In this document: positions 1 through 64,000 of the stretch, piece by piece
Numbering within the stretch: position 1 is the stretch's first letter
How the letters are laid out: each line of letters begins with the position of its first letter
DNA from: Jeotgalicoccus saudimassiliensis
GTDB taxonomy: Bacteria; Bacillota; Bacilli; Staphylococcales; Salinicoccaceae
Length of the DNA: 64,000 nucleotides
Reading direction: 5' to 3'
NCBI RefSeq assembly: GCF_000756715.1
Contig: NZ_CCSE01000001.1
Location: forward strand, 1,952,001-2,016,000
The notes under the pieces: model-generated
Seen by the model: only the letters and a program-made list of their open reading frames with translations
Databases searched by the model: none
What the model was told of the DNA's origin: nothing
Program-made: the position numbers and the translations under genes

Positions 1-1
1 C

Positions 2-952
2 GGTCTTCTGCAGGTCGATTTTATTAACGACCATAACGCTGAAGAAGTGAAGAAACGCCCGCATTTCCAGGCTTTAACACCGCTTTATCCCGACGAGCGG
101 ATTCACCTTGAAAACGAACCGGCGGATATGTCGACGCGTATTATGGATCTCGTTACGCCGATCGGTTTCGGTCAGCGCGGTATGATTGTTGCACCGCCTA
201 AAGCAGGTAAAACGTCCCTGTTAAAAGAAATTGCCCAGGCAATTACGACGAATCATCCGAATGTAAAACTCTTTATCCTGCTCATCGGTGAACGTCCGGA
301 AGAGGTAACGGATTTGGAACGTTCCGTTGAACAGGCCGATGTCGTCCATTCGACATTTGATGAGCCGCCTCAACATCACGTCAAAGTAGCGGAACTGCTG
401 CTGGAACGTGCGAAACGACTCGTTGAGATGGGAGAAGATGTAATTATTTTAATGGACTCGATTACACGTCTTGCACGTGCGTACAACCTCGTTATTCCGG
501 CATCGGGACGTACGTTATCAGGAGGGCTTGACCCTGCGAGCCTGCACCGTCCGAAACATTTCTTCGGTGCGGCAAGGAACATCGAAGCAGGCGGCAGCCT
601 GACGATTCTGTCGACTGCACTGGTCGACACGGGCAGCCGCATGGATGATGTTATTTACGAGGAATTTAAAGGTACGGGGAATATGGAACTTCATCTTGAC
701 CGTCATTTAAGCGAACGCCGTATTTACCCGGCGATAGATATCCGTCGTTCAAGTACGCGTAAAGAAGAGCTGCTGCTCGACAAAAAAGAGCTGGAAATAT
801 TATGGCAGCTCAGAAATCTGTTTACGGACTCGTCGGATTTCACAGAACGTTTCCTGAGAATTTTAAAGACGACGAAAACAAACGAAGAATTCTTCGATGT
901 GCTTAGAGAGCGTATGATCAGCTCTCAGAAAACAGGTAAACCCGTAATATAA
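2..952 (+). CDS. rho: Transcription termination factor Rho (C-terminal part; 5' end outside window)
   Basis: RNA-dependent hexameric helicase that terminates untranslated transcripts. The reading frame is open from base 2 and begins in mid-protein ([12 protein letters not shown]), so the GTG at 47 is internal and the N-terminal RNA-binding domain lies upstream of the window. The ATPase core is complete: Walker [10 protein letters not shown], Walker [15 protein letters not shown], and the Q/R-loop region RTLSGGLDP. About 316 residues are visible, compared with roughly 420-440 for the family. The neighbours rpmE2 and prfA match the Bacillales order. No hairpin terminator follows the gene. Identity is secure. 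Confidence 0.97.
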
Positions 953-967
953 ATTTCTTCACAGATA

Positions 968-996
968 TTGCTTTTTACACCGTGAGAATGTATAAT
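968..996 (+). promoter_or_regulatory. SigA-type promoter of rpmE2
   Basis: TTGCTT (968-973), 17-base spacer, TATAAT (991-996). It lies in the short gap after rho and about 70 bases before the L31 start codon. Strong match by eye. Confidence 0.75.
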
Positions 997-1009
997 GGCA
1001 AAGTAATGC

Positions 1010-1060
1010 GTGGTGATAGCCACAAATAACTCTGTTCCAGATGGTCCAGGGCAAAGGAGC
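1010..1060 (+). promoter_or_regulatory. Structured 5' leader of rpmE2 (possible L31 autoregulatory leader)
   Basis: Two helices can be drawn in the leader: GTGGT/GCCAC around 1010-1023, and CTCTG/CAGGG around 1031-1053. The second ends directly before the Shine-Dalgarno sequence AAAGGAG. Ribosomal protein L31 leaders are known autoregulatory elements in Firmicutes; assignment to that class here is an inference from position and structure only. Confidence 0.35.
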
Positions 1061-1068
1061 TGACAATT

Positions 1069-1329
1069 ATGAAACAAGGAATTCATCCTGAATACAAAAA
1101 AGTAATCTTTTTAGATTCAACTACAGATTTTAAATTCTTAAGTGGATCTACACGTACTTCTTCTGAAACTATGGAGTGGGAAGATGGTAACGAATACCCG
1201 GTTATTCGTTTAGATATCTCTTCTGATTCACACCCGTTCTACACAGGACGTCAGAAGTTCGCATCTGCAGACGGCCGTGTTGAGAAATTCAACAAAAAAT
1301 TCGGTCTTAAATCAAGCAACGAACAATAA
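1069..1329 (+). CDS. rpmE2: 50S ribosomal protein L31 type B
   Basis: Component of the large ribosomal subunit at the intersubunit bridge. The 86-residue product begins [17 protein letters not shown] and contains the type-B signatures [10 protein letters not shown] and [10 protein letters not shown]. It lacks the CxxC zinc ligands of type-A L31, as expected for the zinc-independent paralogue. The SD AAAGGAG is well placed. It has its own promoter and a strong terminator, so it is probably monocistronic between rho and prfA. Confidence 0.97.
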
Positions 1330-1338
1330 CGAAACTTC

Positions 1339-1370
1339 AACTGCACTGAGTATCTCAGTGCAGTTTTTTT
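1339..1370 (+). terminator. Intrinsic terminator of rpmE2
   Basis: Perfect 12-bp stem AACTGCACTGAG / CTCAGTGCAGTT with a TAT loop, followed by a run of T. Confidence 0.95.
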
Positions 1371-1382
1371 GTCTAAAAAATA

Positions 1383-1391
1383 TGCTATAAT
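1383..1391 (+). promoter_or_regulatory. Extended -10 promoter of prfA operon
   Basis: TGCTATAAT (TGn plus consensus -10) 39 bases before the prfA ATG, immediately after the rpmE2 terminator. No good -35 is visible, which is tolerated by extended -10 promoters. Confidence 0.55.
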
Positions 1392-1429
1392 AAAGTAACT
1401 AAAAAGTACCAGGAAAAGGACGTATTCTT

Positions 1430-2509
1430 ATGTTTGATCAACTTGAAATAATTGAAAACCGATATGAACAGCTGACTGAATTACTCAGCGACCCCGATGT
1501 AGTCAGCGATCCGGAAAAACTCCGCACTTATTCTAAAGAGCAGAGTGATATTCACGATACAGTAGAAGTGTTCCGCGTATACAAAGGCCACTTGGAAACG
1601 ATTGAAGAATCAAAAGAAATGCTGAAAGAAACAGACGATCAGGAAATGATCGATATGCTGAAAGAGGAAATTGCAGAATCGGAAAGCACGCTCCCGAAAC
1701 TGGAAGACGAGTTAAAAATTCTTATTATCCCGAAAGACCCTAACGACGATAAAAACGTTGTTATGGAAATTCGAGGTGCAGCAGGCGGAGACGAAGCGCA
1801 GATTTTTGCAGGTGATCTGTTCAGAATGTATTCGCGCTACGCAGAAGATCAGGGATGGCGTACGGAAGTCGTCGATGCTTCAAGCAGTGACCAGGGCGGA
1901 TTTAAAGAAATCAGTTTCTTAATTCACGGTAAAGGTGCATTCTCAAAACTTAAGTTTGAGAACGGTGCACATCGTGTTCAGCGCGTTCCGGAAACGGAAT
2001 CAGGCGGGCGTATTCACACGTCTACGGCAACGGTTGCCGTATTGCCTGAAGTTGAAGATGTTGAAGTGGAAATCCGTAACGAAGATATTAAAATTGATAC
2101 GTACCGTTCAAGCGGTGCCGGCGGACAGCACGTTAACACGACTGACTCCGCAGTACGTATTACCCATCTGCCAAGTGGTACAGTGGTTACATCGCAGGAT
2201 GAAAAATCACAGATTAAAAACAGAGAGCGTGCGATGAAAGTACTTAAAGCACGCGTTTATGACATGATGCAGCAGGAAGCGCATGCAGAGTATGCAGAGA
2301 AGAGAAAATCTGCAGTCGGTACAGGTGACCGTTCAGAACGTATCCGTACGTATAACTATCCGCAAAACCGTGTGACTGATCACCGTATCGGTTTAACAAT
2401 TCAAAAGCTCGACCAGATTATTAACGGCAGTCTCGATGAAATTATTGAAGCACTTGCTATCGAAGAACAGACTTCGAAACTGGAAGAACTGAACAATGAA
2501 ACAATATAA
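1430..2509 (+). CDS. prfA: Peptide chain release factor 1
   Basis: Releases nascent peptide at UAA and UAG codons. 359 residues, normal for RF1. The PxT codon-recognition tripeptide is present as PET at residues 187-189 within [16 protein letters not shown], and the catalytic GGQ lies at about 231-233 in [26 protein letters not shown] precedes the ATG. The 3' end overlaps prmC by 14 bases; PrmC methylates the GGQ glutamine, so the two products act together. Confidence 0.98.
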
Positions 2510-3347
2510 AACAGTACTTAAAGAGGCGGAAGCCTCTTTAAGTGTATATGGACAGGAAACCCGTACAGCGTCGATTGTTATGGAAGAACTGTTTGGCATG
2601 AACTTTTCAAAACTGATGGTGTACGGCGATGACGTCATGCCGGAAGATGATTATAAAAAGTTCGAAGAGATTATGGTGCGGATTTGTAATAATGAGCCGT
2701 ATCAGTATGTGCTCGGTGAAGCGTATTTTTACGATGCATATTTTAAAGTAACACCGGATACACTGATTCCGCGAAACGAAACTGAAGAGCTCGTGGATTT
2801 CGTGCTGAGAAATGAGCATGACAGCGGCATGACAGCGGTTGATATCGGTACCGGAACGGGTGCCATCGGCCTGACTCTGGCCCGTTACTGGGAACTAAAC
2901 AGGGTCATAGTAACGGATTTATCGAAAGCGGCGCTTGAGGTTGCGAAGGAGAATGGGGAGCGGCTCGGAGCAACTGCCGAGTATCTCGAAGGCAGTTTAT
3001 TCGTACCTTTAGTGGATAAAGAAATTAAAGCTGATATAATCATCTCTAATCCTCCGTATATAAGCGAGGATGAAAAACATCTGATGACTGCATCTGTACT
3101 TGAGCACGAGCCGCAGACTGCGCTGTTTGCAAAAGACAGCGGACTTGCACTGTACAAAGAGATGATCCGTACGCTCGACGGCGTTTTGAATCCGGGCGGG
3201 CGCGTGTATTTTGAAATCGGCTTTAATCAGGCAAAAGTGCTGAAGACTTTTATTGAAAATGTCCTGCCGGGAACTGATGTGCATACAATCAAGGATATCA
3301 ATCAGAACGACAGAATATTATATTTTACGCGGGGTGAAAAACAGTGA
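2496..3347 (+). CDS. prmC: Release factor glutamine methyltransferase PrmC (HemK)
   Basis: SAM-dependent N5-methylation of the GGQ glutamine of release factors. 283 residues. SAM-binding motif [10 protein letters not shown] at about 116-125 and catalytic NPPY at 185-188 (IISNPPYIS); the N-terminal helical domain matches PrmC. It overlaps prfA upstream and shares a 4-base GTGA overlap with tsaC downstream, so translation is probably coupled through prfA-prmC-tsaC-ywlE. Confidence 0.97.
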
Positions 3348-4393
3348 CTAAAATTTGGAAAATTACCGAAGCCGATTTAACGAATGCGGACAATCAGGAA
3401 GCACTGCTCGAACAGCTGGAAGAAATAAAAATTGCATTTACCTACGGTGAAATTATCGGTATTCCGACTGAAACGGTATACGGTCTGGCAGCGGATGCGA
3501 GGAATTCGGAAGCAATCAATAAGATTTTTTCTGCCAAAGGACGTCCTGGAGACAATCCTTTAATTATACATATCCACGATATCAGCCAGCTTGAAGACTT
3601 TACAGCGGTACTCGATGAACGCGTTCTCAGTCTGATGGAGGCCTTCTGGCCGGGACCGATATCATTTATTCTCCCGCTGACCGGTGATTATCTGTCGTCC
3701 ACTGCAGTCGCTGAACTCGATTCAGTGGCAGTGCGTATGCCGAGTCATCCGGTCGGACGGAAAATTCTGCAGCATGCTGATATGCCGCTTGCAGCACCCA
3801 GTGCGAACATCAGCGGCAAGCCCTCGCCGACGAATGCGCAGCATGTCATCGATGATCTTGAAGACCGCGTGTACGGCGTTGTCGACAGCGAGTCTGCAAT
3901 TTACGGTATCGAGAGTACGGTGCTCGACTGTACGCAGTTCCCGTACAGAATCGCCCGCCCGGGTGCAGTGACGAAAGAACAGCTTGAAGCAGTGCTCGAG
4001 TCAGCGGTGGATACAGTAAGCAGCCAGACGGATAAGCCAATCTCACCGGGAATGAAATATAAACATTATGCGCCGAGTCAGCCTTTAATCGTCATCGAAG
4101 GCGGGATTAACAACAATACGAAACTGCCGGTGGAACGGACGCAGAAAGTCGGTATTATCGCACCGGAAACGAGCAGGGAATTTATCGGTGAGGACATACA
4201 GTTTATCAGTCTGTGCAGAGACCGTAACAGTTACAGGGAAGCAGCACGCAATCTGTACTCGGCACTTCGTATTATGGATAATTCCGATGTCGATATTATT
4301 TTCATTCACGGCTTTGACAAAGTGCCGGAATCGGAAGGTCTGATGAACCGCATTTACAAAGCGACGGGAAACGAAGTGATTCAGGGTGGATAA
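3344..4393 (+). CDS. tsaC: L-threonylcarbamoyladenylate synthase (TsaC/Sua5, YwlC)
   Basis: Makes threonylcarbamoyl-AMP from Thr, bicarbonate and ATP, the first step of tRNA t6A37 formation; the later-step genes tsaE, tsaB and tsaD lie at 43-46 kb in this window. 349 residues: YrdC domain (GIPTETVYGLAADA, SAKGRPGDNPLIIHI, AAPSANISGKPSPT) followed by a Sua5 domain from about residue 230. The start is GTG overlapping the prmC stop (GTGA). B. subtilis ywlC occupies the same position. Confidence 0.96.
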   Translation: MTKIWKITEADLTNADNQEALLEQLEEIKIAFTYGEIIGIPTETVYGLAADARNSEAINKIFSAKGRPGDNPLIIHIHDISQLEDFTAVLDERVLSLMEAFWPGPISFILPLTGDYLSSTAVAELDSVAVRMPSHPVGRKILQHADMPLAAPSANISGKPSPTNAQHVIDDLEDRVYGVVDSESAIYGIESTVLDCTQFPYRIARPGAVTKEQLEAVLESAVDTVSSQTDKPISPGMKYKHYAPSQPLIVIEGGINNNTKLPVERTQKVGIIAPETSREFIGEDIQFISLCRDRNSYREAARNLYSALRIMDNSDVDIIFIHGFDKVPESEGLMNRIYKATGNEVIQGG

Positions 4394-4796
4394 AATAATA
4401 TTTGTCTGTACGGGAAATACATGCCGCAGCCCGCTCGCAGAAAGTTACGCACGAATGAAATATCCGGATATGGATATTTCATCCCGCGGACTCTTCGTTG
4501 TGGAGGAGCGGACGAACAGCCGCTCGCTTAATATAATAGAAGAAAATAACCTGCCCGCACCGACACCGCCAAAACAGCTGACAGCGGAAGACGTTCAGAA
4601 AGCAAAACTCGTCGTTATGGGGAGAAGTCATAAAGAGGCTATTCTCGGCCGGTGGCCTGATGCAGATGTGAGACTGGTGTCTGAATATGCCGGGGAAACA
4701 TCAGTGGACATTCCAGACCCGTACGGCGGTACACAGTCGCAGTACGAAGAAGTATTTTTACATCTGAAAGAATACATTGAAAAATTTAACTGGTAA
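4386..4796 (+). CDS. ywlE: Protein-arginine phosphatase YwlE (LMW-PTP family)
   Basis: Low-molecular-weight phosphatase fold. The P-loop CTGNTCRS at residues 8-15 has Cys8 and Arg14 as catalytic residues and the acid Asp is in DIPDPYGG (about D111). In B. subtilis the Thr of this P-loop directs the enzyme to phosphoarginine made by McsB, and the same Thr (residue 12) is present here, so arginine phosphatase is preferred over tyrosine phosphatase. 136 residues. GTG start, 8-base overlap with tsaC. Confidence 0.9.
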   Translation: MDKIIFVCTGNTCRSPLAESYARMKYPDMDISSRGLFVVEERTNSRSLNIIEENNLPAPTPPKQLTAEDVQKAKLVVMGRSHKEAILGRWPDADVRLVSEYAGETSVDIPDPYGGTQSQYEEVFLHLKEYIEKFNW

Positions 4797-4809
4797 GACC
4801 AGTAATCTT

Positions 4810-4838
4810 TTGAAACTGGGAATGCTGCCGGTTATAAT
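4810..4838 (+). promoter_or_regulatory. SigA-type promoter of rpiB
   Basis: TTGAAA (4810-4815), 17-base spacer, TATAAT (4833-4838), 22 bases before the rpiB ATG. Confidence 0.75.
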
Positions 4839-4859
4839 ATGTTCTAAGGAGATGAGTGT

Positions 4860-5288
4860 ATGAAAGTTGTTATAGCATCAGACCACGGCGGCATCAATTT
4901 AAAAAAAGCCGTGACGGAATATTTAACTGCTCAGCAGATTGAATTTACAGATCTCGGGCCTGACAATACGGACTCTGTGGATTACCCGGATTATGCCAAG
5001 CCGGTTGCAGAGAAAGTTGCTGCAGGAGAGTATGATAAAGGTATTTTAATTTGCGGTACAGGTATCGGCATGAATATTACTGCAAATAAAACCAAAGGTA
5101 TTCGCTGTGCACTTGTACACGATACTTTCTCGGCAAAAGCAACACGCGCACACAACGATTCCAATGTACTCGCGATGGGTGAAAGAGTTATCGGACCGGG
5201 TCTTGCACTTGAAGTAGTGGACACCTGGCTGAACACTGAATTTGAGGGTGGTAGACATGAAAGACGCGTTTGTAAGATTGAAGAATGA
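4860..5288 (+). CDS. rpiB: Ribose-5-phosphate isomerase B
   Basis: RpiB/LacAB family sugar-phosphate isomerase of the pentose phosphate pathway. 142 residues. N-terminal ASDHGGINLKKAV phosphate-binding region and active-site Cys in GILICGTGIGMNI; the C-terminus retains [19 protein letters not shown]. It overlaps ywlG by 32 bases. A role in another aldose-phosphate isomerisation cannot be excluded from sequence alone. Confidence 0.92.
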   Translation: MKVVIASDHGGINLKKAVTEYLTAQQIEFTDLGPDNTDSVDYPDYAKPVAEKVAAGEYDKGILICGTGIGMNITANKTKGIRCALVHDTFSAKATRAHNDSNVLAMGERVIGPGLALEVVDTWLNTEFEGGRHERRVCKIEE

Positions 5289-5805
5289 CTTACAGACACT
5301 GACGGATGACTTATATGAAACTGATTTCTTCACACCGGGTAAAGTGCTTGTTATCGGCTGTTCAACATCGGAAACGATCGGAAAACATATCGGTAAAAGC
5401 AGTTCGGATGAAGCTGCGGAAGTCATATTTGAACATTTTTTTGAAATCGCAACCAAAGAAAATGTTCACTTGTTATTTCAGGGATGTGAACATATTAACC
5501 GTTCCCTGACAACGACGAGAAAGACGATGGAAACATTGAAGCTTGAAGAAGTAACGGTAGTGCCGCACAAAGAAGCCGGGGGCAGCTTAAGCGAACTCGC
5601 TTATAAAGAAATTGACGACCCTGTTGTCGTTGAATCTGTTCAGGCGGACCGCGGCATTGATATTGGGCAGACGCTGATCGGCATGCACATGAAACACGTT
5701 GCAATTCCGGTCCGGACGTCTGTAAAAACAGTTGGCGAAGCAGTAGTGACGATAGCAACAACCCGCCCGAAACTTGTCGGCGGACCGAGAGCACATTATA
5801 AATAA
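5257..5805 (+). CDS. ywlG: YwlG-like conserved protein (UPF0340/DUF436)
   Basis: Conserved Firmicutes protein of unknown function, normally found between rpiB and glyA as here. The ATG at 5257 is chosen because GAGGGTGG precedes it; this gives [15 protein letters not shown] and 182 residues. Conserved segments include [28 protein letters not shown] and [17 protein letters not shown]. The translation overlaps the end of rpiB. Confidence 0.88.
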
Positions 5806-5818
5806 AGGGGAGACCACA

Positions 5819-7054
5819 ATGTCATACATTAATTCACAAGATCCACAGGTACAGGAAGTTATCAACAATGAGCTTGAGAGACAAAACAACAACATCGAAC
5901 TGATTGCGAGCGAGAACTTTGTTTCGCCTGCAGTTCTGGAAGCACAGGGTTCAATTTTAACGAACAAATATGCGGAAGGATATCCGGGTAAACGTTACTA
6001 CGGCGGTTGTGAACATGTAGATGTTGTAGAAAACCTTGCCCGTGACCGTGCGAAGGAAATTTTTGGTGCAGAACATGCCAACGTACAGCCGCATTCAGGA
6101 TCACAGGCTAACATGGCTGTGTATTTCTCGGTGCTTGAACCCGGAGATAAAGTACTGGGAATGGATTTATCACATGGCGGACATTTAACACACGGTTCAC
6201 CGGTTAACTTCAGCGGTAAGCTGTTCAACTTCCTGTCGTACGGAGTGGACAAAGATACTGAACAGATTAACTATGATGAAGTGATGGAAATTGCGAAAAA
6301 AGAACAGCCGAAAATGATCGTTGCAGGCGGCAGCGCATACGTTAAAACACTGGACTTTAAAAAGTTCCGTGAAATTGCTGATGCAGTCGGTGCGTATCTG
6401 CTTGTCGATATGGCACATATCGCAGGTCTTGTTGCAGCAGGGCTGCATCCGAATCCGGTTCCGCATGCCGATTTCGTGACTTCGACGACACACAAAACAT
6501 TACGCGGACCGCGCGGCGGCTTAATTTTAACGAAAGAAAAATATGCCAAAGCAGTGGATAAAAATATCTTCCCGGGTATTCAGGGCGGGCCGTTAATGCA
6601 CGTTATCGGTGCGAAAGCAGTCGCGTTCGGTGAGGCGCAGCAGCCGGAATTTAAAGAATATCAGCAGCGTGTGCTCGACAATGCAAAAGCACTTGCGGAA
6701 TCACTTGCAGCAGGCGGACTGCGCATCGTTTCTGAAACGACGGACAACCACCTTGTACTCGTTGACGTTAAAGCGTTTGGTCTGACTGGTAAAGCTGCAG
6801 AAGAAGCACTGGATGAAGTCGGTATTACGGTAAATAAAAACACGATTCCATTTGATGAAGCATCGCCATTCGTTACGAGCGGGATTCGTCTTGGCACACC
6901 GGCGATGACTACGCGCGGATTTACTGCTGAAGATATGACAGAAGTGGGTAAAATTATGGTAGAAACGCTTACACGAGTCAAAAACGAGGAAAGTCTTGAA
7001 GGAATTTCAGATAAAGTTACAAAATTAACAGGAAAGTATCCACTATACAAATAA
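5819..7054 (+). CDS. glyA: Serine hydroxymethyltransferase
   Basis: PLP enzyme interconverting serine and glycine while charging tetrahydrofolate with a one-carbon unit. The ATG at 5819 follows AAAGGGGAGA and yields 411 residues ([19 protein letters not shown]), normal for the family. The PLP lysine lies in [14 protein letters not shown]; other signatures are [12 protein letters not shown] and [10 protein letters not shown]. Upstream ATGs lie inside ywlG and are disfavoured. Identity is secure. Confidence 0.98.
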
Positions 7055-7071
7055 ACTGCGTTATAATATAT

Positions 7072-7096
7072 ACCGGATGGGATCATCCGGTTAATT
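7072..7096 (+). terminator. Hairpin with short T-rich tail between glyA and upp
   Basis: Perfect 8-bp stem ACCGGATG / CATCCGGT with loop GGAT, followed by TTAATTTTT. It could be a weak terminator of glyA. A TATAAT (7062-7067) immediately upstream raises the alternative that the hairpin sits at the 5' end of an upp transcript. Confidence 0.5.
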
Positions 7097-7117
7097 TTTG
7101 GAGTGGAGGAAGAAAAT

Positions 7118-7747
7118 ATGTCTAAAGTACAAGTAATGGATCATCCGTTAATCCAGCATAAGATGAGCTATATCCGTGACGAGAATACATCGACAAAAGA
7201 GTTCAGAGAACTTGTTGATGAAGTGGGTATGCTTATGGCTTATGAGGTGACGAGAGATCTCACACTCGAAGACGTGTCGGTACAGACACCGGTTCAGGAA
7301 ACTACGGCAAAACGCCTGAGCGGAAAGAAACTGGGTATCGTCCCTATTTTACGTGCGGGACTTGGTATGCAGGACGGAATTCTTAAGTTAATTCCATCGG
7401 CACGTGTCGGTCATATCGGATTATACCGTGATCCCGAAACGCTCGAAGCTGTTGAATATTACGCGAAGTTCCCGGGAGATATCGAAGAGCGCGACATTTT
7501 CGTTATCGACCCGATGCTTGCTACAGGTGCATCAGCAGTAGAAGCAATCACAGCTGTAAAAAAACACGGCGCAACTAAAATTCGTTTTATCTGCCTGATT
7601 GCAGCACCTGAAGGTGTGGAAGTATTAAAAGAAGCGCATCCGGATGTGGATATTTATATCGCTGCACTTGACGATAAACTGAATGAGAAAAGTTACATCG
7701 TTCCGGGCTTAGGCGATGCCGGCGACAGATTGTTTGGTACACGATAA
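7118..7747 (+). CDS. upp: Uracil phosphoribosyltransferase
   Basis: Salvages uracil to UMP with PRPP. The ATG at 7118 follows GTGGAGGA and gives 209 residues ([20 protein letters not shown]), the usual size; a GTG 15 bases upstream lies inside the SD region. PRPP-binding motif [14 protein letters not shown] and C-terminal uracil-binding [10 protein letters not shown] are present. The glyA-upp-mnaA-atp order is typical of staphylococci. Confidence 0.98.
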
Positions 7748-7766
7748 AAAATCATAGGAGATTGTT

Positions 7767-8906
7767 ATGAAAAAAATTATGGCGATTTTCGGAACGAGAC
7801 CCGAAGCTATTAAAATGGCTCCGCTCGTTCTCGAAATGAAAAAAGATGAAGATATTGAACCGGTTGTGGTAGTTACTGCACAGCACAGAGAGATGCTTGA
7901 CCAGGTCCTGACAACTTTCGATATTACACCTGATTACGACTTGAATATTATGAAAGCGGGCCAGACTCTGTCAGAAGTGACAGGACGTGTAATCAACGGC
8001 CTCGAATCAGTTATTAAAGAAGTAAAACCGGATATGATTTTAGTGCATGGTGATACGACAACAACATTCGCGGGTTCACTTGCTGCGTTTTACAATGAAG
8101 TGGATATCGGTCATGTTGAAGCGGGGCTTCGCACACATAACAAATACTCACCATTCCCGGAAGAGGCGAACCGTCAGATGACAGGTGTTCTCGCTGATCT
8201 GCACTTTTCACCGACGGAAGATGCACGTCAGAACCTGCTGAACGAAGCGAAAGATGATTCTAAAATCTCGGTTACAGGAAATACTGCAATCGATGCACTG
8301 GCAACAACAGTTGATGAAAATTATCACAGCGACATTATCGAAAAGCACAAAGACAACAAAGTTGTGCTGTTAACTGCACACAGACGTGAAAACATCGGCC
8401 AGCCGATGCACAATATTTTCGGTGCAGTACGTCAGATCGTTGACGAATTCGAAGATGTAACCGTTGTGTACCCGATGCACAAAAATCCTAAAGTACGTGA
8501 AATTGCACAGGAGTACTTAGGAAACCACGAACGCGTGGAACTCATCGAGCCGCTTGACGTGCTTGACTTCCACAACTTCGCTGCAAGAAGCCACATTATC
8601 CTGACAGATTCAGGCGGTGTACAGGAAGAAGCACCGTCACTCGGTAAGCCGGTACTTGTACTGCGCGATACTACTGAACGTCCGGAAGGTGTTGCGGCAG
8701 GTACGCTTAAACTTGCAGGAATCGAGCAGGAAAATATCTACAGCATGACAAAAGAACTTCTGACGGATGAAGCGCTGTACAATGAGATGTCACAGACACA
8801 AAACCCTTACGGTGACGGGGAAGCTTCACGCAGAATTTGTGAGAACATAAAGTATTATTATGGAATCACTAAAGAGAAACCTATCAGTTTTTCAGTAAAC
8901 GATTAG
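7767..8906 (+). CDS. mnaA: UDP-N-acetylglucosamine 2-epimerase (non-hydrolysing)
   Basis: Converts UDP-GlcNAc to UDP-ManNAc, the precursor of wall teichoic acid linkage units and some capsules. 379 residues. N-terminal FGTRPEAIKMAPLV, substrate-loop GDTTTTFAGSLAAF and HVEAGLRTHNKYSPFPEE, and C-terminal LTDSGGVQEEAPSLGKPVLV are all diagnostic. It lies 19 bases after upp and is probably cotranscribed with it. WecB is the equivalent name elsewhere. Confidence 0.95.
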   Translation: MKKIMAIFGTRPEAIKMAPLVLEMKKDEDIEPVVVVTAQHREMLDQVLTTFDITPDYDLNIMKAGQTLSEVTGRVINGLESVIKEVKPDMILVHGDTTTTFAGSLAAFYNEVDIGHVEAGLRTHNKYSPFPEEANRQMTGVLADLHFSPTEDARQNLLNEAKDDSKISVTGNTAIDALATTVDENYHSDIIEKHKDNKVVLLTAHRRENIGQPMHNIFGAVRQIVDEFEDVTVVYPMHKNPKVREIAQEYLGNHERVELIEPLDVLDFHNFAARSHIILTDSGGVQEEAPSLGKPVLVLRDTTERPEGVAAGTLKLAGIEQENIYSMTKELLTDEALYNEMSQTQNPYGDGEASRRICENIKYYYGITKEKPISFSVND

Positions 8907-8942
8907 TAATTGTGAACATGTTGTTAAAATTTCCATATTTTG

Positions 8943-8971
8943 TTGACACAAAATTTGCGCTCCTATAAAAT
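8943..8971 (+). promoter_or_regulatory. SigA-type promoter of the atp operon
   Basis: TTGACA (8943-8948), 17-base spacer, TAAAAT (8966-8971), about 60 bases before the atpI start. Confidence 0.65.
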
Positions 8972-9032
8972 CATTAGAGTATGTAATTGTTTTCACAACG
9001 TGTTACATTACCCCGGGGAGTCGTCAAAGACA

Positions 9033-10134
<1,102 letters not shown>

Positions 10135-10142
10135 TATAATAA

Positions 10143-10397
<255 letters not shown>

Positions 10398-10411
10398 GAG
10401 TCGTTATATAA

Positions 10412-10438
10412 GGCGAAGTCTTATTTGAAGATTTCGCC
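10412..10438 (+). promoter_or_regulatory. Intercistronic hairpin between atpE and atpF
   Basis: 11-bp stem GGCGAAGTCTT / AAGATTTCGCC (one G-U pair), loop ATTTG, with no T run after it. It is more likely an mRNA processing or stability element than a terminator. Confidence 0.7.
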
Positions 10439-10496
10439 ATCTTATTATGTAAATAACTACGAGAGTTAGAGACTTTTCTGAAAGGAGTGTACATAG

Positions 10497-11015
10497 GTGG
10501 AACTATTAATTTTAGGTGCTGCTGGTGAAACAATGGGTACGGCTGTTGGAACATCGCTTGTTCTTCTTGCGAGTTTTCTGACGCTGCTTGCAGTATTGTC
10601 ATACTATGTGTGGAAACCAGTTAAGAAAGTTATGGATGACCGTGAACAACTAATCCATGACGATATTGATTTTGCTGAAAACAGAAAATTAGAAGCTGAA
10701 CGCTTAAAAGAAGAGAACGAAGCACTGCTTAAATCAACGCAGGCTGAAATCTCTGAACTTATGGAAAACGCCAAGAGTCAGGCGAAGAAAGAACAAGAGT
10801 CCATCATCAATGATGCTCATAACCGTTCTACTCAAATGATTACTGAAGCGCAGGCGGACATTGAAAGAGAAAAAGAAAAAGCAATCCGCGATATCAACGA
10901 TCAGGTTGCTGAACTGTCAGTACTGATTGCAGAGAAGATGATCCGTAAGGAACTCAACTCTGAAGACCAGAAAAACCTTGTTGCGAACTACTTACAGGAA
11001 GCAGGCGATAAGTAA
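10497..11015 (+). CDS. atpF: ATP synthase Fo subunit b
   Basis: Peripheral stalk. 172 residues: one N-terminal membrane helix (about 18-38) and a long charged coiled coil (about 45-150). GTG start with GAAAGGAGTG upstream. The stop overlaps the atpH start by one base (TAATG), so b and delta are probably translationally coupled. Confidence 0.95.
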
Positions 11016-11557
11016 TGGCTAATCTGAGTCAGAAATACGCCGGTGCATTGTACGATGTTGCAGTTAAGCACGACAGTCTTGAAAGTGTTAAAAGTGATTT
11101 CTATGAAGTAACTGAAGCAGCAGCATCAGTGGAGAACTTTATCGATTTCATGGAAAACCCGAAGATTACCCGTGATAAGAGAACTGCAGCGGTTGAAGCA
11201 GCTTTCGGTGAAAGCGACAGACTTCTGTTAAACATGCTGCGCATCCTGTCGGATAAAAAGCACATGTCGTTACTCGAGGAAATATACAGCGAGTTCTTAT
11301 CATTATATGATGAAGCTCACAATCAGGCACGTGTGACTGTTGAATCGGTATACAAATTATCTGCAGAAGAGCTGGATCAGCTCGGACAAATCTTTATCGA
11401 CAAAACAGGTTATGAAAAACTGCTTATTACTAACGAAATAAATGAAGAGCTTATCGGCGGCGTACGCGTGCTGCTAGGTTCGAAAGTTTACGATGGTTCA
11501 GTCAGAAATCAGCTTGACGGAATCAGAAACAATTTTAAAGAACATACGAATAGCTAA
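11015..11557 (+). CDS. atpH: ATP synthase F1 subunit delta
   Basis: Connects F1 to the peripheral stalk. 180 residues with the family N-terminus ANLSQKYAGALYDVA and C-terminal GGVRVLLGSKVYDGSVRNQL. It begins at the TAATG overlap with atpF and is followed 15 bases later by atpA with an AAAGGAGTG site. Confidence 0.96.
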   Translation: MANLSQKYAGALYDVAVKHDSLESVKSDFYEVTEAAASVENFIDFMENPKITRDKRTAAVEAAFGESDRLLLNMLRILSDKKHMSLLEEIYSEFLSLYDEAHNQARVTVESVYKLSAEELDQLGQIFIDKTGYEKLLITNEINEELIGGVRVLLGSKVYDGSVRNQLDGIRNNFKEHTNS

Positions 11558-13081
<1,524 letters not shown>

Positions 13082-13099
13082 GAAGTAAGTAATTACTAA

Positions 13100-13987
<888 letters not shown>

Positions 13988-14008
13988 TTGAGATTAGGAG
14001 GAAATTAA

Positions 14009-15424
<1,416 letters not shown>

Positions 15425-15440
15425 AACGGGAGGGTAAAAC

Positions 15441-15845
15441 ATGGCAACAATTGCACTTGATGTAGTTACTCCTAACGGTTCTGTTTTTCATGAAGATGAT
15501 TGTGAAATTGCAATTCTTCAAACTAAGCAGGGTGAGCTTGGTGTGATGGCCGGTCATATTCCGACTGTAACACCGCTTAAAATAGGTGTCCTTCGTGTTA
15601 AAATAGACGGTAAATTTGAATACCTGGCTGTTACTGAGGGGTTTGCAGAAATCAGACCTGAACAGATTACAGTACTGGTGCAGGCTGCAGAGTTTTCTAA
15701 AGATATTGATTCAGAACGTGCAGAAGCTGCGAAAGTGAGAGCAGAAAATCACCTTCAGCAGTCACAGGATGAGCGTGTCGATATGTATCGTGCGGAACTG
15801 GCTTTACAGCGTGCGGTTAACCGTTTAGAAGTATCTAAATATTAA
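15441..15845 (+). CDS. atpC: ATP synthase F1 subunit epsilon
   Basis: Inhibitory and coupling subunit. 134 residues: beta-sandwich domain (TIALDVVTPNGSVFHEDDCE, GELGVMAGHIPTVTPLKIG) followed by a C-terminal helical hairpin rich in Ala and Arg. Last gene of the operon, followed by a strong terminator. Confidence 0.97.
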   Translation: MATIALDVVTPNGSVFHEDDCEIAILQTKQGELGVMAGHIPTVTPLKIGVLRVKIDGKFEYLAVTEGFAEIRPEQITVLVQAAEFSKDIDSERAEAAKVRAENHLQQSQDERVDMYRAELALQRAVNRLEVSKY

Positions 15846-15853
15846 TTCAAACT

Positions 15854-15882
15854 AAAAGACTGGAGATCTCCAGTCTTTTTTT
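15854..15882 (+). terminator. Intrinsic terminator of the atp operon
   Basis: Self-complementary AAAAGACTGG AGATCT CCAGTCTTTT followed by more T (positions 15854-15882). Confidence 0.93.
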
Positions 15883-15902
15883 TATCGGAAGGAGGAATTT
15901 CT

Positions 15903-16133
15903 CTGGGCTTTTCACAATTTGCATTAATGCATATAATTCTTCATCTTTTGTGTATCTCACTGGCATTCTGGGTATTAAGAGGAATAAGGATAGAAAGTTT
16001 GTTTAATAAGGGTGAAGCCGGTAAGATTCGGCTGGTGCTTATTCTGCTGAGTATTCTTCTCGGTACAGCGATGAGCAATTTTATCATGGACATCTTTAGA
16101 TATACTCAGGAGGCGGCTCTTCTGTTCAGCTAA
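15903..16133 (+). CDS. DUF1146 (YwzB-like) small membrane protein, probable CTG start
   Basis: Two-helix membrane protein of unknown function that follows the atp operon in Bacillales. The first ATG (15927) is 31 bases from the SD AAGGAGG (15889-15895), whereas an in-frame CTG at 15903 is 7 bases from it. The residues gained (GFSQFAL before MHIILHLL) resemble the N-termini I recall for YwzB/staphylococcal homologues, and no in-frame ATG, GTG or TTG lies between the terminator and 15927. The CTG version is 76 residues, the ATG version 68. The family call is moderately firm; the start is an inference. Confidence 0.75.
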
Positions 16134-16167
16134 ATGCTTTACAAGTGATGATGAAACACCGTATTAT

Positions 16168-16173
16168 TATAAT
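16168..16173 (+). promoter_or_regulatory. Possible -10 element of murA
   Basis: TATAAT 31 bases before the murA ATG; the region 17 bases upstream (GTGATG) is a poor -35. Confidence 0.35.
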
Positions 16174-16203
16174 GAATGGTATAGAGAAATATGGAGTGAG
16201 AAG

Positions 16204-17496
16204 ATGGAAAAGATTATTGTTAAAGGCGGCCGAAAGCTGTCGGGTTCTGTTGAAATAGAAGGAGCCAAAAATGCAGTTTTGCCAATTTTGGCAGCATCGC
16301 TGCTGGCTGGTGAAGGACAATCAATAATTAAAAATGTACCCGAATTATCGGATGTAAATACATTAACAAAATTAATTACTACGCTTGGTGCTGAAGCATC
16401 AGCGGGAAAAAATAGTGTTGTAATCGATGCGAGCAGTGAATTAAACTGTGTCGCACCATATGAATTAGTAAGTAAAATGCGTGCAAGCATGCTCGTTATG
16501 GGACCGCTGTTAAGCCGTTACGGATATTGTAATATAGCAATGCCGGGCGGCTGTGCCATCGGATCACGTCCGATTGAACAGCATATTAAAGGGCTTGAAA
16601 AAATGGGCGCGACATTTGAGCAGACTGCAGGTTACATCGAAGGAAAGGTTGACGGACGTCTTCAGGGCGCTAAAATCCATATGGATTTCCCGAGTGTCGG
16701 AGCAACTCAAAACTTAATGATGGCTGCGAGTCTCGCTGAAGGTACGACGCATATTGAAAATGCTGCGATGGAACCTGAAATTACTGATCTTGCAAACTAC
16801 ATTAACTCTATGGGCGGCCGTGTTATCGGTGCCGGTACCGGACATGTTAAAATTATCGGTGTTGAAAAACTGACTGGGGCGGAACATCACGTCATTCCGG
16901 ACCGTATTGAGGCAGGTACATTTATGATAGCCGGTGCAATTACACGCAGTGAAATACTGTTAAAGAACGTTGTAATCGAACATTTATCTGCGGTCGTGGC
17001 AAAGCTTGAAGAAGTCGGTGTCCGTTTTGTGGAAGAAGGGAACGATGTCAGAGTCATTCCTTCGGATGAATATAAACCGACGGATCTTAAGACAATGCCG
17101 CACCCGGGATTCCCTACGGATATGCAGAGTCAGATGATGGCACTGTTAACGACGATTGACGGAACGAGTATCGTTACAGAAACAATTTTTGAAAACCGCT
17201 TTATGCACGTGAGAGAATTTGCAGCAATGAATGCAAATATTTCACTTGAAGATAATCATGCTGTAATCCGCGGCGGCGGGCAGCTGTACGGAGCCACAGT
17301 CCGTGCATCGGATTTAAGAGCAGGTGCTGCACTTGTACTTGCAGGTCTTGCAGCTGATGGTTATACTGCTGTAACTGAACTGCAGCACCTGGACCGCGGT
17401 TACGTGCGTTTCCATGAAAAACTGAAAACACTTGGTGCTGATATTGAGCGCGTAAATGACAGTGCATCAGACAAGCATTTGGTGACATCAAAGTAA
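16204..17496 (+). CDS. murA: UDP-N-acetylglucosamine 1-carboxyvinyltransferase (MurA)
   Basis: Adds enolpyruvate to UDP-GlcNAc, the first committed step of peptidoglycan synthesis and the fosfomycin target. 430 residues. N-terminal [20 protein letters not shown]; catalytic Cys in [16 protein letters not shown]-terminal [19 protein letters not shown]. The Cys implies fosfomycin sensitivity of this enzyme. Position after atp and before fabZ matches the staphylococcal MurA rather than the MurZ paralogue. Confidence 0.96.
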
Positions 17497-17508
17497 AGGG
17501 GTAATACT

Positions 17509-17697
17509 ATGGCAGAACAACAACAGAAAATCGTTCACCGTAGGTTCCCATTATTGGTTAGAATTCTACTGTTTCTCTACGTCGCAATCGTGCTGGTCTT
17601 TTTAGGACTGATGATTGGCTTTGGCATACTGGATAATCCGTTTGGGGTTTTCCGTATCGAAACGTGGGAACATATCATTAACTTAACTGGGAGTTGA
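17509..17697 (+). CDS. EpuA-family small membrane protein
   Basis: 62 residues: a basic N-terminus ([13 protein letters not shown]), one long hydrophobic segment (about 17-42), and a short tail. Proteins of this type (EpuA domain, often mis-annotated as RNA polymerase subunit beta) sit between murA and fabZ in staphylococci. Function unknown. Its TGA stop is followed within 9 bases by the fabZ ATG. Confidence 0.75.
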
Positions 17698-17705
17698 CAA
17701 TAGAA

Positions 17706-18146
17706 ATGCTGACATATGATCAGATAAAAGCGATAATACCGCATCGTCCGCCGTTTTTACTTATTGACAGAATTACTGAAGTGGAACCGGGGAAGAGCTG
17801 TAAAGGAATCAAACAGGTGTCCGGAAACGAACCTTTCTTTGAAGGTCATTTCCCGGACTATGCAGTTATGCCCGGCGTACTGATTGTGGAATCACTTGCA
17901 CAGGTAGGTGCGGTAGCACTGCTGCAGCAGGAGGAATTCAAAGGGAAACTTGCATTTTTTGCCGGCATAGATAAATGCCGTTTCAAAAAACAGGTGACAC
18001 CGGGAGATACTCTTGAATTGTCCGTAGAGATTACCAAGCTTCGTGGACCAATCGGTAAAGGCTCTGCTGTTGCAACTGTCGATGGACAGGTTGCATGTCA
18101 GTGCGAAATTACATTTGCTATTTCGGATGTTAAAACAGGTGAATAA
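17706..18146 (+). CDS. fabZ: 3-hydroxyacyl-[acyl-carrier-protein] dehydratase FabZ
   Basis: Dehydrates 3-hydroxyacyl-ACP in type II fatty acid synthesis. The ATG at 17706 gives 146 residues ([21 protein letters not shown]), the length usual in staphylococci; a TTG at 17694 overlapping the upstream TGA is possible, but the GGGAG would then abut the start codon. Catalytic His in [16 protein letters not shown] and catalytic Glu in [10 protein letters not shown] are present. Confidence 0.95.
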
Positions 18147-18149
18147 TTA

Positions 18150-18188
18150 AAAAAGCTGTCAATCACAAACGTGATTGACAGCTTTTTT
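18150..18188. terminator. Bidirectional terminator between fabZ and ywpF
   Basis: 17-bp stem AAAAAGCTGTCAATCAC / GTGATTGACAGCTTTTT with loop AAAC. A/T runs flank both sides and the genes converge. Confidence 0.95.
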
Positions 18189-18189
18189 A

Positions 18190-18618
18190 TTAATTTTCAT
18201 CTTCTTTTTTAAAGTCATCTTTGGACTCCATACGGGAATTGAACTCATTAATCAGTGATTTGCCTTCGTAGCCTTCTTTAACAAGGAACTCGAGAAGCTC
18301 CTCTGCATAGTTTGGACTCTGAACGATGATGTCACCTTTAAAAACAACAGAAATTTTATCGTCCATTTTGTTGATAGCCATCAATTCTGTTGCAAACTTG
18401 GCCGGTGCGTTTGACGGACGTGTAATAGTGACCATCATTTCAAGATTGCTGCCTTTCAGTTTTTCCAGTATGGAAGCAAGATCCCCATCCGTTACTATTT
18501 CTATAATCCATGGATTATCCCCGTACTCCATATTAATAATCACGCCATCTTTAATTTCCGGCACGATAAAGTTCTGCTCCTGAATAATTTTCAAATCAAT
18601 TACTTTAAACGATTTCAT
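18190..18618 (-). CDS. ywpF: YwpF-like protein
   Basis: Conserved Bacillales protein of unknown function. The ATG at 18618 is chosen because AAAGGGG precedes it at normal distance; this gives 142 residues (MKSFKVIDLKIIQEQNF). Segments DGVIINMEYGDNPWIIE, DDKISVVFKGDI and YAEELLEFLVKEGYEG resemble B. subtilis YwpF. It is divergent from the SSB gene, the same pairing as ywpF and ssbB (ywpH) in Bacillus. Confidence 0.82.
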   Translation of the reverse strand: MKSFKVIDLKIIQEQNFIVPEIKDGVIINMEYGDNPWIIEIVTDGDLASILEKLKGSNLEMMVTITRPSNAPAKFATELMAINKMDDKISVVFKGDIIVQSPNYAEELLEFLVKEGYEGKSLINEFNSRMESKDDFKKEDEN

Positions 18619-18813
18619 AATTGTCTGCCCCTTTTTACCAAAGTACAAAATTAATTTATTTGCGGCTGAAAATCCCCGGTATTCAACAAAATGATTAATT
18701 TTAATGAACTATTTCCTATTATTGTATTATATATCCGGCTGAAATGAAATTATTGTCTTTTGCAGAAAATTTACTCAGGGATTACATTGGACACAGGAAG
18801 GGGGTGATATTGA

Positions 18814-19371
18814 ATGATGAACAAAGTATTGCTTGTCGGCGAACTCGTCAGCAATAATGTTATTGCGAAAAATGCGCAGGGAAGCGTCAATGCATTTATT
18901 ATTGCAACAGTCCGTGTCCCTAAAGATACACGGCGTGACAAAGAAGTGCATTTCCTTTACTGCAAAGCGTTCGGTAAAAGTATCCCGGGTGTGCTTGACG
19001 AAGCGAAGAACGGTGACATACTGTGTGTCAGCGGCCAGCTCGCAACCACATCTTTGACTAAAAAAGACGGCTCAAGGGAATACCGCATGGAAATATGGGC
19101 AGAGAGCATAAAACATGTACCTGATAAGATCCGTGAACGCACTGATATAGCAAATCCGTCCCGGTTAATTGAACAGGCAGTACATCATTATAATATTCAT
19201 GAGTCACTTGGCGAAAAGTATGTACATACACTCAGCCAGGAAAAGACAGAACCGAAGACTGAAAAGGAAAAGCATATCGAAATCATTTCAAATCTCGTTG
19301 AAGAAAAAGAAACTGACAACACTGAAGATAAGCCAGGACCTGACGACAATAAGGAAAAAGTTTTAGCCTGA
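18814..19371 (+). CDS. Single-stranded DNA-binding protein paralogue (SsbB-like)
   Basis: OB-fold SSB domain spans residues 1-105 (NKVLLVGELVSNNV, NAFIIATVRV, VHFLYCKAFGKS, LCVSGQLATTS). It is followed by about 80 residues of Lys/Glu-rich tail ending DNKEKVLA. The acidic-hydrophobic DDDIPF-type tip that recruits partner proteins in essential SsbA is absent, and the gene is alone rather than between rpsF and rpsR. A role in natural competence or repair like B. subtilis SsbB is inferred. Start ATGATG after AAGGGGGTG. Confidence 0.85.
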   Translation: MMNKVLLVGELVSNNVIAKNAQGSVNAFIIATVRVPKDTRRDKEVHFLYCKAFGKSIPGVLDEAKNGDILCVSGQLATTSLTKKDGSREYRMEIWAESIKHVPDKIRERTDIANPSRLIEQAVHHYNIHESLGEKYVHTLSQEKTEPKTEKEKHIEIISNLVEEKETDNTEDKPGPDDNKEKVLA

Positions 19372-19428
19372 CAGATGTCATTACCCTCTTGAACTGTGTT
19401 CTACACTCATTCATTCTCACACACATAT

Positions 19429-19469
19429 GCATACTGATGACCAGCTGCGGTTTATCAGTATGCTTTTTT
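19429..19469 (+). terminator. Intrinsic terminator of the ssb paralogue
   Basis: 10-bp stem GCATACTGAT / ATCAGTATGC with a 15-base loop, then TTTTTT. Confidence 0.85.
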
Positions 19470-19670
19470 CTGTACAAAGAAACAGTTTCTTTACATTGAT
19501 TATCATTATGTTACAAATAACAGACTAATCAGTTTTCTGTGAATTTATTTACTGATGCTTTTAAAAGTGCGATGCTGTCGTGTTTTTAAAGTGCTTCTGT
19601 AATTTGTTGGAAGCATTGTCATGACGGCAGTCAGATTGATGTAATATATCACACAGTTTAGAAATGAGTT
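19470..19670 (+). other. Non-coding stretch upstream of the LysM gene
   Basis: AT-rich, no convincing reading frame with a ribosome binding site on either strand. It precedes the WalR-type box and holds no other element I can support. Confidence 0.5.
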
Positions 19671-19687
19671 TGTAACAAACTTGTAAA
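19671..19687 (+). promoter_or_regulatory. WalR-type binding site
   Basis: TGTAAC-N5-TGTAAA fits the WalR consensus TGTWAH-N5-TGTWAH. It lies about 52 bases upstream of a TATAAT (19739-19744) lacking a good -35, as expected for an activator-dependent promoter of a cell wall hydrolase. Confidence 0.7.
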
Positions 19688-19738
19688 ATAAGTACGCTCT
19701 TTTTATATTGCTGTAACCTACAAAGTGAAAATATCCTC

Positions 19739-19744
19739 TATAAT
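19739..19744 (+). promoter_or_regulatory. -10 element of the LysM wall hydrolase gene
   Basis: TATAAT; the bases 17 upstream (ACCTAC) are not a -35 match. Start codon is 85 bases downstream. Confidence 0.5.
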
Positions 19745-19828
19745 GTGAAACAGTGCTAACAAACGCGATGACGAAATCAGTCGTAAATATATAATTAAGA
19801 TAAATTATTTTTGGAGGAATTTTCAATT

Positions 19829-20692
19829 ATGAAGAAAGTTTTAGCTTTAGGTGCAGCAGTTGCTGTGTCAACAACAATTGCGTACAGTGCAGAAGCGGCA
19901 TCTCATACAGTAGAATCAGGAGACTCACTTTGGGCTCTTGCTGAAGAAAATAACGTAACTGTCGAATCAATTAAAAAAGAAAACAAATTAACTTCTGACA
20001 TCATCATTCCTGGTCAGATTCTTGAAATCGGCGAGAAGGAAGAGAAAGAAGAAGTTAAAGAAAATAAAGAAGACAAAGAAGACAAAAAAGAGAAAACTGA
20101 AGTTTACACAATCGAAGCGGGCGATACATTATTTGAAATCGCAGTTGAATTTGATGTAACTGTTGCAGATCTCAAAGAGTGGAACAACCTGTCATCAGAC
20201 CTTATCTTTGCAGGTAAAGAATTAATCGTTTCAGGTGATGCTGTTAAAGCAGCAGCACCGGTTGCAGAAGCCCCGGCTGTAGAAACTGAAACAGAAACTG
20301 CAGCGGCACCTGTTCAGGAAGAAACATACGAAGAGCCTGCACAGGCACCTGTTCAACAAGAGCCGGTTCAACAGGAACCTGTTCAGCAGCCTGCGCAACA
20401 ACCTGTACAACAGCCAGCACAACAAACTCAAAACGTCAGCACAAACAGCTCTAACAACAGCGGTTTAAACTGGGGTGCTTTAGCAGCATGTGAATCAGGC
20501 GGTAACCCGAGCGTAGTAAGCTCAAATGGTTTATACCACGGTCTTTACCAGTTTGACGCTCAAACTTGGCAGTCAGTAGGCGGATCTGGTGTAGCTTCAA
20601 ACGCATCAGCAGCTGAGCAGACTAAAAGAGCACAAATTTTATACAACCAAAGAGGTTCACAGCCTTGGCCTGTATGTGGTGCAAGACTGTAA
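19829..20692 (+). CDS. Secreted LysM protein with transglycosylase-like (Rpf/SceD-type) domain
   Basis: Probable peptidoglycan hydrolase. 287 residues: signal peptide with likely cleavage near AEAA-SH (residues 21-25); LysM 1 about 25-68; acidic/basic linker KEEKEEVKENKED; LysM 2 about 92-135; long Ala/Pro/Gln/Val linker (about 140-205); C-terminal transglycosylase-like domain 212-287 with catalytic-type Glu222 in LAACESGGNP and the terminal PWPVCGARL with a second Cys. The domain resembles actinobacterial resuscitation-promoting factors and staphylococcal SceD/IsaA relatives. SD TGGAGGA. Likely in the WalKR regulon. Confidence 0.9.
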   Translation: MKKVLALGAAVAVSTTIAYSAEAASHTVESGDSLWALAEENNVTVESIKKENKLTSDIIIPGQILEIGEKEEKEEVKENKEDKEDKKEKTEVYTIEAGDTLFEIAVEFDVTVADLKEWNNLSSDLIFAGKELIVSGDAVKAAAPVAEAPAVETETETAAAPVQEETYEEPAQAPVQQEPVQQEPVQQPAQQPVQQPAQQTQNVSTNSSNNSGLNWGALAACESGGNPSVVSSNGLYHGLYQFDAQTWQSVGGSGVASNASAAEQTKRAQILYNQRGSQPWPVCGARL

Positions 20693-20706
20693 TATTAATA
20701 CATTCG

Positions 20707-20737
20707 AAAGACCGGGATTTTTGTCCCGGTCTTTTTT
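20707..20737 (+). terminator. Intrinsic terminator of the LysM gene
   Basis: 11-bp stem AAAGACCGGGA / TCCCGGTCTTT, loop TTTTTG, then T run. Confidence 0.95.
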
Positions 20738-20823
20738 GTGTTAAAACAACTATTGTAAAATTAAATCAGCCGTGGTGTCATGCCGCTGATTAGAGCGTCA
20801 GTGTTTAAGCGCCGCAACCTGTT

Positions 20824-20851
20824 TTGAGCTAAGCGTTAAATGTGTTAGGAT
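20824..20851 (+). promoter_or_regulatory. Possible promoter of the thi operon
   Basis: TTGAGC (20824-20829), 16-base spacer, TAGGAT (20846-20851), about 25 bases before the riboswitch aptamer. Confidence 0.4.
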
Positions 20852-20873
20852 TGTGTTAATAAATTCAATAAGA

Positions 20874-20960
20874 AATCCACTGGGGGCGCCGATACGGCTG
20901 AGATAGCAGAAGCTTGTCCCTTTTTACCTGATCCGGGTTATGCCGGCGTAGGGAAGTGCT
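20874..20960 (+). promoter_or_regulatory. TPP riboswitch aptamer (THI element)
   Basis: Contains the diagnostic CTGAGA within GGCTGAGATAG (20896-20906) and ACCTGATCCGGGTTATGC (20926-20943), closed by CCACT / GGGAAGTG arms. It lies upstream of thiDME, which matches its ligand. The 3' arm GAAGTG can pair with CACTTC at 21007-21012 in the downstream terminator, giving a simple antiterminator. Confidence 0.97.
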
Positions 20961-21002
20961 GATGATAACAGGGGTATATCCGTATATACTCTGACACCAT
21001 TC

Positions 21003-21030
21003 AACCCACTTCGCCGGAAGTGGGTTTTTT
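21003..21030 (+). terminator. Riboswitch-controlled terminator before thiD
   Basis: 9-bp stem AACCCACTT / AAGTGGGTT with loop CGCCGG followed by TTTT. It is the expression platform of the TPP riboswitch: ligand binding should free the 5' arm and terminate transcription. Confidence 0.93.
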
Positions 21031-21050
21031 AATTACAGGAGGATATATAA

Positions 21051-21845
21051 ATGAGTGGGTTACCAATCGGTTTAACTGTTGCGGGCACGGACCCGACAGG
21101 TGGTGCAGGTGTATTTGCGGATTTGAAGGCAATGCATTCACGAGGAGTGTACGGAATGGCCGCGGTCACGTCGCTGACAGCACAAAATACTTTAGGCGTG
21201 CAGGACGTTTACAACGTACCGGCGGATTTTATCGATAAAGAACTGAACAGCATCTTCTCCGATGAAGTGCCGCATGCGATGAAGACAGGTATGATTGCTG
21301 AAGCGGATATGATGGCTGTTATTGCAGAGTATGTCAGAAAGTACAATATTCCGTATGTAATGGATCCGGTAATGATTGCTACGAGCGGAGACCGTCTGAT
21401 GACAGACCGGTCGATGGCGACGCTGATCGATACACTTATTCCGCTGGCAAATATTGTCACACCTAATCTGCACGAGGCTGAAAGTATTGCCGGTATGAAA
21501 ATACAGTCAGAAAACGACCTTCACAAAGCACTGAAAGTTTTTGTGGATGATATGGGTGCGGAGAGTGTGATTATTAAAGGCGGTCATCTGGAAGGTGATG
21601 CGACTGACTATTTATATGACGGAAGCCGTATTTCAACGCTGTCGGCCAGTCGTATCGATACGGATCAGACACACGGGACCGGCTGTACATTCTCGGCAGT
21701 GCTGACTGCGGAACTGGCGAAAGGCCGTACAATTGAAGAAGCGTTTAAAACAGGAAAAGCATATATTACGAACGCAATTCAAAATTCACCCGGTATCGGC
21801 AAAGGAAGCGGCCCGGTGAACCATTTCAGTTATAAAGGAGACTGA
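21051..21845 (+). CDS. thiD: Hydroxymethylpyrimidine/phosphomethylpyrimidine kinase ThiD
   Basis: Phosphorylates HMP and HMP-P for thiamin synthesis. 264 residues. N-terminal TVAGTDPTGGAGVFADLKA, central YVMDPVMIATSGDRL, phosphate-binding THGTGCTFSAVLTAELAKG. SD AGGAGG. First gene after the TPP riboswitch. The tenA gene that precedes thiD in S. aureus is absent here. Confidence 0.95.
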   Translation: MSGLPIGLTVAGTDPTGGAGVFADLKAMHSRGVYGMAAVTSLTAQNTLGVQDVYNVPADFIDKELNSIFSDEVPHAMKTGMIAEADMMAVIAEYVRKYNIPYVMDPVMIATSGDRLMTDRSMATLIDTLIPLANIVTPNLHEAESIAGMKIQSENDLHKALKVFVDDMGAESVIIKGGHLEGDATDYLYDGSRISTLSASRIDTDQTHGTGCTFSAVLTAELAKGRTIEEAFKTGKAYITNAIQNSPGIGKGSGPVNHFSYKGD

Positions 21846-21850
21846 TTCCG

Positions 21851-22621
21851 ATGATTGATGAATTAAGACAGGAACGTCCGCTCGTTGTCTGCATTACGAA
21901 TGATGTCGTTAAACCGTTTACTGCAAATGGTCTGCTGGCGCTCGGTGCTTCTCCGATTATGAGCGGGGAATCTGATGAAGCTGCCGATATTTTAAAACAT
22001 GCAGGTGCACTGCTGTTAAATATCGGAACGTGCACTAAAGAGAAACTGCCATTGTATGAAGAGATGGCCCGTTGTGCTAATAACTATAATATCCCGGTTG
22101 TTCTCGACCCTGTCGGCTACGGTGCTTCGGCGTTCCGTAAAAATTTCACTGATAAACTGCTCGGGAATTACGATATTGCACTTGTAAAGGGGAATGCAGG
22201 CGAGATACATGCGCTAAGCGGCCAAAAGACGCTCTCTAAAGGCGTTGATAACGTAACTGAAGGGAATACAGTTGAAATTGCGAAAACCGCGTATGATGTA
22301 CTAAAAGTGCCGGTACTGGTGACCGGTGAAACGGATGCGTATGCTGATGGGAATTTAACGAAGACAATGCACAACGGTCATGAATATCTGGAAGTTATTA
22401 CAGGCTCAGGATGCGTACTCGGTGCTGTAACAGCTTCATTTTTAGCGCTTGAGAATCAGCCGGAAAGCATTGAATATGCTGTCAGTCTGTACAATATCGC
22501 AGCGGAAAAGGCAGCGCAATACGCAGAAGGTCCGGGTACATTTTCAGTTAAACTGATTGATGAAATTTATAATTTTAAAACAGATGACTATAAAACGAAG
22601 AAGGTGAAAGTCCATGAATAA
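21851..22621 (+). CDS. thiM: Hydroxyethylthiazole kinase ThiM
   Basis: Phosphorylates the thiazole moiety THZ in the salvage branch. 256 residues: ITNDVVKPFTANGLLALGASPIMS, VVLDPVGYGAS, and catalytic ITGSGCVLGAVTASFLA. It starts 5 bases after thiD and overlaps thiE by 8 bases. Confidence 0.95.
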   Translation: MIDELRQERPLVVCITNDVVKPFTANGLLALGASPIMSGESDEAADILKHAGALLLNIGTCTKEKLPLYEEMARCANNYNIPVVLDPVGYGASAFRKNFTDKLLGNYDIALVKGNAGEIHALSGQKTLSKGVDNVTEGNTVEIAKTAYDVLKVPVLVTGETDAYADGNLTKTMHNGHEYLEVITGSGCVLGAVTASFLALENQPESIEYAVSLYNIAAEKAAQYAEGPGTFSVKLIDEIYNFKTDDYKTKKVKVHE

Positions 22622-23228
22622 AAATATATTGCGGCTGTACCTGATCGCAGCATCATCCAGTTTTGAGAATCCGTTAAAAGATCTGGAGACTGCATTTAAA
22701 TCCGGCGTGACCTGTTTTCAGCTACGTGAAAAAGGCGATAATATAAAGTCGGGACAGGAGCTGCTGGATTTTGCACTGGAAGTTAAAGCGCTGTGTAAAA
22801 AATACGCTGTGACATTCATTGTTAATGATAATGCGGAATTGGCAGAATCAGTCGAAGCAGACGGTATTCATATCGGTCAGGATGACGTGAAACCTGAGCT
22901 GCTGCCGGAATATTTTTCGGATAAAATTATCGGACTGTCAGTGGGGAATCTAAATGAACTTAAAAAGAGCAGTCTCGATCGGGTTTCCTATCTCGGAATC
23001 GGTCCTGTATACAGCACTTTATCGAAAGCGGATGCAGGCGAAGCAATCGGTACTGAAGGTTTAAAAGAAGTAGTTCAGCAGACGGCACTGCCGACGGCAG
23101 CAATCGGAGGAATTACAGAAAAAAACTATAAAGACTGTCTGGAAAGCGGGGCGGACGGTATTTGCGTTATCTCGGCAATTACCGGTTCTGACAATATTGA
23201 ACAAACCGTGACAGCATTGTTGCAGTAA
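22614..23228 (+). CDS. thiE: Thiamine-phosphate synthase ThiE
   Basis: Joins HMP-PP and THZ-P to thiamin phosphate. 204 residues. TIM-barrel motifs FQLREKGDN, FIVNDNAELAESVEADGIHIGQDD, and phosphate-binding YLGIGPVYSTLSKADAGEAIG; C-terminal AIGGITEKN. With ThiD and ThiM it forms a salvage pathway; no thiC or thiazole-synthesis genes are in the window. Confidence 0.95.
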   Translation: MNKNILRLYLIAASSSFENPLKDLETAFKSGVTCFQLREKGDNIKSGQELLDFALEVKALCKKYAVTFIVNDNAELAESVEADGIHIGQDDVKPELLPEYFSDKIIGLSVGNLNELKKSSLDRVSYLGIGPVYSTLSKADAGEAIGTEGLKEVVQQTALPTAAIGGITEKNYKDCLESGADGICVISAITGSDNIEQTVTALLQ

Positions 23229-23327
23229 CTTTGTGAAATATTAACCATATGCCATGAAATTAGTTTTTATACACTTCTATTTATGGTACAATCTTTTTTA
23301 TGTGAGATATTACTTAGAGGTGAAGAA

Positions 23328-24191
23328 ATGATTAAAAAGTGGCTATTACCAGCGTCTATGGTACTGGTACTGTTCTTAGCCGGGTGTGACTATTCACAGC
23401 CTGAGAACAGAGACGGCTTCTTCTATAATACTCTTGTCCAGCCGATGGATACATTATTGCACTGGCTTGGAGATAATCTGGACCACAACTACGGTCTGGC
23501 TATTATCGTCATCACGCTGATTGTGAGACTGGCAATTTTCCCATTCATGATGCGTACATACAAGAATCAGATGATGATGAGAGAAAAAATGAAGATTGTC
23601 AAACCAGAAATGGAAGAAATTCAGAAGCGTGTTAAAGTTGCAACGACACAAGAGGAAAAAATGGCAGCCCAGCAGGAAATGATGGGACTGTATAAGAAAC
23701 ATGATATCAACCCGCTTAACATGGGTTGTTTACCGATTCTTATTCAGATGCCGGTCGTTATGGCATTATACTTTGCATTACGATTCCCTTCAGAAGGCGG
23801 GATTACAGCATACCCGGACTTCCTGTGGATGGACTTAACGCAGACTGACTACTTCATGGTAGCAATCGCAGGTATTGTTTATGCAATTCAGGCATGGGTA
23901 TCAATGCGTTTTGTGGCTGAAGAACAGCGCAAGCAGATGCAGTTATTCATGTACATTTCACCATTAATGATTATTTGGATTTCAGCAATTTCACCTTCAG
24001 CACTCCCGTTATACTGGGCAGTCGGCGGTATCTTCCTGATCTTCCAGACTTGGGCTGGTAACACATTCTACCGCAAGAAAGTTAATGAAGAAATGGCACC
24101 GATTATTGCAGCACACGAACGCGAACAGGCTGAAAAAGCAGCACGCGTTAAAAACGCTAAAGTTAAACCTAAGAAGAAGCGTAAAAAATAA
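23328..24191 (+). CDS. yidC: Membrane protein insertase YidC (lipoprotein form)
   Basis: Inserts membrane proteins with or without SecYEG. 287 residues. The ATG at 23328 follows AGAGGTGAAG. Lipobox VLFLAGC with acylated Cys20; five membrane segments; the hydrophilic groove region IVTLIVRLAIFPFMMRTYKNQMM-type motif and NMGCLPILIQMPV are present; basic tail KVKPKKKRKK binds the ribosome. An extended -10 (TGGTACAAT, 23284-23292) precedes it. Confidence 0.96.
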   Translation: MIKKWLLPASMVLVLFLAGCDYSQPENRDGFFYNTLVQPMDTLLHWLGDNLDHNYGLAIIVITLIVRLAIFPFMMRTYKNQMMMREKMKIVKPEMEEIQKRVKVATTQEEKMAAQQEMMGLYKKHDINPLNMGCLPILIQMPVVMALYFALRFPSEGGITAYPDFLWMDLTQTDYFMVAIAGIVYAIQAWVSMRFVAEEQRKQMQLFMYISPLMIIWISAISPSALPLYWAVGGIFLIFQTWAGNTFYRKKVNEEMAPIIAAHEREQAEKAARVKNAKVKPKKKRKK

Positions 24192-24208
24192 AACATATAT
24201 CAGTTTTT

Positions 24209-24243
24209 AAGAGCGGAATCCTATTGGATTCCGCTCTTTTTTA
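24209..24243 (+). terminator. Intrinsic terminator of yidC
   Basis: 13-bp stem AAGAGCGGAATCC / GGATTCCGCTCTT, loop TATT, T run. Confidence 0.95.
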
Positions 24244-24251
24244 TGTGAAAG

Positions 24252-24287
24252 AAAAATCTCCCGGAGCTCTTAAAAGCTTCAGGAGAG
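24252..24287 (-). terminator. Probable terminator of cls
   Basis: Read on the minus strand: imperfect stem with core AGCT / AGCT and outer TCTCC / GGGAGA pairs, followed by TTTTT. It lies just after the cls stop codon. Confidence 0.7.
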
Positions 24288-24297
24288 ATGTTCAAAC

Positions 24298-25782
24298 TTA
24301 CAAAATCGGTGATATTAAATTTGCGAGCCCTTCTTTTAACTTAATCCACAGGCCGCGGGTTTCATATTTTTCTTCCGTGAGCATTTCACAGTGTTTAATA
24401 TCAGCTTCAAATATTTTACGCTGCTTAACCGCTTCTTCTTCATCATAAATAAATGCATTGACTTCAAAGTTTAAAATAAAGCTTCGGTTATCAATATTTG
24501 TCGTCCCGATTGACAGAACTTCATCATCGATGACGAATACTTTCTGATGCAGGAAACCGGGCTGATACATGTAAACTTCAGCACCCATTTTCATCAGGGA
24601 GCCGACGTTGGAATAAGTAGCCCAGTAGACGAACGGGTGATCGGGGAAACTTGGAATCATAATTTTTACTCTGACTCCGGACAATATCACAATACGCAGT
24701 GCCTCCATCATCGACTGGTCGGGAATGAAGTAGGGGGACTGAATGTGTATCGATTTTTTCGCATTATATATCATCTTCAGATAACCATATTTAATCTGCT
24801 GGTAATCTTCATCCGGTCCGCTCGATGCGATCTGCATCGTCGTCTGTCCGACTGATGAGATTTCCGGGAAATAGTGATCCTCGTGCTGCATGTTGTTGCG
24901 GGTGTCGTGAGAGTTCCAGTCCAGCATGAAGCGGAGCTGGAGAGACTTCACAGCATTACCTTCGATACGGAGATGAGTGTCGCGCCATTCTCCCATCTTC
25001 GGATCGCGTCCAAGATACTCATCACCGACATTGGCACCGCCGATATATCCGATTTTACCGTCGATAACGACAATCTTCCGGTGATTGCGGTTATTAATCC
25101 GCGGGTTAATTAAGGGCAGCTTGCTCGGGAAAAATGCTTCTACGAGGCCGCCTGCGTGCCGTATATCGTCAAAGTTTCTAAGCGATAAAGACCGGGAGCC
25201 GATGTCATCGTATAAAATACGCACCGAGACGCCTTCTTTTTGTTTCTTTAACAGCGCTCTGTATAACTCTGTACCGATGTTATCCAGTTTAAAAATATAA
25301 TACTGGAAATGAATATGGTCTTTTGCAGCTTCAATATCTTTCAGCATCTGATTGAATTTTTTATGCATATCGGTATAAGTCGTTACGTCGTTGTTGCTTG
25401 TAACGAATGACTGATTGTTATAAAGGAGCATGTGTATCATTTTTTTATGTTTTTCTGCAGTCGGGTTAGTAAATGACAGCCTGTTATGAGTGATTTCCTC
25501 CAGCTGTTCACTGACGAGGTGCTCAAGCCCGACTTTATCGTCCTCATCCAGTTTAAAGAGTTCCTGACGGTATATTGTTCTGCCGAAAAGCATGTAGAGC
25601 ATGAAGCCGGCAATCGGCAGAAAGAAGAGCACTAAAATCCATGCCCAGACGCTCTGTGCGCTTCGACGTTCGAGAAATACAAGACCGCCTGCAAGCAGGA
25701 AGTTAATTAGAAAAAGAATGACGGTAATGATAGTTATTAACGATGCCTCCGTCATGTAAATATCCAAAATTGGTATCTGCAT
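24298..25782 (-). CDS. cls: Cardiolipin synthase
   Basis: Condenses phosphatidylglycerol to cardiolipin at the membrane. 494 residues: two N-terminal membrane helices (about 13-35 and 44-66), then two phospholipase-D domains, each with an HKD motif (NHRKIVVIDG at about 233-242 and LHQKVFVIDD near 400). The N-terminal segment and PLDc pair match bacterial ClsA-type enzymes. AAGGTGG precedes the ATG. A minus-strand extended -10 TGCTATAAT (25853-25861) is upstream. Confidence 0.96.
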   Translation of the reverse strand: MQIPILDIYMTEASLITIITVILFLINFLLAGGLVFLERRSAQSVWAWILVLFFLPIAGFMLYMLFGRTIYRQELFKLDEDDKVGLEHLVSEQLEEITHNRLSFTNPTAEKHKKMIHMLLYNNQSFVTSNNDVTTYTDMHKKFNQMLKDIEAAKDHIHFQYYIFKLDNIGTELYRALLKKQKEGVSVRILYDDIGSRSLSLRNFDDIRHAGGLVEAFFPSKLPLINPRINNRNHRKIVVIDGKIGYIGGANVGDEYLGRDPKMGEWRDTHLRIEGNAVKSLQLRFMLDWNSHDTRNNMQHEDHYFPEISSVGQTTMQIASSGPDEDYQQIKYGYLKMIYNAKKSIHIQSPYFIPDQSMMEALRIVILSGVRVKIMIPSFPDHPFVYWATYSNVGSLMKMGAEVYMYQPGFLHQKVFVIDDEVLSIGTTNIDNRSFILNFEVNAFIYDEEEAVKQRKIFEADIKHCEMLTEEKYETRGLWIKLKEGLANLISPIL

Positions 25783-25852
25783 AGGCGCCCACCTTCTTTG
25801 AAGTTTAAAAGTTTTTAAGTCTGTAATATTTAATATCTGAAAAGTATAGATA

Positions 25853-25861
25853 ATTATAGCA
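25853..25861 (-). promoter_or_regulatory. Extended -10 promoter of cls
   Basis: TGCTATAAT on the minus strand, about 70 bases before the cls ATG; no good -35. Confidence 0.45.
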
Positions 25862-25904
25862 TAAACAAGTACAATGGAGTTAACTGGAAAAAGGGAGTGT
25901 CAAT

Positions 25905-26054
25905 ATGCGCAAAAACGACAAAAGCAAAGTAAAAGAAGTTGTCCAGATGCTGCATGAACTCGGTGTTAAGGTGACGGTTTCCAAATCAAGGTTTGAAATT
26001 ATGAATCGCATAGCAAATAAAGATCAGCTCAGACTGAAAGAAAATAATATTTAA
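25905..26054 (+). CDS. Small basic protein of unknown function (49 residues)
   Basis: ATG with SD AAGGGAG at good spacing; product begins MRKNDKSKVKEVVQMLHELG and ends RLKENNI. Rich in Lys, Asn and Val, no membrane segment, plausible helix-strand-helix. It has its own position between divergent cls and convergent rodA and shares a strong bidirectional terminator with rodA, which supports real transcription. I do not recognise a family. Confidence 0.6.
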   Translation: MRKNDKSKVKEVVQMLHELGVKVTVSKSRFEIMNRIANKDQLRLKENNI

Positions 26055-26057
26055 AAT

Positions 26058-26099
26058 AAAAACTGCTGAGGAGGGAATAATCCCTTTTCAGCAGTTTTT
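26058..26099. terminator. Bidirectional terminator between the small basic ORF and rodA
   Basis: 12-bp outer stem AAAAACTGCTGA / TCAGCAGTTTTT with an 18-base loop containing a further small stem GGGA/TCCC. Confidence 0.9.
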
Positions 26100-27285
26100 A
26101 TATGTTTTTGGCACCTTTACTGAGATGATGGAAATACATACTGAGCATGATACCGACAGCAAGCATATTGGACCACAGTCCGCTTCCCCCGTAACTTATA
26201 AACGGCAGCGGCAGTCCTGTAATCGGCAGCAGCTGTATCGTCATACCGATATTCTGAATAATATGGAAGACGAGCAGTGACAGGTAGCCGATAATGAAAT
26301 ATGCAGCAAAGCTGTCTGTGGCCATAAATGCCATGCGGATTAAATGCATCACAAGCATAAACAATACGATAATTACGACAGTTGAACCCATGAAGCCGAA
26401 TTCCTCACCGATAATCGTAAAGATAAAATCGGTATGGTTTTCCGGAATGTAAATAATACCTTCTGTGTATCCTTTACCGGTAATTCCGCCGGAACCGATT
26501 GCGATCAGTGAGTTGGTCAGCTGGAAACCGCTGTCTGACTGGAAGTCTTCCGGTGTAATCCACGAATATATACGTTCGAACTGGTAAGGATGAATACCGA
26601 GATAACGTTCGAGCAGGTCCGGACGGTATAATATACCGAGAATTAATGCAAGACCGGTCGATGCTGCGACTGAGAGCGTCGGGATAATCAGCCACCAGCT
26701 GATACCTGACACAACGACAAGACCGAGAAAAATAGCAAGCATTACAAGCATCGTTCCGAGGTCGTTCTGCAGCAGGATGAAAAGCATCGGCAGAATGGAA
26801 ATCAAAATCAGCTTTAGCAGCAGACGGAGATCCATCGATAATGTATTCGTCAGTTTATATTTGTTATGCTGGCTGATAACGTAAGCCATCGTTAAAATAT
26901 AAATAATCTTTACGAACTCGGACGGCTGGATACTGAAAAAACCGAATTGATACCAGCTTTTCGCACCGTTAATAATCGGTGTGACCGATGACACGGGTGC
27001 AATATATAAAATTACAAGGCTCAGCACACCGAGTATGTACAAAGCCCACGTATAACTTTTAATCAGTTTAAACGGGATGAGCATCAGGCCTGACGCCAGC
27101 AGAAATCCGAGACCGTAAAATGCCATCTGACGTGTACTGAAGTCAGTGCCGTACTGGCCGCTGGTCATCGCCGAGCTGATTGACACCACGCTGATTGCAG
27201 CGAGGAGCAGGATCAGAATAATAAGAATCCAGTCGATACGTGCAAAGAAGTTTGAATTTTGACGTGTATATTTATTATTACTCAA
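26098..27285 (-). CDS. rodA: Peptidoglycan glycosyltransferase RodA (SEDS family)
   Basis: Polymerises lipid II for cell elongation or side-wall synthesis with a partner class B PBP. About ten membrane segments. SEDS signatures: FFSIQPSEFVKIIYIL, LQNDLGTMLVML, and near the C-terminus TGLPLPFISYGGSGLW. A TTG at 27285 is preferred because AGGTG lies 6 bases before it; the in-frame GTG at 27294 sits within that site. 395 residues with the TTG start. RodA rather than FtsW by position and the AENHTDFIF-like loop PENHTDFIFTIIGEE. Confidence 0.93.
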   Translation of the reverse strand: MSNNKYTRQNSNFFARIDWILIILILLLAAISVVSISSAMTSGQYGTDFSTRQMAFYGLGFLLASGLMLIPFKLIKSYTWALYILGVLSLVILYIAPVSSVTPIINGAKSWYQFGFFSIQPSEFVKIIYILTMAYVISQHNKYKLTNTLSMDLRLLLKLILISILPMLFILLQNDLGTMLVMLAIFLGLVVVSGISWWLIIPTLSVAASTGLALILGILYRPDLLERYLGIHPYQFERIYSWITPEDFQSDSGFQLTNSLIAIGSGGITGKGYTEGIIYIPENHTDFIFTIIGEEFGFMGSTVVIIVLFMLVMHLIRMAFMATDSFAAYFIIGYLSLLVFHIIQNIGMTIQLLPITGLPLPFISYGGSGLWSNMLAVGIMLSMYFHHLSKGAKNI

Positions 27286-27312
27286 GAAAGTCACCTAATT
27301 CATATTGAAATC

Positions 27313-27342
27313 ATGACATTTAGTATACAACTAATTTATAAT
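27313..27342 (+). promoter_or_regulatory. SigA-type promoter of murF
   Basis: ATGACA (27313-27318), 18-base spacer, TATAAT (27337-27342), 38 bases before the murF ATG. Confidence 0.55.
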
Positions 27343-27379
27343 TATAAACAGTAAATACAAATATTTAGGATGAAAAATT

Positions 27380-28732
27380 ATGATAAAAGCGACAATCGAA
27401 CAAATTGCGAAATTTGCAGGAGGTACGATGAACAGCCGTGCAGCGGAGATAAAAACAAACGTAATCAAAGGCGTGTCAATTGATACACGTACTATAGAAG
27501 AGGGGAATGTGTTTATACCTTTTAAAGGGGAAAATGCAGACGGCCACAGATTTATCGACATGGCATTCTCAAAAGGAGCAGGTGTAACACTCAGCGAACG
27601 GGATGAAGAAAATGCGGATTATCCGGTTATCCACGTTGCAGACGGACTGGAAGCACTGCAGAATATCGCAGAAGCATATTTAAAAATTGTAGATCCTGCG
27701 GTTATTGCTGTTACAGGATCCAATGGTAAAACAACGACAAAAGACATGCTGGAATGCGTCCTAAGTTCAAAATTTAAAGTTCAGAAAACACAGGGGAACT
27801 TCAATAATGAAATCGGTATGCCTCTGACTATTTTACAATTGGAAGAAGATACTGAAATATCTATACTGGAAATGGGTATGGATAGAATGGGGGACATTAA
27901 TTTCCTGAGCAGAATGGCGGAGCCGGATGTTGCAGTTATTACAAGTGTCGGAGAATCCCATATAGAAATGCTCGGTTCGCGCGAGAACATAGCCAGGGCA
28001 AAATACGAAATTGTGGATCATTTAAAAGGTGACGGCACGTTTATTTATTCTAAGGATTATCCACTGCTTGAGGCCATTGTACAAAAGGATACAGCATATG
28101 ATATTCATACAGCGGGGATGCTTGACTCCAATGACTGTACAATCAGTAAAGTGACTGAAGACGATAACGGCACACACTTCACATTTAAAAATGTACAGTT
28201 CGACATTCCGCAGCTTGGTATTCACAACGCATTGAATGCTTCACTCGCTGTAATGGCGGGGGAGGCGCTCGGTGTATCTCCGAAAGAAGCGGCAGAAAAT
28301 CTCGCACAGCTTGAAGTGACAAGCATGAGAATGGAACGCGTGACACACCCGAGTGGTACGCTGATTGTCAACGATGCATACAACGCATCAAAAGCGAGTA
28401 TGATCAGTGCTGTGGATACAGTAGGCCGAATGTCACACAAGAGTAAAATTCTCGTGCTGGCGGATATTCTGGAACTCGGAGATTACAAACAGGAACTTCA
28501 CGAAGATGTGGCACACTTTATTAATGAAGGAAAATATCAGTTTACGAAAATTTATACGTTCGGTGACGGGGCGGAATATATTCATAATGTTTTAACTGCC
28601 GAAGAAAAAGAGCATACGTCATCGATGGAAGAACTTAAAACAAAAGTTCAGCAGCACTTCAATGAAGACACGGTAATTCTGCTGAAAGGATCGCGCGGCA
28701 TGGCTGTGGAGAGGGTGATTGACGATATCTAA
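27380..28732 (+). CDS. murF: UDP-MurNAc-tripeptide--D-alanyl-D-alanine ligase MurF
   Basis: Adds D-Ala-D-Ala to the UDP-MurNAc tripeptide. 450 residues. N-terminal SIDTRTIEEGNVFIPFKGE, ATP P-loop TGSNGKTTTKDML, QGNFNNEIGMPLT, and C-terminal LVNDAYNASKASM-type segment (LIVNDAYNASKASMISA). The usual neighbour ddl is not adjacent. The 3' end overlaps the downstream hydrolase by 14 bases. Confidence 0.96.
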   Translation: MIKATIEQIAKFAGGTMNSRAAEIKTNVIKGVSIDTRTIEEGNVFIPFKGENADGHRFIDMAFSKGAGVTLSERDEENADYPVIHVADGLEALQNIAEAYLKIVDPAVIAVTGSNGKTTTKDMLECVLSSKFKVQKTQGNFNNEIGMPLTILQLEEDTEISILEMGMDRMGDINFLSRMAEPDVAVITSVGESHIEMLGSRENIARAKYEIVDHLKGDGTFIYSKDYPLLEAIVQKDTAYDIHTAGMLDSNDCTISKVTEDDNGTHFTFKNVQFDIPQLGIHNALNASLAVMAGEALGVSPKEAAENLAQLEVTSMRMERVTHPSGTLIVNDAYNASKASMISAVDTVGRMSHKSKILVLADILELGDYKQELHEDVAHFINEGKYQFTKIYTFGDGAEYIHNVLTAEEKEHTSSMEELKTKVQQHFNEDTVILLKGSRGMAVERVIDDI

Positions 28733-29432
28733 AATCGGAATACTTTTTTTACACGGCTATACGGGCGGCAGATTTGAGCTGGAGCCGGCATTCAGGTATT
28801 TAAAAAAACGCTATGACTTTGAATATGAATTCCCCCAGTATCCCGGTCATGGCACAACGCTTAATTTAGCAGCAGCTGCCGGCGATGACTGGTACCGTGA
28901 AGCGGAAAAGGCGTATTTCAACCTGGCAGCACGCACCGATAAAATATACGTCATCGGTTTTTCAATGGGCGGTGTGTTCGCGGGCTTTATCGCCCAAAAC
29001 TATAAAGTCGATAAGCTGGTGTTAATTGCACCGGCATTCGATCATACGAGATTAAGCAGACTGCACAGGCTTAAGCTGTCACCTGAAGAGGTAAATGACC
29101 ATTTAAAAATGAATCTGGTGTCGAAATTGAGACCGAGACTGAAGAACATTCCTATCAGAGCGATGAAAGAATTCATTAAAATTGTCGATAAGAAAACCGG
29201 CGAGCTGGAAAGTATTAAATGCGACACACTTCTCATTCACGGCAGGATTGATCTGCTTGTACCTTACGAGACAAGCATTGAAGCGGCAAAGAAAATCCCG
29301 CAGGCAAAACTTGTTCTGATGGAGCACACACCCCACCTGATTATGTTCGCAGAAGACAAACAGCTGGAACTGAACATTCTCGTCGAGAGATTTTTATTTC
29401 TTGACATAGAATTAAAATATCTTGTGGATTAA
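28719..29432 (+). CDS. Alpha/beta hydrolase (carboxylesterase-like)
   Basis: 237 residues from a TTG start preceded by GAGAGGGTG. Fold signatures: oxyanion HGYTGG near the N-terminus, nucleophile elbow GFSMGG (Ser catalytic), Asp in HGRIDLLVP and His in MEHTPHLIM. Resembles the Est30/YvaK carboxylesterase group. Its 14-base overlap with murF implies cotranslation, but no wall-related function can be stated. The substrate is unknown. Confidence 0.85.
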   Translation: MTISKIGILFLHGYTGGRFELEPAFRYLKKRYDFEYEFPQYPGHGTTLNLAAAAGDDWYREAEKAYFNLAARTDKIYVIGFSMGGVFAGFIAQNYKVDKLVLIAPAFDHTRLSRLHRLKLSPEEVNDHLKMNLVSKLRPRLKNIPIRAMKEFIKIVDKKTGELESIKCDTLLIHGRIDLLVPYETSIEAAKKIPQAKLVLMEHTPHLIMFAEDKQLELNILVERFLFLDIELKYLVD

Positions 29433-29450
29433 AGTGTTAAGTGTTACTAT
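29422..29450 (+). promoter_or_regulatory. Possible promoter of cshA
   Basis: TTGTGG (29422-29427), 17-base spacer, TACTAT (29445-29450), 49 bases before the cshA start. Confidence 0.4.
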
Positions 29451-29495
29451 AGAGAAGTTGTACATGCGAGAAATGAAATAGTCAAAGGAGACTAA

Positions 29496-31001
<1,506 letters not shown>

Positions 31002-31015
31002 TAATGAATTAAGAG

Positions 31016-31045
31016 AGCATTCACTTTACAAGTGAATGCTTTTTT
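31016..31045 (+). terminator. Intrinsic terminator of cshA
   Basis: AGCATTCACTT / AGTGAATGCT stem, loop TACA, T run. Confidence 0.93.
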
Positions 31046-31099
31046 ATGTTTTCTGAGTGTTGTATCATAGAGTTAAACTAACAGTTGGAAGGGTTGCTT

Positions 31100-31564
31100 A
31101 TGATAGAGTTGAACAAACACGTCAGACCGTATATGACGGTAAAAGCATTATTAATATGGGTAACCAGTATTCTTATATTTGCAGCTGCCGGCATCGCTGT
31201 GCATTTCTTTTCATGGCCGGTATGGCTGTATTATATTTTTGCCGGACTGCTCGTACTGGAGCTCGCCGGATATGTTTTCCTGCGGCCATTGATTTACACA
31301 AAAGTAACATCATACGAACTGCTTGCAGACAGAATTATAGTCAGACAGGGATTTTTTACAGTAAAAACACAGATGATCCCGATAAAAAGAGCTCAGGGTG
31401 TTGAGTTTAAAACAGGCCCTCTGTCGAGAAAGTATGACCTTGCGGCGGTCCGAATTAAAACGGCGGGTCTCGGCATAAACATGCCGCCGCTCCAAATTGA
31501 TGAAGCAAGGAATCTAAAAACAGCAATCATTGATATCGTAAAGGAGGAAAATACAGATGTATAG
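31100..31564 (+). CDS. ydbS: PH-domain membrane protein YdbS-like
   Basis: 154 residues: two membrane segments (about 13-33 and 38-58) followed by one bacterial PH (bPH2) domain (YELLADRIIVRQGFFTVKTQMIPIKRAQGVEF). The ATG at 31100 follows GGAAGGG. First of three overlapping genes encoding PH-domain membrane proteins; in B. subtilis the YdbS/YdbT pair has been linked to resistance to bacterially produced antibiotics. Function here unknown. Confidence 0.85.
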   Translation: MIELNKHVRPYMTVKALLIWVTSILIFAAAGIAVHFFSWPVWLYYIFAGLLVLELAGYVFLRPLIYTKVTSYELLADRIIVRQGFFTVKTQMIPIKRAQGVEFKTGPLSRKYDLAAVRIKTAGLGINMPPLQIDEARNLKTAIIDIVKEENTDV

Positions 31565-33134
31565 TCCTCAAAAGCTGCATAAAATCGCATATGCGGGAAG
31601 TGTTGTTAAAGGTATTAAAACGATGTTCTTCCCGGCAATCCTTATCTTCTTTAATATGCGGGAAGAACTGTTCTCCGGTTCGATCAGTCCGTGGATGCTG
31701 TTCAGCGGTGCGGGTATACTGGCTCTTGTTTTTATTCTCTTTACAGGTACCGATATGATCAATATTTACCGCACGAGATTTTGGATTGAGAACAATAAAT
31801 TTATATATAAAAAAGGCATACTGACAAGAAATGAAAAAGAACTGGATATTAAACGCATCCAGTCCATAGACTTTAACCAGCCGTTTTTCCACCGTCTTTT
31901 CGGTGCTGTACAGCTGGATATATTAACGCCGGGTGACGGTATTAAAATCGACACGATAAAAAAATCCCAGGCAGAAGAGATTCAAAAGATGATATACGAA
32001 GAACAGCAGGATATCGAATCTGAAGATATTTCAGTTAATACGGGGGATTCAAGTCCGTGGCCGAGAGAATCAGCACTTGAAACTGCTCCGAAACCTGCTG
32101 TGCGCGAATTTACGACGTTGAAGAAAATGAATACGAAAGAACTTGTTTTAATGGCGATGACAAGCGGAGGGCTCGGTGTCTTTGCAGCGATATTCTTTGG
32201 TATTCTGAACATTGTCGGCGGAGAAATTCTGATAGAGAACTATTTTGAGTATTTCAGCAGTCTGGTCAGAAGTATCGTTTTAGGCATCGTGCTGAGTTCA
32301 CTGCTGTTCGTCGTAATCGGTTATATTATCGGAACCATTATTATTATGGTGCGTAATTACGATTACACATTGAAACAGAGCGGTGACGACCTGACTGTTG
32401 ACTACGGCTTATTCTCTAAAAAGAATAAAAGCGTCAATATTAACAGAGTACAGAACGTTATTATTTCCGACAGTCTCCTGAGACGGCTAATCGGCTACTA
32501 TGCACTGTCGGTATCGATTACGAGTGATTCACTGGAGTCCGATCAGATTGATGGAAAAATACAGCTGCTGCCTTTCATTAAAAAGAAAGAACTTTACAGT
32601 ATTATTGGGGATGTTTTTCCAAACTACCATATGGAAGTGCCAAAGCAGGTCGTGCCGTTTCGTGCAATTCGCCGCTATTTCCAAATTACACTGCTGATTT
32701 TTGTTACAGCCGTCGGAACAGCAGCGTATTTTTTCCACGGTGAGAAGTTTATGCTTTACATTTATATTGCTGCGGCAATTATTATCATACTGCTTATAGC
32801 CAGCGGCATATACAGTGCGAAAAATGTGGGCTATGCAATTTATAAAGATGAAATTAATTTGATGACAGCATCATTCTTTACACGCCGTCATTTTGCAATC
32901 AAGCGCGATAAAATTATCGATACCACATACAGACGCAATCCGTTCTTACACCGTGCGGATCTCGGACATATTGAAATATCGACACCCGGTGGAATTGCAA
33001 GTTCATCGGCGGAAATTAAATTTATCGAAAAACACGATATAGATACAATCTGGACATTTATAGAAAGGGGGCATGACGATGAAGCGGATTTCACCGAAAG
33101 CGATCAAACTGTGGAGAATCAGGGAATGTATTAA
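31557..33134 (+). CDS. ydbT: PH-domain membrane protein YdbT-like
   Basis: 525 residues with three bPH2-type repeats separated by paired membrane helices: repeat 1 near 65-130 (FWIENNKFIYKKGILTRNE), repeat 2 near 265-330 (LTVDYGLFSKKNKSVNINRVQ), repeat 3 near 425-500 (DEINLMTASFFTRRHFAIKRDK). A charged linker of about 40 residues with a DIESEDISVN segment follows repeat 1. Overlaps ydbS by 8 bases and the next gene by 56. Confidence 0.87.
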   Translation: MYSPQKLHKIAYAGSVVKGIKTMFFPAILIFFNMREELFSGSISPWMLFSGAGILALVFILFTGTDMINIYRTRFWIENNKFIYKKGILTRNEKELDIKRIQSIDFNQPFFHRLFGAVQLDILTPGDGIKIDTIKKSQAEEIQKMIYEEQQDIESEDISVNTGDSSPWPRESALETAPKPAVREFTTLKKMNTKELVLMAMTSGGLGVFAAIFFGILNIVGGEILIENYFEYFSSLVRSIVLGIVLSSLLFVVIGYIIGTIIIMVRNYDYTLKQSGDDLTVDYGLFSKKNKSVNINRVQNVIISDSLLRRLIGYYALSVSITSDSLESDQIDGKIQLLPFIKKKELYSIIGDVFPNYHMEVPKQVVPFRAIRRYFQITLLIFVTAVGTAAYFFHGEKFMLYIYIAAAIIIILLIASGIYSAKNVGYAIYKDEINLMTASFFTRRHFAIKRDKIIDTTYRRNPFLHRADLGHIEISTPGGIASSSAEIKFIEKHDIDTIWTFIERGHDDEADFTESDQTVENQGMY

Positions 33135-33561
33135 TGCCGGGATATGGGCGCTGATTGCAGCGGCAATCGGGATTGCTCAAATCTTTTTGGATTTTATCCC
33201 GTGGTGGGTATTCCTGGTGCCGCTGGCAGCTGTAATTTATATACTCATCGTTCATGCATGGATTATTCCGAAACTCCGCTACAAGTATTTCAGATACAAA
33301 GTGCTGGAAGATGAGATCCGGATCCACAGCGGTATCTGGTTTAAAATGGAAACGGCTGTACCGCTGTACCGTGTACAGAACATCGATACAACGGTCGGTC
33401 CGATTATGAGACGTATGAATTTAAAAGGTATATCCCTGCAGACATCTGCAGAGAAGCTGTATATACCGGAGCTCGAAAACGATAAAGCGGATCAGCTTCG
33501 TCATGATATCCGTGAACTGATAAATAAAAATATCATTATTCAAAAAGAGGGAACATTATGA
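33079..33561 (+). CDS. Third PH-domain membrane protein of the cluster
   Basis: 160 residues: two membrane helices (about 19-60) and one bPH2 domain (YKVLEDEIRIHSGIWFKMETAVPLYRVQNIDT). The second ATG (33079) is chosen because AGGGGG ends 7 bases before it, whereas the first ATG (33073) almost touches that site. YdbS-like in architecture, so the cluster appears to hold a duplicate. Its stop overlaps acpS (ATGA), tying the cluster to acpS-alr. Confidence 0.83.
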   Translation: MKRISPKAIKLWRIRECINAGIWALIAAAIGIAQIFLDFIPWWVFLVPLAAVIYILIVHAWIIPKLRYKYFRYKVLEDEIRIHSGIWFKMETAVPLYRVQNIDTTVGPIMRRMNLKGISLQTSAEKLYIPELENDKADQLRHDIRELINKNIIIQKEGTL

Positions 33562-33911
33562 TCACAGGTCTCGGAACGGATATTATAGAAATCTCACGTG
33601 TTCAAAAAGTGAATAAAGATGACCGCCTGGCAAAAAGAATACTGACTCCTGATGAGATGAATCATTATAACAGTATTAAAAGTGAGGAACGTAAAACCAC
33701 ATACCTTGCAGGGCGTTTTGCTGTAAAGGAAGCATACAGTAAAGCGCTGGGTACAGGAATCGGCAGTGCAGTGAGCTTTAATGATATTAACTGTGTTAAC
33801 GATGCGCTCGGCAAACCGTCGCTGTCGAATGTGCCGAACGCGCATGTGTCGATATCGCACTCACAGGACTATGCGGTTGCAACAGTTATTATTGAGGAGG
33901 CAAAGGAATGA
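33558..33911 (+). CDS. acpS: Holo-[acyl-carrier-protein] synthase AcpS
   Basis: Transfers 4'-phosphopantetheine from CoA to ACP. 117 residues. Magnesium and CoA motifs GLGTDIIEISRV and GRFAVKEAYSKALGTGIG, and C-terminal HVSISHSQDYAVATVI. ATGA overlaps on both sides (with the PH-domain gene and with alr). Confidence 0.96.
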   Translation: MITGLGTDIIEISRVQKVNKDDRLAKRILTPDEMNHYNSIKSEERKTTYLAGRFAVKEAYSKALGTGIGSAVSFNDINCVNDALGKPSLSNVPNAHVSISHSQDYAVATVIIEEAKE

Positions 33912-35059
33912 GCGATAAGTATTACAGAAATACAGTGCTCGATGTAAACCTCGGGGCTATTGAAAAGAACTACAGAGCAGTACAGGGAATCAATCCCGAA
34001 AAAACTCTGATTGCCGTCGTTAAAGCGAATGCCTACGGACTTGGGGCGAAATCTGTCAGCGAACATCTTGCGGGCGCAGGCGTTACATTTTTTGCAGTGG
34101 CAACGCTGGATGAAGCGATTGACTTACGCATGCACGGTATTAAGCAGAAGATTCTCGTACTCGGCACGGTGGACCCGGAACATATTAATAAAGCAATTCA
34201 GCACCGTATTGCAGTCACAGCACCCGGTCTTAAATGGCTAAAAGCGGCGAAAGCAGCAGTGAATGAAACGTATGACAAGGAAGTGTGGATGCACATCAAA
34301 GTCAATACGGGGATGAACCGGTACGGTACTTCGGATATCGATGAAATCAAAGCGATGATTAAAGAGATTAATAGTTTCGACCGTTTTATATACGAAGGGA
34401 TATTCAGCCACTTTACTTCGAGTGATGAAGATAACGATGTCACTGCCGGACAGTTTGAACTTTTTAAAAGTATTGTGGATGAAGTCGAACGGCCGGAGTA
34501 TGTCCATATTTCCAATTCCGGCGGTGCACTGACACTGAAAGAAGATTATACGACTGCAGTCCGCACAGGTATCGCACTGTACGGCTATTATCCAAGCAGC
34601 TGGACAGCGATGGAAACAACTGTTGAGCTGACACCGGCGGTTAAACTGACAACTGAAGTCTCAGCTGTTCATCATCTCGAAGCCGGGGAAAGTATCAGCT
34701 ATGGTAAAAAATATACGGCTCCGGAAAAAGAAACTGTCGCAACATTGCCGATTGGCTATGCTGATGGGTTATTAAGGCGTCATAATGGGTATACAGTAAA
34801 ATTAGAAGGTGGTACCGACTGTGAAATCGTCGGGACTATCTGCATGGATGCACTGATGATCAGAGTTCCAGAACACACTGATGCCGGACAAAGAGTTAGG
34901 ATAATTGATGATTCAGAAGAGTCGGGGCAGTCGTTGGAAAGTTACAGTGAATACGCTGACACTATTTCATACGAATCGCTCTGTACTTTCGGCCGCCGTA
35001 TTCCCCGCCGCTACACGGGCAAAGATATTGAGGAAATCTATAACGAAGTAATTAACTGA
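33908..35059 (+). CDS. alr: Alanine racemase
   Basis: PLP enzyme supplying D-alanine for peptidoglycan and teichoic acids. 383 residues. PLP lysine in AVVKANAYGLGA (about residue 39), second catalytic Tyr in ESISYGKKYTA, substrate region IGTICMDALMIRV. Upstream of mazEF-sigB, as in staphylococci. Confidence 0.97.
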   Translation: MSDKYYRNTVLDVNLGAIEKNYRAVQGINPEKTLIAVVKANAYGLGAKSVSEHLAGAGVTFFAVATLDEAIDLRMHGIKQKILVLGTVDPEHINKAIQHRIAVTAPGLKWLKAAKAAVNETYDKEVWMHIKVNTGMNRYGTSDIDEIKAMIKEINSFDRFIYEGIFSHFTSSDEDNDVTAGQFELFKSIVDEVERPEYVHISNSGGALTLKEDYTTAVRTGIALYGYYPSSWTAMETTVELTPAVKLTTEVSAVHHLEAGESISYGKKYTAPEKETVATLPIGYADGLLRRHNGYTVKLEGGTDCEIVGTICMDALMIRVPEHTDAGQRVRIIDDSEESGQSLESYSEYADTISYESLCTFGRRIPRRYTGKDIEEIYNEVIN

Positions 35060-35138
35060 AGTACATTCGATTAATAGCAACAAAATCGCTCAAATGTTAT
35101 GATTAATTCAATAATTGATTTATATGGAGCTGACTGTT

Positions 35139-35324
35139 TTGTCTGATTCATCTGTAAGTAAAGAGTTCGAAAAAGCATTGGTAAATGGTTACATTGAAAT
35201 GGCGGAGATTAACCTGTTAATCGCACGGGAAGGCTTTTATGCAGAGAGCGAAGCTTACCGTACCGGCATTTCTGTTACGGAACGTGAGTTTGCAGCATGT
35301 AACGACAGTAAAGATGGTGAATAG
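35139..35324 (+). CDS. mazE: MazE-type antitoxin
   Basis: Antitoxin that neutralises MazF and represses the operon in related species. A TTG start at 35139 is preferred because GGAG lies 9 bases upstream; it gives 61 residues (SDSSVSKEFEKALVNGY). An in-frame ATG at 35124 is possible but has no SD. KALVNGYIEMAEINLLIAREGFYAE resembles staphylococcal MazE ([20 protein letters not shown]). It abuts mazF with no gap. A weak -10 TATGAT (35098-35103) precedes it. Confidence 0.82.
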   Translation: MSDSSVSKEFEKALVNGYIEMAEINLLIAREGFYAESEAYRTGISVTEREFAACNDSKDGE

Positions 35325-35702
35325 ATGAAAAGAGGAGAAGTTTATCTGGCAGATCTTTCACCTGTGCAGGGTTCAGAACAGGGGGGCAAGCGTCCCGTTG
35401 TTATTATCCAAAATAATGTTGGTAACCGTCACAGTCCGACTGTGATTGTTGCAGCCATTACTGGGAAAATAAACAAAGCGAAGATACCTACACATGTTGA
35501 AATATCAAAGGAAGCTTACAAACTGGATATGGACTCGGTAATACTGCTTGAGCAAATTCGAACGGTCGATAAGACCAGGTTACAGGAAAAACTTACATAT
35601 CTGGACGAGGATAAAATGCGCGAAGTGAATGAAGCATTAAAAGTCAGTCTGGAACTTGAACCGAAAAAGAAACGAAAAAAGAATAAGACAAACAGAAAAT
35701 AG
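35325..35702 (+). CDS. mazF: mRNA interferase toxin MazF
   Basis: Sequence-specific endoribonuclease of a type II toxin-antitoxin pair. 125 residues. [30 protein letters not shown] and [17 protein letters not shown] contain the conserved Arg and Thr/Ser active-site positions. The C-terminal [12 protein letters not shown] tail is more basic than usual. A hairpin overlaps the stop codon. Confidence 0.95.
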
Positions 35703-35727
35703 ACTTTTGTTTACAAAAGTCTATTTT
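35698..35727 (+). terminator. Terminator-like hairpin overlapping the mazF stop
   Basis: 12-bp stem AATAGACTTTTG / CAAAAGTCTATT with loop TTTA and a short T tract (TTTT); the TAG stop of mazF is inside the stem. Probably partial termination between mazEF and rsbU. Confidence 0.65.
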
Positions 35728-35748
35728 GAAGATGGAGGTGTTTTTATT

Positions 35749-36768
35749 ATGACGTACATAGATGACATGGTAGATGAATATAAAAGTCTGGTAGTTGAAT
35801 ACATAAAATCAGGCAATGAAGATGAACTTGCAGGCACGGCTCACGATTTCAGTGAAAAAGCGATTGATCTCGATGTTTCACCGGATGAGATGGTCGCACT
35901 CCACATTGAACTGGTCAGTGCAATTCCGCTGACGGAATACGAAGAAGTCAAAGCATCTCTCGATGTGCTGCAGGAAATAATGATCCGGTTTGGATTTACA
36001 TATAAGGACTACAAAGCGATGCTTAATAAGATGGAGCGTCATGACCAGGAGATGGATGTCGCTGCAAGTCTGCAGGAGACGATGTTAAAAACTGCGATAC
36101 CTGCGATTGAAAATGTCGAGCTTGGTGCAATCAGTGTGCCGGCCAGAAAAGTGAGCGGTGACTACTTTAACATTATTGAACACAATGACGGCAAGATGAC
36201 GTTTGCAGTTGCGGACGTTATCGGTAAAGGTATACCGGCTGCGATTGCGATGTCGATGCTGAAATTCGGGATGGACCTTACATCATCGTCCAGTCCGCCG
36301 TCAAAATCATTGAAGCGCCTGAATGAGCTCGTCGAGAAAAACGTAAACAAAAATATGTTCGTGACGATGTTTTACGGTCTTTACGATTTCAATGATCAGT
36401 CGCTCTGTTTTTCAAGCGCAGGGCATGAACCGGCTTTCCTTTATCATTATGAGGAAGATGAATTTGAAGAACTGGACGGCAAAGGTCTTGTACTCGGAGT
36501 CATGAGGGATACAGAGTATGAAGAAGTATCCACGAAACTCGAGAAAAACGATATGCTGTTCATTTTTACCGACGGTGTATCCGAGCTTAGAAAACATGAC
36601 GGAACATTTATTAATATGGAAGATATTAAAGAGATGATCCGCGAAGCGCGGGACCAGCATCCGCAGGATATCGTGCAGTATATTTACGAAGCGCTGACAC
36701 GTATGCGCAACCAGAATTACAAAGATGACTTAACGATGTTTATTATTAAAAATAAAAGTGATAATTAA
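35749..36768 (+). CDS. rsbU: Serine phosphatase RsbU (SigB activator)
   Basis: PP2C-type phosphatase that dephosphorylates RsbV and so activates SigB. 339 residues from the ATG at 35749 (SD GGAGGTG). N-terminal RsbU domain about 1-85 (DEYKSLVVEYIKSGNEDELA), phosphatase domain about 120-339 with metal ligands in VSGDYFNIIE, FAVADVIGKGIPAA and FIFTDGVSELR and DDLTMFII. No rsbRST genes are nearby, matching the staphylococcal short sigB module. Confidence 0.95.
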   Translation: MTYIDDMVDEYKSLVVEYIKSGNEDELAGTAHDFSEKAIDLDVSPDEMVALHIELVSAIPLTEYEEVKASLDVLQEIMIRFGFTYKDYKAMLNKMERHDQEMDVAASLQETMLKTAIPAIENVELGAISVPARKVSGDYFNIIEHNDGKMTFAVADVIGKGIPAAIAMSMLKFGMDLTSSSSPPSKSLKRLNELVEKNVNKNMFVTMFYGLYDFNDQSLCFSSAGHEPAFLYHYEEDEFEELDGKGLVLGVMRDTEYEEVSTKLEKNDMLFIFTDGVSELRKHDGTFINMEDIKEMIREARDQHPQDIVQYIYEALTRMRNQNYKDDLTMFIIKNKSDN

Positions 36769-36769
36769 A

Positions 36770-36795
36770 GTTTTAAACATCCCGATTCAGGGTAG
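36770..36795 (+). promoter_or_regulatory. SigB-type promoter before rsbV
   Basis: GTTTTA (36770-36775), 14-base spacer, GGGTAG (36790-36795), close to the SigB consensus GTTTAA-N12-14-GGGTAT. In S. aureus the SigB-dependent autoregulatory promoter also lies before rsbV. Confidence 0.75.
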
Positions 36796-36848
36796 AAATA
36801 TTAAAGTATAAAATTTACGAATTAAGTGATTGGAGTGCATACATAGTT

Positions 36849-37175
36849 ATGAATATAAAAATAGACGCTACGGAAAACGGCGGGGAATATTTAGTAAGTG
36901 TCAGCGGAGAGCTGGATGTATATACTGCGCCGGAATTAAAGAAAGTGTTTGAACCGGTCGCGGCAGCAGGCGAACATGACCTGATTGTCGATTTAAGTGA
37001 ATTGAGTTATATGGATTCCACAGGCCTCGGCATTTTCGTAGGGACTCTGAAAGATCTTAATAAGCATGACAAGGAACTCCATGTACTCGGAGTTAACGAT
37101 AGAATTTTAAAACTTTTTGAAATCACGGGATTACGTGACTTAATGTACGTTAATAAGAAGTCGGAGGTCGACTGA
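36849..37175 (+). CDS. rsbV: Anti-anti-sigma factor RsbV
   Basis: STAS-domain protein that, when unphosphorylated, sequesters RsbW. 108 residues. The phosphorylatable Ser is in DLSELSYMDSTGLGIFVG. The coding sequence ends 3 bases before rsbW. Confidence 0.96.
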   Translation: MNIKIDATENGGEYLVSVSGELDVYTAPELKKVFEPVAAAGEHDLIVDLSELSYMDSTGLGIFVGTLKDLNKHDKELHVLGVNDRILKLFEITGLRDLMYVNKKSEVD

Positions 37176-37178
37176 AGA

Positions 37179-37652
37179 ATGATGCCACAATATGATTTTA
37201 TAGAAATGAAGTTTCCGGCAAGTGCAGAATACGTAGGTCTGATCCGTTTAACGCTTTCAGGTGTATTATCGAGAGCGGGAGCGACCTATGATGATATTGA
37301 GGATTCTAAAATTGCAGTATCGGAAGCTGTAACAAATGCAGTTAAACATGCTTACAAAGATAATGAGCAGGGTGAAATTTTAGTAGGATTTGCAGTCTAC
37401 AGCGACAAGGTGGAAGTAATTGTTTCGGATAACGGACAAAGCTTTGATTATGAACAGATTAAAGAAGAGCTTGGCCCGTATAACGAGGATGATAATATCG
37501 ACTACCTCAGAGAAGGAGGGCTTGGCCTGTTCCTTATCGAAACGCTGATGGACAAAGTATCCTTCAGAAAAGAACCTGGTGTAACAATCAGTATGACGAA
37601 GTATATTAACGAAAGTCAGGTGCACCCGAATGGAGAAACAATCTCGCAATAA
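37179..37652 (+). CDS. rsbW: Anti-sigma-B factor and RsbV kinase RsbW
   Basis: GHKL-fold serine kinase that binds SigB or phosphorylates RsbV. 157 residues. N-box [12 protein letters not shown]1 [10 protein letters not shown]2 [14 protein letters not shown]. Overlaps sigB by 23 bases, indicating coupled translation of sigma and anti-sigma. Confidence 0.96.
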
Positions 37653-38409
37653 GAATTACGGACTGCCTCCTGAGGAAGTAAACGAGTTGATTAAACGATA
37701 TCAGGAAAGCGAAGATGATATCGCTCAGAGCGAACTGGTGGAAAACTATACGAAGCTTGTGGAGTCGCTTGCTTACAGATATTCCCGGGGACAGTCGCAT
37801 CATGAAGATTTGGTACAGGTCGGGATGCTGGGATTATTAGGTGCCATCAGACGTTTTGATACTTCGTTTGAACGCAGGTTCGAAGTTTTTTTAGTGCCGA
37901 CAGTCGTCGGTGAAATTAAACGGTATCTGCGTGACAAAACATGGAGTGTTCACGTACCGAGACGCATTAAGGAACTCGGACCGAGAATTAAAAATACGAC
38001 AGATGCACTGACTAATAAACTCGAAAGATCACCGACAATTCAGGAACTTGCAATTGAGCTCGAAGTAACTGAAGAAGAAGTGCTGGAAGCGATGGAAATG
38101 GGGCAGAGTTATAACGCACTCAGTGTCGATCATTCAATCGAAGCGGATAAAGATGGTTCGACAGTAACGCTGCTCGATGTTATGGGACAGCAGGATGACA
38201 ATTATGACCTGGCTGAGAAGCGGATGATTTTAGAAAAAGTCCTGCCTATTTTAAGTGACAGGGAACAGGAAATTATAAAATCCACATTCATTGACGGTCT
38301 GAGCCAGAAAGAAACCGGTGAAAAAATCGGTTTAAGTCAGATGCATGTTTCAAGACTGCAGCGTTCTGCAATTAAGAAACTGAGAGAAGCCGTTAAGGAA
38401 GCTGAATAA
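37630..38409 (+). CDS. sigB: RNA polymerase sigma factor SigB
   Basis: General stress sigma factor. 259 residues. Region 2 [20 protein letters not shown] and [20 protein letters not shown]; region 3 [15 protein letters not shown]; region 4 [21 protein letters not shown]. The Ile/Val-rich family position and rsbUVW neighbours make the assignment secure. Confidence 0.97.
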
Positions 38410-38419
38410 ATTTATAAAC

Positions 38420-38453
38420 GGGCCCGGTCTGATGCAGATTGGGCTCTTATTAT
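38420..38453 (+). terminator. Probable terminator of the sigB operon
   Basis: 12-bp stem GGGCCCGGTCTG / CAGATTGGGCTC with three G-U pairs, loop ATG, T-rich tail TTATTATTA. Confidence 0.6.
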
Positions 38454-38469
38454 TAGGGGAGTACATATT

Positions 38470-40611
38470 ATGACACACGAACTTGTTAAAGAAATTGCAA
38501 CTGAGATGAAAATTAATAAAAGACATATAGAGAAAGTACTGGAATTACTGGCAGAAAAAAATACTGTGCCTTTTATCGCGCGTTATCGCAAAGAACAGAC
38601 AGGCGGCCTGGATGAAGTAACAATTAAGGAAATTGAAACGAAATATCTGTACCTGGAAAATCTGAATAAGCGTAAGGAAGAGGTAATCCGTCTTATAGAT
38701 GAGCAGGGGATGCTGACAGATGAACTGCACCAGGATATTTTAAAGCAGACGAAACAAAGCCGTGTAGAAGATTTGTACCGTCCGTTTAAGCAAAAGAAGA
38801 AAACACGTGCGACCGAAGCGAAACGTCTTGGCCTCGAGCCGCTTGCGAAAATTATTTTAGCAGGTAAGCACCGCGACATAGAAACAAAGGCTCGCGAGTA
38901 TTTAACTGAAGAGGTTACTTCAGTAGAAATGGCAATTAAAGGTGCACAGGATATTATTGCAGAAATTGTGTCGGATAATCCCCGATACCGTTTGTACATT
39001 TTAAAAATAATTAAAGATACTTCAGAAATCGTCTCTGCAGTGAAGAAGAATGCTGATGACGAGCAGGGTGTCTTTGAAATGTATTACGAATATGCAGAAA
39101 GAATTAAAAACATTGTGCCGCACAGAGTGCTCGCTTTAAACAGGGGTGAAGCATTAAAAGTTCTGACTGTTAAACTGTCCCACGATACTGAAAGAATTGT
39201 GAAATACTTAAAGAAAGAAGTCATCGATGAACACGCGAAGACGAAAGAACTGATGACAGCAGCAATTGAAGACAGTATGAAGCGTCTGATTCTGCCGTCA
39301 CTTGAAAGAGAAGTACGTGCGGATTTAACAGAAACAAGTGAAAAACATGCCGTTATGGTGTTTGAAGAGAACTTAAAGCGTCTCCTGTTACAGCCGCCGC
39401 TTAAAGGCAGAGTGATTCTCGGACTGGATCCGGCGTACCGTACAGGATGTAAACTTGCTGTAATTAATGATACGGGTTCGTATCTTGCGAAGGATGTTAT
39501 ATATCCTCATAAACCGGTAAACAAAAAAGAAACTGCAAAATCGGTTATTCTGAAAATGATTAAGAAACATGATGTGTCTTTAATCGCGATAGGGAACGGC
39601 ACAGCATCGAGAGAATCAGAGGAGTTTATCGGTGAACTGATTAAAGAAGAAAAACTGGAGATTCCTTATATCATCGTTAACGAAGCGGGTGCAAGTGTAT
39701 ATTCTGCATCGGAAATCGCGCGGGAAGAGTTTCCCGACTTTAATGTTGAGGAGAGAAGCGCGGTGTCGATTGCAAGACGTGTTCACGATCCGCTGAGCGA
39801 ACTGGTTAAAATTGATCCGAAATCTATAGGTGTGGGTCAGTACCAGCATGATATTAACCAAAAATTCCTGACAGAATCATTAAATTTCGTCGTGGAAACA
39901 GCTGTGAACCAGGTGGGTGTAAACTTAAATACTGCATCGACAACACTGCTGCAGCATGTAGCGGGATTATCACCTGTAATCAGTAAAAACATCGTGGCGT
40001 TCAGAGAAGAGAACGGCGGATTTAAAAAGAGAAGTGAACTGAAGAAAGTTGCACGTCTCGGAGATAAAACATACGAACAGTGTGTCGGATTCCTCCGAAT
40101 ATTTAACGGGAAGGAACCGCTGGACGTGACACCGATTCACCCGGAGCAGTATAAAAACACATATAAGCTTATTGAGACTCTCGGTTTAACAATTGATAAT
40201 CTCGGTGAAAATGTAATGAGTGAAAAACTCGACGCATTAAATATTAAAGAGACTGCAGAAATGCTGAATATCGGAATTCCGACACTGGAAGATATTATCT
40301 CAAGCCTGAAAGCACCGATGAGAGATATACGTGATAAGTACGATACACCCTTACTGAAATCTGATGTCCTTGGAATTGAAGATTTAAAAGCCGGTATGAC
40401 TTTATCGGGCACTGTCAGAAATGTTACTGACTTTGGTGCCTTTGTGGATGTCGGTGTGAAGCAGGACGGACTGGTTCACGTGTCCCAAATTTCGAACCGC
40501 TTTGTAAAACATCCGCTGGAAGTAGTGAATACAGGGGATATTGTTGAAGTTAAAGTAATGGATGTCGATGTTCAGAAAAACAGAATATCACTGACGATGA
40601 AAAATATATAA
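38470..40611 (+). CDS. tex: Tex-family RNA-binding protein
   Basis: Transcription accessory protein homologue. 713 residues: N-terminal helical Tex domain, YqgF/RNase H-like domain near 310-430 (RVILGLDPAYRTGCKLAVIND), helix-hairpin-helix region near 495-560 (LNTASTTLLQHVAGLSP, NIVAFREENGGFKKRSEL), and C-terminal S1 domain near 640-713 (GMTLSGTVRNVTDFGAFVDVG). Downstream of sigB as in staphylococci. Confidence 0.95.
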   Translation: MTHELVKEIATEMKINKRHIEKVLELLAEKNTVPFIARYRKEQTGGLDEVTIKEIETKYLYLENLNKRKEEVIRLIDEQGMLTDELHQDILKQTKQSRVEDLYRPFKQKKKTRATEAKRLGLEPLAKIILAGKHRDIETKAREYLTEEVTSVEMAIKGAQDIIAEIVSDNPRYRLYILKIIKDTSEIVSAVKKNADDEQGVFEMYYEYAERIKNIVPHRVLALNRGEALKVLTVKLSHDTERIVKYLKKEVIDEHAKTKELMTAAIEDSMKRLILPSLEREVRADLTETSEKHAVMVFEENLKRLLLQPPLKGRVILGLDPAYRTGCKLAVINDTGSYLAKDVIYPHKPVNKKETAKSVILKMIKKHDVSLIAIGNGTASRESEEFIGELIKEEKLEIPYIIVNEAGASVYSASEIAREEFPDFNVEERSAVSIARRVHDPLSELVKIDPKSIGVGQYQHDINQKFLTESLNFVVETAVNQVGVNLNTASTTLLQHVAGLSPVISKNIVAFREENGGFKKRSELKKVARLGDKTYEQCVGFLRIFNGKEPLDVTPIHPEQYKNTYKLIETLGLTIDNLGENVMSEKLDALNIKETAEMLNIGIPTLEDIISSLKAPMRDIRDKYDTPLLKSDVLGIEDLKAGMTLSGTVRNVTDFGAFVDVGVKQDGLVHVSQISNRFVKHPLEVVNTGDIVEVKVMDVDVQKNRISLTMKNI

Positions 40612-40613
40612 AT

Positions 40614-40646
40614 AAAAAAGGAAACGACCGGGTCGTTTCCTTTTTT
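40614..40646. terminator. Bidirectional terminator between tex and katA
   Basis: 15-bp stem AAAAAAGGAAACGAC / GTCGTTTCCTTTTTT with loop CGG. Confidence 0.96.
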
Positions 40647-40656
40647 ATATTAAAAA

Positions 40657-42156
40657 TTACATGTTGTGGAAGTAATCAGGGTTCTCAAGATCAACGTCGT
40701 TGATATCGATTCCTAATGCCGCTGCAACACCTTTACCGTAATCCGGATCTGCCTGATAACAGTTGTAGATATGGCGGTGTTTAGTACGTGTAGTAGTACC
40801 AGTCATTTCGTTAGCCGTGTTGTAGAATAGACGCTGTTTGTCTTCGTCAGACTGTAGTCTGAATAATTTACCAGGCTGTTCGAAGTAGTTATCGTCGTCA
40901 TCACGGAAGTTGTGTTCGTATATTGAGCTGTACTCAAGATCAAGTGCAGGCTGTTTAGCATGCGGCTGTGAATTATGAGCGCCGTAGCTGTTCGGGTAAT
41001 AGTTAATGTCTGATCCCAAGTTGCCGTCAACTCTCATTGCGCCGTCACGGCTGAATGGACATACGTTTTCTGCACCTTTAGGTGAGTTTACCGGAATCTG
41101 GTGGTGGTTAACACCTAAGCGGTATCTTTGTGCATCGCCGTAAGAGAACAGACGGCCCTGAAGCATTTTATCAGGTGAGAAACCGATACCCGGAACGATG
41201 TTAGTCGGAGCGAATGCTGCCTGCTCAACTTCTGCGAAGTAGTTCTCAGGATTCTTGTTAAGTTCAAACTCACCAACCGGAATTAACGGGAAGTCATCTT
41301 TGTACCATACTTTAGTTAAGTCGAACGGGTTGTATGGAAGATTTTTTGCTTCTTCTTCAGTCATTACCTGAATATAAACTTTCCATTTAGGGAAGTCGCC
41401 TTCTTCAATCGAATTGAATAAATCTCTTTGTGAAGATTCGCGGTCCTGTCCTACTAATTCGGCAGCTTCTTCTGCAGAATAGTTTTCGATTCCCTGCTGA
41501 GTGCGGAAGTGGAATTTAACCCATACGCGCTCGTCGTTTTCATTGATCATGCTGTAAGTATGTGAGCCGAATCCATGCATGTTTCTGAAGCCTTTCGGTA
41601 TTCCGCGTTCAGTCATAATAATTGTCACCTGGTGAAGTGCTTCAGGTAAGTTAGTCCAGAAGTCCCAGTTACTTTCTGCATTGTGCATGTTAGTTTTAGG
41701 GTCGCGTTTTACAACGTGGTTTAAACTTGGGAATAATTTAGGGTCACGGAAGAAGAATACAGGAGTGTTGTTACCAACTAAATCCCAGTTACCTTCTTCA
41801 GTGTAGAATTTTAAAGCAAATCCGCGAATGTCACGCTCAGCGTCTGCTGCACCGCGTTCACCTGCTACAGTTGAGAAACGAGCGAACAATTCAGTCTGTT
41901 TACCGACTTCGCTGAAGATTTTAGCTTTCGTATATTGAGAAATATCATTTGTTACGGTAAATGTACCGTAAGCACCTGAACCTTTAGCGTGCATACGACG
42001 TTCAGGAATAACTTCGCGGTCGAAATGAGCCATCATGTCAAGGAAGTATGGATCTTGCATAACAAGCGGACCGCGAGGGCCAGCTGTCATTGTGTTTTCA
42101 CGATCGCCTACAGGGTTACCAAAAAGAGTAGTAAGTCTATTGTCTTTGTTAGTCAT
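40657..42156 (-). CDS. katA: Haem catalase
   Basis: Monofunctional small-subunit catalase. 499 residues from the ATG at 42156 (SD GGAGG nine bases before; a TTG one codon earlier is less likely). Catalytic His in [12 protein letters not shown], Asn in [16 protein letters not shown], proximal haem Tyr in [14 protein letters not shown]. In S. aureus katA is elsewhere, so this is a lineage-specific insertion between tex and the tRNA/rrn locus. Two PerR-like boxes overlap its transcription start. Confidence 0.97.
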
Positions 42157-42175
42157 CAATAACTGCCTCCATTAT

Positions 42176-42207
42176 TTAGAATGATTGTATAATTAGAATG
42201 ATTACAA
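42176..42207 (-). promoter_or_regulatory. Two tandem PerR-type boxes at katA
   Basis: TTAGAATGATTGTAT (42176-42190) and TTAGAATGATTACAA (42193-42207), each close to the PerR consensus TTATAATNATTATAA, 17 bases apart, just downstream of the katA -10 and over the predicted start site. Confidence 0.72.
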
Positions 42208-42211
42208 ATAA

Positions 42212-42240
42212 ACTATAACAAGCTGTCAGATCAAAAGCAA
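42212..42240 (-). promoter_or_regulatory. SigA-type promoter of katA
   Basis: On the minus strand TTGCTT (42240-42235), 17-base spacer, TATAGT (42217-42212); predicted start near 42205 within the PerR-like boxes. Confidence 0.65.
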
Positions 42241-42430
42241 GCTTCGAAACCGCAATAATATTATAATTTGCTAAAGGGGATGCAGGACGACTGATACTGA
42301 CGAATCGTCAATAAGAGCAGTGGATGCATGCCTAAATGAGAAATCAGACAATAATAAATTTCACGAAGCTTATATTCACCATTATATAGGAGAAACTCGT
42401 CTGATAAAAATATTTAAAATTAATTTACCG
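42241..42430. other. Non-coding spacer between katA promoter and tRNA promoters
   Basis: No reading frame, stable hairpin or recognisable element beyond a short GACGA/TCGTC inverted repeat. I see nothing else in it. Confidence 0.5.
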
Positions 42431-42437
42431 TAAAGTG

Positions 42438-42466
42438 TTGACTTTAATTCTATTAGCCGGTATATT
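42438..42466 (+). promoter_or_regulatory. Promoter 1 of the tRNA/rrn locus
   Basis: TTGACT (42438-42443), 17-base spacer, TATATT (42461-42466), 25 bases before tRNA-Glu. Confidence 0.75.
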
Positions 42467-42490
42467 AATAAACGTTGTTACAAAACAGAT

Positions 42491-42565
42491 GGCCCGTTGG
42501 TCAAGCGGTTAAGACACCGCCCTTTCACGGCGGTAACACGGGTTCGAGTCCCGTACGGGTCACCA
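42491..42565 (+). tRNA. tRNA-Glu (anticodon TTC)
   Basis: 75 nt with encoded CCA. Acceptor GGCCCGT / ACGGGTC, anticodon stem CCGCC / GGCGG with loop CTTTCAC, T-loop GGTTCGAGTCC. Only promoters, no terminator, separate it from the next tRNA. Confidence 0.97.
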
Positions 42566-42589
42566 TTTAAAATTTGTTGAAATAAAGTG

Positions 42590-42618
42590 TTGACTTCATG
42601 AAAACACTGAAGTATAAT
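42590..42618 (+). promoter_or_regulatory. Promoter 2 of the tRNA/rrn locus
   Basis: TTGACT (42590-42595), 17-base spacer, TATAAT (42613-42618). Near-consensus. Confidence 0.85.
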
Positions 42619-42678
42619 TTAAAATCTAACCAGTTGAGAGAACAACTCGGCAGGTAAAAAAATAAATAAAAAAAACAG

Positions 42679-42707
42679 TTGACATTAACTGATGAACACG
42701 ATATACT
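42679..42707 (+). promoter_or_regulatory. Promoter 3 of the tRNA/rrn locus
   Basis: TTGACA (42679-42684), 17-base spacer, TATACT (42702-42707). Near-consensus, about 54 bases before tRNA-Leu. Confidence 0.85.
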
Positions 42708-42760
42708 AGTTCTTGTCGCTAAAAAGATATTAAAAAAAGTTATTACATATAATAAGCTTT

Positions 42761-42849
<89 letters not shown>

Positions 42850-42878
42850 TTGAAAACTTATTATAACACATATACCAT

Positions 42879-42952
42879 GCGGGTATAGTTAAATGGTATA
42901 ACCTCAGCCTTCCAAGCTGATGTTGTCGGTTCGATCCCGTCTACCCGCTCCA
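42879..42952 (+). tRNA. tRNA-Gly (anticodon TCC)
   Basis: 74 nt with encoded CCA. Acceptor GCGGGTA / TACCCGC, anticodon stem TCAGC / GCTGA with loop CTTCCAA, T-loop GGTTCGATCCC. Confidence 0.96.
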
Positions 42953-43118
42953 TTATTTTATTACATTAAAGAACATTGAAAACTGAATGACGATATGTCA
43001 ACGTTTAATTCCGAATATAAAGTCTTCTATTATATAGGAGCACAGGTTGAGGCGAACAACACAAACGCAAACGAGATACTGTCAGCAGTATCACACAGAG
43101 CTTATTATTAAGCTTTCC
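42953..43118 (+). other. 16S rRNA leader
   Basis: Contains CATTGAAAACTGAATGACGA followed by ATATGTCAACGTTTAATTCC, a sequence typical of the staphylococcal 16S leader, and a hairpin GATACTG-TCAG-CAGTATC (43075-43092). Shows that a full rrn transcript was once initiated here. Confidence 0.7.
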
Positions 43119-43146
43119 AATCATGGAGAGTTTGATCCTGGCTCAG
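43119..43146 (+). rRNA. 16S rRNA 5' fragment only
   Basis: ATGGAGAGTTTGATCCTGGC TCAG is the invariant 16S 5' end (27F site). It stops there: the next bases are 5S sequence, so essentially all of 16S, the spacer, 23S and the first part of 5S are missing. AG is shared at the junction. Confidence 0.93.
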
Positions 43147-43209
43147 TTAAGCTCTCCAGCGCCGATGGTAGTTGGACTGACGTCCCGCAAGAGTAGGACG
43201 CTGCCAGGC
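43147..43209 (+). rRNA. 5S rRNA 3' fragment
   Basis: TTAAGCTCTCCAGCGCCGAT through GTAGGACGCTGCCAGGC, the 3' half of a Bacillales 5S rRNA (63 nt), joined directly to the 16S tip. The 5' half of 5S is absent. Confidence 0.92.
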
Positions 43210-43247
43210 GAATACATATTTAATATATGGATGCGATGAGCCGCATT

Positions 43248-43273
43248 GAGACCTTTCGAGGTCTCTTTTTTTG
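43248..43273 (+). terminator. Terminator of the rrn locus
   Basis: GAGACC / GGTCTC stem with loop TTTCGA and an eight-base T run, at the normal place after 5S. Confidence 0.92.
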
Positions 43274-43316
43274 TTATATAATAGATTAATATATTATTTA
43301 TTGAAGGAGTAGCGGC

Positions 43317-43778
43317 ATGCATACTTTAAAGTTAACTTCATTGGAAGATACTAAACAGCTGGCTGAAATACTCGCGGGTCAAATTTCAGGCGGGACGGTC
43401 ATTCTGCTGTCTGGAGATCTCGGCAGCGGTAAAACGACGTTCTCGCAGTTTTTAGGAAAATATCTGGGTGTGAAAAGACATATGACTTCACCTACATTCA
43501 ATATTATTAAATCATATAACGCTGATGTTAAGCTTCATCATATGGACTGTTACCGTCTGGAAGATTCAGAAGAGGACCTCGGCTTTGATGAATACTTTAA
43601 TGATACGGACATTGCGCTTGTAGAATGGCCCCAGTTCATTGCTGAATTTTTACCTGAAGAAGTAATCAGTATTAATATTAAGTATGAAAATGAAAGCGAA
43701 CGTCTGGTTACTATAGAAGGTAAAGGCGGACGTAACATAAAAATTGCGGAGGAAGTATATGATAAGTTTACTGCTTGA
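43317..43778 (+). CDS. tsaE: tRNA t6A biosynthesis ATPase TsaE
   Basis: P-loop ATPase needed for threonylcarbamoyl transfer by TsaBD. 153 residues. Walker A LSGDLGSGKTTFSQF, SPTFNIIKSY, HHMDCYRL and VEWPQFI motifs. SD GAAGGAG. TATAAT at 43277-43282 lies in the T run of the rrn terminator. First gene of tsaE-tsaB-rimI-tsaD, all overlapping. Confidence 0.96.
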   Translation: MHTLKLTSLEDTKQLAEILAGQISGGTVILLSGDLGSGKTTFSQFLGKYLGVKRHMTSPTFNIIKSYNADVKLHHMDCYRLEDSEEDLGFDEYFNDTDIALVEWPQFIAEFLPEEVISINIKYENESERLVTIEGKGGRNIKIAEEVYDKFTA

Positions 43779-44400
43779 TACGAGTAACCAGGCACTCTCT
43801 GTTGCGGTGAACCGTAACAGCAGAATGGTAGCTGAAATCAATACAAATTATAAGAAGACCCATTCAGAGACACTGGTGGATAACATACAGAAAGTACTTG
43901 AAATTGCAGACATTAAAAAAAATGAACTGGACAGAATCATTGTCGCTAAAGGTCCTGGATCATACACAGGTGTACGGATTGGTATTACAGTAGCGAAAAT
44001 GCTGGCGAAACAGCTTGATATCCCTGTATACACAGTATCATCTTTATTTGTCCTTGCGGTATCAAATGGACAGGAAGGCAGCACAGTGCCTCTTATTGAT
44101 GCGAGAAGAGGACATGTATACGGTGCCTGGTATAAAATAGGACCAGATGACTATACTGAAATCATTGCTCCACAGTATGCTGATTTCACTGCTTTATCAG
44201 CAGAAATTGAAGATGCGGTGTATTTACTGAATGGCGAAGAAAGAATCACCATTGATATTGAAAAGTACACACATGTGACACCAAGAATTTCACAGACAGA
44301 GCGATATGAGAAAGCGTTAAAACTTGAAGATGCCGATCAGCTGGTACCTGATTATCTGCGCATCTCGGAGGCGGAAAGAAATTGGCAGGAGAACCGGTAA
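43759..44400 (+). CDS. tsaB: tRNA t6A biosynthesis protein TsaB
   Basis: Non-catalytic partner of TsaD. 213 residues from the ATG at 43759 (SD GGAGGAAG). ASKHA-fold N-terminus SLLLDTSNQALSVAV and conserved GPGSYTGVRIGITVAKMLA. Overlaps tsaE by 20 bases and rimI by 19. Confidence 0.95.
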   Translation: MISLLLDTSNQALSVAVNRNSRMVAEINTNYKKTHSETLVDNIQKVLEIADIKKNELDRIIVAKGPGSYTGVRIGITVAKMLAKQLDIPVYTVSSLFVLAVSNGQEGSTVPLIDARRGHVYGAWYKIGPDDYTEIIAPQYADFTALSAEIEDAVYLLNGEERITIDIEKYTHVTPRISQTERYEKALKLEDADQLVPDYLRISEAERNWQENR

Positions 44401-44834
44401 TCAGAGAAATGCAGATTGAGGATTTAAATGATGTGTACGCTATAGAAGTCGAAGCATTTAAAAACTCAACATGGACGATGGAAGCTTATACGAGAGAACT
44501 TGTAATGAATAAATTTGCCCACTACTTCGTTATGGAGCTGGACGGTGAAATTATCGGTTATACCGGCATATGGCTTGTAGTGGACCAGTGTCAGATCACG
44601 ACGGTGGCACTCGCTAAGAAAATGCGCGGCAAAGGTTACAGTCATGTTCTGATCGAACATATAAAGGAATTTGTTAAACCGCAGGCGGATGTAGTCTCTC
44701 TTGAAGTGAGAGTGGATAATACACCGGCAATGAAACTGTATGAACGAAACGGTTTTAAATACGGCGGCGTACGTAAGAATTATTATGGAGAAGGGCTTGA
44801 TGCACACGTGATGTGGGTGAATCTTAATGAGTAA
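44382..44834 (+). CDS. rimI: Ribosomal-protein-alanine N-acetyltransferase RimI
   Basis: GNAT acetyltransferase (S18 N-terminus in E. coli). TTG start with GGAGG seven bases upstream; 150 residues. Acetyl-CoA motif [19 protein letters not shown] and C-terminal [15 protein letters not shown]. Lies between tsaB and tsaD as in many Firmicutes. Confidence 0.92.
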
Positions 44835-45849
44835 AGATATTAAAATACTCGCAATAGAAACGAGCTGCGACGAGACTGCAGCGAGTGTTATACAAAATGG
44901 TCATGAAATATTGTCGAATGTCGTAGTGAGCCAGATCGAAAGCCATAAAAGATTTGGCGGTGTAGTGCCGGAAGTGGCTTCCCGCCATCACGTTGAGGCA
45001 ATTACACACGTCATAGATCAGGCGCTGAAAGAAGCTGAGCTTGAACCTGCTGATTTAACAGCAGTGGCTGTCACTGAAGGACCGGGGCTCATAGGTGCGC
45101 TTTTAATCGGTATTAATGCAGCGAAAACATTTGCATTTGTCCATGATCTGCCGCTTATTCCCGTACATCATATAGCGGGGCATATATATGCGGCACAGCT
45201 TGAGAAACCGCTCGTATTCCCATTGGTTTCACTTGTCGTATCAGGCGGTCATACAGAGCTTATATACATGAAAGATCATATGTCTTTTGAGATTATCGGA
45301 GAAACGAGAGACGACGCAGTCGGTGAAGCATTTGATAAGGTCGCAAGGGTAATTGAACTGCCTTATCCCGGTGGTCCGCATATCGACAAGCTTGCACAGG
45401 CGGGTGAAGACACATTTGACTTCCCGAGAGGTTTAATGAAGGAAGATACATTTGATTTCAGCTTCAGCGGGTTAAAGTCGGCAGTCATCAACAAGCTGCA
45501 CAACTATAGTCAAAAGGGTATTGAAATTAATAAAAGCGACGTTGCAGCGAGCTTCCAGGCAAGCGTTACAGACGTTCTGACGGCGAAAACCTTCGCCGCA
45601 TTAAAAGAGTACGATGTTAAGAATCTGATTATAGCAGGCGGTGTTGCAGGCAACAGCGAGCTGCGCCGCCGATTCACAGCAATGTGTGAAGAACATAAAG
45701 TTAATCTGCAAATCCCAGAGCTGAAATTCTGTACAGACAATGCTGCGATGATCGGAGCTGCAGCATATCATTTATATGAGAAAAAACATCTGGCAGATTT
45801 AAGACTTAACGGCAGGAATTTTATCGATATAGAGGAATATGCATTTTAA
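44827..45849 (+). CDS. tsaD: tRNA N6-adenosine threonylcarbamoyltransferase TsaD
   Basis: Transfers the threonylcarbamoyl group to A37 of ANN-decoding tRNAs. 340 residues. N-terminal [14 protein letters not shown], metal-binding HHIAGH ([13 protein letters not shown]), [10 protein letters not shown], and C-terminal [15 protein letters not shown]. Formerly gcp/ydiE. Confidence 0.97.
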
Positions 45850-45858
45850 TATACAGCG

Positions 45859-45881
45859 ACAGCCTTCGGGCTGTTTTTTTT
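45859..45881 (+). terminator. Intrinsic terminator of tsaE-tsaD operon
   Basis: ACAGCC / GGCTGT stem, TTCG loop, T run. Confidence 0.95.
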
Positions 45882-45944
45882 AATGTATAAATTTAAATAT
45901 TGGGTATATATCAAGTGATATAAAATTTTAAAAGGAGTGATTTA

Positions 45945-46382
45945 GTGATTAAAGCTGTACAGTACTTTAACTATTCGAATGCACTCGAGGCGCTGGAATT
46001 TTACGAGAAGAATTTTGATGCGGTTATTAACACGAAGATAATGGCATCTGATCCGAAGTTTGCCGCGGGTCTGGATGAGATGGGAATGTCGGCAGAAGAT
46101 GCAGAAACATTTGTGATGAATGCAGAATTCGAAGTGCTCGGTCAGAGGTTTATGGCGAGTTCCACGTGGCAGCATAAGGATATTGATAACTCCGGAGCAA
46201 TCATTACATTTGTCTTTGATTCAAATAATGAAGAGGAACTTAATGCAGTGACAAATCTTTATAACAAAGCAGTTGAAGCAGGCTGTCGGGTAGATATGAA
46301 ACTTGGTCCGACGGAATGGACCCGCTATTTCGCGAGTTTTAAAGATCCGTATAGTATTAACTGGATGATCAGCGGGGAATAA
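45945..46382 (+). CDS. VOC-family (PhnB-like) protein
   Basis: Glyoxalase/bleomycin-resistance fold protein of the PhnB/3-demethylubiquinone group. 145 residues from GTG with AAAGGAGTG upstream. FNYSNALEALEFYEKNF and KDPYSINWMIS are typical of these proteins; the metal-binding pattern is not complete by eye, so an enzymatic role cannot be given. Own terminator follows. Confidence 0.8.
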   Translation: MIKAVQYFNYSNALEALEFYEKNFDAVINTKIMASDPKFAAGLDEMGMSAEDAETFVMNAEFEVLGQRFMASSTWQHKDIDNSGAIITFVFDSNNEEELNAVTNLYNKAVEAGCRVDMKLGPTEWTRYFASFKDPYSINWMISGE

Positions 46383-46387
46383 TATAC

Positions 46388-46425
46388 AAACCGGGACGTC
46401 TCATGTGAGGATCCCGGTTTATTTA
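46388..46425 (+). terminator. Terminator of the VOC gene
   Basis: AAACCGGGA / TCCCGGTTT outer stem with inner CTCA / TGAG pairing and tail ATTTATTAT. Confidence 0.82.
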
Positions 46426-46497
46426 TTATACCGAACACGTATTCACTTAATAATACGTTTGATGAGCTCCCGGTTCTGTCAATACGGAACGTACGTT

Positions 46498-46636
46498 TTG
46501 TCCACAAATTGTGGACAGTTTGTGGGTAACTTATGATAAGTTGTGTATTAATCTGTGGATAAGTATGTGTATAACTGTAAAATCTGTGGATAAATTAAAA
46601 AGAATGCGGTCATAACCGCATTCCTGTTGTGGATAA
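46498..46636. promoter_or_regulatory. DnaA-box cluster
   Basis: Eight 9-mers related to TTATCCACA in 139 bases between convergent genes. Perfect inverse copies TGTGGATAA at 46554, 46585 and 46628; TGTGTATAA at 46566; TGTGGGTAA at 46521; TTGTCCACA at 46498; weaker TGTGGACAG at 46510 and TGTGTATTA at 46542. The first two form the inverted repeat TGTCCACAA-A-TTGTGGACA. No dnaA or dnaN is near. Confidence 0.85.
46596..46623 (-). terminator. Terminator of the ABC-F gene
   Basis: Minus strand: GAATGCGGT / ACCGCATTC stem with loop TATG followed by TTTTTAATTT. It lies inside the DnaA-box cluster. Confidence 0.85.
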
Positions 46637-46695
46637 CTTTTTGTTGTAAATGTAATCCTTTGAGGGGAACACACAGTAAAATTTATGTAAAAGTC

Positions 46696-48612
46696 TTAAA
46701 GATCGGCAAGTAATTCTTCTGCTTCTTCCCATTCGGTCATCAGTACTTCAAGTTTCTCATTAATTTCTTTAAGTCTGTTATCGAGCTCCTGAGCTTTCTC
46801 GTAGTCATTAAAGACTTCCGGAGCCACCAGCTTATCTTCAATTGCTGACAGTTCAATCTCCAGCTCCTGAATTTCCTGTTCGAGCTTTTCGCTCTGCTTT
46901 TTAACGCGCTTTAATTCATTGCGGCGCTGTTTCTGGGCTTCGTAGTCCGAGATGTTTTCTTTCTTCTCATCGATGCGCTCAACAGGTGCTTCCATAAACT
47001 CTGCCTCTTTCTTCTTGTGCTGGAAGTAGCTGTAGTCACCGTCGACCATCATAACTTTATGCGGTTCGATTTCCATGACCCGGCTTGCAATTTTATCGAT
47101 GAAATAACGGTCGTGTGATACGACGATAATCGTGCCGGGGAAATTCTCAAGTGCTGTTTCCAATACTTCTTTACTGTCGATATCCAGGTGGTTGGTCGGC
47201 TCATCGAGAATCAGCAGGTTATTTTCTTCAAGCATCAGTTTAGCGAGCTGTATTCTCGCTTTTTCTCCTCCGCTTAATGAGTTGACCTGTTTCAGCACTT
47301 CATCCTGTGTGAATAAGAAGCGGCCGAGAATTTTTCTGACGTCGCTTTCTTTCATCTGCGGATATTCTTTCCACAGTTCTTCAAGTACGTTGTTTTGGGA
47401 AGTGAATTCCGCCTGTTTCTGGTCGTAATAGCCGATTGTTACGTTCGTCCCGTACTGAATGTTTCCGTCGAGTTCCGGAATGATTTTAGCGATTGTTTTG
47501 GCCAGTGTGGATTTCCCGATACCGTTCGGACCAAGTATTGCGAGACGGTCTCCTTTGTCCACATTAAACGACAGGCCGCTTCGGAGGACGGTGTCATCGT
47601 ATCCGATGGCAAGGTCTTTTAATCTCAGTACATCGTTGCCGCTTTCACGTTTTATCGTGAACTGAAAGTCCGCGCTCGAACGGTCGATGAAAGGTTTATC
47701 CATGCGGTCCATCATTTCGAGTTTCTTACGGCGGTCTTTCGCCATACCGGAAGTCGATGCACGTGTAATGTTTTTCTCTATAAACGTCTCGAGTCTCTTA
47801 ACTTCACTCTGTTCACGCTCGTACTGCTTCATTCTTAATCGGTGTGTTTTCTCTTTTTCTTTCACGTAGTTTGTGTAGTTCGTATGGTAAAGTGTGCCCC
47901 GGTGCAGTTCGATCTCATAAATCTTATCGACTGTGCGGTCGAGGAAGTAACGGTCGTGACTAATAATAACCACTGCACCGTCATAACTTTTCAAATACTG
48001 CTCAAGCCATTCAACAGTCGCCATGTCCAGGTGGTTGGTCGGCTCATCGAGAAGAAGCAGGTCCGGTTTTGTTAACAGCATCTTACCGAGTGCAAGGCGC
48101 GTTTTCTGACCGCCTGAAAATTCTTCGACCCTGCGGTCGAGGTCAGCTTCTGTAAACTGCAGACCGGTCAGAACACTTTTAATCTGAGCATCGATTGTAT
48201 AGCCGTCTTTATGTTCAAATTCGAGCTGAATGGTTTCATAGCGTTTCAGTTTTTCATCATAATCTGCATGTGTATGTTCGTGCTCGCTGAGCCATGCGGC
48301 AATTTCCGCCATATCATCGTTCATTTTAAGTATATGTGAGAACGGCTTCTGCATTTCATCCCTGACAGTTTCATCGGACTCCAGTGTCATCTGCTGTGCA
48401 AGATAACCGAGAGAGACGTGTTTCGGCATGCTGATCGTACCGCTGTCATAAGTGAGTTCATCAGCCATAACTTTCATTAATGTACTTTTTCCGGCACCGT
48501 TTTTTCCGACGATACCGAGAGTTTCCCCCGATTTTACTTCGAGATCCAGGTTTTCAAATATAGTGTTCGTTCCGTATGCCTTCGAGACATTTCCCAATTG
48601 TAAAAGAATCAT
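46696..48612 (-). CDS. ABC-F family ATPase (YdiF/Uup-like)
   Basis: Ribosome-associated ATPase without membrane domains. 638 residues: two ABC domains with Walker A GKNGAGKST and GPNGIGKST, signatures SGGQKTRLALG and SGGEKARIQLA, Walker B LLLLDEPTNHLD and LLILDEPTNHLD; linker (P-site tRNA interaction motif) region near 240-310; C-terminal coiled coil from about 555. Position before rex matches B. subtilis ydiF. Nothing specifically suggests an antibiotic-resistance member. Confidence 0.93.
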   Translation of the reverse strand: MILLQLGNVSKAYGTNTIFENLDLEVKSGETLGIVGKNGAGKSTLMKVMADELTYDSGTISMPKHVSLGYLAQQMTLESDETVRDEMQKPFSHILKMNDDMAEIAAWLSEHEHTHADYDEKLKRYETIQLEFEHKDGYTIDAQIKSVLTGLQFTEADLDRRVEEFSGGQKTRLALGKMLLTKPDLLLLDEPTNHLDMATVEWLEQYLKSYDGAVVIISHDRYFLDRTVDKIYEIELHRGTLYHTNYTNYVKEKEKTHRLRMKQYEREQSEVKRLETFIEKNITRASTSGMAKDRRKKLEMMDRMDKPFIDRSSADFQFTIKRESGNDVLRLKDLAIGYDDTVLRSGLSFNVDKGDRLAILGPNGIGKSTLAKTIAKIIPELDGNIQYGTNVTIGYYDQKQAEFTSQNNVLEELWKEYPQMKESDVRKILGRFLFTQDEVLKQVNSLSGGEKARIQLAKLMLEENNLLILDEPTNHLDIDSKEVLETALENFPGTIIVVSHDRYFIDKIASRVMEIEPHKVMMVDGDYSYFQHKKKEAEFMEAPVERIDEKKENISDYEAQKQRRNELKRVKKQSEKLEQEIQELEIELSAIEDKLVAPEVFNDYEKAQELDNRLKEINEKLEVLMTEWEEAEELLADL

Positions 48613-48697
48613 TATGCCTACCTCATTTCACTCTCCAGTTTACACGAAAAACCGACATAATTCGACCAGATAAACCGGTGCGACGCCATATATATTA

Positions 48698-48706
48698 TGT
48701 TATAAT
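48698..48706 (+). promoter_or_regulatory. Extended -10 promoter of rex-tatAC
   Basis: TGTTATAAT 32 bases before the rex ATG, no clear -35. Confidence 0.6.
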
Positions 48707-48737
48707 AGAGCGACTAGAAATATAGAGGTGAAAGGGA

Positions 48738-49370
48738 ATGTCTAACAAGAAAAAAATCCCTAATGCAACTATGAAACGTCTACCGCTTTATTATCGTTAC
48801 TTCAAGCAGGAAGAGAATAATGGTAATGATAGAGTTTCTTCGAAAGAAATTAGTGAAGCATTAGACATTGACTCGGCGACTATTCGCAGGGACTTTTCTT
48901 ACTTTGGAGAATTAGGCAGAAAGGGTTACGGCTACAACGTCGGCAGCCTGCTGAAATTCTTCCTGGAACACATCCAGGGAAGCAATGTAAAAAATGTAAT
49001 TCTGCTTGGTGCAGGTAATCTTGGCAGTGCGTTATTGAACTACAAATTTGCAAACATTCATGATAAAATGAATGTAGTTGGCGCTTTTGACAGCAACGAA
49101 TCACTTGTAGGTAAAAAGATCAATGAAATTGATATTTTCCATACAGATGATTTGGAGGCAATCATACAGCAGGAGAACGTTGAAGTTGCAATTATGACTG
49201 TGCCGATGGAAGCTGGGCAAGAGTCCGCAGAGCGTTTAGAAAAAGCAGGGATTAAAGGCATTCTTAACTTTACACCTATCCGGCTGAGCACTGGTCCTGA
49301 TGTGACTGTACACAGTATTGACTTAGGCGTAGAGCTGCAGGCACTATTTTTCCAGATGAAAAATAAATAG
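48738..49370 (+). CDS. rex: Redox-sensing repressor Rex
   Basis: NADH-responsive repressor of fermentation and respiration genes. 210 residues. Winged-helix N-terminus ([38 protein letters not shown]) and Rossmann domain [12 protein letters not shown]. Eleven bases before tatA, likely cotranscribed. Confidence 0.97.
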
Positions 49371-49381
49371 GAGGGGTATTC

Positions 49382-49642
49382 ATGATAGAAGTTCTTTTAC
49401 CAAATACATTAATGGCGGTTACTCCAGTAAGCTTAATCGTTATTGCAGTAGTGGCACTTATCATTTTCGGACCTAAGAAACTTCCGCAGTTCGGTAAAGC
49501 AGTCGGTTCCACACTGAAAGAATTTAAAGATGCTACTAAAGGTCTTGCTGATGACGACGATGACGACGATGTAAAAGTCAGCAGAAAGTCAGAAGAGCAA
49601 GAGAAAAAAGACGAACCTAAAAAAATTGAATCAGAAGCATAA
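49382..49642 (+). CDS. tatA: Sec-independent translocase subunit TatA
   Basis: Forms the Tat pore. 86 residues: membrane segment (about 16-33), amphipathic helix beginning [14 protein letters not shown], then a tail with seven consecutive Asp and Lys/Glu-rich end. Periplasmic N-terminus is longer than in E. coli TatA. A terminator-like hairpin separates it from tatC. Confidence 0.95.
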
Positions 49643-49650
49643 ACAAAGAG

Positions 49651-49673
49651 GGTGGCGAAAGCCGCCTTTTTTT
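49651..49673 (+). terminator. Terminator-like hairpin between tatA and tatC
   Basis: GGTGGC / GCCGCC stem (one G-U), GAAA tetraloop, seven T; abuts the tatC SD AAAGAGGTG. Likely partial termination. Confidence 0.85.
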
Positions 49674-49688
49674 AAAGAGGTGATTTAA

Positions 49689-50441
49689 ATGGCCGATGAG
49701 GAAAAAGAGTTTACCGAGCATTTTGAGGAACTCAGAAAGCGATTATTAACGGTAATGTACTTTTTTGCTGCCGCACTGTTTGTCGGTTTTTACTTTTCAA
49801 AACCGCTGATTTATCAACTCCAGAATGCACCGTGGACTGAAAACGTTCAGATGCATGCATTCCAGGTGACAGATCCTATTAAGATTTATTTAATTGTTAT
49901 TGTAGCTATTGCCTTTATTATAATTTTACCGGTTATTATGTATCAGATGTGGTCATTTATCACGCCGGGACTGTACGAGAAAGAACGCAGTATAACGTTG
50001 ATGTACATACCTGTAGTTATGGTTTTAATGCTGATTGGTCTGGCATTCAGTTATTTTGTGGTTGTACCGTATATTATTAAATTCACGTTTGATTTATCCG
50101 CCGAAATGGGAATTGAAGCAACGATAGGAATTAACCAGTATTTCGGATTTTTGTTCAGAACGATTTTACCATTCGGTTTTATATTCCAAATGCCGGTCTT
50201 AACATTATTCTTAACACAGCTCGGAATTATTACACCGATGTTCCTTAAAAAGAACAGAAAATATGCATATTTTATTATGTTTGTGCTGGCTGCGATTATC
50301 GCACCGCCGGATATTATGACACACCTGCTGCTTACAGTACCGATGATTGTTTTATATGAAATCAGTATTCATATTTCAAAAATCGGCTACCGCAGATATT
50401 TAAAAGCAGAACAGCAGCAGCTTGAAGACGAATTGAAATAA
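49689..50441 (+). CDS. tatC: Sec-independent translocase subunit TatC
   Basis: Twin-arginine signal receptor with six membrane segments. 250 residues. N-terminal TEHFEELRKRLL, and conserved FSYFVVVPYIIKF and FQMPVLTLFLTQLGII. Together with TatA a minimal Gram-positive Tat pathway. No obvious Tat substrate is in the window. Confidence 0.96.
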   Translation: MADEEKEFTEHFEELRKRLLTVMYFFAAALFVGFYFSKPLIYQLQNAPWTENVQMHAFQVTDPIKIYLIVIVAIAFIIILPVIMYQMWSFITPGLYEKERSITLMYIPVVMVLMLIGLAFSYFVVVPYIIKFTFDLSAEMGIEATIGINQYFGFLFRTILPFGFIFQMPVLTLFLTQLGIITPMFLKKNRKYAYFIMFVLAAIIAPPDIMTHLLLTVPMIVLYEISIHISKIGYRRYLKAEQQQLEDELK

Positions 50442-50463
50442 ACGCAGGAGGTACTGGACATAT

Positions 50464-51924
50464 ATGCCAAAAAAACTTGAAGAAATTTCGCGTGCAGAAT
50501 TAGACGATTTAGTACAGGCAGCTGATGATTCGAAGTGGAAACAGGTATATCATGTTCAGCCGCCTTTTGGATTTTTAGGTGCACCGACAGGGTTTAACTA
50601 TGTAAATGGTATATATCATTTATTTTACGAGTGGTCACCGGACAGTGATTTAACAGTCACACCAGACAGTAAATACATATATCATGCAACTTCCAAAGAC
50701 CTCGTTACATTTCAGAATGAAGGCGTAAAAGTCAGACCGGACTCGCTGTACGATGCAGAAAACATATTCGGCGGCAGTCTGTCTAAAGTGTTTAATGAGA
50801 TCAGTTATTTTTATACAGGCGAACGCCTGAAAAGCGATGAACTGCTCACAACTCAGCTCGGAGGCTATATGAATACCGACGGCAAAGTACAGAAGTATTC
50901 ATCACCGCTGATCAGAAATTTTCCGGCAGGGTACACTGAATACTTGCGTAATCCCTATGTGACGGTGATAGACAGGGAAGTAGTTATGTTCCTTGGCACC
51001 ATGAACAGGGAAGAATTCGGACGCGTTGTTATATACCGCGGTCCGTCAGTTGAAGAATTACGCTTTGACGGCGAGCTCGATACGGGCTATAAAGTATTCG
51101 GTCATTTATGGGAGCAGCCTGAATTCTTCGATCTGAACATGGATTCAGTGCTGATATTCAATGCGAGAGGTCTCGATAAATTCGACACGCATTTCTGGAA
51201 TATTTACCAGTCAGGCTATATGATCGGCGACTTTGAACGCCGCGGGAACTATTTCATCCACGATGATTTCCATGAATTCGACGGCGGCTTTGATTTTTAC
51301 CGCCCGGCAACAACTGTTGATGAAGACGGCAACAGAGTACTGCTTGCCTGGATGGCAGCAGAAGAAAGCCGCTATCCATCAAGCGCGGACAGAACAGTCA
51401 ATGCAATGACCATACCGAGAGTACTGACGATAGACGAAGACAGAATCCGTCAGCTGCCTCACCCGAATCTTGAGAAATTGCGCGGTGAAGCGATTACGGC
51501 AGAAGGGTATTTTAAAGAATACCCGACAAAACTGACAGCATTTTACGGTGAAGTATATGAACTGATTATCGATGTGCTTGAAAACAATGCATCGATGCTG
51601 CATATATATATGCGTAAAAATACGCGCCATGAAACCAAACTTATTTACGACAGTGAACAGCGGATACTGACACTGGACCGTACGTTCAGCGGTGAAGAAA
51701 TCGAGAATGTAGACGGTCTTGTACGCCGCATTAAACTGGACGAAGACCTCGGGAACATGAGAATTTATATGGATAAATCGAGTATCGAAGTATTTATTAA
51801 TGACGGAAAATATACTATGACATCGAGAATTTTTCCAAGTGATAATGCAACGGGACTGGAAATGGTCACAGAATTTGGAGACTGCCGTGTCCAGCTGACA
51901 CAATATCCGCTGGAGTTGGAATAA
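50464..51924 (+). CDS. GH32 (ScrB-like) protein with substituted catalytic residues
   Basis: 486 residues with the GH32 five-blade propeller and C-terminal beta-sandwich (from about 370), closest in layout to sucrose-6-phosphate hydrolase. The nucleophile motif (W/L-x-N-D-P-N-G) reads FLGAPTG with Ala40 in place of Asp; the RDP motif reads RNP (Asn163 for Asp). Only the acid/base Glu217 (WEQP) remains. Flanking text is well conserved (HVQPPFG, YHLFYEW, HATSKDLV, GFDFYRPAT). No frameshift or stop, so a pseudoenzyme or repurposed binding protein is more likely than a decayed gene. SD GCAGGAGG. Confidence 0.88.
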   Translation: MPKKLEEISRAELDDLVQAADDSKWKQVYHVQPPFGFLGAPTGFNYVNGIYHLFYEWSPDSDLTVTPDSKYIYHATSKDLVTFQNEGVKVRPDSLYDAENIFGGSLSKVFNEISYFYTGERLKSDELLTTQLGGYMNTDGKVQKYSSPLIRNFPAGYTEYLRNPYVTVIDREVVMFLGTMNREEFGRVVIYRGPSVEELRFDGELDTGYKVFGHLWEQPEFFDLNMDSVLIFNARGLDKFDTHFWNIYQSGYMIGDFERRGNYFIHDDFHEFDGGFDFYRPATTVDEDGNRVLLAWMAAEESRYPSSADRTVNAMTIPRVLTIDEDRIRQLPHPNLEKLRGEAITAEGYFKEYPTKLTAFYGEVYELIIDVLENNASMLHIYMRKNTRHETKLIYDSEQRILTLDRTFSGEEIENVDGLVRRIKLDEDLGNMRIYMDKSSIEVFINDGKYTMTSRIFPSDNATGLEMVTEFGDCRVQLTQYPLELE

Positions 51925-51998
51925 CGATATGAATAAATCGAAAAATTAGATAGTTTTAAAAATACATGGAATAAACTGTAACAATATATTGCAGGAAG

Positions 51999-52007
51999 TG
52001 ATATAAT
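51999..52007 (+). promoter_or_regulatory. Extended -10 promoter of rpiR
   Basis: TGATATAAT 56 bases before the regulator start; weak -35. Confidence 0.5.
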
Positions 52008-52062
52008 TACACCATATTATTCATATCGAGAATCAATACAACAGTAAAAGAGGTGGTTAATT

Positions 52063-52899
52063 ATGTTTTCTGTACTTAGTCAGATTAATAAAAGACTGGA
52101 ATATATGACACCGGTCGAGCAGCGTATCGCAAACTTTATGCTGGAAAACCCTAATAAAGTCATTAATATGCCGGTTAAGGAAATAGCCAAACACTCATCG
52201 ACGAGTGATGCAGCCATTGTACGATTCGCCAAAAGAATCGGACTGCAGGGAATTAAAGAATTAAAAGTGGAACTTGCGAAAGAACTGCACACATTGGAGC
52301 AGGAAAAAATTTCGCGCGTGATTGATATTGAAGAAGATACGCACGCAGATATCTTTGATAAAGTATTTAAAAATACAATCCAGGCATTGTATAATACTGA
52401 AAAAATCGTCAATCGTAAACGCATGCAGGAAGCTGCACAGCATATGGTTAAAGCGGACAATACATTTATCTTTGGAGTCGGAGACTCGGCAAACGTCGGA
52501 CATGACATGGAACAGAAATTACACCGTGTGAACATCAACGCCTTCTTTACTGCTGATAAATATTTATGTATGACACGATTAACAAACGCGAAACCGAATG
52601 ACGTCCTGTTTGTGATTACTTTATCGGGTAAAACACAGGAAGTTATAGAAATCGTCAAACTCGCTAAAAAATTAGGCGTAATGACTATTATTCTGACTCA
52701 GAACCATTCATCAATTGCGAAGAGGAACTCTGACATTGCACTTGAAATTACTGAAGAAGAAACAAACATTCAGTATATGAATATGACAAGCCGCATCGCC
52801 CAGCATATTATTTGTGATGTTCTGTTTTTCTACGTGTGCAAAGAACTCGGTTCAAGTGCATACGACACGATTATTAACACATATGACATGACTCACTAG
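52063..52899 (+). CDS. RpiR/MurR-family transcriptional regulator
   Basis: 278 residues: N-terminal HTH_6 (TPVEQRIANFMLENPNKV, SDAAIVRFAKRIGLQGIKEL) and C-terminal SIS sugar-phosphate-binding domain (FIFGVGDSANVGHDM, VLFVITLSGKTQEVIEIV). Binds a phosphosugar effector, likely a hexose or amino-sugar phosphate. Adjacent to the GH32 gene but with its own promoter, so a functional link is only possible. SD AGAGGTGG. Confidence 0.9.
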   Translation: MFSVLSQINKRLEYMTPVEQRIANFMLENPNKVINMPVKEIAKHSSTSDAAIVRFAKRIGLQGIKELKVELAKELHTLEQEKISRVIDIEEDTHADIFDKVFKNTIQALYNTEKIVNRKRMQEAAQHMVKADNTFIFGVGDSANVGHDMEQKLHRVNINAFFTADKYLCMTRLTNAKPNDVLFVITLSGKTQEVIEIVKLAKKLGVMTIILTQNHSSIAKRNSDIALEITEEETNIQYMNMTSRIAQHIICDVLFFYVCKELGSSAYDTIINTYDMTH

Positions 52900-53018
52900 T
52901 ATAATTACATAATAATACGTGAATATTAAGGTTATGTAACAACTTTGATATTGTATAGAAATGCTCTCTGCCATCAACTATAATAAATTGTACATTAATG
53001 TAAATGAGCGCGAAAATG

Positions 53019-53024
53019 TATAAT
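53019..53024 (+). promoter_or_regulatory. -10 element of the LPXTG protein gene
   Basis: TATAAT 30 bases before the ATG; no clear -35. Confidence 0.4.
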
Positions 53025-53053
53025 TTATTTCAGGATGCGTGGAGGGGAAAACA

Positions 53054-54238
53054 ATGCGAAAATCAAAAATTAACAAAATGAAATTGACATCATTACTGCT
53101 GCTGTCAACTGTACTAATCCCTGACATTGCTTATGCTGACGAAGAGATAGATGAGAGTATTGAAGCCGAAACATATACAGTTCCGGAAGAGGTACAAAAT
53201 ACAGAAGAAACAGTTCAGACAATTAATGAAACAGAAACTGAGACAAAAGAGAACGCGGAAACATCTGTAACAACAGAAGGTGAAGCGGGGACTCAGGAAG
53301 GAACACCAGAATCAGATACTTATAATAATGATATAGAGACAGATACAGGTACAACTTCAGAGAACGTTCAGGAAGAATCAACTGAAGGCGGCGGAGATTT
53401 ACTGCAGCCTGCAGAACCTAATCAGCAGACGGACCAGCTGGAAGAAGAGCCGGCAGAATCCGAAGAGCAGCTGACAGAAGATGAAACTGACGTGCTTGAA
53501 GAAGGCGAATCACAAGTATCCGGAGGAGAAGAAGAGACTCCTGGTGATACATCAGAAGAAGCAGAAGGTAATACTGAAGCAAACCCGGAACCGGAATATG
53601 ATAGTGAAATAATAACAGACGAGACTGCACCTGAATCATCTGAGACAGATGGAGACTACGTTTACAGCACTGAAGACGAAACGGATGTATCCGAATTGCC
53701 AATAGAGCAAATCAATCCGATAGAAACAGTGGAACCTGAAGAGACAGAAGGCACTGAAATTCAGCCGGAAGAGTGGTATGAACAGACTACTGAAGAAGAG
53801 AGCACAGTAACATCACAACCATCTGAAGGCGTTGTTGAAACGGCAGAAGAAGCAGTAACTGAAAACGCTGAAGCGGAACAGGAAACTGTTGAAGCAACTG
53901 CAGGAACGGGAAAGAAAAAACTTTACCGATATGACTACGGCGATATTCTAAGTGGAATATCGTTCAGTGAAGAAAACATTGCTGAAGATTTGTCTACACT
54001 GGATCAGAGAGTAACACGTGTAATGTCTTCAAAAATTATTGAAGAAAAAGATTTAACAGAAGCGCAGAAGCTTGAACTTGAAGAGACAGTGAAAGCAGAA
54101 GAGGTAAACTCGTATGATGGAGAAGAACTGCCGAATACAGGTGAAGCGGATTCGACTAACTATGCATTTGCAGGGTTACTGACGATATTCGGTACCGTAT
54201 TAGTGTTTATGAGCAAGAAATTAAAAACAGATAACTAG
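53054..54238 (+). CDS. Acidic LPXTG cell-wall-anchored protein
   Basis: 394 residues. Signal peptide (basic MRKSKINKMK then hydrophobic core, cleavage near YADE at about 28-31). Residues about 30-285 are extremely rich in Glu, Thr, Ser and Gly with few hydrophobics and no recognisable fold. A short folded-looking segment (about 290-350: KKLYRYDYGDILSGISFSEEN) precedes LPNTG (359-363), a membrane helix and a Lys tail. Sortase A substrate displayed on the surface. No adhesin repeats are evident. SD GGAGGGG. Confidence 0.88.
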   Translation: MRKSKINKMKLTSLLLLSTVLIPDIAYADEEIDESIEAETYTVPEEVQNTEETVQTINETETETKENAETSVTTEGEAGTQEGTPESDTYNNDIETDTGTTSENVQEESTEGGGDLLQPAEPNQQTDQLEEEPAESEEQLTEDETDVLEEGESQVSGGEEETPGDTSEEAEGNTEANPEPEYDSEIITDETAPESSETDGDYVYSTEDETDVSELPIEQINPIETVEPEETEGTEIQPEEWYEQTTEEESTVTSQPSEGVVETAEEAVTENAEAEQETVEATAGTGKKKLYRYDYGDILSGISFSEENIAEDLSTLDQRVTRVMSSKIIEEKDLTEAQKLELEETVKAEEVNSYDGEELPNTGEADSTNYAFAGLLTIFGTVLVFMSKKLKTDN

Positions 54239-54262
54239 TAGATGATTGATATCTATAAATTT

Positions 54263-54296
54263 GAGGCCCAGGTGAATTTCGCCGGGGTCTCTTTTG
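54263..54296 (+). terminator. Terminator of the LPXTG gene
   Basis: GAGGCCC-A-GGTGA / TCGCC-G-GGGTCTC stem with one mismatch, short loop, TTTT. Confidence 0.82.
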
Positions 54297-54303
54297 TATT
54301 CAG

Positions 54304-54312
54304 TGTTATAAT
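54304..54312 (+). promoter_or_regulatory. Extended -10 promoter of the dehydrogenase gene
   Basis: TGTTATAAT 60 bases before the start codon; no clear -35. Confidence 0.5.
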
Positions 54313-54371
54313 GTTTTTATCAGTATTATTCAATATTCTGAAATTACATACATAAACATCGGGGTGAAGGA

Positions 54372-55427
54372 ATGAAAACATTAAAAATTGCATCTATTCC
54401 AGGGGACGGTGTCGGCAGGGAGATTATGCCTGAGGCGATTCGCGTTTTAGAGAAGGTGGCTGATGTTCATGGCGGTCTTAAGTTTGATTTTGAAGAGTTT
54501 CCATACAGCTGTGATTATTATTTAAAACACGGCGCAATGATGCCTGAGGACGGTATGGATCGTCTCAGCCAGTTCGACAGTGTGTTTTTAGGTGCTGTCG
54601 GTGATGCTTCTAAGGTCCCGGATCACATTTCATTATGGGGTCTGCTGCTTAAAATCCGTCAGGAGTTCCAGCAGGAGATTAACATCCGTCCTGCGAAATT
54701 ACTTCAGGGTATTAATTCTAAACTTGCCAATCCTCAAGATTTCGATATCGTCGTTGTTAGAGAGAACAGTGAAGGGGAGTACAGTTCTATCGGAGGACGT
54801 ATTTTCCACGATGATAATGAAATCGCGATTCAGAACAACGTCTTCTCTAAACGCGCAACAAAACAGGCGATGAACATTGCGTTTGATCTTGCATCGAAAC
54901 GTAAAGGTCTTGTAACAAGTGCAACTAAATCCAATGGGATTTTCCACGCCATGCCTTTTTGGGATGAGATTTTTGAAGAAATTTCAGCAAAGCATCCGAA
55001 CATTAAATCCGAGTCCAAGCACATCGATGCACTGGCGGCTTATTTTATTACACACCCGCATGAGCTTGATGTGGTTGTCGGCAGTAACTTATTCGGAGAT
55101 ATCTTATCGGATGTTGGTGCAGCAATTATGGGAAGTATTGGTGTAGCGCCTTCTGCCAACTTAAACCTGAATGGTAAATATCCGTCAATGTTCGAACCGG
55201 TTCACGGTTCAGCGCCGGACATTGTCGGTAAAGGTATTGCTAACCCGATTGGTCAGATCTGGACTGCTAAGATGTTACTGGAATTTAACGGCGAAGCGAA
55301 CATTGCCGAGCATCTGCTGAAGGTAATTGAAGAGGTGACTGCTGATGGTTATCAGACAGCTGATTTAGGCGGCAAGTACAAGATGACTGAAGTCACAGAT
55401 GAAATCATCAAGAGACTAGGTAAATAA
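54372..55427 (+). CDS. Tartrate/D-malate dehydrogenase (TtuC/DmlA-type)
   Basis: Beta-decarboxylating NAD dehydrogenase of the isopropylmalate/isocitrate superfamily. 351 residues. N-terminal IPGDGVGREIMPEA; DHISLWGLLLKIRQEFQQ and VRENSEGEYSSIGGR with TSATKSNG, then DILSDVGAAIMGSIGVAPSAN. The HISLWG motif and lone location away from leu genes favour tartrate or D-malate substrate over 3-isopropylmalate. SD GGGGTGAAGGA. Single-gene unit with its own terminator. Confidence 0.87.
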   Translation: MKTLKIASIPGDGVGREIMPEAIRVLEKVADVHGGLKFDFEEFPYSCDYYLKHGAMMPEDGMDRLSQFDSVFLGAVGDASKVPDHISLWGLLLKIRQEFQQEINIRPAKLLQGINSKLANPQDFDIVVVRENSEGEYSSIGGRIFHDDNEIAIQNNVFSKRATKQAMNIAFDLASKRKGLVTSATKSNGIFHAMPFWDEIFEEISAKHPNIKSESKHIDALAAYFITHPHELDVVVGSNLFGDILSDVGAAIMGSIGVAPSANLNLNGKYPSMFEPVHGSAPDIVGKGIANPIGQIWTAKMLLEFNGEANIAEHLLKVIEEVTADGYQTADLGGKYKMTEVTDEIIKRLGK

Positions 55428-55451
55428 AAAACACGCCGTTTGGCGTGTTTT
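55427..55451. terminator. Bidirectional terminator between the dehydrogenase and pepF
   Basis: AAAACACGCC / GGCGTGTTTT stem with loop GTTT; A and T tracts on both sides. Confidence 0.93.
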
Positions 55452-55455
55452 ATTT

Positions 55456-57156
55456 TTACAGTTTTTTATCGTCGATAGAGTTCAGGTAAGCATGGACTTC
55501 ATCAATAACCGTTTCAAGAGAGCCTTCTTCAAACGGAGATTTCAGTTTAGCCAGCTCTACAAGTGAGTTGAACGGCAGTGAGCCGCCGACTTTACATAGT
55601 GCCAGGTAGTCTGCCCATGCGCCGTCGAAGTCTTCTTTGGCACGTTTCCAGAACTGCAGTGCACATACCTGAGCAAGTGTGTAGTCGATATAGTAGAACG
55701 GTGCGCCGAATATATGACCCTGTCTGTGCCAGAATGCGCCGCTTTCAAGCGGTTCTATTCCGTCGTAATCAATGTGCGGTAAATATTTCGCTTCGATTTT
55801 CTTCCATTCCTGGCGTCTCTGTTCAGGCGTCAGTTCAGGGTTCTCATAAACCACATGCTGGAATTCATCGACTGCCACACCGTATGGCAGGAATGAAATT
55901 GAGTCTGCCATATGAGAGAACTTAAATTTATCAGTATCTTCTTTAAAGAATAATTCCATCCACGGATAAGTAAAGAACTCCATGCTCATCGAGTGGATTT
56001 CCGCTGATTCGAGTGTTGGGAATGCATACTCAGGCACTGTCAGATGACGCGACATATACGTTTGGAATGCATGTCCCGCTTCGTGAGTCAGTACTTCCAC
56101 ATCGCCCTGGGTACCGTTAAAGTTTGAGAAGATAAACGGTGCTTTATAATCTGCAATCATCGTGCAGTAGCCGCCGCCTTCTTTACCTTTCTTCGCTTCT
56201 ACATCAAACAGGTTGCGCTCAGTCATAAAAGTGTAGAACTCATCCGTTTCAGGCGACAGTTCTTTATACATCTGTGCACCGTTTTGCATAATGTCTTTCG
56301 TTTTGCCTTTCGGCGCTGCGTTGCCTGTAATAAATTCAAAGTTGCCGTCATAGCTCTTCAGCGAATCAAGGCCGATACGATCAGCCTGACGCTTTTTCAG
56401 TTCAGTAACAATTGGCACTACATACTCTTCAACTTGTTTTCTGAACTTCTCAACCATCTTGCGGTCATAGTCGATACGGTTCATGCGGATATATCCGAGT
56501 TCAACGAAATCTTTGTAGCCGAGTGTTACTGCGATTTCATTTCTTGTTTTTACAAGCTCATCGTAAATATTATCAATTTTTTCAAGGTTATCTCCCATAA
56601 AACTCTGTACAGCAAGTGTCGCATCTTTTCTCACTGTACGGTCAGGGTTTTGAGTGTAAGGTGTGAATTCCGACAGATTTAATTTCTTGCCGTCGAATTC
56701 TATTTCAGCTGAAGCAAGCAGTTTGTCGTACTGCGTTGCCAGTTTATTTTCTTTTTGAAGCAGTGTTTTGACTGACGGATCAAACGTTTTTAAAGCATTA
56801 TCCGACAGTTTGAAAAGCTGTTCCCCAAAACGAGCTTCCAGTTCATCGCGGAATTTGCTTGTTGTGATTGCTTTGCGGTAGCGGTTCGTAATTTCCGTGA
56901 ATGACGGATCATTTTCATCGAAGAAATTGCGCTCTTCATCATAGAATTTATCGCGTGTATCGATTGATGAACGGATTGATGCAAGATTCGCCATCGTATC
57001 CAGGTGGTCAAATTCTACGTTCAGTTTATCGATTACAGTAACCTGTGCATCTGCAGAATCGGCAGCATGGAATTCCTTAAGCAGCGAATCCACAGTTTCT
57101 TCAAATTGTTCTAAATCCGGACGTTCATATTTAAAATCTTCGAACTTTGTTACCAT
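55456..57156 (-). CDS. M3-family oligoendopeptidase (PepF-like)
   Basis: Cytoplasmic zinc metallopeptidase degrading short peptides. 566 residues; zinc motif HEAGH in VEVLTHEAGHAFQTYMS and distal Glu in FPTLESAEIHSMSMEF; C-terminal FGAPFYYIDYTLAQVCALQ. Start ATG with GGGGG upstream. Slightly shorter than classical PepF (about 600), matching the PepF/M3 subgroup. Confidence 0.93.
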   Translation of the reverse strand: MVTKFEDFKYERPDLEQFEETVDSLLKEFHAADSADAQVTVIDKLNVEFDHLDTMANLASIRSSIDTRDKFYDEERNFFDENDPSFTEITNRYRKAITTSKFRDELEARFGEQLFKLSDNALKTFDPSVKTLLQKENKLATQYDKLLASAEIEFDGKKLNLSEFTPYTQNPDRTVRKDATLAVQSFMGDNLEKIDNIYDELVKTRNEIAVTLGYKDFVELGYIRMNRIDYDRKMVEKFRKQVEEYVVPIVTELKKRQADRIGLDSLKSYDGNFEFITGNAAPKGKTKDIMQNGAQMYKELSPETDEFYTFMTERNLFDVEAKKGKEGGGYCTMIADYKAPFIFSNFNGTQGDVEVLTHEAGHAFQTYMSRHLTVPEYAFPTLESAEIHSMSMEFFTYPWMELFFKEDTDKFKFSHMADSISFLPYGVAVDEFQHVVYENPELTPEQRRQEWKKIEAKYLPHIDYDGIEPLESGAFWHRQGHIFGAPFYYIDYTLAQVCALQFWKRAKEDFDGAWADYLALCKVGGSLPFNSLVELAKLKSPFEEGSLETVIDEVHAYLNSIDDKKL

Positions 57157-57320
57157 AAATTAATTCCCCCTTAATGGTCTTAACCCGTATTTTAGCATAA
57201 GGATTAAAAAGTCTGTTATAAATATGATAGTGTGGATAGTAATAATCTGCTGAAATTGGGGTAATATATAAGAACAATGCTTATGCATAAATTTACTACT
57301 TAAAGAAAAGGGGACACACA

Positions 57321-57920
57321 ATGAAGAAATTTCTTATACCTATAGGTGTACTGATTGCGGTAATTGTGATTATTGCAATTATGATCGTACCGAGATATAA
57401 CAGTCTTGTAAATCTCGATGAAGAGGTTAACCAGAAAGAATCACAAATCGAAACGCAGCTGCAGCGACGCGGGGATTTAATTCCCAACCTTGTAAGTACG
57501 GTGCAGGGCTACGCCTCTCATGAAGAAGAAATATTTACTGATATTGCAGATGCGCGTTCAAGACTCGCTGGTGCAAGCGGTGATGTTGAAGAGCTTGCTG
57601 AAGCTAACAACGAAATGACAAGTGCCTTATCACGTCTCCTTGCGATTTCAGAGAACTACCCTGATCTGCAGGCGAGTGAGCAGTTTACAGGTTTAAGAGA
57701 TGAGCTTGCAGGCGCGGAGAACCGTATTGCTGTAGCACGTCAGGACTACAACACAGCGGTGCAGGAATACAACCGCAATACAAGAACATTCCCGGGCAAC
57801 ATTATCGCAGGAATTTTTAATTTCGATGAGAAAGCTTATTTCGAAGCGGATGAATCTGCACAGGATGTACCGGATGTGGAGTTTAATACTAACCAAGATG
57901 ATACAGATGGTGGAGAGTAA
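57321..57920 (+). CDS. LemA family protein
   Basis: 199 residues: N-terminal membrane segment (about 3-22), then a helical LemA domain (YNSLVNLDEEVNQKESQIETQLQRR, RGDLIPNLVSTVQGYASHE) and an acidic tail. Function poorly defined; often paired with TPM-domain proteins as here. One-base stop/start overlap (TAATG) with the next gene. Confidence 0.93.
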   Translation: MKKFLIPIGVLIAVIVIIAIMIVPRYNSLVNLDEEVNQKESQIETQLQRRGDLIPNLVSTVQGYASHEEEIFTDIADARSRLAGASGDVEELAEANNEMTSALSRLLAISENYPDLQASEQFTGLRDELAGAENRIAVARQDYNTAVQEYNRNTRTFPGNIIAGIFNFDEKAYFEADESAQDVPDVEFNTNQDDTDGGE

Positions 57921-58765
57921 TGCAAAAAAGCTTTGCTTTTATAGCTGTTGTACTTAGTGTATTACTGCTAAGTTCGCCTGCAGAAGCAAGAGTGGATTTG
58001 CCGGCACTCAATGAAAGTCATTATTTTGTGCAGGATAATGCAGGTGTACTCAGCGACAGTACAATTAATGAAATTAACGAGAAGGGTACACATCTCGAAG
58101 AAGGAACGGGTGCCGAACTGCTTCTAATGACGATGAGTTCAACAGGCCAGGAACATCGTCAGGACTTTGCTCTCCGTGCACTGAGAGAATACGGTGTCGG
58201 TAAAGCCGAGAAAGATAACGGCATTGTCATTCTTTTGAATCTGGATAACGATAATGAATTCAATAATCGTGGTATTGAGGTGCAGGTCGGTTACGGCGTT
58301 GAAGGATACTTAAACGATGCCAAAATAGGACGTATTATTGATAATGTGGCGTACGATGATTTAGTCGCCGGTAATTACGAAACGGCACTCAATAATCTGT
58401 ATATAGCATTATATGAAGAGTCTTTAACAGCTTACGGCTATGAGGACGGTGAATTCACACGTGAAGAACCGGCTGAAGATACAGGAACAGGACAGAATGA
58501 CAGTATATTCTCTATTCTGATCCGGCTGGCGATATTTATGACAGTACTGTATATCATTTATAAAATGGTATCAGGCGGTGGAGGCTCCGGCGGTTCCGGA
58601 GGTTCGGGCGGCAGACGCAGAAGAAGCGGCGGTCCCGTAATTTTCTTCCCTCCAGGCGGAGGCGGAGGCTTTGGCGGCGGTTCAGGCGGCGGCTTCGGCG
58701 GCGGAGGATTCGGCGGATTTGGCGGCGGCTCCGGCGGAGGCGGCGGTGCAGGACGCGGATTCTAA
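57920..58765 (+). CDS. TPM-domain membrane protein (YgcG-like) with Gly-rich tail
   Basis: 281 residues: signal peptide (about 1-23, cleavage near AEAR), TPM domain 30-165 (YFVQDNAGVLSDSTINEINEKG, GIVILLNLDND, IEVQVGYGVEGYLNDAKIGRIID), membrane helix about 193-212, and a C-terminal tail of some 65 residues almost entirely Gly, Ser, Arg and Phe. Translationally coupled to lemA. Photosystem-repair-like in plants; bacterial role unknown. Confidence 0.9.
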   Translation: MQKSFAFIAVVLSVLLLSSPAEARVDLPALNESHYFVQDNAGVLSDSTINEINEKGTHLEEGTGAELLLMTMSSTGQEHRQDFALRALREYGVGKAEKDNGIVILLNLDNDNEFNNRGIEVQVGYGVEGYLNDAKIGRIIDNVAYDDLVAGNYETALNNLYIALYEESLTAYGYEDGEFTREEPAEDTGTGQNDSIFSILIRLAIFMTVLYIIYKMVSGGGGSGGSGGSGGRRRRSGGPVIFFPPGGGGGFGGGSGGGFGGGGFGGFGGGSGGGGGAGRGF

Positions 58766-58774
58766 AATAAAACA

Positions 58775-58807
58775 AAAAATTCCGGGGAATAATTCCCCGG
58801 AATTTTT
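58775..58807. terminator. Bidirectional terminator after the TPM gene
   Basis: 15-bp stem AAAAATTCCGGGGAA / TTCCCCGGAATTTTT with TAA loop. Confidence 0.96.
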
Positions 58808-59572
58808 TTACATAAACAATGAAATTACAGCATTCAGCTGATTTTGAATTTGTTCCGTTTCTTCTAAAAAGTCTGCGAAGACTGTCTGCAGCAGTACAAC
58901 AAGACCGTTCATAATAATATGAACCATAATTGGCACAAACAGACGTCCCGTAATTACATATAAGAAACTGAATACGTAAGACATTGATAAGTAAATCAGA
59001 ATATGTGTGAAGTCAGCATGTGCAACAGCGAATATTAATCCGCTCACAAGTCCTGCTGCTAAGAAGGCGAGTACTTTCTTTGCTCTGCTGCCCGACGGCA
59101 TCAGTTCGTAAATTTCACCGAATATTGCTCTTCTGAAAACATACTCTTCAATAATAGGACCGAATAATACAACGACAAGAATCATCCACGGCGAGTTGAA
59201 AATCATGTCGACAATATCTGTCGTATTCTGACTTTCAATCGGATTGCCGAGAACATATATATTGATAATACCGGCAGCAATCTGTGACATGTACGCAAGG
59301 AACACACCGCCGATAATCCATACTGTTGTAAGCAGACCGTCGGATTGGGACCCGCGTTCTATTCTGTTTTTGTTCTTATGCAGATTGCCGATAAGGATTA
59401 CGATAACTGCACCAAGTGCGAATGTAACGACCTGATACGGCATCAGTTTTTCAACGAGTTCGCCGGGACCGAGAGAAGGGTCCATGGCTGTGAAAATTAA
59501 GCCGACCGGGAGCAGTGCAAACTGTACTGCTAAAAATGTTAGGATAATTAATAAACTGTATACGCGTCTCAC
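58808..59572 (-). CDS. CPBP-family intramembrane protease (MroQ-position homologue)
   Basis: Abi/CAAX-type glutamic endopeptidase. The GTG at 59572 follows GGAGG at 7 bases, giving 254 residues (VRRVYSLLIILTFLAV). About seven membrane segments; motif 1 IIEEYVFRRAIFGE (EExxxR), motif 2 FAVAHADFTH with catalytic His, motif 3 IMVHIIMNG. Divergent from groES, the position of mroQ in S. aureus, where the protease matures the Agr peptide. No agr genes are in the window, so the substrate is open. Confidence 0.88.
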   Translation of the reverse strand: MRRVYSLLIILTFLAVQFALLPVGLIFTAMDPSLGPGELVEKLMPYQVVTFALGAVIVILIGNLHKNKNRIERGSQSDGLLTTVWIIGGVFLAYMSQIAAGIINIYVLGNPIESQNTTDIVDMIFNSPWMILVVVLFGPIIEEYVFRRAIFGEIYELMPSGSRAKKVLAFLAAGLVSGLIFAVAHADFTHILIYLSMSYVFSFLYVITGRLFVPIMVHIIMNGLVVLLQTVFADFLEETEQIQNQLNAVISLFM

Positions 59573-59654
59573 GATTAAACCTCCAATAATCAATAATATT
59601 ATCTTACATTAAAAGTGCTGAAGTCCAAAATATTTTAGTCTTATCACTTGCATT

Positions 59655-59671
59655 TTTGACCAAGTTTGATT
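59655..59671 (+). promoter_or_regulatory. CtsR-like site before groES
   Basis: TTTGACC-AAG-TTTGATT matches the heptad direct repeat TTTGACY-N3-TTTGACY with one or two mismatches. It overlaps the expected promoter region (TATAAT at 59674-59679). Confidence 0.55.
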
Positions 59672-59684
59672 ATTATAATTATTG

Positions 59685-59711
59685 TTAGCACTCGATAATC
59701 ATGAGTGCTAA
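59685..59711 (+). promoter_or_regulatory. CIRCE element (HrcA operator)
   Basis: TTAGCACTC-N9-GAGTGCTAA, an exact match to the consensus inverted repeat, just downstream of the -10. Confidence 0.98.
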
Positions 59712-59761
59712 ATCATACAATTAATTTTATAAAACTTAAGATTAATAAGGAGGGCATTTCC

Positions 59762-60046
59762 ATGTTAAAACCAATTGGAAATCGTGTAGTTGTAGATTTA
59801 ACTCAGACAGAAGAAACAACAAAAAGCGGCATCATTTTAACTGATTCTGCAAAAGAGAAACCGCAGGAAGGTACAGTTGTCGCGGTTGGAACTGGCCGTA
59901 TACTTGAAAATGGCACACAAATTGATCTTGAAGTTAAAGAAGGCGACAAAGTTGTCTATTCTAAATTTGCAGGTACAGAAGTACAGCATGGGGATAATGA
60001 ATATTTAATTCTCTCGGAATCGGAAATTCTTGCAGTAATTGAATAA
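59762..60046 (+). CDS. groES: Co-chaperonin GroES
   Basis: Lid of the GroEL folding chamber. 94 residues from the ATG at 59762 (SD AAGGAGGGC). [11 protein letters not shown], mobile loop [20 protein letters not shown]. Start of the heat-shock operon groES-groEL. Confidence 0.98.
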
Positions 60047-60064
60047 TATAAAAACTATATATAA

Positions 60065-61711
<1,647 letters not shown>

Positions 61712-61750
61712 TAATAGTTAATCTATTTCGAATTTAATAGGTGTTAAGAG

Positions 61751-61792
61751 AAGGTCTTTCATAAGGTTATCCAACCTTGGGAAGACCTTTTT
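61751..61792 (+). terminator. Terminator of groESL
   Basis: Outer AAGGTCTT / AAGACCTT and inner AAGGTT-ATCC-AACCTT stems stacked, followed by TTTTT. Confidence 0.88.
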
Positions 61793-61983
61793 AAAACTCT
61801 ATTATTGTAGGAAGTAATAAAATGAACAGATGAAAATGTGTTATATGACAATTCTATTTATTTGTTCCTGATGTAAGGTGGATAATGAAGTATATATTTT
61901 ATAACTTTCAGCAGTAGGCTAAGCCATAAATTCTGCTAATTATATGTTTCAAATAAACCTAACTTTAAAGGAGTATACTATTT

Positions 61984-63255
61984 ATGAGTGAATATAATGC
62001 AGTATCAGCAACGAATACAAAAAACGCGCCGAAATTTGACCAGTCATCACAATCATCGGCTTTTTCCCACTACAATAACCTTTCAGCACAGCTTCCAATA
62101 GATCCTGCAACAGGAAAATTAGTTGAAGGCGGAATTAAAGCACAGGCTGAACAGAGCTTTAAAAATATTGAAGCGGTACTTGAGAGTGTTGGTCACGTAA
62201 TGAGCGACATCGTCAGAATTTCTGTTTTTGTTAAAGATATCCAGGATGTTGACGCTGTGGATGAAGTTTACAAAACTTTCTTCCCGACGTATGTACCTGC
62301 ACGCACAACAGTTGCTGCTGCAGCTTTACCGATGGATGCATTAGTACAGGTTGAAGCGCTTGTATCACACGGCGAAGGTACGATTCCAAATGCACCGCAG
62401 GCCGGAGATTTAATTAAACTGTCAAACAACACTGACTCTGCACCTGTCAGCAGTTTATCATCACAGACAGTAGCATTTTCACACTACAACAACATTACAG
62501 CACAACTGCCTGTTGATCCTGCAACAGGAAGAATCGTTACAGGCGGCATTAAAGCGGAAACTGCACAGAGTCTGAAAAATATTAAAGCTATTTTAGCAGG
62601 CATCGATGTACCTTTTGATGACATCGTTAAAGTGAATATTTTTGTGAAAGATCTTGCAGATATGGAAGCAGTAAACGAAGTATACTCAACTTTCTTCCCG
62701 GATTCTTCAATCGCAAGAACGGTTAACTATGTACCTGCGCGTACTGTAATTCAGGTGAAAGACCTGCAGATGGGCGCTTCGGTACAGATTGAAGCTGTCG
62801 TATCACACGGAGACGGGACACCGCCTCAGGCAATCGAGGACAGACACGGTATTGTGATTAAAGCACACAATACTAAAGAAGCACCTGTCGACAGCTTATC
62901 ATCACAGACAGTAGCATTCTCACACTACAACCACCTGTCAGCACAGCTGCCGGTTGACCCTGCGACAGGAGAACTTGTTGAAGGCGGAATTAAAGAACAG
63001 ACTAAACAGGTACTGACGAACATTAAAGCGGTTATCGAAAGCGTTGACCACGTAATGGAAGATATGGTTAAAGTGAATATCTTCGTTAAAGACCTGAATG
63101 ATATGGAAGCAGTAAACGAAGTTTACAGTGATTTTTTCCCGGAAGGCACACCAGCAAGAAGAGTAGTCGGAGTGTCAGCATTACAGGGTGATGCTTTAAT
63201 TCAGATGGACTCAATTGCAGGCAATGCTGAAGGTACGCCACCTGAAACTGAATAA
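61984..63255 (+). CDS. Three-domain RidA (YjgF/UK114) fusion protein
   Basis: 423 residues made of three tandem RidA domains, about 18-135, 150-280 and 298-415. Each repeats AFSHYNN/H-x-(S/T)AQLPxDPATG, a KNI/TNI helix, (I/V)FVKDLxDMxAVxEVY and PAR. The PAR Arg, which contacts substrate carboxylate in RidA, is kept in all three; the later Glu is kept in domains 1 and 2 (VQVEALV, VQIEAVV) and is Asp in 3 (IQMDSIA). RidA normally is a homotrimer with active sites at interfaces, so one chain could form the whole trimer. Expected role: hydrolysis of reactive enamine/imine intermediates. SD AAAGGAG. Confidence 0.92.
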   Translation: MSEYNAVSATNTKNAPKFDQSSQSSAFSHYNNLSAQLPIDPATGKLVEGGIKAQAEQSFKNIEAVLESVGHVMSDIVRISVFVKDIQDVDAVDEVYKTFFPTYVPARTTVAAAALPMDALVQVEALVSHGEGTIPNAPQAGDLIKLSNNTDSAPVSSLSSQTVAFSHYNNITAQLPVDPATGRIVTGGIKAETAQSLKNIKAILAGIDVPFDDIVKVNIFVKDLADMEAVNEVYSTFFPDSSIARTVNYVPARTVIQVKDLQMGASVQIEAVVSHGDGTPPQAIEDRHGIVIKAHNTKEAPVDSLSSQTVAFSHYNHLSAQLPVDPATGELVEGGIKEQTKQVLTNIKAVIESVDHVMEDMVKVNIFVKDLNDMEAVNEVYSDFFPEGTPARRVVGVSALQGDALIQMDSIAGNAEGTPPETE

Positions 63256-63274
63256 TAATTGACAGGACAAAAAT

Positions 63275-63303
63275 ACGCCTCTGCATCAATGATGCAGAGG
63301 CGT
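63275..63303. terminator. Bidirectional terminator between ridA fusion and queT
   Basis: 13-bp stem ACGCCTCTGCATC / GATGCAGAGGCGT with AAT loop; T tract on the minus side (TTTTTG) and TAATTTTATT on the plus side. Confidence 0.9.
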
Positions 63304-63308
63304 TAATT

Positions 63309-63758
63309 TTATTCGGGCAATATTCTGTGACCGATTTTTTTAAATATAAGCGTGCCGATAAATGTCGTAATCAGCGTTGATAATCCGACAGTTGCTGCAC
63401 TGAACCAGTACGGCAGCCCGAGTACCAGATACAGCGCGAGGCCGACGAACAGTCCTGCCAGCACACTGTACTGCAGTGCGTTGACCCAGACATTTTTTAT
63501 AAAGTAGCTTAATGAATAAGCAATAACCGATATTGTTACACCGACAACGACGTCGATTAAGCCGAGGCTTGAAAAAATATTTGCGATACCGACCCCAAGA
63601 ATCATTCCGGCGATATACTTCCGGTTGAAAAATGGAATGACGCAGAGCATTTCACTGATTCTAAACTGAATTGCACCTGTGCCGATCGGGTTGATAACGG
63701 TTAAAGCCACATAAATTGCAGCGAGAACACCGTTAATCACTATGTCTCTTACATTCAT
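63309..63758 (-). CDS. queT: Queuosine-precursor ECF transporter S component QueT
   Basis: Membrane substrate-binding subunit for a queuine precursor. 149 residues, five to six membrane helices. N-terminal RDIVINGVLAAIYVALT, IQFRISEMLCVIPFFNRKYI and IANIFSSLGLIDVVVG are typical of QueT. Controlled by a preQ1-I riboswitch directly upstream, which supports the substrate assignment. Confidence 0.92.
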   Translation of the reverse strand: MNVRDIVINGVLAAIYVALTVINPIGTGAIQFRISEMLCVIPFFNRKYIAGMILGVGIANIFSSLGLIDVVVGVTISVIAYSLSYFIKNVWVNALQYSVLAGLFVGLALYLVLGLPYWFSAATVGLSTLITTFIGTLIFKKIGHRILPE

Positions 63759-63769
63759 ATTACGTAATT

Positions 63770-63806
63770 CTCCTTAGTTTTTTTGACAGGGAGTTTGCGA
63801 ACCTGT
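63770..63806 (-). promoter_or_regulatory. PreQ1-I riboswitch of queT
   Basis: Minus strand: stem ACAGG / CCTGT enclosing TTCGCAAACTC, then A-rich CAAAAAAACTA and GGAG. CTCC of the loop can pair with the GGAG, which is also the Shine-Dalgarno of queT, giving the H-type pseudoknot of this class and translational control. Fits the compact preQ1-I consensus. Confidence 0.9.
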
Positions 63807-63813
63807 TTTAAAA

Positions 63814-64000
63814 TTATTTACTGACTGCTATTGTTTCTGAAATCTCACCGGTTTCCACGCCGTTTTTAAACGTGCGTTCAATCAGTGTAATATTATTCTG
63901 ACGGTCGACGAGCACAACAGTGGAACACCGTGTACCGTAATCAAAATCCGGGATGTCGATAAAGAGAGGCGATAATTTCTTTTCGAGCTCAAAATCCACA
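63814..64000 (-). CDS. NRDE-family protein (C-terminal end only)
   Basis: The frame is open through the right edge of the window, so only the last 61-62 residues are seen. FDYGTRCSTVVLVDRQNNITLIERTF matches the C-terminus of NRDE/TANGO2-type proteins, N-terminal-nucleophile-like proteins implicated in haem handling. The GTG at 63999 is internal. Function uncertain. Confidence 0.75.
   Translation of the reverse strand, partial: VDFELEKKLSPLFIDIPDFDYGTRCSTVVLVDRQNNITLIERTFKNGVETGEISETIAVSK

Follow-up and report, generated by a model that had tools for sequence, protein, structure and literature searches.

The window analysed here is a 64,000-nucleotide stretch covering positions 1952001–2016000 of a complete one-contig Jeotgalicoccus genome of 2,191,063 bases (2.19 Mb). 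Between the 3′ ends of tsaD and a converging ABC-F gene it harbours a cluster of eight DnaA-box-like sites, and the features of the locus, numbered by window position, are as follows.

44827–45849, plus strand: tsaD (gcp), t6A synthesis
45945–46382, plus strand: glyoxalase/VOC-fold gene, between tsaD and the cluster
46388–46420, plus strand: terminator-like hairpin of the upstream plus-strand gene (z −2.8)
46477–46497, minus strand: partner motif AACGTACGTTCCGTATTGACA, abutting the facing box on its tsaD side; the only exact match to the pattern in the genome
46498–46636, no strand assigned: DnaA-box cluster, eight sites with at most two mismatches to TTATCCACA, the subject of the density tests
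46498–46529, minus strand: terminal triplet of boxes 46521–46529 (minus), 46510–46518 (minus) and the facing 46498–46506 (plus), at offsets of 11 and 12
46498–46506, plus strand: facing DnaA box of the terminal triplet, one mismatch
46510–46518, minus strand: middle DnaA box of the terminal triplet, two mismatches
46521–46529, minus strand: DnaA box of the terminal triplet, one mismatch
46542–46550, minus strand: weak DnaA box TAATACACA, two mismatches
46554–46562, minus strand: perfect DnaA box, 31 bp from the box at 46585
46566–46574, minus strand: DnaA box TTATACACA, one mismatch
46585–46593, minus strand: perfect DnaA box, 43 bp from the box at 46628
46600–46625, minus strand: terminator-like hairpin and T-run of the ABC-F gene, between the first two boxes (z −5.6)
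46628–46636, minus strand: perfect DnaA box, between the ABC-F terminator hairpin and the ABC-F gene
46696–48612, minus strand: ABC-F ATPase, convergent, positional equivalent of YdiF

Scanning the whole of 46498–46636 for 9-mers within two mismatches of TTATCCACA returned exactly eight, of which three are perfect, three carry one mismatch and two carry two; seven lie on the minus strand, and the box nearest tsaD (46498, plus) faces the others. An earlier note, made from the sequence alone, had described eight such sites, three of them perfect, between convergent genes and away from oriC, with an inverted repeat inside the cluster. Our recount gave the same figures, and the repeat, TGTCCACAAATTGTGGACA, was located at 46499–46517. 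The interval singled out in that note is thus a real box cluster, although the recurring geometry of its boxes (see below) had been missed and the partner motif lies just outside it. The flanking genes do converge, and the presence of a terminator-like hairpin on either side agrees with a site that is not meant for promoter control, a role that the note had called unlikely. The oriC of this genome is at 1606690–1608389, with box clusters on both sides of dnaA and with dnaN and rnpA adjoining dnaA (~1.607–1.608 Mb). The cluster does not belong to it, both dnaA and dnaN being ~390 kb away (17.8% of the chromosome).

The hairpin of the ABC-F gene sits inside the cluster, and we considered whether this is a general rule. 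A scan that takes the best single hairpin per locus found it within the span of the boxes at 13 of 76 loci, a count that leaves generality unsupported and that is too low, the scan having chosen the outer hairpin in the window although 46600–46625 sits within the boxes. Positions 46000–47000 of the window gave no Rfam match, and the reading as an RNA element was dropped. The TsaD encoded here and that of Jeotgalicoccus coquinae, a genus placed in Staphylococcaceae by the NCBI taxonomy, share 95% identity. Gene content between tsaD and the cluster varies: the VOC gene occupies this place in the window (45945–46382), and several other Jeotgalicoccus stretches (among L001–L007) have there a second, distant ABC-F gene (~30% identity, plus strand).

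Near matches to a DnaA box are commoner in AT-rich intergenic DNA, and the cluster might on this ground be dismissed as a pile-up of T-, A- and C-rich words produced by chance and base composition. Sites with at most two mismatches average 0.56 per 139-bp tile over 460 tiles of the window, against eight in the cluster; the top tile counts are 5 and 4, then 3, on a grid that also covers the cluster itself. The 64-kb window as a whole holds 38 sites with at most one mismatch, compared to 17.8 (sd 4.5, largest 31) in 100 shuffles. Across the genome there are 44 perfect copies of TTATCCACA, and 106 matches to TTATNCACA against 63 for the same pattern read backwards. When the 106 sites were placed at random, four within 100 bp arose in none of 20,000 trials; random placement of the 44 perfect sites, repeated 20,000 times, put three of them within 100 bp on 4 occasions. 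In the 313-bp intergenic stretch, four matches to TTATNCACA compare with a mean of 0.04 and a maximum of 2 in 1000 dinucleotide shuffles, and seven sites with at most one mismatch with a mean of 0.81 and a maximum of 4. Scoring the 9-mers against the genome background, a check proposed in the earlier note, puts box density beyond what chance gives. Among the 100 of 106 TTATNCACA sites listed, oriC alone is denser.

Our survey of related genomes bears on the same point. We counted as a cluster at least four boxes with at most one mismatch to TTATNCACA in 200 bp. TsaD was found in all 150 genomes of the order, and the 3′ side of tsaD was taken from 80 of these. A cluster lies beside tsaD and/or ABC-F in 62 of the 80 order-level stretches, distributed as 24/32 in the family of Jeotgalicoccus (f1), 37/41 in f3, 1/1 in f2 and 0/6 in f4. 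Among the 12 misses in f1 and f3, 11 have no convergent ABC-F gene in the stretch taken, and for three of these 11 (L023, L026 and L027) longer loci of the same contigs (L001, L004 and L005) do carry the cluster. A real absence was met in L086 (genome G038, f3), where tsaD and ABC-F are ~200 bp apart with no DnaA-box cluster between them; this is a natural loss. Where inserted genes widen the gap between tsaD and ABC-F to ~1.4–3.6 kb, the cluster is usually found near the ABC-F 3′ end; in L064 it is on the tsaD side.

In the wider class, ABC-F relatives are present in 126 of 151 genomes. We took the ABC-F 3′ side from 80 genomes and added the tsaD side for 30 in which ABC-F is not beside tsaD in the stretch. 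A cluster lies beside tsaD or ABC-F in 43 of these 80 genomes of other Bacilli, from 23 of 32 families, a count that includes two weak positives, G201 (five boxes, one perfect, ~1.1 kb past tsaD) and G156 (four boxes, none perfect); for genomes with the tsaD side covered the figure is 40 of 50. With the tsaD side covered in one or two genomes each, four families gave no cluster (f8 0/3, f18 0/5, f20 0/2, f28 0/3), and five more (f33, f36, f37, f38 and f41) gave none at the ABC-F 3′ side, the one side covered for them. Control stretches had no cluster in tsaD coding sequence (0/30), ABC-F coding sequence (0/80) or tiles of the window (0/102). In an outgroup of 13 tsaD loci, mostly from Clostridia MAGs, 12 have at most three boxes per 200 bp and one (L013) has five, at locus position 10020, ~4 kb past the tsaD match. 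Conservation at tsaD/ABC-F across the family, which the earlier note had asked about, is therefore present and extends well beyond the family. Dinucleotide shuffles, genome background and coding controls all speak against chance, as does the keeping of clusters at one locus across genomes. A chance origin is excluded, and we give the base-composition account a negligible probability. A literature search by title returned no report that the cluster is conserved outside B. subtilis, and its breadth, geometry and motif appear in no title met there; the breadth, the recurring geometry and the companion motif are new, and the cluster itself belongs to a known kind.

The arrangement of boxes within the clusters is also far from random. 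Using 47 clusters, with each genus represented by one or a few, we found tandem spacings of 12, 9, 21, 86, 42 and 63 bp over-represented relative to random placement (z from 10.4 to 6.5), all but 9 and 12 being close to whole helical turns. A spacing of 11 taken alone is weak in this genus-level set, being present in 15 clusters when random placement reaches as many as 17 (z 2.9). Two modules recur: a 43-31 module occurs in 15 of the 47 clusters against 0.7 expected, and a 43-9-22 module in 8 against 0.01 expected. A further element is the terminal triplet, defined as a box, a tandem box at +11 and a facing box at +12 (or 11). Of 76 clusters, 32 have it in full form, with at most one mismatch per box, where 0.2 would be expected; the window, whose middle box has two mismatches, falls outside these 32. 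The triplet and the modules were chosen after viewing the data and the genomes are related, so these figures show strength and are not formal probabilities. The linkers between boxes are 13–41% identical in selected between-family pairs, and in selected pairs the offsets upstream of the triplet that are common to families number 18 against 7.1 expected, a weaker signal than the triplet itself.

Allowing two mismatches, the triplet pattern was found in 52 of 151 class genomes, and its backwards control in 0 of 151. Thirty loci of triplet matches comprise 8 with dnaA and/or rnpA, 10 with tsaD and ABC-F, and 12 with neither. Eleven of these 12 were translated and in all eleven the triplet is just upstream of a Sua5/TsaC-like frame, an assignment confirmed by Pfam in 6 of 6 frames tested. 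These loci come from f13, f29 and other families (L257, L259–L266, L285 and L286), and with tsaD and TsaC two t6A-synthesis genes are found beside DnaA clusters. In the Jeotgalicoccus genome the triplet recurs exactly upstream of dnaA and, with two mismatches, at another cluster. This cluster, the third of the genome among the TTATNCACA sites listed, is at 1574885–1575094 (L103:4885–5094), just upstream of rlmH and ~32 kb from oriC. It matches the DnaA-binding region at B. subtilis yydA, which we take to be the equivalent of rlmH, and the triplet upstream of Sua5/TsaC genes in other families corresponds to the B. subtilis ywlC region, ywlC being of that gene family; both are loci different from the tsaD/ABC-F cluster.

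Abutting the facing box is a second conserved element, a motif of about 21 bp with the approximate consensus GTACRNAYGTTCnnTnTTGACA. Its core, AC-N2-[AG][CT]GTTC, is present at 59 of 80 junctions examined, the core letters being invariant by search design and the flanking A, GT and TnTTGACA not so constrained. In 54 of the 59 it adjoins a facing box that has two mismatches or fewer. The core occurs in loci of f1, f3, f6 and f40, the remaining 21 of the 80 junctions lack it (including all three of f16), and in some genera the motif has no TTGACA tail. We ran a 30-bp degenerate pattern, combining facing box and motif, on 299 class genomes with up to three mismatches, and 40 genomes matched. Exact matches came one per genome from 33 genomes (15 of f6, 18 of f3), each at the tsaD/ABC-F locus: 24 have ABC-F within 1.5 kb in the locus taken, and the coordinates of the other 9 put them no more than 3 kb from tsaD or ABC-F. 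Seven genomes matched inexactly, three at the locus (G048, G052, G319) and four elsewhere (G276, G169, G382, G316), and in G003, G006 and G046 there is a second match with three mismatches besides. Relative to f1 the pattern has one base too many, and it matched none of the four f1 genomes in the search; a shorter pattern that fits f1 gave, in the Jeotgalicoccus genome, one exact match, at the cluster, and 14 with one or two mismatches. In this genome neither the rlmH cluster nor the dnaA upstream region contains the core, and matches to the motif near oriC or the rlmH cluster are at chance level. In Jeotgalicoccus, as in several related families, the motif is probably bound by a second factor, a partner protein whose existence we infer from the motif.

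Two identities for the motif were considered and rejected. As a sigma-A promoter it would require a −10 element, and none is enriched over shuffles 15–19 bp after TTGACA; with up to two mismatches, a −10 follows the motif's TTGAC in 15 of 45 loci against ~21 expected. In favour of a LexA operator, its half GTTC together with the four preceding bases is similar to the Gram-positive LexA (SOS) consensus, taken here as GAAC-N4-GTTC. The opposite half, over 46 loci, is GTAC in 27, AAAC in 18, AAAA in 1 and GAAC in 0. A genome-wide scan for LexA-like words with at most one mismatch returned 230 against 132 for the backwards control and is too unspecific to help. A second LexA-like word, GAACACGTATTC, is at window positions 46433–46444, 33 bp from the partner motif, and similar words were seen by eye at like distance in several f1 relatives.

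The earlier note had named a B. subtilis DnaA-box cluster near gcp-ydiF as the equivalent, and rightly so, as a DnaA-binding region of B. subtilis lies between the same genes (PMC4447404). It is placed there downstream of gcp and downstream of ydiF, contains 10 sites and belongs to a set of eight regions that bind DnaA with high affinity in vitro (PMC4447404). The same study gives a Kd of 0.15 µM for ATP-DnaA and 0.33 µM for ADP-DnaA, and a 16-fold greater recovery of DNA with ATP- than with ADP-DnaA at 55 nM. Compared by this published description, the two have the same neighbourhood, where tsaD and ABC-F genes converge with their 3′ ends, away from oriC, with eight boxes here against ten in B. 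subtilis; the Jeotgalicoccus locus, unlike that of B. subtilis, has a VOC gene between tsaD and the cluster. As a dense box cluster outside oriC that lies between the points where gcp/tsaD and ydiF/ABC-F end, it corresponds in position to the B. subtilis gcp-ydiF region, the orthology of ABC-F to YdiF being inferred from gene neighbourhood. As for function, removal of six B. subtilis DnaA-box clusters (DBCs) outside oriC is reported to cause early initiation (PMC5295017, PMC13220808), with a phenotype described in review as strong only when all six are removed together (PMC5295017). The effect of the clusters is described as depending on closeness to oriC (PMC5010248). Speaking against such a role, a 2026 review reports that 10-fold more DnaA does not bring over-initiation in B. 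subtilis (PMC13220808).

With the affinity of the B. subtilis site for ATP-DnaA and the joint restraint exerted by six such clusters, the simplest reading is that the Jeotgalicoccus cluster sequesters ATP-DnaA. DnaA very likely binds here, judging from the sequence of the boxes and from homology, and the cluster is most likely a high-affinity station that sequesters the ATP form; by analogy with B. subtilis, titration of DnaA is plausible and the cluster would restrain initiation. Taken together, we consider it probable that this is a gcp-ydiF-like chromosomal DnaA-box cluster that holds ATP-DnaA and so restrains initiation. In such a scheme DnaA would nucleate on the strong boxes, aided by the closely spaced terminal triplet, and would then fill boxes at roughly whole helical turns to give one defined nucleoprotein complex, with a second factor probably seated on the motif abutting the facing box in Jeotgalicoccus and several related families. 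The complex would retain ATP-DnaA on the part of the chromosome near the origin, and as the fork passes after each initiation the cluster would double, leaving less free ATP-DnaA and restraining re-initiation. The same location in many families, the recurring spacing and the second motif in some of them suggest an old, specific control element rather than a chance pile-up. A pure sink, however, needs only box number, yet geometry and motif are kept, and sequestration alone may not be the whole function.

One reading of this surplus is that the cluster processes DnaA in the manner of E. coli datA or DARS, where geometry and a motif-bound partner would serve ATP hydrolysis or ADP exchange and not storage alone. 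Spacing and orientation recur while the linkers diverge, and a dedicated motif abuts the facing box. The cores of E. coli DARS1 and DARS2 likewise consist of three boxes, two in tandem and one facing, with box I opposite to II and III, an order that the triplet shares with the MG1655 sequence (the middle box of the window having two mismatches). datA is likewise intergenic and oriC-proximal, with high-affinity boxes and a negative role as described in PMC5742627 and PMC5010248; its own feature is that it needs IHF and promotes DnaA-ATP hydrolysis. The 2026 review, in which datA and DARS loci are given as absent from B. subtilis, treats the existence there of regulators of ADP/ATP-DnaA interconversion as not established (PMC13220808). 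Weighing against this, the core spacing of 14 and 12 read from MG1655 differs from the 12 and 11 of the window, DARS is described as preferring ADP-DnaA (PMC5742627) whereas the B. subtilis equivalent prefers ATP-DnaA (PMC4447404), IHF, required by datA and DARS2, is stated to be absent from B. subtilis (PMC13220808), and the triplet is found upstream of dnaA too. Given the different spacing and the ATP-DnaA preference of the B. subtilis site, we do not file the cluster as a DARS, and we judge processing of this kind unlikely. A broader proposal, that the cluster is an ancient, geometry-defined DnaA control complex of Bacilli and a counterpart of datA/DARS, in which a motif-bound protein switches how DnaA is loaded or released, or its nucleotide state, in time with the cell cycle or DNA damage, we put forward tentatively, as unlikely.

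Alternatively, DnaA and the motif factor could form a local transcription or termination element that keeps antisense or read-through transcription under control where tsaD and ABC-F end. A terminator-like hairpin of ABC-F within the cluster of the window would suit this role, as would the position of the triplet next to tsaC, another t6A gene, in other families. The cluster is nonetheless kept where other genes have been inserted, the flanking genes converge, and the lack of −10 enrichment after the motif's TTGAC points the other way, making this account distinctly improbable. The sharing of the box triplet between the cluster and the dnaA upstream region might even recall a relic or accessory replication origin. 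The box clusters that flank dnaA, with dnaN and rnpA, sit elsewhere on the chromosome, and a relic would not be expected to persist in so many families, which leaves this idea very little likelihood. Sequestration of ATP-DnaA with restraint of initiation thus remains our preferred reading.

Our findings make the gcp-ydiF cluster, in B. subtilis one of several redundant sites, a feature that is likely ancestral for much of the class. A locus-specific cluster with geometry and motif also gives a concrete route to the question of ADP/ATP-DnaA balance in B. subtilis, and spacing changes at constant box number would separate titration from active DnaA processing. Elsewhere in the neighbourhood, three tRNA genes (Glu, Leu and Gly) lie upstream of tsaE at window positions 42491–42952, and many draft contigs of the relatives stop 1.6–2 kb upstream of tsaD, which suggests a repeat such as an rRNA operon at that point.
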